64,000 bases of DNA, taken from NCBI GenBank assembly GCA_014323545.1, contig CP058647.1:3202001-3266000 (forward strand). The letters run 5' to 3'. The notes under the pieces are model-generated. The model saw only the letters and a program-made list of their open reading frames with translations, had not been told where the DNA came from and searched no databases. The first letter of the stretch is position 1. Every line of letters starts with the position of its first letter. Shown piece by piece: positions 1-64,000 of the stretch. The position numbers and the translations under genes are program-made. The stretch is from Hyphobacterium sp. CCMP332 (GTDB taxonomy: Bacteria > Bacteroidota > Bacteroidia > Cytophagales > CCMP332).

Positions 1-1553
1 CTTCCGACGATTTACCTCGATTTGTTGAACTGGCTACCGGAGATGATTCGTATTTGTATATTTTTCTCGATGATATGGTCCGGCTAAGTCTGCCTTTTCT
101 TTTCCCTGATGATAAGATTAAAGGTGTTTGGTCCATCAAATTGAATCGCGATGCCGAGCTTTATATCGATGATGAATTTTCAGGTGATCTGGTTCAAAAA
201 ATTTCAAAAAATTTAAATCAGCGAAACATAGGGGCGCCATCAAGATTCTTATACGATTTATCCATGCCGGAGGATGTTTTAAGAATACTTCGCAAATCTC
301 TGGGATTGTCCAAGGATGAATTGGTTGCAGGTGGACGGTATCACAATTTCTATGATTTTTTTGATTTCCCCAATCCGCTTAAGCCCAAATTAGAATACGA
401 AAAATGGAATGCTCTTATCAACCAGAAATTGGAAAAAGCAGATTCTATTTTGGATGCCATTGAAAGGGAAGATCATTTATTACATTTTCCCTATGAAAGC
501 TATGATTATGTATTAAGATTATTCAATGAAGCTGCCAATGACCCCAAAGTCAGGGAAATCCGCACAACCATTTATCGAATTGCTTCCAATTCTTTAATCG
601 CCAATGCTCTTATTTCTGCATGTAAAAACGGTAAGAAGGTGATTGTTTTTATGGAACTCAAAGCGCGATTTGATGAAGAAAATAATATTAAATGGGCCTC
701 TGAAATGGAAAAAGCCGGTGTAAAAATTATTTACAGCATGCCGGGATTAAAAGTCCATGCAAAGGTAGCCTTGTTCATTAGAGATTCAGAAAAATCTTCG
801 GGTCGTATAGCCTTTTTTGGAACTGGAAATTTTAATGAAAAAACAGCGGGACTCTATGCTGATCACGGTTTATTGACTGCAAATGAGGGCATGTGTTCCG
901 AGCTTGAACAATTACTAAAATACCTCCACAAGAAAAAAAAGAATCCAAAACCCGCAAAGTTGCTTATCTCTCAATTTAATATGCAGCCGAAATTTATAGA
1001 GTTGATAGACAGGGAAATGGAACATGCCAGAAATAATTTTTCTGCACATATTATCATTAAATTGAATAATCTTGAGGACCCAATTATGATCGAAAAGCTT
1101 TACGATGCCAGTAGAGCAGGGGTAAAGATTGATTTAATAGTACGAGGTATTTGCAGGCTTGTTCCAAATAGAAAAGGTATCAGTGAAAATATTCGGGTGA
1201 TTAGAATCGTTGACCGCTATTTGGAACACGCTCGAATTTTCTGGTTCAAGAACAAAGGAAAAGCGGAGATCTTCATGGGTTCTGCCGATTGGATGAAAAG
1301 AAATCTTTATTTCCGAATTGAAGTAATTTTCCCAATACTTAATAAAGAACATAAAAAAGAAATTGAGAAAAACCTTGAAATTCAACTAAGTGACAACTTT
1401 AAAGCCGTGGTACTGGATGAGCATCAAAATAATGTATTCCAGGATAAACCGGAAAGAATAAAAACAGCCCAGAAAGGATTTTATACCTGGTTAAAAGGCA
1501 GAAATGCAAGAAATAGAAAGAAGCTTAGTGATAGACAGGAAAAAACATCATAG
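1..1553 (+). CDS. ppk1: Polyphosphate kinase 1, C-terminal three quarters (5' end outside window)
   Basis: Polymerises the terminal phosphate of ATP into polyphosphate. The reading frame is open from base 3, so the gene begins before the window; about 516 residues are visible, against roughly 690 for full-length PPK1. The autophosphorylated histidine lies in MPGLKVHAKVALF (His codon 756-758, equivalent to E. coli His435), and the second conserved histidine is in RYLEHARIFWF (His codon 1227-1229). The N-domain motif YLYIFLDDMVR and the GTGNFNE stretch are also family hallmarks. A basic C-terminal tail follows the catalytic domain. Its last 29 bases overlap the end of the convergent HD-domain gene. 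Confident from the two histidine motifs. Confidence 0.96.
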   Translation, partial: SDDLPRFVELATGDDSYLYIFLDDMVRLSLPFLFPDDKIKGVWSIKLNRDAELYIDDEFSGDLVQKISKNLNQRNIGAPSRFLYDLSMPEDVLRILRKSLGLSKDELVAGGRYHNFYDFFDFPNPLKPKLEYEKWNALINQKLEKADSILDAIEREDHLLHFPYESYDYVLRLFNEAANDPKVREIRTTIYRIASNSLIANALISACKNGKKVIVFMELKARFDEENNIKWASEMEKAGVKIIYSMPGLKVHAKVALFIRDSEKSSGRIAFFGTGNFNEKTAGLYADHGLLTANEGMCSELEQLLKYLHKKKKNPKPAKLLISQFNMQPKFIELIDREMEHARNNFSAHIIIKLNNLEDPIMIEKLYDASRAGVKIDLIVRGICRLVPNRKGISENIRVIRIVDRYLEHARIFWFKNKGKAEIFMGSADWMKRNLYFRIEVIFPILNKEHKKEIEKNLEIQLSDNFKAVVLDEHQNNVFQDKPERIKTAQKGFYTWLKGRNARNRKKLSDRQEKTS

Positions 1554-2757
1554 CTGCGCCATAGGCCAAAACGGAAATCACCAGGCCATACATGAAAATG
1601 TTATAAGCGGTGCGCAGTAATTTGTACTTTCTGCCCAGTACTTTTCCCAGAAAAAATATATCCTTGGCCATACTCCCGTATAAGAGATCCGAATTCAACA
1701 TCAATTGATTGATCCCCCATTCGTATTCTTTCAAGCTTGAATTGAAGAAATTCCCAAAAAATAACAGATTGGTTCGTTTCTGTAATATATCATCTCGGGT
1801 AAATGTACCTTTAGTAATATTTGGACGTGTTGCAAGAACTGCAAAAACAATGGTCAGCAAGGAAACGGTGACCAATAGAATAGTAGGAATAATAAGATTA
1901 GGGTAGTCTTCAAACTTCCTTATCATTACCGACATAAGAATTGAGATAATAATCGCATTAATTGAGATCATTATGTTGGCTTTATTATCGGCAATAGCAC
2001 TCAATTCAAGATGATTCTTTGATGTAGTCCTGAACATGGTTTCAATGCCTCTGTCTGGTTTTTGCTCGGCTTTTTTCTGATACTTCTTTAATTGCTTTAA
2101 GAGCTTTTTGTTCTTTTTTTCGAGATCAGCAAATGTATTATCGGTGGATTCCATTGCCTTTAATTTTTTTTTAAGTCGTTTTTGATTTGCCTGCCTGCCT
2201 TTTTCAAGTTTTTCTTTTCCGTAGTCAGTTTGGTAATTGTGTTTTGAAATGAAATATAAATTCATTTCCATCCACTCCCGGTCGCTAAACTCATCTTTGA
2301 TTTTACAATGTCGAAATTCTTCTCTCAATCGATCAGATTTTTCAAAGAATTTATCAGTCGATAAATGGTAAAGGTCTGCATCATTTAAAATGCGCTCAAT
2401 CTTGTTTTCTGGAAGCACTTCATAGTCTGTGGAGAGTATACAGGATATTACCTTGTCGAGCTTCTCTTTTGGATAATTTTGAGTCTCAAGAAAGTCTTTT
2501 ACAATTTTAACACTTTCATTTTCATGGCCTTTATAAGCAATAGCATAGCCTGTGTCGTGAAACCAGGCAGAAAGCATTACAATTTCTTTCTCTTCCTCGC
2601 TCAAATCCACCTGCTTACAAATTTCTTCTGCTGCTGCTACGACATCAAGGGTATGTTGAACATTGTGAAAAGTAAGATCTTTAGAAAGATTTTTCTTTAG
2701 ATAAGAATGCGCGTATTCTGCTGCTTTCTGAATTATTGAGCCATTAATTTGCGTCAT
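1525..2757 (-). CDS. HD-domain phosphohydrolase fused to a Pycsar-effector-like (DUF5706) membrane domain
   Basis: The N-terminal ~190 residues form an HD metal-dependent phosphohydrolase domain: HNVQHT, then the HD dyad in SAWFHDTGYA, a later His-Glu pair and ILNDADLYHLS supply the ligands. A lysine-rich probable coiled coil (about residues 195-240) links it to a C-terminal domain starting at ADNKANIMISINAI, with a hydrophobic pair and a final membrane segment. This matches the PycTM/DUF5706 family, whose members in Pycsar defence are cyclic-nucleotide-gated membrane effectors. The start is placed at ATG 2757 because the longer frame would need TTG at 2793. Convergent with ppk1; no cyclase gene is nearby. 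The ligand and reaction are unknown; a housekeeping nucleotide-signalling role is as likely as defence. Confidence 0.8.
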   Translation of the reverse strand: MTQINGSIIQKAAEYAHSYLKKNLSKDLTFHNVQHTLDVVAAAEEICKQVDLSEEEKEIVMLSAWFHDTGYAIAYKGHENESVKIVKDFLETQNYPKEKLDKVISCILSTDYEVLPENKIERILNDADLYHLSTDKFFEKSDRLREEFRHCKIKDEFSDREWMEMNLYFISKHNYQTDYGKEKLEKGRQANQKRLKKKLKAMESTDNTFADLEKKNKKLLKQLKKYQKKAEQKPDRGIETMFRTTSKNHLELSAIADNKANIMISINAIIISILMSVMIRKFEDYPNLIIPTILLVTVSLLTIVFAVLATRPNITKGTFTRDDILQKRTNLLFFGNFFNSSLKEYEWGINQLMLNSDLLYGSMAKDIFFLGKVLGRKYKLLRTAYNIFMYGLVISVLAYGAAMMFFPVYH

Positions 2758-2808
2758 GGATAATGAACGATGGAATTCATTGTTTAATTTCAAAAATACA
2801 TAAAAGAC

Positions 2809-2816
2809 TATTTTTG
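2809..2816 (+). promoter_or_regulatory. Candidate -7 element (TATTTTTG)
   Basis: TATTTTTG fits the Bacteroidota -7 consensus TAnnTTTG exactly and lies about 50 bases upstream of the SdiA-regulated-like gene. No clean TTTG is found at the expected distance upstream, so the call is tentative. Confidence 0.35.
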
Positions 2817-2865
2817 AGTGGTAATTATATGAAATCCAATTGTATTTCCCGTTAAAACGTTAGAA

Positions 2866-3762
2866 ATGAGGTTTTTGGCCATAGTATTATTTGTACAGCT
2901 TTTGAGTATCAGTCTGCATTCCTGCAACATCGATGATAAATACCGATGGAGAAACAGGGCCGTCAAACATTACGATGACTACATTCCCTACGATCTTTTG
3001 AGGCCTGTAGCTGAAATGAAGCTGCACAATGATTTGATAGAAATTTCAGGATTGACGCATATCGGTGATAATAAAATTGCCTGTGTGGAGGATGAAACGG
3101 GTAATATTTATATTCTGGATGATGAAAGCGGAAAAATGCTTGAAAAGATCAAATTTCATAAATACGGGGATTATGAAGGGATAGAGAAAATTGGCGAAGA
3201 TTTTTATATAGCAAAAAGCAATGGTAAGCTGTATAAGTGGTCAAGAAATAAACTCGAAAAACTAAAAACGGAATTAGGTGTGGAAAACAACATCGAGGGA
3301 ATGTGTTATGACCCTTTTAACGATCTGATATATTTAGCCTGCAAGGAATTAGCCGGATTAAACGAAGATGAATATGATAATGCAAGGGCTGTTTATGCTT
3401 ATGATTATAAAATGGATTCCTTAATAATAAAACCGCGTTTTATTATTTACCAGGATACATTGATGAATTATGTCTATAACACCTGGTCAACCGGGGAAGA
3501 AATTCCAAATATTTTGTTCAAACCAAGCGGAATAGCTGTTCATCCTTTTGATGAGAGGATATATATCGTTAATTACATTGGTCGGATAATCATAGTTTTG
3601 AATCAGGATGCCAGTATTCACGCGGTTTTACCCTTATCAATACAATTATTTTCTCAGCCTGAAGGAATTTGTTTTGACAGTGATGGCAATTTGTATATTT
3701 CAAATGAAGGAGGTGAAGAAAAGGGCTATATACTTAAATTCAAACACAGACCTGCCGATTAA
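2866..3762 (+). CDS. SdiA-regulated-like beta-propeller lipoprotein
   Basis: A 298-residue protein with a hydrophobic leader ending in the lipobox-like LHSC at about residue 20, so it is probably an outer-membrane or periplasmic lipoprotein. The body has repeated blade-like segments (LIEISGLTHIGDNKIACVED, YGDYEGIEKIGEDFY, EGICFDSDGNLYISNEGG) typical of SdiA-regulated / NHL-type propellers. The family has no settled biochemical role. It starts at an ATG with no obvious Shine-Dalgarno sequence, and its stop overlaps the end of the convergent exonuclease gene by four bases. The assignment to the SdiA-regulated family is by motif recall; function is not inferred. Confidence 0.75.
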   Translation: MRFLAIVLFVQLLSISLHSCNIDDKYRWRNRAVKHYDDYIPYDLLRPVAEMKLHNDLIEISGLTHIGDNKIACVEDETGNIYILDDESGKMLEKIKFHKYGDYEGIEKIGEDFYIAKSNGKLYKWSRNKLEKLKTELGVENNIEGMCYDPFNDLIYLACKELAGLNEDEYDNARAVYAYDYKMDSLIIKPRFIIYQDTLMNYVYNTWSTGEEIPNILFKPSGIAVHPFDERIYIVNYIGRIIIVLNQDASIHAVLPLSIQLFSQPEGICFDSDGNLYISNEGGEEKGYILKFKHRPAD

Positions 3763-4556
3763 ATCATTTTTGATAGGCTTAATTTTATTTCAGTGAGATG
3801 CTTTTTTGTATCTGCTGCGAAATCACCACGCATCATCCAGTCGTAATATGAAGGTTCTTTGGAAAATATTTCCGAAACCTTTTTCCCCTTATGCTTACCA
3901 AAATTAAATACTTTTTCCCCCTCTTTGTTTAAAACGATTCTTCCGGCAAGATCCACCATATTTCCCACAGCCAGTTTATGTACATCGTCAAGATTTTCAC
4001 TAATGGGAGCGGTTTCCATTCCAGGTGGAACTACTCCTTTGTATTTTTTTATTTGGGCTTTTAACACTTCAAGCGTCGCTTCCGTATCCGCCATTGCTGA
4101 ATGAGCGTTTTCCAATTCCTTATCACAATAGAAACGGTAAGCAGCAGAAAGCGTTCTGGGCTCCATTATAAAAAATATCTTTTGGGCATCGAGCAATCGC
4201 TTGTTCTTGAGATCAAAATTGATTTCTAGTCTTGCAAATTCCTCCATGAGTAATGGGATATCAAACTTGATATGATTGTATCCACCTAAATCGCAGTCTT
4301 TAAAAAATGCATAGATCTCTTTGGCAATCTCTTCAAATTTTGGCGCATCTTTTACGTCCTTATCGCTGATGCCGTGGATAGCAGTAGACGATGGGGGAAT
4401 AGGCATTTCCGGATTGACCAGCCATCTTTTTTTTTCTTCATTACCATCCTGTAATAGTTTTATGGCTGCAATTTCAATAATACGGTCGCGCGTGACATTT
4501 GGCCCCGTAGTTTCTAGATCAAAAAAAACAAGATCTTTTTTAAGGTTTAATTCCAT
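3759..4556 (-). CDS. DEDDh 3'-5' exonuclease, DnaQ-like, with ExoX-like C-terminal domain
   Basis: Removes nucleotides from DNA or RNA 3' ends using two metals. All motifs of the DEDDh class are present: FFDLETTG (Exo I, residues about 9-16), GGYNHIKFDIPLL (Exo II) and HSAMADTEATLEVL (Exo III, His and Asp). A C-terminal segment with FNFGKHKGKKVSEI and YYDWMMRGDF matches the domain found at the end of many ExoX-like nucleases. At 265 residues it has no polymerase attached, so it is a stand-alone proofreading or repair nuclease. Its ATG abuts the stop codon of mpl with no gap, implying translational coupling in a two-gene operon. Confidence 0.88.
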   Translation of the reverse strand: MELNLKKDLVFFDLETTGPNVTRDRIIEIAAIKLLQDGNEEKKRWLVNPEMPIPPSSTAIHGISDKDVKDAPKFEEIAKEIYAFFKDCDLGGYNHIKFDIPLLMEEFARLEINFDLKNKRLLDAQKIFFIMEPRTLSAAYRFYCDKELENAHSAMADTEATLEVLKAQIKKYKGVVPPGMETAPISENLDDVHKLAVGNMVDLAGRIVLNKEGEKVFNFGKHKGKKVSEIFSKEPSYYDWMMRGDFAADTKKHLTEIKLSLSKMI

Positions 4557-5930
4557 CTAGTTAAGTAGTTTTTCGGCGAATTTATCGAGGTTGACACCAT
4601 CAAAATTACCAGAACTCATCATTAATAAGTTCTTGTTATTCAGGTTTTTACTCTCAAGATATTCAATTAATTTATCGCTTTCGGTAAAAATGGTAAGATC
4701 GTTCTGATTAAAAGCAATTTTTAAATCATTTTCGTTGATCATTTCCAGTTTTTTGTGTTTGACAACTTCGGGATTGTAATAAATAATGGCCTCATCGGCA
4801 TCTACAAAGGTGTCGGCATATTGTTCGATAAAATCCTTGTTCAAACTGCTAAAGGTATGCAATTCAATACAGGCGATTAATTCTCTATCCGGATATTGAG
4901 TTTTAACGGCCTGTGTTGAAGCTTTTAGTTTTGAAGGGGCATGTGCAAAATCCTTAAAAATTAAGGTACTGTCGTTTTTTGCTAATAGCTCCATTCTTCT
5001 ACCTGCCCCGCTAAAAGATTTAATGGCCTCATAAAAATCTTCTTCTTCGATGCTGAGTTTTTTACATACCTCCAAGGCTGCGCTGAGATTGCTCATATTG
5101 TGCTCACCGAATATCTTTAGGGGAATTTCGCCTGAATTTTTTGTCAATAGGTAAGTGATGCCATCCTGAACTTTGTGCGGGAGCGTTGTATATTCAATTG
5201 CTACAACATCATCGCGTTCTTTTCTACCGATGACGGTAGCAATATCATCATCTCCATTATAGATCAGCGTACCTGCCTTGGGTGTTTTATCAGTAAAACT
5301 TTCAAAACCTATGACATAAGACTCCAGACTTGGATAAACATTATAATGATCCCATTTTATTCCTGAGATCACTCCGATATGATGATCATAGATCAAAAAT
5401 TTTGGTTGGGGATCGAGCGCAGAATTGAGATATTCATCGCCTTCTATTACAATTATAGGCGCATCGCTTAAATTTACAGTTAGTTCAAAACCGTCTATTT
5501 CTGCTCCCACAAGATAATCAAATTCACGCCCTACATGTCTTAAAACATGCATTATCATTGCGGTAATGGTAGTTTTGCCATGACTTCCACCTATGACAAA
5601 GCGTTGCTTATTGGTCGAATAATCTCTTATAAATTCCGGGAAAGAGGAAATTTTTATTCCCAACTCTTTTGCTTTTATCAATTCGGGATTATCCGCCTGA
5701 GCATGCATACCCAAAATAATTAGGTCGAGATCCTCGCTGATATTATTTTCATGCCAACCTTTTTCTTTGGGCAGAAGACCATATTTTTCGAGTTTTGATT
5801 TAGAAGGATCAAAAATTTCATCATCAGATCCACTGACCTGCCAACCGTTTTTTTTCAATGCTATTGCCAAATTGTGCATCACACTACCACCAATGGCAAT
5901 AAAATGAACTTTTTTATTTGAATCCTTCAT
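4557..5930 (-). CDS. mpl: UDP-MurNAc:L-alanyl-gamma-D-glutamyl-meso-diaminopimelate ligase
   Basis: Joins the tripeptide released from peptidoglycan turnover to UDP-MurNAc, returning it to wall synthesis in the cytoplasm. The N-domain begins HFIAIGGSVMHNLAIALK, like MurC and Mpl; the ATP-binding loop is IGGSHGKTTITAMIMHVL; the central domain carries VIEGDEYLNSALD and the C-domain FKDFAHAPSKLKAS. The methionine-containing IGGSVMHNLA stretch favours Mpl over MurC, which has GIGG.GMS. Length (457 residues) is normal. It is transcribed away from dnaB, is preceded by a very good promoter, and leads directly into the exonuclease gene. Confidence 0.92.
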   Translation of the reverse strand: MKDSNKKVHFIAIGGSVMHNLAIALKKNGWQVSGSDDEIFDPSKSKLEKYGLLPKEKGWHENNISEDLDLIILGMHAQADNPELIKAKELGIKISSFPEFIRDYSTNKQRFVIGGSHGKTTITAMIMHVLRHVGREFDYLVGAEIDGFELTVNLSDAPIIVIEGDEYLNSALDPQPKFLIYDHHIGVISGIKWDHYNVYPSLESYVIGFESFTDKTPKAGTLIYNGDDDIATVIGRKERDDVVAIEYTTLPHKVQDGITYLLTKNSGEIPLKIFGEHNMSNLSAALEVCKKLSIEEEDFYEAIKSFSGAGRRMELLAKNDSTLIFKDFAHAPSKLKASTQAVKTQYPDRELIACIELHTFSSLNKDFIEQYADTFVDADEAIIYYNPEVVKHKKLEMINENDLKIAFNQNDLTIFTESDKLIEYLESKNLNNKNLLMMSSGNFDGVNLDKFAEKLLN

Positions 5931-5950
5931 TATCTAATTGAATAAGCCGT

Positions 5951-5981
5951 CAAATCTATAATTTATATCTTTTGTCACAAA
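5951..5981 (-). promoter_or_regulatory. Promoter of mpl (TTTG-19-TAGATTTG)
   Basis: On the minus strand, TTTG (complement of 5978-5981) is followed after 19 bases by TAGATTTG (complement of 5951-5958), an exact match to the Bacteroidota -33/-7 consensus. It lies about 20 bases upstream of the mpl ATG. Confidence 0.75.
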
Positions 5982-6050
5982 GTGGAAAAATTGTGAATAA
6001 AATCAAAAATTTGTGGATTAAGAGGTAATGCTTATTTCTATTTTTGAAAG

Positions 6051-7589
6051 ATGGACGAGCCAAAAAGAGGAACAGCAAGACAAATTAAATTAAGTCAGAC
6101 TCAGGAAAATGAATTTCACACGACCGGAAAGGTCCAACCACAAGCTTCTGATCTGGAAATGGCTGTTCTTGGGGCGCTTATGTTGGAAAAAGATGCATTG
6201 ACCAATGTTATCGAGATTTTGCGGCCTGAAAGTTTTTATGTAGAGAAAAATAAAATCATCTACGAAGCCATCTTAAAGCTTTTTGGAAATTCCGAACCTG
6301 TAGATATCCTAACCGTTACCAATCAGCTTAAAAAAACTGGGCAATTAATTCAAGCAGGAGGCCCCTTTTATCTGACCGAACTCACCAATAGGGTTAATTC
6401 CGCCGCCAATATAGAATATCATGCGAGAGTCATACTGGAACAGGCCATAAAAAGAGAATTGATTAGTATTTCTTCTGGAATCCAAACCAAGGCCTTTGAA
6501 GATACCCAGGATGCACTTGAATTGCTTGATGAAGCCGGAGCTTCCATTTTTGAAATATCGGACAGAAATGTACGAAAAGACTATCAGGGCATGACCGAAC
6601 TCATGCGAATGGCCATCGATGAGTTGGAAAATAAGAAAAATCAAAAAGACGGTTTAACCGGCGTGCCTTCCGGCTTTACCAAATTAGACCGCGTAACCTC
6701 AGGTTGGCAAAAATCCGATATGGTAATTATTGCGGCACGTCCGGCCATGGGTAAAACAGCCTTTGTGATGTCTGCATTGAGAAATGCCGCTGTGGATCAC
6801 GATACACCGGTAGCCATATTTTCATTGGAGATGTCTTCCTTACAGCTGGTTAATCGACTTATTTCTGCCGAGGCGGAACTCGAAAGCGATAAAATAAAAA
6901 CCGGACAGCTTCAGGAATACGAATGGACTCAGCTCTATGAAAAGACAAAACGCATTTCAAATGCCCCGATTTTCATTGATGATACTCCCGGTTTGTCAAT
7001 TTTGGAATTAAGAGCGAAATGCCGAAAACTAAAACAACAACACGACATTCAGCTTATCATAATTGATTACCTTCAGTTGATGTCCGGAGACTTGAGTAAA
7101 AAAGGAGGGAACAGAGAACAGGAAATTGCATCCATTTCAAGATCGCTTAAAAATATTGCCAAAGAACTGAATGTTCCTGTAATAGCATTATCACAGTTGA
7201 GTCGTGCAGTAGAAACCAGAGGTGGAGATAAACGCCCTATGCTTTCCGACCTAAGGGAATCAGGATCAATTGAGCAGGATGCCGATATGGTTTTATTTCT
7301 GTACAGACCAGAATACTATGGTATCACCCAGGATACTGACGGAGGACCAACAGAAGGATTGGGAGAGATTATAATTGCAAAACACAGAAACGGCTCCCTG
7401 GCAGATGTAAAGCTGAGATTCGTTGGAAAATACACCAAGTTCATGGATTTTGAGGATTTTTCAGGGGCCGGATTTTCAAGTGGTAATTACGGTTCCTTTA
7501 GTGGCAATTCCTTTACCGTTCCGAGCAAGGCCAACGATATAACAGATGATTCCGATAATTCTGAAGATGGAGATGAAGAACCATTTTAG
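6051..7589 (+). CDS. dnaB: Replicative DNA helicase DnaB
   Basis: Hexameric 5'-3' helicase that unwinds DNA at the replication fork. The N-terminal domain (about residues 30-135, starting DLEMAVLGALMLEKDAL) is followed by a linker and the RecA-like domain. The Walker A motif is ARPAMGKTAF, the Walker B stretch IIIDYLQLM, and the later motifs are ALSQLSRAVETRGGDKRP and LRESGSIEQDADMV. The C-terminal tail is acidic and Gly/Ser-rich, as usual in this phylum. Length is 512 residues. TATTTTTG (a -7-like sequence) sits only five bases before the ATG, so a very short leader is possible, but no matching -33 box was found. Confidence 0.96.
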   Translation: MDEPKRGTARQIKLSQTQENEFHTTGKVQPQASDLEMAVLGALMLEKDALTNVIEILRPESFYVEKNKIIYEAILKLFGNSEPVDILTVTNQLKKTGQLIQAGGPFYLTELTNRVNSAANIEYHARVILEQAIKRELISISSGIQTKAFEDTQDALELLDEAGASIFEISDRNVRKDYQGMTELMRMAIDELENKKNQKDGLTGVPSGFTKLDRVTSGWQKSDMVIIAARPAMGKTAFVMSALRNAAVDHDTPVAIFSLEMSSLQLVNRLISAEAELESDKIKTGQLQEYEWTQLYEKTKRISNAPIFIDDTPGLSILELRAKCRKLKQQHDIQLIIIDYLQLMSGDLSKKGGNREQEIASISRSLKNIAKELNVPVIALSQLSRAVETRGGDKRPMLSDLRESGSIEQDADMVLFLYRPEYYGITQDTDGGPTEGLGEIIIAKHRNGSLADVKLRFVGKYTKFMDFEDFSGAGFSSGNYGSFSGNSFTVPSKANDITDDSDNSEDGDEEPF

Positions 7590-7592
7590 AAT

Positions 7593-7916
7593 TTAATCTT
7601 CTTCAAAGAGTAAATTTTGCATGGCATTTTGCAATTCTGCCAAAGTTTTATTTTCAGACTGCTTTTTTGCAAGTTCTATTCCTCTGCGATAAACCTCAAG
7701 GGCAATATCTTTCTGGTTAAATTGAATTAGTAATTCTGCCAGCTGATAATAAACCGGTAAATAATCGGGAAATAATTTTTGAGATTTTTCAAGTAATTCT
7801 AAACTTTTTTTAGGCTCAAAATCTTTGTATTCCAGAGCTAAAGCGTAAATGTAAAAGGGATCATCACTTGAGTCCTTCATTCTTTCTTTGAGCATTTGTA
7901 TACGATTCTCATTCAT
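7593..7916 (-). CDS. Small tetratricopeptide-repeat protein
   Basis: A 107-residue soluble protein with no signal peptide. Two to three TPR-like helical hairpins can be seen: DPFYIYALALEYKDFEPKKS, PDYLPVYYQLAELLIQFNQK and DIALEVYRRGIELAKK. Proteins of this size and pattern are common in Bacteroidota and serve as scaffolds; no partner can be inferred. It is convergent with dnaB (three-base gap) and divergent from etfB. Confidence 0.75.
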   Translation of the reverse strand: MNENRIQMLKERMKDSSDDPFYIYALALEYKDFEPKKSLELLEKSQKLFPDYLPVYYQLAELLIQFNQKDIALEVYRRGIELAKKQSENKTLAELQNAMQNLLFEED

Positions 7917-7918
7917 CT

Positions 7919-7949
7919 TTTAGAATTAAACGTTTATTCTTTAATTTCG
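7919..7949 (+). promoter_or_regulatory. Candidate promoter of the etfBA operon
   Basis: TTTA at 7919-7922 is followed after 19 bases by TAATTTCG at 7942-7949, each one base away from the Bacteroidota consensus TTTG / TAnnTTTG. It lies about 35 bases before the etfB ATG. Confidence 0.4.
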
Positions 7950-7983
7950 GCCTTAAATAGCAATATCAAAATAAAATACATAA

Positions 7984-8721
7984 ATGAAAATACTTGTTTG
8001 CATAAGCCACGTTCCGGATACCACAACGAAGATTAAATTAACTTCGGATAATCAGGATTTGGATAAGCAGGGTGTACAGTTTGTTATAGGACCTTATGAC
8101 GATTATGCACTTGCGAGAGCAGTTGAATTAAAAGAAACAAATGGAGCCGAAGTAGTTGCTTTGAATGTTGGCACACAGGAAACCGAGCCAACCATACGTA
8201 AAGCCCTGGCCATTGGAGCCGATAAGGCCGTCCGAATAAATGCCGAACCAAAAGACACTCAATTTGTAGCAAAGCAAATTTTTGAACATGCCAAAGACGC
8301 CGTTTATGATTTGATATTGATGGGTAGAGAAACCAGCGATTACAATTCCGGCGCTGTTCATGGTATGGTAGCCGAAATGATGGGAATTCCCTGTGTAACG
8401 CCTGTAATGAGACTGGAAATTGATGGTGATACAATAAAAATGGATAAAGAGATAGAAGGAGGTAAGGAAAAAGTTGAAGCAAAGATGCCATTAGTAGCCG
8501 GATGTCAGGAACCAATTGCAGAATGGAAAATCCCGAATATGAGAGGGATCATGTCCGCCAGAACTAAGCCTCTTGAAGTTATTGAACCTGTCGGTGATGG
8601 AGAAACGATAGAAAGTCTTGGTTATGAAATGCCTAAGGCCAAGGGGGAATGTAAAATGATAGACAAGGACAATGTCGAAGAATTAGTAAATTTATTGAAA
8701 AACGAAGCTAAAGTTATATAA
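7984..8721 (+). CDS. etfB: Electron transfer flavoprotein beta subunit
   Basis: With EtfA forms the FAD/AMP heterodimer that passes electrons from acyl-CoA dehydrogenases to the quinone pool. The N-terminus MKILVCISHVPDTTTKI, the nucleotide-binding segment LILMGRETSDYNSGAV and the C-terminal NMRGIMSARTKPLEV are diagnostic. The length of 245 residues is typical. Its stop lies one base before the etfA ATG, so the pair is co-transcribed and co-translated. Confidence 0.96.
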   Translation: MKILVCISHVPDTTTKIKLTSDNQDLDKQGVQFVIGPYDDYALARAVELKETNGAEVVALNVGTQETEPTIRKALAIGADKAVRINAEPKDTQFVAKQIFEHAKDAVYDLILMGRETSDYNSGAVHGMVAEMMGIPCVTPVMRLEIDGDTIKMDKEIEGGKEKVEAKMPLVAGCQEPIAEWKIPNMRGIMSARTKPLEVIEPVGDGETIESLGYEMPKAKGECKMIDKDNVEELVNLLKNEAKVI

Positions 8722-8722
8722 G

Positions 8723-9688
8723 ATGAGCGTACTGGTATATGTAGAAAGTGAAGAAGGAAAAATTAAAAAATCGAGCAGGGAGGCCGTAAGCTTTGCTAAA
8801 GCGCTTGCTGATAAATTTAATGACAGCGTAACTGCTGTAGCACTTGGAACGATAGATGCTGCCGAATTGAGTGGCTTAGGAAAAAACGGAGCGAGGAAAG
8901 TACTCCACGATTCCGAATCAGAATTTGATAAAGGAAGAATATCGCCGGTTGCATCTGCTTTAGCCAAGGCAAGCGAGCAGGAGTCTGCAAGTATAGTAGT
9001 GTTACCTAAATCGTCATTGTCCGATGCTGCTGCCGCCAAGCTATCGGTTAAGATTTCAGCTGCATTGGGGACAAATTTGGTTGAATTACCAGACACCTCT
9101 GATGGTTTTAAAATCAAGAGAAGCATTTTTACCGGTAAAGCATTTAAGTTTGAAAGACTACTGGCCGACAAAAAGGTTTTGACACTAAAAAAAGGAGCTG
9201 CAGAAATAATGGAAACTGGATCTGAAGCACAGGTCGAATCCTTTACTTCAGGAATTTCAGATGCGGATAAGGACATTGCTATTTTAGAAACTGAAAAAGC
9301 TGAAGGTGATATTTTATTACCAGAAGCTGAATTGGTAGTAAGCGGTGGAAGAGGTATGAAAGGACCAGAAAACTGGGGAATGCTGGAAGATCTTGCAAAA
9401 ACATTGGGTGCAGCAACCGGTTGTTCCAAGCCTGTTTCTGACATGGAATGGAGACCTCATCACGAACATGTGGGACAAACAGGCGTGAAAGTAAGTCCTG
9501 ATTTATACATTGCGGTTGGAATTTCGGGAGCAATACAGCATCTTGCCGGTGTCAATTCATCAAAAAATATTGTTGTTATCAATAAAGATTCAGAAGCTCC
9601 TTTTTTTAAAGCAGCAGATTACGGCATAGTTGGCGATGCCTTTGAAGTAATACCTAAATTAACAGAAGCAATTAAAGCAGCTAAATAA
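8723..9688 (+). CDS. etfA: Electron transfer flavoprotein alpha subunit
   Basis: Larger ETF subunit that carries FAD. The N-domain starts MSVLVYVESEEGKIKKSS. The FAD-binding C-domain contains LVVSGGRGMKGPENW, GAATGCSKPVSD, HEHVGQTGVKVSPDLYIAVG and ISGAIQHLAG, in the normal order. Length is 321 residues. It lies one base after etfB and six bases before the nuclease-domain gene, forming a three-gene operon. Confidence 0.96.
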   Translation: MSVLVYVESEEGKIKKSSREAVSFAKALADKFNDSVTAVALGTIDAAELSGLGKNGARKVLHDSESEFDKGRISPVASALAKASEQESASIVVLPKSSLSDAAAAKLSVKISAALGTNLVELPDTSDGFKIKRSIFTGKAFKFERLLADKKVLTLKKGAAEIMETGSEAQVESFTSGISDADKDIAILETEKAEGDILLPEAELVVSGGRGMKGPENWGMLEDLAKTLGAATGCSKPVSDMEWRPHHEHVGQTGVKVSPDLYIAVGISGAIQHLAGVNSSKNIVVINKDSEAPFFKAADYGIVGDAFEVIPKLTEAIKAAK

Positions 9689-9694
9689 TAGGAT

Positions 9695-10300
9695 TTGAAG
9701 CGGATTAAGCTCGAGATTATCGGACTGTCTTCCAGTCATACCCATACAGGATCATTTGCATTGGTGTTGGGCGAGGAGAGCGGCAAAAGGCGTCTTCCGA
9801 TTATAATTGGAATGTTTGAGGCACAGGCAATCGCCATTGAAATTGAAAAAATTGTGCCCAACCGTCCGATGACTCATGATCTTTTTAAAAGTTTTGCAAA
9901 GGATTTTAATTACACCATTAAAGAAATCGTAATTTCTGACCTGAGTGAAGGCGTTTTCTTTGCCAAAATTGTATGCGGTAACGGTGAGAAAGAAGTGGAA
10001 ATTGATTCTCGTCCTTCGGATGCTATTGCCATAGGATTGCGATTTAATGTTCCGATTTACACCTTCGACAAAATACTCGATGAAGCCGGCGTTATTATGG
10101 ATGAAGGCGAGGAAATAACTTCTGAAATTAAGGAAGTGGTCAGTGCCGAAGCCGATGAGCCAAGAAAATCCTTACCATTCACCGATAAGCTTAAAAAAAT
10201 GTCAGTGGCAGAATTGGAGAAAAAATTAGCCGAAGCATTGAAAAAAGAAGATTACGAAAAGGCAGCACAAATTCGCGACGAATTAAATAAGCGGTCATAA
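9695..10300 (+). CDS. Bifunctional nuclease family (DUF151) protein with C-terminal UVR motif
   Basis: The first ~130 residues are a BFN/DUF151 domain: LGLSSSHT-like opening (IIGLSSSHTHTGSFALVLGE), LPIIIGMFEAQAIA, RPMTHDLFKSF and SRPSDAIAIGLRF. Plant and mycobacterial relatives have DNase/RNase activity. The C-terminal ~35 residues form a UvrB/UvrC-type interaction motif (KKMSVAELEKKLAEALKKED followed by YEKAAQIRDEL). It starts at TTG, six bases after etfA; no in-frame ATG is suitably placed. This fusion beside etfBA recurs in Bacteroidota as far as I recall, which would make it a conserved operon, although a metabolic link is not obvious. Confidence 0.85.
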   Translation: MKRIKLEIIGLSSSHTHTGSFALVLGEESGKRRLPIIIGMFEAQAIAIEIEKIVPNRPMTHDLFKSFAKDFNYTIKEIVISDLSEGVFFAKIVCGNGEKEVEIDSRPSDAIAIGLRFNVPIYTFDKILDEAGVIMDEGEEITSEIKEVVSAEADEPRKSLPFTDKLKKMSVAELEKKLAEALKKEDYEKAAQIRDELNKRS

Positions 10301-10321
10301 ATTGAATTAAATTATATTCGT

Positions 10322-10350
10322 GCCATTGAATCTATTCAATGGCTTTTTTT
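10322..10350 (+). terminator. Rho-independent terminator abutting the nupC start
   Basis: A perfect nine-base stem (GCCATTGAA at 10322-10330 with TTCAATGGC at 10335-10343, loop TCTA) is followed by seven T. It ends the etfBA operon. The ATG of the transporter starts at the next base (10351), and an alternative ATG at 10339 is inside the stem. Confidence 0.85.
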
Positions 10351-11661
10351 ATGGAAATACTAAGAGGCTTATTTGGCATTATTGTTCTTCTCGGGATCGC
10401 ATTTTTATTTTCTGTCAATCGAAAAAAAATCGATTGGAGACTGGTAGGAATAGGTGTGTTTTTACAGGTGACCTTTGGTTTTCTGGTTACCAATGTGCCC
10501 GCAATAAGGGATATGTTTTATATAATAAGTAAGGGTTTTGTCACGCTTCTTAGTTTTTCAGAGGATGGTGCAGAATTTTTATTCGGTGACTTGGCCAGAA
10601 ACTCTGATGCCAATCCTGAATTAAGACATGGCCTCGGCTTTATTTTTGCATTTCAGGTATTACCTACAGTCATCTTTTTTTCTACGGTTTCAGCAGGGCT
10701 TTATTATCTCGGTGTACTTCAAAAGGTTGTATTTGGAATAGCCTGGATCATGGCTAAAACCATGCGTTTATCAGGCCCAGAGAGTTTATCCGCTGCAGGG
10801 AATATATTTTTGGGACAAACAGAAGCGCCATTGCTCGTTCGCCCATTCGTTTCAAAAATGACCAAATCAGAAATTATGTGTCTAATGACAGGGGGCATGG
10901 CCACAATAGCAGGAGGTGTGCTCGCTGCATATGTTTCATTTCTAGGTGGCCCTGATCCTGTTGAAAAGGCAAAATTTGCCAGTTTTTTATTAAGTGCCTC
11001 CATCATGAACGCACCTGCTGGGATTGTAATTTCAAAAATGCTAATCCCTGAAACAAAGGATATTGAGAAGGAGGATCTGAGTGTCAATAAAGACAAGATA
11101 GGAGTAAACCTTATCGATGCTCTGGCCAATGGTGCCAGCGATGGCGTTAAACTTGCACTAAACATAGGCGGAATGCTATTGGCATTTATCGCAATAATAT
11201 ATCTGCTCAATTATATATTTAGCAATCTTATTGGTAACTGGATTGGCGTCAATGCATTAATTATCACATCAACTAACGGTTTATTTGATGGTCTTACTTT
11301 GCAATATATCCTGGGGCAGGCATTTCGCCCACTTGCATTTATAATGGGAGTGCCATGGGCTGATTCACTTGCTGTAGGTAGTCTTCTAGGTCAAAAAACA
11401 GTTATCAACGAATTTGTTGCTTACCTTGATCTATCCGCTTTAAAATCCGAAGGTGCCTTAAGTCCGAAGGCCATAGTAATAAGCACATTCGCATTATGCG
11501 GATTTAGTAATTTCAGTTCAATAGCCATTCAAATAGGAGGAATAGGCGCCATGGCACCAAATCAGCAATCAACCTTGTCTGAATTGGGAATGAAGGCCCT
11601 ACTCGGTGCAACCATTGCCTGTATGATGACAGGCACTATAGCCGGTGCATTTGTAATATAA
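10351..11661 (+). CDS. Concentrative nucleoside transporter (NupC/CNT family)
   Basis: Inner-membrane symporter importing nucleosides with protons or sodium. The protein has about ten hydrophobic segments and the family signatures GHGLGFIFAFQVLPTVIFFS-like (residues LGFIFAFQVLPTVIFFSTVS), LFLGQTEAPLLVRPF in the form NIFLGQTEAPLLVRPF, MTGGMATIAGGVLAAYVSFL and FALCGFSNFSSIAIQIGGI. Length is about 436 residues. The start is placed at ATG 10351 because the upstream ATG at 10339 falls inside the terminator stem. How it is transcribed is unclear, because the terminator leaves no room for a separate leader; read-through past the hairpin or a leaderless start are the options. Confidence 0.93.
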   Translation: MEILRGLFGIIVLLGIAFLFSVNRKKIDWRLVGIGVFLQVTFGFLVTNVPAIRDMFYIISKGFVTLLSFSEDGAEFLFGDLARNSDANPELRHGLGFIFAFQVLPTVIFFSTVSAGLYYLGVLQKVVFGIAWIMAKTMRLSGPESLSAAGNIFLGQTEAPLLVRPFVSKMTKSEIMCLMTGGMATIAGGVLAAYVSFLGGPDPVEKAKFASFLLSASIMNAPAGIVISKMLIPETKDIEKEDLSVNKDKIGVNLIDALANGASDGVKLALNIGGMLLAFIAIIYLLNYIFSNLIGNWIGVNALIITSTNGLFDGLTLQYILGQAFRPLAFIMGVPWADSLAVGSLLGQKTVINEFVAYLDLSALKSEGALSPKAIVISTFALCGFSNFSSIAIQIGGIGAMAPNQQSTLSELGMKALLGATIACMMTGTIAGAFVI

Positions 11662-11699
11662 AAAAAGCCCTTCCGAAAATCAGAAGGGCCATTTATTTA
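11661..11699. terminator. Bidirectional terminator between nupC and gltA
   Basis: GCCCTTC (11667-11673) pairs with GAAGGGC (11683-11689) around a nine-base loop, flanked by six A on the left and an AT-rich T-run on the right, so it can serve both convergent genes. Confidence 0.75.
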
Positions 11700-11714
11700 T
11701 TCTCTAAGAGAAAT

Positions 11715-13001
11715 TTAACGCTTGTCTAAAGGAACATAATTCCTTTCGTTTTCACCGATGTAAATTTGTCTAGGTCTGCCAATCGGTTCGTTATTTTCTC
11801 TCATTTCTTTCCACTGCGCTATCCATCCGGGTAATCTTCCCAATGTGAACATCACGGTAAACATTTCCGTTGGGATGCCCATGGCACGGTAAATAATTCC
11901 TGAATAGAAGTCAACATTTGGATAGAGATTTCTTTCTACAAAATATTCATCTTTCAAAGCAACTTCTTCAAGCTGTTTGGCAATATCAAGAGAGGGATCA
12001 TCAACGCCTAGAGCATCCAGCACCTGGTCAGCCGCTTTTTTAATAATTTTTGCACGTGGGTCAAAGTTTTTGTAAACCCTGTGACCAAATCCCATCAATC
12101 TGAACGGATCATTTTTATCCTTGGCTTTGGCTACAAACTTGGCCACATCGCCACCGTTATTTTTAATCTCTTCAAGCATTTCAATCACTGCCTGGTTTGC
12201 TCCACCATGCAAAGGTCCCCAAAGAGCGCTTATACCTCCGGCAATCGCCGTGTACAGACTAGTGTGCGAAGAACCGACAATTCGAACTGTTGAGGTAGAA
12301 CAGTTTTGCTCGTGATCTGCATGAAGAATCAATAACTTATTCAAGGCATCCGCCAAAACCGGATCGACCTTATAATCTTCCGCAGGAAGTCCGAACATCA
12401 TGTAAAGGAAGTTCGAGCAATAGTCCAGATCGTTCCTTGGGTAATTGACCGGATGTCCCATTTCATTTTTAAATGCCCATGCGGAAATGGTTGGAATTTT
12501 TGCCAGCAAACGGATTATTGTCAGGTCAATTTCAGCTGGAGAGCGATTTGGGTCAATACTTTTAGGATAAAAGGCTGTTAAACTGCTTACCAGTGAAGAC
12601 AAAACACCCATTGGATGTGACCTTGATGGAAATCCATCAAAAATCTTCTTGGTATCTTCATGCACCAAAGTATGCTCAGTTACCTTTCTTTTAAATTTCT
12701 GATACACCTCTTTGCTCGGTAATTCACCGTGAATTAAAAGATAGGCCACTTCAAGAAATTCCGATTTTTCAGCCAATTGTTCAATGGGATAGCCTCTATA
12801 TCTGAGAATTCCTTTTTCCCCATCCAAAAATGTAATTGAACTTTGGGTTGATCCTGTATTTTTAAAACCGGTGTCCAGAGTAATGTACCCTGTTTCCGTC
12901 CTTAATTTAGCGATATCAATGGCTTTTTCACCTTCAGATCCGGTAATTATTGGAAGTTTATGGGATTTGCCGTCTAAGATTATTTCTGCGAATTCTGACA
13001 T
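11715..13001 (-). CDS. gltA: Citrate synthase
   Basis: Condenses acetyl-CoA and oxaloacetate to start the TCA cycle. It has 428 residues, the type II (hexameric-type) length. Key stretches are GYITLDTGFKNTGS, LHADHEQNCSTSTVR (His of the active site), ALWGPLHGGANQAVIEML (second His) and LMGFGHRVYKNFDPRA (His and catalytic-region residues), with the catalytic Asp near YPNVDFYSGIIYRAMG. It is monocistronic, with a promoter candidate upstream. Confidence 0.97.
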   Translation of the reverse strand: MSEFAEIILDGKSHKLPIITGSEGEKAIDIAKLRTETGYITLDTGFKNTGSTQSSITFLDGEKGILRYRGYPIEQLAEKSEFLEVAYLLIHGELPSKEVYQKFKRKVTEHTLVHEDTKKIFDGFPSRSHPMGVLSSLVSSLTAFYPKSIDPNRSPAEIDLTIIRLLAKIPTISAWAFKNEMGHPVNYPRNDLDYCSNFLYMMFGLPAEDYKVDPVLADALNKLLILHADHEQNCSTSTVRIVGSSHTSLYTAIAGGISALWGPLHGGANQAVIEMLEEIKNNGGDVAKFVAKAKDKNDPFRLMGFGHRVYKNFDPRAKIIKKAADQVLDALGVDDPSLDIAKQLEEVALKDEYFVERNLYPNVDFYSGIIYRAMGIPTEMFTVMFTLGRLPGWIAQWKEMRENNEPIGRPRQIYIGENERNYVPLDKR

Positions 13002-13048
13002 AGGATTTCAAGCGTTTACTTTAGGTGTACTTCTTTCAAAAATGTTTT

Positions 13049-13079
13049 CAAAATAACAATACGGGTGGTATTATTCAAA
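13049..13079 (-). promoter_or_regulatory. Candidate gltA promoter (TTTG-19-TTATTTTG)
   Basis: On the minus strand TTTG (complement of 13076-13079) is followed by 19 bases and TTATTTTG (complement of 13049-13056), one base off the -7 consensus. The leader would be about 40 bases. Confidence 0.5.
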
Positions 13080-13081
13080 AT

Positions 13082-13903
13082 TTAATTATTACCTAAAATT
13101 AAAGGCAACCCTTCATCTCCACCACCAATTACAACAATTTTAGAATTTGGGGATTTAGACAACTCCAGAGTCGCTTCTATTCCTCTCATTTTCAATAGTT
13201 TATCCGTTAAACTACTGTTTACTATATTGTTGGCCAGGGCTTCACCCTTGGCAGCAATTTCTTTTCGTTCAGCCTCACTTTTTTCTTTGTTCAATCGAAA
13301 CTGATAGGCCAGAGCTTCCTGTTCCTGTTTAAGTTTGTTTTCAATGGCTTCCTTGATTTGAGGAGGAAGGTTAATTGAACGGATAAGCAAGGCATTCATT
13401 TGAATATTGTTCTTGGGACTTGCAAGAATTTCAGTAGTCACATTAATGATGGTTTCTTCCACCTCTGCTCTTTTAGTACTATAAATTTCTTCGGCTGTGA
13501 ATCGACCCATAACTTTCCTAACAGAGGATCTGACTTCTGGAATAACTAATGTATTTACATAATTATCACCAAAACTTTCATGAAGTATGCCTATATATTT
13601 ATAATATGGGTTGAATCTAATTGAGACATCCACACTAATAGATAACCCATTTTTGTCAAGGACATCCATCTTTTCATTGGCTATTTTTTCTTTTACATCA
13701 TAAACAAACAGAGTATTCCAGGGTGCGATTATGTGAAATCCGGGAATCAAAACGTTTTCTTTATCCAGACCTATTCCAAATTTTTTAAATACTACGCCTC
13801 TTTCACCCGGATTAAGCGTATAAAATATATTGGAAGAAAGGATAGTAACAAGAATCAAACTTATTACAACGATGATAATTAAGGATTGAAGTTTTTTATT
13901 CAT
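13082..13903 (-). CDS. SPFH/prohibitin-family membrane protein
   Basis: A 273-residue protein anchored by one N-terminal membrane helix (LQSLIIIVVISLILVTILSS), followed by an SPFH/Band-7 domain (LNPGERGVVFKKFG, NVLIPGFHIIAPWNTLFVYD, SVDVSIRFNPYY, VRSSVRKVMGRFTAEEIYS) and a Glu/Lys-rich helical region (EAIENKLKQEQEALAYQFRL) that drives oligomer formation. Prohibitin-like proteins organise membrane microdomains and modulate proteases such as FtsH. The start is ATG 13903; an in-frame TTG lies seven codons upstream. No FtsH or NfeD partner is next to it. Confidence 0.9.
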   Translation of the reverse strand: MNKKLQSLIIIVVISLILVTILSSNIFYTLNPGERGVVFKKFGIGLDKENVLIPGFHIIAPWNTLFVYDVKEKIANEKMDVLDKNGLSISVDVSIRFNPYYKYIGILHESFGDNYVNTLVIPEVRSSVRKVMGRFTAEEIYSTKRAEVEETIINVTTEILASPKNNIQMNALLIRSINLPPQIKEAIENKLKQEQEALAYQFRLNKEKSEAERKEIAAKGEALANNIVNSSLTDKLLKMRGIEATLELSKSPNSKIVVIGGGDEGLPLILGNN

Positions 13904-13980
13904 GAGGATTGATATTTCCTGCAAATATATGGTTCTATTTGCAAAGGGCTTAGCTTATTCAATAAAGAAAGAGATTAATT

Positions 13981-15081
13981 TCATTTATTGACACAGGCTA
14001 TTTTTAAAGTGCGCTCAGCTTCTGCAACACCCATGTTTTTGGCTTTTTCCAAATAAGCGCAGCCTTCGAATTTCCCAAAAGAATTGATCATCACATAGCC
14101 GAGATAATAATTGGACCACCCGAACTCTGGATTTAAACTAACCGATGATTCAAAATCATTCATGGCTTTATACATATCGCCTTTCTCCATATTTGCTTTT
14201 CCTGCATAAAAAAAACCCAGTGGATCGTCTTTGATATTGGCGGTATAAGTATTCAAATCACTTGCTGCCTTTTCAAATTCCAATTGTTCAAGGAAAACAA
14301 GGCCTCTGTTGAAATAGGCATTCCAATAGCTGCTATCCATGGCAATGGCAGCATTGAAAGCTTCTATTGCTTCTTCGGGTATGCGTTGATTAAGATATAA
14401 AAAACCGAGTGCAAATTGAATATTGGGATCTTCCTTGTCCAATTCCGAGGCTTTTTTAAAATCATTGAGTGCAGAAGGCATATTTCCAATTTCCTGGAAC
14501 ATTAGGGCGCGATTGAAAAAATAGCTGGCTTTATTGGGATCGAATTTTATGGCTTTGTTATAGGCTTCTATTGCTTTAGCTTTTTCATTCAATGCCCCGT
14601 AACTTATCCCCATATTGTAGTGAACAGCGGCATAACCGTTATCAAGAAGAAGTGCTTTTTCATAAACCTCAAGAGCATTTTTTTGATTACCCACCAGTGT
14701 AAAACATTTTCCCAGATTCAATAATGCCTTTTTGTTTTTATCGTTTAATGCCAAGGATTTTTCAAAATCATTAATGGCTTCTTCAAGTTCATTAACTTTC
14801 ATTAAAGCATAACCTCTGTTGTAATAGGCAGTCGCATTATTTGGATTCAGATTAATGGATTTGCTAAAAGATAAAATTCCCTCCTTGTAATTTTGGTATA
14901 ATAAACTCTGAGTGATCCCTTTTTTAAAATAGGCATTGGCCAGACTTATCGAATCTTCCTTCGGAATTTGCTTGGGAGGCTCCTCTACCTTGGTTTCAAT
15001 TTTTATTGGATCATTTTGAGCCCAAAGATTTAAAGCGCATCCCATCAAAACAATGGATAATATGAGTTTGTAGTTGCCCAA
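13981..15081 (-). CDS. Exported TPR-repeat protein
   Basis: A 366-residue protein with a signal peptide (YKLILSIVLMGCALNLWAQ) and about eight tandem TPR units, for example NPNNATAYYNRGYALMKVNE and DNGYAAVHYNMGISYGALNE. The signal peptide only makes sense from TTG 15081, so that start is used. A Sel1-like final repeat (GCAYLEKAKNMGVAEAERTL) ends the protein. It probably acts as a periplasmic scaffold; its partner is unknown. It sits just downstream of the polyketide operon, with a 47-base gap, and could be read through from it. Confidence 0.82.
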   Translation of the reverse strand: MGNYKLILSIVLMGCALNLWAQNDPIKIETKVEEPPKQIPKEDSISLANAYFKKGITQSLLYQNYKEGILSFSKSINLNPNNATAYYNRGYALMKVNELEEAINDFEKSLALNDKNKKALLNLGKCFTLVGNQKNALEVYEKALLLDNGYAAVHYNMGISYGALNEKAKAIEAYNKAIKFDPNKASYFFNRALMFQEIGNMPSALNDFKKASELDKEDPNIQFALGFLYLNQRIPEEAIEAFNAAIAMDSSYWNAYFNRGLVFLEQLEFEKAASDLNTYTANIKDDPLGFFYAGKANMEKGDMYKAMNDFESSVSLNPEFGWSNYYLGYVMINSFGKFEGCAYLEKAKNMGVAEAERTLKIACVNK

Positions 15082-15128
15082 ATTCTAATGCTATAATAAA
15101 CCAGTCCAAAGGTCTGGATTTATAAAAA

Positions 15129-15842
15129 CTAAAAATGTCCTATTTTATTCTTAAAGGCACTTACCTGCCATCGAAAGGCCCAGTTCCACACAATAGTAAC
15201 ATCTTTGAAACTTGTATTTACGAAAATTTTTCGGATTTCGTTTTTTTTAAATGCTCTTTTCACCGATAAAGGTGCATCGTGTTGTACCAAATAAGAGCCA
15301 TTCAATAACCTGGTAAGAAACCAGATTGAATAATAGGCCAGGGGATGGCGATGTAGATCATTGATTATAATCACATTGGCTTCAGAATCGGATATAAGAT
15401 TAATAATTTGACTTAATTCCTTATCACTGAAATGATGACAAAAAAGATTCATGGTAACAATATCTGCTTTTAAATCTTCTGAATTTGCTTCAAATATGTT
15501 TTTTCTGAGAAATGAAATATTGTCAAATTCTGAGCAGGATTTCGCCGCATAATCAATCATAAACTGATTGGCATCCAGGCCGGCAAATTCAATGTTTAAA
15601 TGATTTCGGTTCGCCCATTTGGCCATTTGTTTTAACATATCTCCGGCACCCGAGCCGATATCAATGAGCCTGTATTTTCGATCTTTCCTTAGTTTTAACT
15701 TTTTAAGTGCAGACAGAGTTACCTTATAGCCTCCCAAATAGCTATTCACCATTTCGAGCTCTCTAAGGTTTTGCTTTAAAGCATCGGATGCCAAATTGAG
15801 GTCATCCATTAATTCCTTTTGACTCGAACGCTGCTTAAACAT
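15129..15842 (-). CDS. SAM-dependent methyltransferase of the type III PKS locus
   Basis: A class I methyltransferase of 237 residues. Motif I is LIDIGSGAGDMLKQMAKW, the acidic motif II is FAGLDANQFMIDYA, and the post-I strand is ADIVTMNLFCHHF. The start overlaps the end of the polyketide synthase gene by eight bases, so the two are co-translated and the likely substrate is the PKS product (O- or C-methylation of a phenolic ring). Methyltransferases directly after type III PKS genes are common in bacterial phenolic-lipid and quinone loci; the exact position methylated cannot be read from sequence. Confidence 0.85.
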   Translation of the reverse strand: MFKQRSSQKELMDDLNLASDALKQNLRELEMVNSYLGGYKVTLSALKKLKLRKDRKYRLIDIGSGAGDMLKQMAKWANRNHLNIEFAGLDANQFMIDYAAKSCSEFDNISFLRKNIFEANSEDLKADIVTMNLFCHHFSDKELSQIINLISDSEANVIIINDLHRHPLAYYSIWFLTRLLNGSYLVQHDAPLSVKRAFKKNEIRKIFVNTSFKDVTIVWNWAFRWQVSAFKNKIGHF

Positions 15843-16923
15843 AGGCGAATTCCAATAATGCAGATTCCATTGTCAGACCGGGACCAAAAGCCATGCTAAG
15901 GATCTTTTCTTTGTTATTCGAATTATCGAGGCTCTCCATTAATCTTTTCAGCACAAAAATTACTGTCACTGATGACATATTGCCATAGTCACGTAAAATG
16001 TCATAAGAATGTTGAAGTGCGTTATTTTTTTTACCTATTTTTTTAGAAAGGGTATCCAATATGGCCCTGCCTCCCGGATGAATGGCAAAATGATCAACAG
16101 AGCTTTCCTTACCCATGTCCTTTTCTAATTGATCAAGTAATTGATCCATGCTGCCATTTAACAATTTTGGAATATAAGAGGAGAGTTTCATTTCAAATCC
16201 AAAGTCCCTGATATGCCAAGCCATATCGCTCAAACCTTCGGTAATTAATTCACAATAAAAAGATTCGTTCTTTATGTTTTTGCCTTTCATGGGTTGCGAT
16301 TGCACAATGCAGGCCGCGGAGCCATCTGCAAAAAGCGCATTGGATAAGAGAAAATCTTCGTCTAAATCTTTTTGAAAATGAATAGAGCATATTTCAACAC
16401 CCACCATTAAAACTTTTGCCTTTGGATCACTCTTGACAATTGAATCAGCGAGTTTTAATACGGTTAAACCTGCATAACAGCCCATAAAATTGACATTGAA
16501 TCGCTGAATATTAGGACTTAATCCCATGTGCCTTACCAGGTCGATATCCAGGCCCGGAGCATACATGCCTGTACAGCTAAATGTGATCAAATGCGTTATT
16601 TCCTTTACAGGAAAATCAATTTTTAGATCGTGAACAGATTTTTCAGCAAGGATCAAAGCCTCTTTTTCATAAATCTGCATGCGCTCTGAAGTGCTGAATA
16701 GCTTGTTTTCTTTTTTGTTAAAATGGAAATTCTTATCGCGCGTGAAGGAAGAAACTACGGTATATCTTTTGTCAATTTGTGTTTGTCGGTATAGTACTGA
16801 TAGTTTCCTTTCCAGCACTTTATCGGCCTTTAAGGTTGCAACCATAAACTTAAATGCATCTTCCTGACTTATGGCGTGTTCGGGATTTGCACAACCTATA
16901 TGCGTGATATAACTTTCGTTCAA
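15835..16923 (-). CDS. Type III polyketide synthase (chalcone/stilbene synthase family)
   Basis: Iteratively condenses malonyl-CoA onto a starter acyl-CoA without an acyl carrier. The catalytic triad is complete: Cys149 in NFMGCYAGLTVL, His282 in HFAIHPGGRAILD and Asn315 in RDYGNMSSVTVIF. Length is 362 residues, normal for the family. The only usable start in frame is TTG 16923. It begins a two-gene operon with the methyltransferase, and its start codon lies 12 bases from the ATG of the divergent prenyltransferase. Product class (alkylresorcinol, pyrone or naphthol) depends on starter and cyclisation and is not predictable here. Confidence 0.93.
   Translation of the reverse strand: MNESYITHIGCANPEHAISQEDAFKFMVATLKADKVLERKLSVLYRQTQIDKRYTVVSSFTRDKNFHFNKKENKLFSTSERMQIYEKEALILAEKSVHDLKIDFPVKEITHLITFSCTGMYAPGLDIDLVRHMGLSPNIQRFNVNFMGCYAGLTVLKLADSIVKSDPKAKVLMVGVEICSIHFQKDLDEDFLLSNALFADGSAACIVQSQPMKGKNIKNESFYCELITEGLSDMAWHIRDFGFEMKLSSYIPKLLNGSMDQLLDQLEKDMGKESSVDHFAIHPGGRAILDTLSKKIGKKNNALQHSYDILRDYGNMSSVTVIFVLKRLMESLDNSNNKEKILSMAFGPGLTMESALLEFAYV
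16886..16917 (+). promoter_or_regulatory. Candidate promoter of the UbiA-like gene inside the PKS coding region
   Basis: TTTG at 16886-16889, then 20 bases, then TAACTTTC at 16910-16917 (one base off TAnnTTTG). It is inside the first codons of the divergent PKS gene and about 20 bases before the prenyltransferase ATG. Confidence 0.45.
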
Positions 16924-16935
16924 TTTTTCAATTTT

Positions 16936-17805
16936 ATGATCAGTAAGTCAAGCCGTCAGCATTTGCGAATCCCGTTTTCAATTTTTTTATTGCCGGTATT
17001 CGTATTTGCACTCAGCCAAAGCAGCTATGCAGACTATTTATCGGTCATTTTAATGTTCATTGCCCTGCATCTCTTTGTGTACCCTGCAAGTAACGGATTT
17101 AATTCTTTTTATGATAAAGATGAAAAATCCATCGGTGGTTTGAAATATCCTCCAAAAGTTGATAAAAATTTATTGCACACCTCACTAATTTTTGATCTTA
17201 TTGGCCTGGCTATCTCTATTTATATTTCCATTTATTTCGCTATCGCAATCTTGATTTATGGTCTGGTTTCAAAGGCATACTCGCATCCCGCCATCCGCCT
17301 AAAAAAGTATCCAATTGCGGGCCTATTGACGGTAGGTGTTTTTCAGGGAGGATTTATTTACCTGGCTTGTATTCAGGTCTTTGATAACGTGCATTTATCC
17401 CAATTAACTGAACTTAAATATCTGCTTCCCGCATTTATTTCAAGCGTTCTATTGATTGGTTCTTACCCAATGACTCAAATATATCAGCATGATGAAGATC
17501 AAAAGCGTGGGGATGTCTCCATTAGTATAAAGCTGGGTATTAGAGGCACTTTTCTGTTCACGGGTATAGTATTTCTAATGGCCGATCTGCTTTTTGGTCT
17601 GTATTTTAAAATGATGGGCAAAATCAATCATTTTTTTATTCTTCAGGCTTTTTTGCTACCCGTTCTTCTTTATTTTCAGTGGTGGATGTTAAAAGTCTGG
17701 AAAAATCCCGAAGAAGCTAATTTTGACAGAACTATGAGGCTAAACATGATTTCCTCAGTCTGCATGATTGTTTTTTTTCTTACGATTTATTTTCTCAATA
17801 ATTAA
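16936..17805 (+). CDS. UbiA-family prenyltransferase
   Basis: Integral membrane enzyme that attaches a polyprenyl chain to an aromatic or similar acceptor. About eight hydrophobic helices are visible. The first Asp-rich motif is altered (NGFNSFYDKDEKSIGG, where the family usually has NDxxDxxxD), and the second is YQHDEDQKRGDVSISIKLG. Start is ATG 16936, giving 289 residues; a GTG at 16876 would overlap the PKS gene and is rejected. Together with the PKS and methyltransferase it suggests a prenylated polyketide. Its end overlaps the oxidoreductase gene by four bases, tail to tail. Confidence 0.85.
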   Translation: MISKSSRQHLRIPFSIFLLPVFVFALSQSSYADYLSVILMFIALHLFVYPASNGFNSFYDKDEKSIGGLKYPPKVDKNLLHTSLIFDLIGLAISIYISIYFAIAILIYGLVSKAYSHPAIRLKKYPIAGLLTVGVFQGGFIYLACIQVFDNVHLSQLTELKYLLPAFISSVLLIGSYPMTQIYQHDEDQKRGDVSISIKLGIRGTFLFTGIVFLMADLLFGLYFKMMGKINHFFILQAFLLPVLLYFQWWMLKVWKNPEEANFDRTMRLNMISSVCMIVFFLTIYFLNN

Positions 17806-18899
17806 AATACCCTACCGTGTGTTTTGCGAATCAGCTGATCTCTGAGGTAGGGCATAGCCTTAAAAAAGCTTAAAGTCATGTTGGTAAGGCTCTTATTGCC
17901 AAATGTGCCTTGTATCGCTCTGCCGATCCATAGACGCTTTGAAAAATTCATTTCCCAGTTCTTTTTATAATTATTTTGACCCTGTCCTAAAATAATACTT
18001 TCAGCCAGTAATTTTGAAGAGTGTATTGCCATTGCCATACCGTTTCCGCAAAGCGGTGCTATCATTCCAGCAGCATCTCCACACATCAATATGCCATTTT
18101 CGTTGATCTCTTTTTTACTGAATGTGATTTCGTTTATGGCAAGCGGTTTTTCATAAAGAAATTCAGCATTGTTAAATATGTCTTTTAAATGCGGGTTATC
18201 AGACAAAACATTTTGCTCCAAATTTTGAATGCTTCCATGGTTCTTTAATTCCGAAGCGGCGACAAGATAGCAAAGACAGTACTTGTCATTTTCCACCCGG
18301 GATATTCCACAATAGCCATTTCTAAAGTTGTGAAGTGCAATCAGATCCTTATCCTGATTGTATTTTATATGATACTTAATACCTACATAAGGAGATCTTT
18401 TATTCAGAAATTTTCGCCTGAGTCTGGAATCTATATTACTTCTTTTTCCCTGAGCACCAATCAATTGATCCACTTCAAATTGACGGTTGTCATTGCTTTT
18501 GATCAGCCAGTTAGCCTCTTTTTTTTCTATATGCTGAATTAGGGTATTCTCAAAAATTTCCGTTCCGGAATGTCGTGAAATTTTGGCCAGCTCCGCATCA
18601 AATACATATCGGCTCAGACCAAATCCTCCTATGTCCAATTTGCTTTTTAAGGATATCTCTGAGGTACTGCTTACAAACAGCTTATTTATCCTGACAGCTC
18701 CATGCACAAAAGGATCAAAACCCAATGATTTTAAATAGGGCAAGGCTTCCATTGAAACGTATTCGCCGCAAACCCTGTGAAATGGATAGCTTTTCTTTTC
18801 AAAGAGGGCGGTTTTATAACCTGCATTTGAAAGTCTTATCGAAAGGCACAGACCCGCCAGTCCTCCGCCAATAATTCCTATGTCATATTTATTGGCCAA
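17802..18899 (-). CDS. FAD-dependent oxidoreductase, geranylgeranyl-reductase-like
   Basis: A 365-residue flavoprotein. The N-terminal dinucleotide fold is GIIGGGLAGLCLSIRLSN, followed by HRVCGEYVSMEALPYL and the second FAD motif ILMCGDAAGMIAPLCGNGMA. The CGEYVS segment and spacing resemble the geranylgeranyl reductase / p-hydroxybenzoate hydroxylase group. In this locus it could reduce the prenyl chain or hydroxylate the aromatic ring; sequence alone does not decide. It overlaps the upstream TPR gene by 11 bases, so those two form a minus-strand operon. Confidence 0.85.
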   Translation of the reverse strand: MANKYDIGIIGGGLAGLCLSIRLSNAGYKTALFEKKSYPFHRVCGEYVSMEALPYLKSLGFDPFVHGAVRINKLFVSSTSEISLKSKLDIGGFGLSRYVFDAELAKISRHSGTEIFENTLIQHIEKKEANWLIKSNDNRQFEVDQLIGAQGKRSNIDSRLRRKFLNKRSPYVGIKYHIKYNQDKDLIALHNFRNGYCGISRVENDKYCLCYLVAASELKNHGSIQNLEQNVLSDNPHLKDIFNNAEFLYEKPLAINEITFSKKEINENGILMCGDAAGMIAPLCGNGMAMAIHSSKLLAESIILGQGQNNYKKNWEMNFSKRLWIGRAIQGTFGNKSLTNMTLSFFKAMPYLRDQLIRKTHGRVF

Positions 18900-19710
18900 A
18901 TCCTTTGGATTCTATGATTTCAAGAAAATGCCTGGCTTTCATTTGGTCAAAACGCTCCATAATAAGGTAATCTTCTCTTGGAATTTGATCATTGCATTTA
19001 TTGAGATAATAAATGGCTTTTTCATACTGTTCATCGAGATAATACATTTTACCCATAAACAATAGGTTTCCAATATTGTCGGGATTGATTTCAAGAGATT
19101 TTTTAGTGAGTGCGATGCCCTTTTCTTTATCGGGCCATGTCAATACCACAGGAATGTACGGTGCCATATAATAAACAAGGCCCAGCATCCGGTAACCTAT
19201 GCCATTTTCATATATGGGATCCAAGTCAACAATTTTTTCACAGGTAGCTTTAATCCTTGGCCCGAGCCCGTCGTAAGCGGCCCTGAAAATACCGTAATAT
19301 TGAATCCATTTTCCTGCGGAAGCGAGATACCAAAGCTTTATGCCAACATCCTCCGGATACTCGATAGCCAATTGTTCACCCAACTCTTTGGCTTCATTGT
19401 AAATGAGTTTTCTATGTTCATCAGGTAATCCTGTGTACATGCCCTTAAAATGCAATGACCTTAAGTAAAAGTAGGCGCTTCTTTGCCGGTATTCCGAACA
19501 GTTTAATCCTTTTTTGAAATGATAAATAGCGCTATCAATGTATTTAGACTTTGCATGCCAATCATTGGCGCCATTGGCCCTTAATTTGAAAAACAGCTGG
19601 CCTTCTTTAAAGTGTTCTTTGCATTTTGATTTTAAAAGCAGAGCCTCTTCCGAATTCGGTTGAGAAAGTGTACCCGAAAGAAAAATAATAACAGAGATCA
19701 ATAATTTCAT
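18889..19710 (-). CDS. Exported TPR-like protein beside the polyketide locus
   Basis: A 273-residue protein with a signal peptide (MKLLISVIIFLSGTLSQ) and helical repeats, of which NPDNIGNLLFMGKMYYLDEQ followed by YEKAIYYLNKC is the clearest TPR. Cys and aromatic residues are frequent in the middle part (GLNCSEYRQRSAYFYLRSL). No enzymatic motif is seen. Its end overlaps the oxidoreductase gene, which suggests a shared transcript and perhaps a role in handling the product or enzyme assembly at the envelope, but this is inference. Confidence 0.7.
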   Translation of the reverse strand: MKLLISVIIFLSGTLSQPNSEEALLLKSKCKEHFKEGQLFFKLRANGANDWHAKSKYIDSAIYHFKKGLNCSEYRQRSAYFYLRSLHFKGMYTGLPDEHRKLIYNEAKELGEQLAIEYPEDVGIKLWYLASAGKWIQYYGIFRAAYDGLGPRIKATCEKIVDLDPIYENGIGYRMLGLVYYMAPYIPVVLTWPDKEKGIALTKKSLEINPDNIGNLLFMGKMYYLDEQYEKAIYYLNKCNDQIPREDYLIMERFDQMKARHFLEIIESKGFGQ

Positions 19711-19765
19711 TAGATATTCTGCTAATTTTTGTAATTTTTGACAGAATTAACAGGTGTAATTAGAA

Positions 19766-20182
19766 TTGAATCAAATTTACAAAAGTAAACATCAGATTAT
19801 TTCACATGATCCTGATAAATCATATCTCTACCTGGAATTCATCGATGAAGATCAATCGATGAGCAAAGATACCTTTAAAAAAGAGATGATTGTTTATAGA
19901 GAAGCAGTGGTTGATAACAATATTTCCCTGGTTCTCAGCGATAGTCGGAGGAGTAACTTTATTATGACGCCTGATATTCAGGAGTTTATAGCCACTGAAG
20001 TTTTTCCATATACCGTTCAACATCTGAGCAAAATAGCATTTGTCATGCCCTGGAATTTAATCCAAAAAATTGCCATGGAACAGATGATCGAGGAATACGA
20101 AGTAAAGGATACAGGCCGAAAACTTATATCGAGATATTTCAAAGATTTTGATGAAGCCCAAAAATGGCTGTTTTCGGATTGA
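19766..20182 (+). CDS. STAS/SpoIIAA-like single-domain protein
   Basis: A 138-residue soluble protein. The pattern of alternating strands and helices (SYLYLEFIDEDQSMSKDTFK, ISLVLSDSRRSNFIM, LSKIAFVMPWNLIQKIAMEQ) resembles the SpoIIAA-like/STAS proteins common in Bacteroidota. It starts at TTG 19766; no ATG is available early. Function unknown. The N-terminal part of the histidine kinase at 29-31 kb has related-looking domains. Confidence 0.6.
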   Translation: MNQIYKSKHQIISHDPDKSYLYLEFIDEDQSMSKDTFKKEMIVYREAVVDNNISLVLSDSRRSNFIMTPDIQEFIATEVFPYTVQHLSKIAFVMPWNLIQKIAMEQMIEEYEVKDTGRKLISRYFKDFDEAQKWLFSD

Positions 20183-20292
20183 TCTTAATTTTCTCCCATA
20201 GATATTTAAAAAGTAGGGTAAGGTAGTAAGAGATTGTAATTAAAACGTATTTCAATAGCATTTTAGGTTATTGATTGGCGTTTTAGTTTTGG

Positions 20293-20326
20293 AAAAAAAG
20301 CCTGCTTTTGTAAAGCGGGCTTTTTT
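20293..20326. terminator. Bidirectional rho-independent terminator
   Basis: GCCTGCTTT (20300-20308) pairs with AAAGCGGGC (20312-20320) with one G-U pair and a three-base loop, flanked by seven A and six T. It separates the STAS-like gene from the end of the minus-strand metal operon. Confidence 0.85.
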
Positions 20327-20327
20327 A

Positions 20328-21692
20328 TTAATAGTATGCTCCAAATAGAATCATCATCTCGTCTGAACTGCGCAAACCAAAAGACAAATCCACATCTTCA
20401 TCGTTATCGTAAGTAACTTTTAAGGTTAATCCCTGGCCGGCTTCCAGAACCAATGGTGGATTCAATTCTAAAATAGGCGGATGCTCCCAATCGTAGGATA
20501 CATAAACCAATTCCCCATCATTATCGCCTCCTTTTACCAAAACCTGAAATTCCGTCATGTGCTCATGGGCATGCGAAAACAACTGGAAAATATGTCTTTT
20601 CTCGTTAAAGTAATAAGTCTTTTCTATGGTTGTAACTTTATTGGCCGGAAGAATAAAACTTTGATTGTTCAATTGTAGAATTTCGGCGGCGTGCTGTACT
20701 TCATTTTGTTCCACGGTATGAATATTCATATACACTTCACCCCTTATTGGAGAAGCACTTTTATTGGCGTAATGCGAATTGAGATCCAGGCCTTTTCCGG
20801 CAGGAAGCCTTAAGGCCACTCCATCCGGAAATGAGTAATTCATAAAGGGCCATTGCGTACCGGTCACAAATTCATGCCACTGGGTTGGAATGAGCGTTGT
20901 AATGTTATAATTGCCGTTTGAGAGATAGACTTCTCTAATCGTATTGGCAGGAGGGAGAAACGATGGTGATATCTGATCATCAAAAGTGTAGGCCAGAAAA
21001 TGATGACTTCCGGTTCTCATTGAAATTTCTACTTGCTTGATAAAAATGTCCTCATTGCTGATGGCAGGCAAATAGTAAAAAAACTCATAATCAGTATTGG
21101 CAGGCACTTGAAATTCATCAATATGGAATTGAAAGCCCCTGTCCGGACTGTCAAGTTGAAAAAATATTGGTGTTTGATATCGGCTGGTGTCATCAAGAAG
21201 TTCTTCATCTGCAACGATACCCGTTTTAGGAGCGCCTTTTAGTATCCATTCCGCAATATATGCCAATTCACCATTGGTTAATGGAGTTGGTCCCAATGGC
21301 ATTTGAGACCCGTATTCGGGATGATCCGAATAAAAGTGTTCTCTGTCCTGAGCGTTTATTTTTTCCCACAAAAAGCTTTTCTGCATGCTGGCGAGTCCGT
21401 CATTTCCCAGGAGTTTCAATCCATCCGCTTTTGCGGCAGCGTTCTTTGGGTCTCTGTCAATTAATTGTTCATAAGCTACATCCGAAGTGAGGACGAGGTC
21501 TGATTGCGTAGCAAAAGTATTACCGGCGCTGTGGCAGGAAATACAATTGACATCCCAAATTTCAGTTTGAATGACCTCCCAGGTATCCCTTTTGGAGTTG
21601 TTTGATGTGCCGGGTACTGAATCGTCTTCGTTATTATTACAGGAAATGAATAGAACAGAGAGAAGAAAAACAAGTGGGTAATAACCTTTCAT
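20328..21692 (-). CDS. Lipoprotein with cytochrome c-like site and PHM-type copper monooxygenase fold
   Basis: Starting at ATG 21692, the leader KGYYPLVFLLSVLFISCNNN carries a lipobox (ISC). A single heme-binding-like CISCH lies near residue 50 in a segment typical of cytochrome c-like domains (QMPLGPTPLTNGELAYIAEW supplies the Met). The C-terminal ~300 residues resemble the peptidylglycine/dopamine beta-monooxygenase fold: GSHHFLAYTF, LDLNSHYANKS and FSHAHEHMTEF line up with the CuH histidine pair, its third His and the CuM HxH. Whether it is catalytic is unknown. It is the last gene of the TonB-receptor operon, 37 bases after the receptor. Confidence 0.72.
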   Translation of the reverse strand: MKGYYPLVFLLSVLFISCNNNEDDSVPGTSNNSKRDTWEVIQTEIWDVNCISCHSAGNTFATQSDLVLTSDVAYEQLIDRDPKNAAAKADGLKLLGNDGLASMQKSFLWEKINAQDREHFYSDHPEYGSQMPLGPTPLTNGELAYIAEWILKGAPKTGIVADEELLDDTSRYQTPIFFQLDSPDRGFQFHIDEFQVPANTDYEFFYYLPAISNEDIFIKQVEISMRTGSHHFLAYTFDDQISPSFLPPANTIREVYLSNGNYNITTLIPTQWHEFVTGTQWPFMNYSFPDGVALRLPAGKGLDLNSHYANKSASPIRGEVYMNIHTVEQNEVQHAAEILQLNNQSFILPANKVTTIEKTYYFNEKRHIFQLFSHAHEHMTEFQVLVKGGDNDGELVYVSYDWEHPPILELNPPLVLEAGQGLTLKVTYDNDEDVDLSFGLRSSDEMMILFGAYY

Positions 21693-21729
21693 ATTTTTAA
21701 TTTGAACACCAAAATACAAATTCATTTGA

Positions 21730-24204
21730 TCATAACTTTAGTCCCAGTGTAAAATAGAAAGCTCGCCCGTCTGCAGGAATAATTCCGGGGCCGGGGTAAC
21801 CGGTGGCTCTGCGGGTGAAATATTTGTTATTCAGTAGATTGTTAACACCGGTTTCAATTGACATTTTATTTAAGGTATAAACCATGGAAAGATCGGCCAC
21901 ATAATATTCCGGTATGGTTCCAATAATGCCCTCCCGACTATCCCCTTTTTGAGCACTTTCAGTGTTTTCCGCATCGGTAAATTGTTCAAACAAATAGGTA
22001 AACTGGGTGCTAATGGAAATATTCTGAATTTTTATTCGCATACCGGTTTTTAAATTGACGAGAGGAATAAACTCTACCTTTTTGCCACTGACATTGTTTT
22101 CATCGCTGTTGATGTATTCGGAATTGGTAATGGCTAAATTGACAAATGGATTTATTCGAAAATTATCGGCTTTTGAGCCAAAGGTTTTTAACATGTTCCA
22201 GTCGGCAAATAGCTCAGCACCGTAAATCCAGGCATCTCCAATGTTTTGTCGGACACGGTCGCCTTTATTCGGGCCGGTTTCTATGAGTATGGTGCCAATC
22301 CTGTCATTATAAAGCATAGAAAAAGCACCCAGATCATAGGACAAATAAGTACTCCAGGTTCCACGCATGCCCAGATCAGTTGTAAAGCCCCTTTCATCGC
22401 TGATATCCGGAGAAATGATAAAGGTTGGGTTGACTACGCGTATATCAGAGAAAGTGACGGATCGGTAATTCTGGGAAATATTGGCATAGAACTCAAGTGA
22501 ACTCGACTCATAATAACTCAAGCCCAATCCAAATAAAGCAATATCTCTTTCCAGGCTTCGGTTATCGGTTCTCAATTCTCTAAAAATTTCATTGCCGGCG
22601 ATGTCGTAATTTATATTTAAATAATCACCTATCGATTGAGTCCTGATGTGCTCCAATCGGATTCCGGGCGTAATCGAAAACTTGCTGTTCAGATTCAGTA
22701 TATGTTCTGTAAACAAAGCCAGATTAAAATTGGGGAATCGAAAATCGGATTGATTTGGATAGGAGGGAAAGCGGGAATTGGCAAATGAAAAGTCAGCCTC
22801 GCCTCCGACCGAGCCCGGGCCCTGAACAGAAGTATTGTCGGACTGATAGTATTTTGCTCCGATTAGAAATACCGCATCTTTATTGAAAGGCCTGTAACGG
22901 GTAATGGACCTCAGTTCGGCACCCCAGTTTTTAAAATTTCCTTTGATGAGATCTCTGGGAAGAGCTGGATCGTCCTGTTCTGTAATTGGGTTTCGTTCGG
23001 GTCTTTGGGGATCACCGCGAAATCCCAGGGCATTTCTTTCAGCGTTTAAAGCAAAAATATTCAAACTAATATTGGTGCGATAGGTCAGTTTGTGTTTGAG
23101 TCTGATTGAATACAACTGCCAGTCAACTGCAAACCAATTTCGTTCTCTGTTGCTGTATCTAATGTTTTCTTCAAATTGGGAATCCGTCAATCCACCGGCC
23201 TGTTGAGCCAAATAATTGAGATAGGTCAATTCAAAGTTGATGCTCGTTTTGTCGCTAAAATCGTAATTGAGACTTGAGAAAGCATTAAAGGAGTTAAATT
23301 CAGAATTTGGCCTGAATCCGGAGCCCTGTTTGTAATTGATAAATGAATAATATGAGAATTGGCCGATTTTTCCCGAAATGCTATTGAAAGTATTCAGCAA
23401 TTCAAATGAGCCAATGGTATTCCGACTTATAAATTCGAGCTTTTTCTCGAGATTGGGTTCTTTTAATTTAAAATTGATCATCCCGCCAAACTGTGTTCCG
23501 TACTGAAGCGAGGCGGCACCCCTGACTATCCGTATTTCACTTAACGCATCAGCGGTGGGCGTATAATAACTTTCCGGATAGCCCAAAACATCTGCACTGA
23601 TATCGTAACCGTTTTGTCTTGTATTGAAATTAGAGGTTCGGTTGGGATCCAGCCCGCGTCCACCCACATTCAATTGCAGGCCAGCATCATTGCCCTCATA
23701 AATATTCAGACCAACGACCTGTGAATAAATTTGTCTGGGATTATTGGAGGCGGTATTCCCCACGAAATTATTCAGTTTCACCACTTCCGACTTTTTACCA
23801 GCATAAATCGCTGTCCCTTCTACTGGATCAAGTCTTTCTATGCTAAATATTTCTTCTTTCTGTTCTGAAATGAGAACCTCAGAAAGCTCTTGACTGAGTA
23901 TTTCCATTCCAACGCGCAGAATTGTATCGTTTCGAACTTGTATTTTAATTTCTTTAACGCCATAGCCCGATTTAAAAAAGGTTAGGGAATATATGTCTTT
24001 GTCTAAGTCTTTTAAAAGGAATTGACCGTTTTGATCTGTCAGCGCTATTTCGTTGACATTTGAATTGTAAACTTCGACACCGGGAATTTTTTGATTTGAG
24101 TTTAAATCGGATACAATGCCTTTTATGCTGAATTGCGCGACAGAACCTGTGGCTTTGAGTATTAGAAAAATAAATAAACTAAAAACCGCTAATCTCATCG
24201 TCAA
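21730..24204 (-). CDS. TonB-dependent receptor, FecA-like, with carboxypeptidase-regulatory N-domain
   Basis: An 824-residue outer-membrane importer. After the signal peptide comes a CarboxypepD_reg-like domain (SIKGIVSDLNSNQKIPGVEV), then the plug (GKKSEVVKLNNFVGNTASNN; YGTQFGGMINFKLKEP with IRIVRGAASL) and a beta-barrel ending in GRAFYFTLGLKL with a terminal hydrophobic residue. FQ/NTRQNGYDISADVLGYPE in the plug is like the ferric-citrate class (FecA). It overlaps the HTTM gene by 26 bases. The neighbours (imelysin, HTTM, PHM-like) point to metal import, iron or copper. Confidence 0.88.
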   Translation of the reverse strand: MTMRLAVFSLFIFLILKATGSVAQFSIKGIVSDLNSNQKIPGVEVYNSNVNEIALTDQNGQFLLKDLDKDIYSLTFFKSGYGVKEIKIQVRNDTILRVGMEILSQELSEVLISEQKEEIFSIERLDPVEGTAIYAGKKSEVVKLNNFVGNTASNNPRQIYSQVVGLNIYEGNDAGLQLNVGGRGLDPNRTSNFNTRQNGYDISADVLGYPESYYTPTADALSEIRIVRGAASLQYGTQFGGMINFKLKEPNLEKKLEFISRNTIGSFELLNTFNSISGKIGQFSYYSFINYKQGSGFRPNSEFNSFNAFSSLNYDFSDKTSINFELTYLNYLAQQAGGLTDSQFEENIRYSNRERNWFAVDWQLYSIRLKHKLTYRTNISLNIFALNAERNALGFRGDPQRPERNPITEQDDPALPRDLIKGNFKNWGAELRSITRYRPFNKDAVFLIGAKYYQSDNTSVQGPGSVGGEADFSFANSRFPSYPNQSDFRFPNFNLALFTEHILNLNSKFSITPGIRLEHIRTQSIGDYLNINYDIAGNEIFRELRTDNRSLERDIALFGLGLSYYESSSLEFYANISQNYRSVTFSDIRVVNPTFIISPDISDERGFTTDLGMRGTWSTYLSYDLGAFSMLYNDRIGTILIETGPNKGDRVRQNIGDAWIYGAELFADWNMLKTFGSKADNFRINPFVNLAITNSEYINSDENNVSGKKVEFIPLVNLKTGMRIKIQNISISTQFTYLFEQFTDAENTESAQKGDSREGIIGTIPEYYVADLSMVYTLNKMSIETGVNNLLNNKYFTRRATGYPGPGIIPADGRAFYFTLGLKL

Positions 24205-25546
24205 ATTTTAAGATCCAGTTTTTATGCGCAAAAGAATCATTGATTTTACTTAAATCGATTTCCGGTGAAATGTACCTTTTGCTTTTGCGACCGTTTAATG
24301 CTACAAATACATCGGCATAAACCTCTACATTTTTCATTCCTTGTTTCTCATAATGCGCTTTAAGGAAATGGGCGTATTGAAGGATCATGTCCGGCTGACC
24401 CGACATCTGTTTTTCCTGAAAACCGCTGAGAAACTTGCTATTGTCAACGTAAAATTCAATTCCACTCTGTGGTTCTGAGATTTTAAATTGGGCATTGGCC
24501 GCTTTTTCCATCAGCATTACGCGCCATGAAAACCGATAGCCTTCTTCTGTCCAAAAGAGCTCACCGGGATAGGCAAGGTAACGGAATGGAAAGAGCAATT
24601 GAAGGAGTAGGAATAAACCAAGAAAGGATAATTTTAGTCTTGATACCATTGAAAATGACTCTGTTTTTTTTAGCGCATTATCAAATTTCTCCAAACTAAT
24701 TTTTAGCAATCCCGCAAGATAGTTTATGGCTTTTTGATGCCATTTGGACTCAAAGAAAATGGTGCTCGCAGCAATCATGATATAAGGGAACATGCCAATA
24801 GGGAACAGGGCCCCGGTCAAAAGATGGAATACAATTACAAGGAAAAAAGCGTACCACCTGGTTTTTTTATAAAAAAGCAAAAAAGGAATGCTAAGATCGT
24901 AAACTGCTCCTGACCAGGAAAATAGATATATCAGCCATCTCTGCTGCAAAAATTCCCCGAGAAAAGGTAAGTCATAGGCGGAGGGAAGCCAAATGCTCAA
25001 AGGCATTGCATATATGATCCAATCAGAATTTAATTTGGCCAATCCGGCATAGAAATAAACTATCGAAAGAAGAAGTTTTATAACATCAATGGTCCAATTG
25101 GGAACATATTCAAAGGCCCTCCTAGGGTTTTTATAAGCGTCGTATGAAAAATAGGCATTGGCCGGAAGAAAGATCATTACGAAGGAAATAATACTGATGA
25201 AATAATAGTGGTTGAGATAGGTGGTCAAATCCATCAGCTCGATATAGGTAAAGCTCAGAAAAAAAACGATGATGGAAAGACGATACTTATAACCCAATGC
25301 CACTCCAAGCGAGGCGATAGCGCAGATAAAAAAGATAAGATAAGTGAAATTGCCCAGTGGTTTTACAAATTCGAAGCCGTAGTAATGAAAGAAGAATTTA
25401 GGCTCTATGTAAAGTTTCTCTATCCATCCGTTTAATGCAAAGCGGATCAGACTGACAAACATCAGCAAACCGAATAAAATACGAAAGGCTGCCAGTGGTG
25501 CAGCCTTTGTAGTGCTTTGTAAATATGACCTAATCCCTTGAAACAT
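24179..25546 (-). CDS. HTTM-domain membrane protein
   Basis: A 455-residue integral membrane protein of the HTTM family (horizontally transferred transmembrane domain), related to vitamin K-dependent gamma-carboxylase. It opens with PLAAFRILFGLLMFVSLIRF and has LTTYLNHYYFISIISFVMIF, FYAGLAKLNSDWI and FHLLTGALFPIGMFPYIMIA, which are the conserved HTTM blocks, with at least seven hydrophobic segments. Its ATG shares one base with the imelysin stop (TAATG), so the genes are coupled. The presence in a TonB/imelysin operon suggests modification or handling of a metal carrier, but no substrate is known. Confidence 0.85.
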   Translation of the reverse strand: MFQGIRSYLQSTTKAAPLAAFRILFGLLMFVSLIRFALNGWIEKLYIEPKFFFHYYGFEFVKPLGNFTYLIFFICAIASLGVALGYKYRLSIIVFFLSFTYIELMDLTTYLNHYYFISIISFVMIFLPANAYFSYDAYKNPRRAFEYVPNWTIDVIKLLLSIVYFYAGLAKLNSDWIIYAMPLSIWLPSAYDLPFLGEFLQQRWLIYLFSWSGAVYDLSIPFLLFYKKTRWYAFFLVIVFHLLTGALFPIGMFPYIMIAASTIFFESKWHQKAINYLAGLLKISLEKFDNALKKTESFSMVSRLKLSFLGLFLLLQLLFPFRYLAYPGELFWTEEGYRFSWRVMLMEKAANAQFKISEPQSGIEFYVDNSKFLSGFQEKQMSGQPDMILQYAHFLKAHYEKQGMKNVEVYADVFVALNGRKSKRYISPEIDLSKINDSFAHKNWILKFDDEISGF

Positions 25547-52442: not shown

Positions 52443-54382
52443 TAATACAGTATTGTAGGTCGAATAAAAACAAGAAGTCTTGTATTACTTTTTGTATTTG
52501 ATCTTGCGCTAAAAATCCAATTCAAAACAGGTATTCTGGCCAAAATTGGAATTCCGGAGGCATTTTTTATTTTACTTTCCTCTTCTAGTCCACCTAAAAC
52601 AATCATTTCATTGTTTCTTACACGAATTAAGGAATTGAATTTTCGCGAGGCTTTTCCAGGAGGACCATTGGGTACAAAAGCTGGGGTAAAATCTGAAAAT
52701 TCAGCTGCAATATCCAATGTCACGTGTTCATTGGCAGAAACAATAGGATTGATAACAATATTGAGATCAGCACTAATTTCACGGTATTGTGGTGTCACAG
52801 TAGTCACGATGTTATTGGCACCTTGAATATTTTGTGTTTGTTCAAGGTAGAATTCCGTCCTTCCTATTGTTAAGGTAGCTTCATGACCATTTAATGTAGC
52901 CAGCTTCGGTGTTGACCGAATATTTATATTATTGTTTTGCTCCAAGGCCTTGAGATTGGTATAGAAATTGGGGTTTACCTTTCCAAGATTTATGATGTTT
53001 TTGCGTTCCAATTGATCCAATGCTCCATTAATTGAAGCCGAACTGAGAGTGAAATCTAATCCGGGTAAAAGGGTACCTCCATTGGGGATAGAATCAGAAA
53101 TACCGGCAGTAATTCCCGTTTGCAAGTCCCTTCCTTTATTGACGTCTATTACAATAACTTCGATTTGAACTACCGGAACAAGTCTATCGATTTCACGGAT
53201 AAAGGATTTGAGTTCGGTAATTTGAGGTCTTGATCCCGAAAGGAGTAAGCCATTGAGCTCATTAAATTCACGAATTTCAAGACCATTGGAAATGGCCTCC
53301 GGTATTATTTTGATTACATCGCTTGTAGATCGATACTTTAATTGAAGTAATTCAGATGCTCTAAGCCCTTCTTCATTTCTTCCTCCAATTACGTAGAGGT
53401 CATTATTTACACGGTATGTAAAATCAGTTGCATTTAAAATTAATTCTAAAAATGCATCGTGTTCCAAATCAACAATATGCAATGAAATCGGATCCTTTGG
53501 CTCCTGAATAAAAATATAGTTGTATCCGGATAGCTCAGATATAGAATTGAGTACCTGAATTAGAGGTTGATTAGAAATATTGGCGGATACAAAAACTAAA
53601 TTGTCGCGTTTTTCTACATGGATGTTCGTTCTGAAGTGATCTTGCCTGTATGTTGAAGTTCTACCATTGGTTTCCTTGTTGGCGTACCTTCTTTGAGGTT
53701 TAGCAGCAAATGATTGTTCAGCTGATTCAAGTAAATAAGCTTCTGCATCATTGATAGTGAGCAATAAATCATTTGAGAAAGCCAAGGCTTTAATGGCCTC
53801 TTTAAAATTCATTGACTCGACAAAACAGGATATTATTTGATCTTTAATTTCAGGAGCGGCAATTACATTTTTATTGCTCTGTCTGGCTATTTCTTTTAAT
53901 ACATTATAAAGAGTATCTCTTCGCACATCCAATTTGATAAGATCATTGTAAGCGGAATATTTGACAGTGAATTTTTGTGCCGGTTTTTGCTTTTCTTCCT
54001 TGAAGGGTTTAAAGGATAGAATACTGCCTATTATTTCTATTTCAAGACTGAATTCTCTGCATAGAAAAAGGATAATATTCAGGACTTTTTCATTTTTAAA
54101 ATTATTGCTGATGCTTCCATTTATTGAGGGATCGATATTGACATTCAATTCGACAAGTTCTGCCAATCCTCTTAAAAATTCCTGAATTGAGCTTTGAGAT
54201 ACAGAAAACTCTACCTTTTCATTAAGTCCCGGCAACTGATTTTCAGCGAGTTCAAGCAATTGCTTTTCAATGGCGGCAATTCTTAAGTCCTTATTTTTGT
54301 TTTCCTGTGCAGGAAGGGTTTGAATTAAATAAAAATAAAAGCAAACAAAAATGATAAATCGATATCGAAAATGGATATTCAA
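52442..54382 (-). CDS. gspD: Type II secretion secretin (GspD-like)
   Basis: A 646-residue outer-membrane channel subunit. Signal peptide (FIIFVCFYFYLIQTLPAQ), then N-domains including FSVSQSSIQEFLRGLAELVE and the second ISNQPLIQVLNSISELSGYN. The secretin core is VPVVQIEVIVIDVNKGRDLQ, STPKLATLNGHEATLTIGRT and the C-terminal MIVLGGLEEESKIKNASGIP with ILARIPVLNWIF. No lipobox is seen. It is followed by the gspL-like gene and preceded by gspE two bases away. Confidence 0.92.
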   Translation of the reverse strand: MNIHFRYRFIIFVCFYFYLIQTLPAQENKNKDLRIAAIEKQLLELAENQLPGLNEKVEFSVSQSSIQEFLRGLAELVELNVNIDPSINGSISNNFKNEKVLNIILFLCREFSLEIEIIGSILSFKPFKEEKQKPAQKFTVKYSAYNDLIKLDVRRDTLYNVLKEIARQSNKNVIAAPEIKDQIISCFVESMNFKEAIKALAFSNDLLLTINDAEAYLLESAEQSFAAKPQRRYANKETNGRTSTYRQDHFRTNIHVEKRDNLVFVSANISNQPLIQVLNSISELSGYNYIFIQEPKDPISLHIVDLEHDAFLELILNATDFTYRVNNDLYVIGGRNEEGLRASELLQLKYRSTSDVIKIIPEAISNGLEIREFNELNGLLLSGSRPQITELKSFIREIDRLVPVVQIEVIVIDVNKGRDLQTGITAGISDSIPNGGTLLPGLDFTLSSASINGALDQLERKNIINLGKVNPNFYTNLKALEQNNNINIRSTPKLATLNGHEATLTIGRTEFYLEQTQNIQGANNIVTTVTPQYREISADLNIVINPIVSANEHVTLDIAAEFSDFTPAFVPNGPPGKASRKFNSLIRVRNNEMIVLGGLEEESKIKNASGIPILARIPVLNWIFSARSNTKSNTRLLVFIRPTILY

Positions 54383-54384
54383 AT

Positions 54385-55806
54385 CTATTTTTCGATGATT
54401 AGTGGATAAATTTCCTCAAGACTTGTTTTGCCGGATTTTACAAGCTTGAGCGCATTTTCTGCAAGTGAAGTGGTGTTTGTCTCTTTAAGTATTTCACTTT
54501 CATTGTCATTTTCATTTTTAATATGATTCCTTAGAGATCCATTAATACTGAGTATTTCAAAGAGGGCCTGTCTACCTTTGTATCCAGTTTGATAACAATG
54601 GTTGCAGCCTATCGGAGAATAGGTTTTCGTACTCTCCAAATACTTTAGCCAATTAGCAGGTAATTCGTTTTTGTCAATGGAATTTTCCGATTTACATTTA
54701 TTACAAAGCACACGGACTAATCTTTGTGCTATTGAAAGACGCAAGGTGCCTGCAATTAAAAATACAGGAATACCCATATCTCTAAGTCTTGAAACTGTTG
54801 ACCAGGCAGAATTCGTATGAATAGTTGACAATACAAGATGACCGGTAAGTGAAGCTCTCACAGCCATATTCGCAGTTTCCTTATCGCGTATTTCGCCGAC
54901 CATAATTATATCGGGATCCTGTCTTAAAAATGATTTTAAAGCTTTTGCAAAACCCAAACCAATACTTTCCTTTAATTGAACCTGATTGATGCCATTGAGT
55001 GTATATTCAACAGGATCTTCAATTGTCAGAATATTGCTTTCATCGGAATTAAGTTCATTGAGACAGGCATAAAGTGTACTGGTTTTTCCTGACCCTGTAG
55101 GGCCCGATATTAGTATTATTCCATTCTGTTTTTTTAGACTCTTCTTTAAAATCAACAATTGATCATCGTCCAATCCGATTGAGTCAATTTTGAATTTATC
55201 ACCTTCTTTATTTAATAATCTCAGGACAATTTTTTCACCTAGAATTGTGGGTGTAATACTGACACGGATATCAATGGATGAATTTTTCAAAACAATTTGA
55301 AATCTGCCGTCTTGGGGAAGTCTTTTTTCAGAGATATTGAGATTTGACTTTATCTTGAGTTTATTAACCAGGGCCGGATAGCTTCTTTTTTCAAAGCGAT
55401 ACCTTTCAATCAATTTTCCATCAATTCTGAACCTTATCCTCGCATGGTTTTCTGCAATTTCAATATGAATATCACTGGACTTGAGTCTTTTTGCTTCGAG
55501 AATTAAAGCTTGAATATCACTTTGCTGCAAAAATGAATTGTTATTATCTAAAATATTTGATTTTCTATAATGCTTTTCAAGAGCCAGTTCCATAAGCTTT
55601 TGGTCGATTTGGTGAAAGGCAATTTTAGAATTCAACAAAATTTCGAGTTCTCTACCGGTTTTATTTGATTCCGGATTGTCAGTAAGGCATAAAATGGAGT
55701 TGCTATTTTTTTCAAATGGAATTGATCTGTACATCCATGCCATTTCATTTGAAATAAGTCTAAGAATTTCGGGGTCAATTCGCGCAATATCGTCCCGACT
55801 TATCAA
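54385..55806 (-). CDS. gspE: Type II secretion/type IV pilus assembly ATPase (GspE/PilB)
   Basis: A 473-residue cytoplasmic motor ATPase. Motifs in order: KRLPQDGRFQIVLKNSSIDI, Walker A ISGPTGSGKTSTLYA, Asp box TIEDPVEYTLNGINQVQL, Walker B DPDIIMVGEIRDKETA, His box LTGHLVLSTIHTNSAWSTVS and a zinc tetracysteine (VLCNKCKSEN and GCNHCYQTGYKGR). The starting codon is TTG 55806, overlapping the peptidase stop. The N1 domain is short. Confidence 0.94.
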   Translation of the reverse strand: MISRDDIARIDPEILRLISNEMAWMYRSIPFEKNSNSILCLTDNPESNKTGRELEILLNSKIAFHQIDQKLMELALEKHYRKSNILDNNNSFLQQSDIQALILEAKRLKSSDIHIEIAENHARIRFRIDGKLIERYRFEKRSYPALVNKLKIKSNLNISEKRLPQDGRFQIVLKNSSIDIRVSITPTILGEKIVLRLLNKEGDKFKIDSIGLDDDQLLILKKSLKKQNGIILISGPTGSGKTSTLYACLNELNSDESNILTIEDPVEYTLNGINQVQLKESIGLGFAKALKSFLRQDPDIIMVGEIRDKETANMAVRASLTGHLVLSTIHTNSAWSTVSRLRDMGIPVFLIAGTLRLSIAQRLVRVLCNKCKSENSIDKNELPANWLKYLESTKTYSPIGCNHCYQTGYKGRQALFEILSINGSLRNHIKNENDNESEILKETNTTSLAENALKLVKSGKTSLEEIYPLIIEK

Positions 55807-56294
55807 AATATTAGATTATTAAAGCTTTGAATTATTTTGAAACCATTTATCCATAGGAAAATGGTAGGTATAAAAAGCAGGGCCTGAAACCCAGCCAAAG
55901 GAATTGGATATGTTTTATTTTGAATACAAAAGGGTAAAAAGATAATCAGACAAATCAAAAATGACCCACTTAAAAAAACGATATAGTGATTGAGATTAAA
56001 GAATGGACTAATGCATACCAGAAATAGAATATCCCCGGCTCCCAATTGTTGTTTGACCTTTCTATAATCAGAGTATTTTAAGATAAAATAAATAGCAACC
56101 AGAGCGAGTGAAACAATGAGGAAAAGCAAGTTAAGGCCAATTCTCCAGACAAGCTGATAAATGCTATGACTATTGTCTATGAAAATTCCCGAGATAAAAA
56201 CAGCAGGAAATAAAAAGACATTGACTTTTCGTTCCTTGAAGTCTTGAAAAGCAATAATAAGTGAGGTAATAACCGATGCTAAAACTGCTACCAT
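55803..56294 (-). CDS. Prepilin peptidase (A24 family), methylase domain absent
   Basis: A 163-residue membrane protein with about six helices. The two catalytic Asp are in FQDFKERKVNVFLFP and GAGDILFLVCISPFF (GxGD). The N-terminal methyltransferase domain of full-size PilD/GspO is missing, as in TadV/CpaA and many Bacteroidota enzymes. It sits one base after the pseudopilin gene that it should process. Confidence 0.88.
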   Translation of the reverse strand: MVAVLASVITSLIIAFQDFKERKVNVFLFPAVFISGIFIDNSHSIYQLVWRIGLNLLFLIVSLALVAIYFILKYSDYRKVKQQLGAGDILFLVCISPFFNLNHYIVFLSGSFLICLIIFLPFCIQNKTYPIPLAGFQALLFIPTIFLWINGFKIIQSFNNLIF

Positions 56295-56295
56295 G

Positions 56296-56718
56296 TCAGT
56301 CTTTCTTAATTTCCACCAAATTTTTATTATGATCTATTTCCCAGATATTGTATTCACCATCACCGTCAAAATCAACGACAGCAGTAGCTCTGGCCAAAAA
56401 TGAATTGACCCCTGAATTGACTATTTCAATTTTATAGTTTGCGGTTCCTTTGTTATCGGTTACTAGCCCGGCTTGCTCGAAAGAGATTTTATTCAAGTCT
56501 GAACTGAATTTTGAATATTCCATGTAGTGCAGTTTCTGAAGATTATACAAATGCTCAAGCTGAAGTTTTGCCTCAGTACTCTTTGCTTTTGATATTAAAG
56601 GCATTAGTCTTGGGAGGGAAAGAAGTACCAATATTCCAACGATAACCAGGACTATTAATAACTCTTGTAATGTAAAAGCCCTTATTAGATGTGTGTTTTT
56701 TTTAATTGATTTTATCAC
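56296..56718 (-). CDS. gspG: Major pseudopilin (GspG-like)
   Basis: A 140-residue protein with the class III prepilin signal HLIRAFTLQELLIVLVIVGI: cleavage is expected between Ala and Phe, with Ala at -1 in place of the usual Gly, and Glu at +5. The hydrophobic helix continues VLLSLPRLMPLI. The C-terminal part ends DFDGDGEYNIWEIDHNKNLV, a Ca-binding-like Asp loop as in GspG. First gene of the operon. The usual promoter boxes could not be placed in 56719-56923. Confidence 0.88.
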   Translation of the reverse strand: MIKSIKKNTHLIRAFTLQELLIVLVIVGILVLLSLPRLMPLISKAKSTEAKLQLEHLYNLQKLHYMEYSKFSSDLNKISFEQAGLVTDNKGTANYKIEIVNSGVNSFLARATAVVDFDGDGEYNIWEIDHNKNLVEIKKD

Positions 56719-56923
56719 CGGACCGTATTTGTAATTTGATTATTAAATACACTGTAATCACTAAACTAATTGAGAAATAAACTGTTGAATCACAGAATGT
56801 GTGAAGAGCCCTAAATAATTAGTGATGGACTTTTATTTAGGTAGGAAAAATTTTGGTTTGATTAAAAAAAGTCAGAAAACTGTGACAAAAACTAATTTTA
56901 GTCCAATTTTGTAAATCAATTAG

Positions 56924-57871
56924 ATGCTTGTAACAAAAAAGATATTGGTAGGGCTGGATGGCTCGGCGATGGATCAAACCCTGATCTCATTTATCAATTA
57001 CATTCTTTTATCCTCTCCCGTTGAGCATATTTACTTTTTAAATGTGATCAACAAAGTTCAACATTTGGCTGATGATGGCATTCAGGCTAAAAAAATTGAT
57101 GAGGCTGCCATTAAGATCAGGAAGGAAAAATTAGGCCAGAAAATTGAAGAAGGCATAAAGAATCGCAGCCATGCTCAAATGCATATTGAGGTGATCAAAG
57201 GCAATCCTGTGAAAGAATTTCTTCAGTTTATGGAAGAAGAAGACATTGATATTGTCATCACGGGAAGAAAAAAAGATTTGGCCGGGGGAGGTGTTCTTAA
57301 CAAAAAACTCGCCAGAAGAGCCGCATGCAATTTGATTGTCATTCCGGAAAGTTATACGCCGGGATTAAAAAAGCTTTTGGTACCTGTAGATGTGGCTCAT
57401 TTTAATATTGATGCCTTAGCTGATTACAGCAAACAAGCCATTGAGTATGCAATTTATGTATCGAGAAGTAATAACAATCAAGTCGAAATAGTTTGTCAAA
57501 ATGTATATTCCGTGCCTACGGGATTTCACAGCACGGGTAAAACCTATGAACAGTTTGGTGAGATAATGCGGGAAAATTCAGTCAAAGCCTTCGAATCCTG
57601 GTTAAAGACCATTGATCATGAAGGCGTTCCAATTAAGCCCGTTTACAGCTTAAAGAAAGACTTGAGCTATGGTGAAATAATCAGAAAAACGGCAGAAGAA
57701 CAGGATATTGACGGAATAATTATTGGGGCTAAAGGAAGGTCTTCATCATCTTCAATATTTATGTCTTCATCGGCTGAAGATCTTATCCGTAATATTGATT
57801 ATCTACCCCTTACCATCGTAAGGCCAAAAGGCGTTACTGTTGGATTCTTCTCTTCTCTTAGAGAGCTTTAA
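56924..57871 (+). CDS. Tandem universal stress protein (UspA family)
   Basis: A 315-residue protein with two Usp domains. Domain 1 starts KKILVGLDGSAMDQTLISFI and ends EEEDIDIVITGRKKDLAGGG; domain 2 starts GLKKLLVPVDVAHF and ends DGIIIGAKGRSSSSSIFMSS, where the G(x)G-type ATP-binding loop is partly kept (IGAKGRSSSSS). Free-standing gene, divergent from the type II secretion operon. Ligand binding and role in stress are inferred from family. Confidence 0.9.
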   Translation: MLVTKKILVGLDGSAMDQTLISFINYILLSSPVEHIYFLNVINKVQHLADDGIQAKKIDEAAIKIRKEKLGQKIEEGIKNRSHAQMHIEVIKGNPVKEFLQFMEEEDIDIVITGRKKDLAGGGVLNKKLARRAACNLIVIPESYTPGLKKLLVPVDVAHFNIDALADYSKQAIEYAIYVSRSNNNQVEIVCQNVYSVPTGFHSTGKTYEQFGEIMRENSVKAFESWLKTIDHEGVPIKPVYSLKKDLSYGEIIRKTAEEQDIDGIIIGAKGRSSSSSIFMSSSAEDLIRNIDYLPLTIVRPKGVTVGFFSSLREL

Positions 57872-57924
57872 TTCTATTCTATATTATTGATTTTCTAATG
57901 ATCAGAGTTATTCAGAACAAAGGC

Positions 57925-57985
57925 TAACCCCCATCAGAGTCATTCGGAGAAGACTCTGATTGAGAATTGACTAGCATCGATTCCT
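57925..57985. repeat. Dispersed repeat, copy at 57.9 kb
   Basis: Sixty-one bases that differ from 35119-35179 at two positions only. CAGAGTC/GACTCTG is a perfect seven-base hairpin here. The stretch 57986-58138 after it has further repeat-like text (CTTGGAATCTCC) but no gene. Confidence 0.85.
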
Positions 57986-58138
57986 CAAATTCAAACCATA
58001 CCAAAAGAATCGTCATTCCAAGACGAGTGAACCCGAAAGTCTCGAAGAGTACTTAGGGAAGGGAGTTCTTGGAATCTCCTGTATTAATCGCAATCTGAAT
58101 AATTGAAAAAAGACCCTGATTGCGAATTGACTTCGTCG

Positions 58139-58657
58139 ATTCCTGAAGGGGAGGCCTTACACTGACAAAAAGATCCACTTCGTGTCTCATTTATTATCCA
58201 TCGATGAATAATTAACCTTAAAACACAAATTTTATTTGCCAACCTTTTTGCTATCCCCGCACAAGATGCGGGGTCTAAAAAGGAGAATTGACTAACGTCG
58301 ATTCCTAAGGGGGAGGCCATACACTGACAAAAAGATCCACTTCGTGTCTCATTTATTATCCATCGATGAATAATTAACCTTAAAACACAAATTTTATTTG
58401 CCAACCTTTTTGCTATCCCCGCACAAGATGCGGGGTCTAAAAAGGAAAATTGACTGACGTCGATTCCTAAGGGGGAGGCCATACACTGACAAAAAGATCC
58501 ACTTCGTGTCTCATTTATTATCCATCGATGAATAATTAACCTTAAAACACAAATTTTATTTGCCAACCTTTTTGCTATCCCCGCACAAGATGCGGGGTCT
58601 AAAAAGGAGAATTGACTAACGTCGATTCCTAAGGGGGAGGCCATACACTGACAAAAG
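58139..58657. repeat. 162-bp tandem repeat, three units plus a partial fourth
   Basis: ATTCCT(A/G)AGGGGGAGGCC-type starts are found at 58139, 58301, 58463 and 58625, exactly 162 bases apart. Each unit has GAATTGACT..CGTCGATTCC at the join and a CCCCGCA..TGCGGGG hairpin inside, both also present at 35.1-35.4 kb. Units 2 and 3 are nearly identical; unit 1 is slightly different. The long minus-strand frame through it is a by-product of 162 being divisible by three. Confidence 0.9.
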
Positions 58658-58732
58658 ACCCGTTATACGGATCTACTATTATTTTTTCGCAACACAGCTG
58701 AAATAAATTTCGCTACGTCACTCAAAAATAAT

Positions 58733-58754
58733 AAAGCCCCTTGCGGGGCTTTTT
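58733..58754 (-). terminator. Terminator of tRNA-Met
   Basis: AAAGCCCC (58733-58740) pairs with GGGGCTTT (58745-58752), loop TTGC, with T-rich tracts on both sides. It ends the minus-strand tRNA transcript about ten bases after the tRNA. Confidence 0.85.
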
Positions 58755-58762
58755 CGTCAGTG

Positions 58763-58836
58763 TAGCGAGGAGGGGAATTGAACCCCTGACCTCAGGGTTA
58801 TGAATCCTGCGCTCTAACCACCTGAGCTACCTCGCC
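58763..58836 (-). tRNA. tRNA-Met (anticodon CAT)
   Basis: The minus strand folds as a tRNA of 74 bases: acceptor GGCGAGG/CCTCGCT (first pair G-U), D arm GCTC...GAGC, anticodon loop TTCATAA, T arm AGGGG-TTCAATT-CCCCT, discriminator A; CCA is not encoded. The anticodon stem has one A-C mismatch next to the loop. CAT anticodon allows Met elongator or, if lysidine-modified, Ile; the acceptor and TA at 8-9 favour elongator Met. Confidence 0.93.
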
Positions 58837-58849
58837 ATTTGAAATATGC

Positions 58850-58874
58850 AATAAAAAAACCCTTCAGCAGGGTT
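58850..58874 (-). terminator. Terminator-like hairpin between promoter and tRNA-Met
   Basis: On the minus strand AACCCT and AGGGTT (58858-58863 with 58869-58874) form a stem with a five-base loop, followed by seven T. It is downstream of the promoter and ~15 bases upstream of the mature tRNA. Confidence 0.6.
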
Positions 58875-58889
58875 AGGTGATTGCGAGTG

Positions 58890-58922
58890 CAAAACTATAC
58901 ATTCCTTCCTTTCATATACAAA
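58890..58922 (-). promoter_or_regulatory. Promoter of tRNA-Met (TTTG-21-TAGTTTTG)
   Basis: Minus strand: TTTG (complement of 58919-58922), 21 bases, TAGTTTTG (complement of 58890-58897), a perfect match to the consensus. It is about 55 bases before the tRNA. Confidence 0.65.
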
Positions 58923-58989
58923 TGTTTGCAAAAAGTTTTTTTTATTGGCCAATTGTTGTACTTTTTCGCGCATTCCTAACAAAGTAGAA

Positions 58990-59388
58990 ATGGCAAAACG
59001 CAAGTTTGAATTTGAATTTGAAATAAATGCTTCCGGTAAGCTTCTATACCCTTATATAGCAACACCCGGTGGATTGGAGGAGTGGTTTGCAGACAATGTC
59101 ATAATAGATGCAGATAAGAACTACAATTTGGTTTGGGATGAAGAGGATCATTTCGCCAAAATTGCTTCTCAGAAAATGCACAAACATGTGAAATTTGAAT
59201 TTCTGGATGAAAGCAAAAAACCTATAGAAGATCCAAATTATATTGAATTCACACTGGCCAAAAACGAGATGACCGAAACCTATTATCTTCAGATTAGTGA
59301 TTACTGCGAAGAAGATAATGAAGAAGATGAGCTTTATGAACTATGGGAATCCATGGTAAATGAACTCAAGAGCATTGTCGGTGGTTAA
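58990..59388 (+). CDS. START-like domain protein (Bacteroidota AHSA1-related)
   Basis: A 132-residue acidic soluble protein: KRKFEFEFEINASGKLLYPY, ATPGGLEEWFADNVIIDADK, VWDEEDHFAKI and the end EDELYELWESMVNELKSIVG. The layout is that of the Aha1/START-like fold with a hydrophobic cavity. Widely conserved in this phylum, function not established. The start ATG 58990 fits the family; a longer frame from TTG 58945 is not used. Eight bases separate it from the next gene, so the two are probably one operon. Confidence 0.85.
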   Translation: MAKRKFEFEFEINASGKLLYPYIATPGGLEEWFADNVIIDADKNYNLVWDEEDHFAKIASQKMHKHVKFEFLDESKKPIEDPNYIEFTLAKNEMTETYYLQISDYCEEDNEEDELYELWESMVNELKSIVGG

Positions 59389-59396
59389 AACCTCTG

Positions 59397-60833
59397 ATGA
59401 GAAAGATAGATAAACTTGTCTTCAAGGCTTTTGCCGGGCCTTTTGCAATTACTTTTTGCGTCGTAGTCTTTATTTTCCTTACCCAGTTTCTCATGAATTA
59501 CTTCGATGAGCTGATTGGCAAGGACCTGGGCTTTTTGGTGTATGCAAGATTGATTTTTTATTTCTCTCTGACCATGACACCGGTGGCTCTTCCACTGGCA
59601 ATTCTTCTCGCCTGTCTGATAACATTTGGAAATTTGGGTGAACACTTTGAACTCACTGCCATAAAAAGCGCAGGCATATCTCTGACCAGGGTTTTATACC
59701 CAATGCTCTTCTTTTCAATAGCTATGGTTTTCGTTTCCTTTTGGTTCAATAATAATTTAATCCCCAAAGTCAATTTAAAAGCATACAGCCTGCTTTACGA
59801 TATCCGACAGAAAAAACCCGCACTTGATTTCAAAGACGGTATTTTTTATAATGGAATCCCCAACTACAGCATAAAAGTTCAACACAAAGATCCGGAAACT
59901 CAGGAATTGAGCGGTGTTCTGATATACGATCATTCTGAAGGCAAAGGCAATACTAAAGTCATTCTCGCTGACCGGGGGTATATGGAAACTTTAAACGATG
60001 GAAGCTACCTCAAGTTGACTCTTTTTGATGGGAATATGTACAACCAAAACAAACCCAAAATAAGAAGAAAAAACAACGAACAGTATTCCAAAATGGCTTT
60101 TGCAAAAAATGAAATCATGTTCCCGCTTCAATCCTTTGACTTTCAAAGGACCGATGAAAACTTATTCAAACCGCACAGGGTGATGAACAATGTTGAAGAG
60201 TTAAACACCAAGGTAGATTCGTTCAGAGCGGCCAAATCAAAACTTCAGGGGACTTTTATTAATAATATAAAATCGTTCTATTCTTATAATCTTAAGCACG
60301 AAAAGTTTTTAAAACGAAATATCAATACTGAACCCTATGATAAAAATGGGGATTTCTACTTTTTTGATGAATCAGATGAAAACAACATATTAAGAACTGC
60401 CACCACACAAGCCAGAAATATAAAGAGTTTCACCAATGCTTATTCAGAGCAAATGATCAACAGAGATAAGGAGATTGCTTCGCATGTGGTTGAGAAATAT
60501 AAAAAATTCACTTTTGCCGTTGCTTGTCTGGTGATGTTTCTCATTGGCGCTCCGCTGGGAGCCATAATTAAAAAAGGAGGATTGGGTGTGCCCGTGTTGG
60601 TTGCGATAATGTTTTTTGTGTTTTATCATGTTATGAGTATCACCGGTGAAAAGCTGGCCAAAGAGAGTTTGGTAAGTATTCCACAGGCCATGTGGACCTC
60701 TAATATTGTCCTTTTTATTATTGGATTATTCTTTTTGTATAAGGCGCGAAGAGACTCTGCCTTATTCGACGGAGATTATTACCGTGTAATATTTGACAAG
60801 GTCTCAAATTTGTTCAAAGGAATTAAGTCTTAA
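59397..60833 (+). CDS. LptF/LptG-family permease (YjgP/YjgQ)
   Basis: A 478-residue inner-membrane subunit of the LPS transport ABC system. Three N-terminal helices (FAGPFAITFCVVVFIFLTQF, LTMTPVALPLAILLACLITF, MLFFSIAMVFVSFWFNNNLI), a large periplasmic jellyroll (about residues 115-370) and three C-terminal helices (FAVACLVMFLIGAPLGAIIK, KGGLGVPVLVAIMFFVFYHV, TSNIVLFIIGLFFLYKA). The GAPLGAIIKKGGLGVPV signature is diagnostic. Whether it acts as F or G is not decidable; the other subunit is elsewhere. Confidence 0.92.
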   Translation: MRKIDKLVFKAFAGPFAITFCVVVFIFLTQFLMNYFDELIGKDLGFLVYARLIFYFSLTMTPVALPLAILLACLITFGNLGEHFELTAIKSAGISLTRVLYPMLFFSIAMVFVSFWFNNNLIPKVNLKAYSLLYDIRQKKPALDFKDGIFYNGIPNYSIKVQHKDPETQELSGVLIYDHSEGKGNTKVILADRGYMETLNDGSYLKLTLFDGNMYNQNKPKIRRKNNEQYSKMAFAKNEIMFPLQSFDFQRTDENLFKPHRVMNNVEELNTKVDSFRAAKSKLQGTFINNIKSFYSYNLKHEKFLKRNINTEPYDKNGDFYFFDESDENNILRTATTQARNIKSFTNAYSEQMINRDKEIASHVVEKYKKFTFAVACLVMFLIGAPLGAIIKKGGLGVPVLVAIMFFVFYHVMSITGEKLAKESLVSIPQAMWTSNIVLFIIGLFFLYKARRDSALFDGDYYRVIFDKVSNLFKGIKS

Positions 60834-60836
60834 ACT

Positions 60837-60866
60837 TTTGATTAATAGTAGAATTGGTTAATTTTG
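60837..60866 (+). promoter_or_regulatory. Promoter of rpsO (TTTG-18-TAATTTTG)
   Basis: TTTG at 60837-60840, 18 bases, TAATTTTG at 60859-60866 (perfect -7 box). Gives a ~45-base leader for rpsO. Confidence 0.75.
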
Positions 60867-60915
60867 CGAGCTATTTCACAGAATAAGATAAAAAAAGAAG
60901 AATAAAGATTAGAAG

Positions 60916-61185
60916 ATGTCGATTACAAAAGAAGAAAAAGCAAAAGTATTTGCAGAATTTGGTTCTAGCAAAACAGACACAGGTTCAGCTGAAGGCCAAA
61001 TAGCTCTATTTACAACAAGAATAAAGAACCTGACTGATCACCTTAAGACCAATAAAAAAGACTATTCCTCAAGAAGAGGTTTACTACAACTCGTTGGTAA
61101 GCGTAAGAAAATGCTTAAATACTTACAGCACACGGATATAGAAAGATACCGTGCCATAATTTCCAAATTGGATCTTAGAAAGTAA
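60916..61185 (+). CDS. rpsO: 30S ribosomal protein S15
   Basis: An 89-residue protein with the S15 pattern: SSKTDTGSAEGQIALFTTRI, LTDHLKTNKKDYSSRRGLLQ, LVGKRKKMLKYLQHTDIERY. Binds 16S rRNA h20-h22 during 30S assembly. Next to pnp as in many bacteria, but with its own promoter and terminator. Confidence 0.98.
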   Translation: MSITKEEKAKVFAEFGSSKTDTGSAEGQIALFTTRIKNLTDHLKTNKKDYSSRRGLLQLVGKRKKMLKYLQHTDIERYRAIISKLDLRK

Positions 61186-61195
61186 TTTTAATAAG

Positions 61196-61227
61196 ATAAG
61201 GGGACGAGATGTTCCCTTATTCTTTTT
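61196..61227 (+). terminator. Terminator between rpsO and pnp
   Basis: ATAAGGGGA (61196-61204) pairs with TTCCCTTAT (61212-61220) with one G-U pair and a seven-base loop, followed by TCTTTTT. Leaves pnp to partial read-through or an own start. Confidence 0.75.
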
Positions 61228-61256
61228 CACACCATTTACATTTAACCTCAAAATAA

Positions 61257-63395
61257 ATGAAACCCCAATTTCATAAGAAGATCATTAGCTCTACAAATGG
61301 TAGAGAAATTATATTAGAAACAGGAAGATTTGCCCGACAGGCAGATGCGGCAGTAACAGTTCAAATGGGCAATGCCATTATTTTAGCTACCGTAGTAAGT
61401 TCAAAAGAAGCTAAAGAAGGTGTAGATTTTCTTCCACTTTCTGTTGATTACCAGGAAAAATTTGCTTCATCTGGAAAAATTCCCGGTGGATTTCTAAAAA
61501 GAGAAGGAAGACTTTCTGACCACGAAGTGCTGATATGCAGACTCGTAGACAGAGCTTTGCGACCTCTTTTCCCCGATGATTATCACGCGGACACTCAGGT
61601 AAATATACAAATGATATCTGCCGATGATAATGTAGCACCGGATGCCCTTGCAGCTCTTGCTGCTTCCACGGCTTTATCCATTTCAGATATTCCGTTCAAC
61701 GGACCTATTTCTGAAACCAGAGTGGTTCGGGTTGATGGCAAATTCAAATGTAATCCTTCACCGGCTGAAATAATCGAAAGCGATATTGACATTATGGTAG
61801 GCGCAACAGCTGATAATGTGTCAATGGTTGAAGGGGAGTTTGCAGAAGTCTCCGAAGAGGAAATGATCGAAGCCATCCAATTTGGACATGCCGAGATCAA
61901 ATTACATTGCCAGGCTCAAAAAGAATTAGAAAAAGAGTTGGGCAAAACAGAGAAAAGAGAATACAGTCATGAAAACTCGGATGAGGAACTTCAGAAAATG
62001 ATTCATGAAGCTACTTATCAAAAGGTTTATGATATATGTAAAGAAGGTATAGCCGATAAAAACCTGAGAAAGGAAAAATTTAGTGCTGTAAAAGAAGAAT
62101 TTGTCGCAAGCTTGCCTGAAGATCATGAATACGATTCATTCCTTATTGGAAAATACTATCATGACGTAGAGAAGAAAGCAGCCAGAACAGCCTTATTGGA
62201 TACTCATATCCGTTTGGATGGTAGAAAAACAGATGAAATAAGACCTATATGGACTGAAATTAACTATCTGCCTTCTGCGCATGGTTCGGCTATTTTCACG
62301 AGAGGCGAAACGCAATCTTTAACGACAGTCACATTGGGAACAAAGCTTGATGAGCAATTGATTGATTCAGCAATGCGTAAAGGAACCAATAAGTTTATGC
62401 TTCACTACAATTTCCCTGGATTTTCTACTGGAGAGGTGAGGCCTAATCGAGGACCGGGAAGAAGAGAAATCGGTCATGGCAACCTGGCTTTGAGAGCATT
62501 GAAAAGAGTTATTCCCACAGATGAGAATAATCCATATACAATTCGTGTAGTTTCAGATATTATGGAGTCCAACGGTTCGAGTTCAATGGCTACTGTTTGC
62601 GCAGGTTCATTGGCACTTATGGATGCGGGTATCAAAATATCTTCGCCTGTTTCCGGAATAGCTATGGGATTGATCACCGATGCTGAAACCGGAAAATATG
62701 CTGTTCTTTCTGATATCCTTGGTGATGAAGATCATCTTGGGGATATGGATTTTAAAGTAACCGGTACTACCAAAGGAATTACTGCTTGTCAAATGGATAT
62801 CAAAATTGACGGATTATCCAATGAAATTTTGGTAAAAGCTCTAAAGCAAGCCAATGAAGGCAGACTTCATATTTTGAACGAAATGAACAAAACCATTTCT
62901 GCTCCTAATTCTGATCTTAAGCCTTTTGCTCCAAGATCAACGAACATGGTCATTGAAAAAGACATGATCGGTGCTGTGATAGGCCCGGGTGGAAAAGTGA
63001 TCCAGGAAATACAAAATACAACCGGTGCAACTGTTGTTATTGAAGAAATTGATAACAAAGGCCATGTAAATATTTTCTCTTCAGATGCAGTGGCCATGGA
63101 AGCGGCCATTAATTGGATTAAGGGAATTATTGCTGTACCTGAAGTAGGAGAGACCTACGAAGGAACAGTGAAGTCCATTATGCCTTATGGAGCATTTATT
63201 GAATTCCTTCCCGGCAAACAGGGACTTTTACATGTATCTGAGATAAAGTGGGAAAGGGTAGAGAAAGTAGAAGATGTCCTTGAAGAAGGAGAGGAGATCA
63301 TGGTAAAATTACTGGATGTAGATAAAAGAACAGGAAAATTCAAACTTTCCAGAAAAGTTCTCCTTCCAAAACCTGAAAAGACAGAAAGTGAATAA
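61257..63395 (+). CDS. pnp: Polyribonucleotide nucleotidyltransferase (PNPase)
   Basis: A 712-residue phosphorolytic 3'-5' exoribonuclease. Two RNase PH domains: the first with [20 protein letters not shown], the second with [40 protein letters not shown] and [20 protein letters not shown], with [19 protein letters not shown] for metal binding. A KH domain ([20 protein letters not shown]) and an S1 domain ([33 protein letters not shown]) finish it. Normal length and order. Confidence 0.98.
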
Positions 63396-63432
63396 AACAA
63401 ACATGTTTTTTTCTCATTAATATATCAGTTTA

Positions 63433-63458
63433 AAAAAGGTCTTTCTATAGACCTTTTT
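63433..63458 (+). terminator. Terminator of pnp
   Basis: AAAAAGGTCT (63433-63442) pairs perfectly with AGACCTTTTT (63449-63458), six-base loop, then more T. Confidence 0.9.
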
Positions 63459-63513
63459 TATTTTTGAAATATTACATTTTTGCAATCTAAATTAAAGCCT
63501 AGAAATAATAATA

Positions 63514-64000
63514 ATGAGCGAAAATAAAATCTACAATACCGTAATAATAGGATCGGGTCCTGCAGGATACACAGCAGCCATTTATGCAGCCAGAGCAGGT
63601 ATGGAGCCGGTTTTATATCAGGGAGGTCAACCTGGCGGGCAGCTTACCATTACCAATGATGTTGAAAATTATCCCGGCTATCCCGATGGCATCAACGGAC
63701 CCATGATGATGATAGATTTTCAAAAACAAGCCGAGCGTTTTGGAAGTGATATACGCTATGGTATGGTGACATCCGTAGATTTAAACGCCAACCCGAAAAA
63801 ATTGGTGGTAGATGAAGAACATGAAGTGCTGGCTCACACCGTAATTATTTCTACAGGTGCTTCGGCCAAATGGCTCGGTTTGGAGTCTGAGCAAAAGTTT
63901 AACTCCAAAGGCGTTTCTGCCTGTGCCGTTTGTGATGGTTTCTTTTTTAAAGGACAGGATGTAGCAGTTGTAGGGGGAGGCGATACTGCGGCCGAGGAAG
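63514..64000 (+). CDS. trxB: Thioredoxin reductase, N-terminal part (3' end outside window)
   Basis: The ATG at 63514 begins SENKIYNTVIIGSGPAGYTA (FAD-binding GSGPAG). It continues with GGQPGGQLTITNDVENYPGY and GASAKWLGLESEQKFNSKGV. The redox-active pair is present as CAVCDGFFF (usual form CPVCDG or CATCDG), followed by the NADPH site VAVVGGGDTAAEE at the window edge. About 162 of ~310 residues are seen. Reduces thioredoxin with NADPH. Confidence 0.95.
   Translation, partial: MSENKIYNTVIIGSGPAGYTAAIYAARAGMEPVLYQGGQPGGQLTITNDVENYPGYPDGINGPMMMIDFQKQAERFGSDIRYGMVTSVDLNANPKKLVVDEEHEVLAHTVIISTGASAKWLGLESEQKFNSKGVSACAVCDGFFFKGQDVAVVGGGDTAAEE

Follow-up and report, generated by a model that had tools for sequence, protein, structure and literature searches.

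The analysed window, a stretch of 64,000 nucleotides from the genome of Hyphobacterium sp. CCMP332, carries a compact gene quartet at positions 15129-18899. It consists of a class I SAM methyltransferase gene (MT; 15129..15842, minus strand; Pfam Methyltransf_31, 51 bits, 1.7e-13), a type III polyketide synthase gene of the chalcone/stilbene synthase fold (PKS; 15835..16923, minus strand; Pfam Chal_sti_synt_N/C, 108/86 bits), a gene for a UbiA-superfamily membrane protein (16936..17805, plus strand; Pfam PF01040), and a gene for an FAD-dependent oxidoreductase of the GGR/halogenase/aromatic hydroxylase superfamily, a putative ring oxygenase (FAD; 17802..18899, minus strand; FAD_binding_3, 39 bits). 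The PKS and UbiA genes start divergently with about 12 bp between them, and the UbiA and FAD genes overlap tail to tail by 4 nt. The mechanical open reading frame of UbiA spans 16876-17805, and the ATG at 16936 is backed by alignment. No promoter or terminator signals above chance were found at the locus. All four genes that a sequence-only reading had placed here are present, and the overlap that it had described between the PKS and MT genes measures 8 nt.

The same reading had suggested that the flanking TPR proteins could belong to the pathway, which held for one flank and only within the family. The gene at 18889..19710 (minus strand), which lies upstream of the FAD gene and overlaps it, encodes a TPR-like protein with a signal peptide and weak similarity to TAtT and BstC; it stands beside the FAD gene only in genomes of the same family (L073 and L080), and may be a lineage-specific accessory. 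The downstream TPR gene (13981-15081) was not conserved with the locus in the relatives compared, and it was rejected as a pathway part together with the band-7 and citrate synthase genes, all of which look like family synteny. A gene of ~330 aa that occasionally lies between UbiA and FAD was also set aside, its product looking like an unrelated exported protein with a TIM-barrel-like fold.

Co-occurrence was assessed in 291 genomes of the order, which are non-independent samples whose relatedness inflates the profile statistics. All four genes were found in 184 genomes, none in 62 and an intermediate set in 45. The PKS is present in 224 genomes, in nearly all of them as a single copy, and the FAD gene in 213, while the MT profile matches 194, of which 192 are PKS-positive. 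UbiA and PKS form the tightest pair of the quartet, with both present in 218 genomes, neither in 63, and discordance in 6 (PKS without UbiA) plus 4; the two are still paired in 34 genomes without MT or FAD. Compact layouts, either FAD>-<UbiA-PKS>MT> or UbiA>PKS>MT>FAD>, are kept in many families, including some outside the order, and the quartet is complete at 41 of the 80 named loci. Such a conserved arrangement across several families far exceeds chance. In addition, the linkage goes beyond mere neighbourhood, because the four genes of one genome (G055) lie hundreds of kb apart on a single contig (UbiA at 1.63, FAD at 2.02, MT at 2.93 and PKS at 3.81 Mb), yet a congener (G025) lacks all four; a second genus shows the same contrast between keeping and losing the set (G069 versus G041). 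The sequence-only reading had taken the quartet for one pathway and had named its dispersal in relatives as a ground for refutation. In relatives the genes are either co-localised or, where unlinked, jointly kept or lost, and the proposal of a single pathway therefore stands. Moreover, one genus has at least nine species in which UbiA and PKS are joined in a single reading frame of 652-653 aa. All of the fused genes retain the TTG start codon of the PKS, from which a separate PKS could also be produced in this genus.

We consider it probable that the locus encodes a four-enzyme pathway to a prenylated phenolic lipid, carried in single copy and inherited vertically in most genomes of the Cytophagales type. 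Judged from gene content, the most economical product would be a methylated, prenylated aromatic polyketide. In the proposed scheme, the type III PKS would condense malonyl-CoA with an acyl starter that is probably a fatty acyl-CoA or -ACP, and close a resorcinol-type ring by aldol cyclisation; the MT may then methylate the ring at carbon or oxygen, the FAD enzyme may oxidise or hydroxylate it, perhaps to a hydroquinone, and UbiA would finally prenylate it at the membrane, with a polyprenyl diphosphate as the donor. The resulting lipid may act as a membrane antioxidant, a redox lipid or a structural lipid. In the literature, we found no product for a type III PKS-UbiA locus of Bacteroidota.

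The PKS has the N- and C-terminal Pfam domains and the Cys-His-Asn triad of type III enzymes (C149-H282-N315, as already read from the sequence), together with a second thiol, C117, and an aromatic wall residue, W236. Among 125 UbiA-partner PKSs, C149 and H282 are conserved in all and N315 in 124. An identity as DpgA (DHPA-CoA synthase) was rejected, as the match to NCBIfam NF042429 reaches 160 bits against a cut-off of 425. W236 is invariant, and the 9-residue spacing of W236/M245 is that of G284/M293 in ArsC of Azotobacter vinelandii; by this spacing, W236 matches W281 of the resorcinol maker ArsB, which occupies the position of ArsC G284, and both positions steer resorcinol versus pyrone formation (PMC6274091). 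Similarly, the conserved C179 and A122 correspond to A148 and C205 of PKS18 in the order A122-A148 and C179-C205, the latter being a reported tunnel residue. W236 and C179/A122 would thus lean towards long-chain resorcinol chemistry, with the reservation that ring type is only weakly indicated by W236, because PKS11, a reported pyrone producer, carries Trp at this position. It is possible, though we doubt it, that the PKS yields an alkylpyrone or a small non-alkyl aromatic instead of an alkylresorcinol, so that the prenyl chain is the only lipid tail. The sequence does not reveal the starter or the mode of cyclisation, and the PKS cavity is unchanged between clusters with and without UbiA, both of which leave room for such a product; the conserved residues named above point the other way.

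The UbiA protein belongs to its superfamily by score (PF01040, 55.6 bits against a gathering cut-off of 34.2) and by fold, its AlphaFold2 model (pLDDT 96.6) having nine transmembrane helices. In the canonical topology, these helices would place the C-terminus outside, which would be awkward for the fused cytoplasmic PKS. The canonical prenyltransferase motifs NDxxDxxxD and DxxxD are replaced by NSFYDKDE and QIYQHDED, and the clade throughout has N-S-x-x-D-x-D, in which the third Asp is missing, and QxxxD, with Q in place of the first Asp; in view of these changes, chemistry on a diphosphate cannot be taken for granted. The best Foldseek match is archaeal DGGGP synthase, a lipid prenyltransferase, and UbiA is also matched; these proteins and chlorophyll synthase share the nine-helix fold with the window protein, at 14-22% identity in Foldseek, and differ from it in both Asp motifs. 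None of the models of characterised UbiA subfamilies reaches its own cut-off on this protein. The divergence noticed in the sequence-only reading, which had named grouping with a housekeeping MenA or heme O type as a refutation, was borne out, as a quick tree gave the protein a 45-row clade of its own (SH-aLRT 99), outside those of MenA, CyoE and E. coli UbiA. These three identities were rejected on the strength of this tree and of the MenA-like and heme-O-like paralogs that the genome also carries.

The non-canonical motifs would also suit an ordinary pathway to a methylated, hydroxylated alkylresorcinol of the hidABC/srsABC kind, in which UbiA does something separate, such as terpene cyclisation or lipid handling, and merely occurs in the same lineages. 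Many Bacteroidota do have the PKS-MT-FAD trio without UbiA, and the trio resembles cyanobacterial and planctomycetal operons (PMC10896814). We nevertheless regard a separate UbiA as unlikely in view of the 218 concordant against 10 discordant genomes for UbiA and PKS, the survival of this pair in 34 genomes after loss of MT or FAD, the loss of both genes together when unlinked, and their fusion in nine species.

The FAD protein (model pLDDT 92.2) had been called GGR-like, which is right at the superfamily level: its best NCBIfam match is TIGR02032 of the GGR superfamily, at 99.1 bits, below the cut-off of 158.8. Its best Foldseek matches are PltA, ChlB4, Bmp2, GGR (archaeal 3oz2) and squalene epoxidase. 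Flavin-dependent halogenases carry the motif WxWxIP; no WxW was found in the FAD protein, whose alignment near residue 195 reads GYCGIS, and the likeness to halogenases is at fold level only. The GGR role implied by the name was not supported by gene context. Saturation of the prenyl chain, as in the UbiA-GGR pairings of tocopherol, chlorophyll and archaeal lipid pathways, would fit the superfamily match, the presence of 3oz2 among the structural matches and the archaeal lipid prenyltransferase at the top of the UbiA matches, but is improbable: the FAD gene is present in all six genomes with PKS but without UbiA, the trio without nearby UbiA in four families (f26, f33, f35 and f53) has a flavoprotein of the GGR-superfamily type, and in three others (f40, f42 and f48) a classical aromatic hydroxylase (PHBH/MhpA/UbiH-type) takes its operon position. 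Because the gene persists without UbiA and is replaced elsewhere by aromatic hydroxylases, oxygenation of the ring is a likelier role for the FAD enzyme than reduction of a prenyl chain. Finally, that the members of the quartet are unrelated core genes of the order, adjacent by vertical inheritance with no functional coupling, would agree with their lineage-wide, single-copy occurrence and with inflated profile statistics, but is very improbable and already largely refuted by the joint loss of scattered genes within two genera, repeated re-clustering in differing gene orders and the UbiA-PKS frame fusion.

The proposed four-enzyme pathway thus combines known and new parts. The srsABC genes of Streptomyces encode a PKS, a methyltransferase and a flavoprotein hydroxylase that make methylated phenolic lipids and quinones, a set similar in gene content to the window locus but without a membrane prenyltransferase. 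Plant pathways to cannabinoids and daurichromenic acid share the logic of a type III PKS ring prenylated by a membrane UbiA-family enzyme; they differ in having a separate cyclase that gives a carboxylated ring, canonical Asp motifs and no MT-flavoenzyme trio. The hidABC genes for hierridin in cyanobacteria and a planctomycetal MT-oxidoreductase-PKS operon, which yield alkylresorcinols or their methyl ethers (PMC10896814), are likewise compact sets of type III PKS, class I MT and FAD oxidoreductase, with another gene order and no UbiA, whereas at the window locus UbiA sits between FAD and PKS within the trio. The window PKS is 29% identical to two hid-like sequences (L089/L090), with a stem of 3.6, and falls in a different clade from HidC if L089/L090/L287 represent the latter. 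The ars operon of A. vinelandii, unlike the window locus, includes fatty acid synthases of its own and lacks UbiA. The trio resembles known alkylresorcinol operons (hidABC, srsABC and planctomycetes), and the new part is UbiA.

Type III PKS clusters with no product assigned are routinely flagged in Bacteroidota genomes, for example in Marivirga (PMC11225308) and Flavobacteriaceae (PMC10734526). The present analysis shows that, across one order, such a cluster is nearly a core trait and comes with an obligate membrane partner. This speaks for a basic membrane or redox role and against an antibiotic peculiar to single strains. The analysis also delimits a clade of UbiA proteins whose catalytic motifs are unusual. 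The function of the cluster is open to knock-out and lipidomic tests in the cultured genera Fulvivirga, Chryseolinea, Belliella, Solitalea and Emticicia. We tentatively suggest, as a speculative extension, that a near-core membrane lipid of most Cytophagales, and of some other Bacteroidota, is a prenyl-(hydro)quinone or prenyl-phenol of polyketide origin that has so far gone undescribed, made by a PKS in direct cooperation with a new UbiA subfamily whose diphosphate-binding motifs are reorganised. If this suggestion is true, bacteria would have their own counterpart of the PKS-UbiA pathways of plants, and with it a second route to a lipoquinone-like molecule, one independent of chorismate.

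Across 291 genomes of the Cytophagales-type order, all species representatives with mechanically called ORFs, the type III polyketide synthase (PKS) was found in 224 by a PKS search, as a single copy nearly throughout, and profiles derived from linked loci detected the UbiA-type membrane protein in 222, the class I SAM methyltransferase (MT) in 194 and the FAD oxidoreductase (FAD) in 213. The quartet was complete in 184 genomes and wholly absent from 62, and the partial sets comprised PKS+UbiA+FAD (21), PKS+UbiA (8), PKS+UbiA+MT (5), PKS+MT+FAD (3), PKS+FAD (3) and others (5). PKS and UbiA were both present in 218 genomes, both missing in 63 and discordant in 10; as the genomes share kinship, the Fisher p value of 1.4e-51 overstates this association, and independent events were therefore sought. 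In genome G055, UbiA (~1.63 Mb), FAD (~2.02 Mb), MT (~2.93 Mb) and PKS (~3.81 Mb) are scattered along a single contig, and its congener G025, which is 99% complete, lacks all four genes. Similarly, PKS and FAD are 26 kb apart in G069, with MT on a separate contig, and none of the four genes is present in its congener G041. Joint loss of scattered genes is hard to explain other than by a shared pathway. In addition, family f10 and parts of f14 and f18 keep PKS and UbiA, often with FAD, while an MT of the quartet family is not detectable, which suggests product variants without methylation.

Within the window, gene coordinates and domains bore out the four genes as the sequence-only reading had placed them. 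On the minus strand, MT (15129-15842) overlaps by 8 nt the PKS gene (15835-16923), which encodes both chalcone synthase domains and C149/H282/N315. UbiA lies on the plus strand. Alignment supports an ATG at 16936 as its start, roughly 12 bp away from that of the PKS gene, and it runs to 17805, where the stop of the minus-strand FAD gene (17802-18899) overlaps its end by 4 nt. This tight packing is the general rule among fetched loci: by gaps measured from mechanical ORF starts, same-strand PKS-MT pairs (n=90) mostly overlap or almost touch, divergent PKS-UbiA pairs (n=76) are spaced by ~50 bp, and half of 38 FAD-UbiA pairs converge at 2 bp. An exported TPR-like protein (18889-19710), whose gene overlaps the FAD gene start, shows weak TAtT/BstC similarity and could be a candidate periplasmic lipid-handling accessory; the gene is kept beside FAD only in two same-family genomes.

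The window's family shares the layout FAD>-<UbiA-PKS>MT> with its sister families, UbiA>PKS>MT>FAD> is found in f24 and f27, which belong to the same class, and the layout is divergent again in f23 and f31. A scan of named genomes found the quartet complete in 41 of 80 loci, including those of Fulvivirga, Chryseolinea, Belliella, Solitalea, Roseivirga and Ekhidna. Cytophagales-like UbiA or full quartets were also observed in metagenome bins that bear the names Thalassobius, Thalassovita and Anammoxibacter (L155, L159, L162, L188); probably these names are mistaken or the bins are mixed. Genus g53 has nine species whose UbiA and PKS form a single open frame of 652-653 aa (L062:6125-8080, L227-L234), and in a tenth they are separate genes overlapping at TTGA. 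The PKS start codon of this tenth species, TTG, is retained inside all the fused genes and may still allow production of free PKS. On canonical topology, the nine TM helices of the UbiA model (pLDDT 96.6) would leave its C-terminus, and hence the fused PKS, outside the cell, an awkward fit with a CoA-dependent enzyme.

In a quick tree that took in own-genome and other Bacteroidota paralogs as well as E. coli UbiA, MenA and CyoE, cluster UbiA and unlinked f42 UbiA formed one clade (45 rows, SH-aLRT 99). MenA, heme O synthase and a third paralog group fall outside it, which excludes a MenA or heme O synthase identity for the cluster UbiA. That third group (L094 and relatives), likewise distinct from all of these, carries INDYxDxKID and KDMEDxxGD motifs. 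The signature of the 45-row clade is N-S-x-x-D-x-D, with a loop shorter by about ten residues, and Y-P-x-x-Q-x-Y/F-Q-x-x-x-D in place of DxxxD. No NCBIfam subfamily model matched cluster UbiA at or above cut-off, and Foldseek matches were archaeal DGGGP synthase and UbiA homologs (TM 0.6-0.7). In f42 (L118-L126), the sister UbiA clade has the same unusual motifs and is not linked to PKS; the neighbors of PKS there are MT and a classical hydroxylase, with a multidrug-exporter-like gene upstream. In the phylum draw, each of the 29 f42 genomes that carry clade UbiA also has a related PKS.

Among 125 UbiA-partner PKSs, C149, H282, C117, C179, H182, W236 and S317 are invariant, and N315 and M245 almost so. 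W236 and M245 are spaced as ArsC G284 and M293, and the resorcinol producer ArsB has Trp at the G284 position (PMC6274091). PKS11 also has Trp at the W236 position yet is reported to produce pyrones, so these residues give only a lean toward resorcinol. C179 is the counterpart of C205, a reported tunnel residue of PKS18. As Bacteroidota PKSs of f33-f54 without UbiA have identical cavity residues, UbiA would most simply act as a downstream addition.

By fold, Foldseek placed the FAD enzyme among halogenases, archaeal GGR, squalene epoxidase and aromatic hydroxylases. Among the 291 genomes, the six that have PKS but not UbiA all carry the FAD gene, and its operon position is occupied by classical PHBH/MhpA/UbiH-type hydroxylases in f40, f42 and f48 (PF01494, 172-190 bits) or by a GGR-superfamily-type flavoprotein, with no UbiA nearby, in f26, f33, f35 and f53. 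This gene context favors a putative ring oxidizer.

PKS-MT-FAD trios, common to the quartet, are already known from cyanobacterial hidABC and 58 planctomycetal operons; PKSs of this kind have been shown to make alkylresorcinols, and the methyltransferase performs C-methylation in one case (PMC10896814). Within the order, G058 and G029 (L089, L090) and G265 have a very different PKS (29% identity to the window PKS in G029 and G058), with MT and FAD closely related to those of the quartet and no UbiA, an apparent exchange of the PKS with retention of the MT-FAD tailoring pair; group labels such as hid-like are defined by gene order and PKS11 similarity. Type III PKS clusters without a product have been reported in Marivirga (PMC11225308) and Flavobacteriaceae (PMC10734526), and no description of a type III PKS-UbiA pathway in Bacteroidota was found in the literature, most subscription journals being outside the search. 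We infer the quartet mechanism from the named enzyme families and the co-occurrence pattern. What is new relative to the hidABC and planctomycetal operons is the obligate UbiA partner, its lineage-wide retention and the UbiA-PKS fusion.
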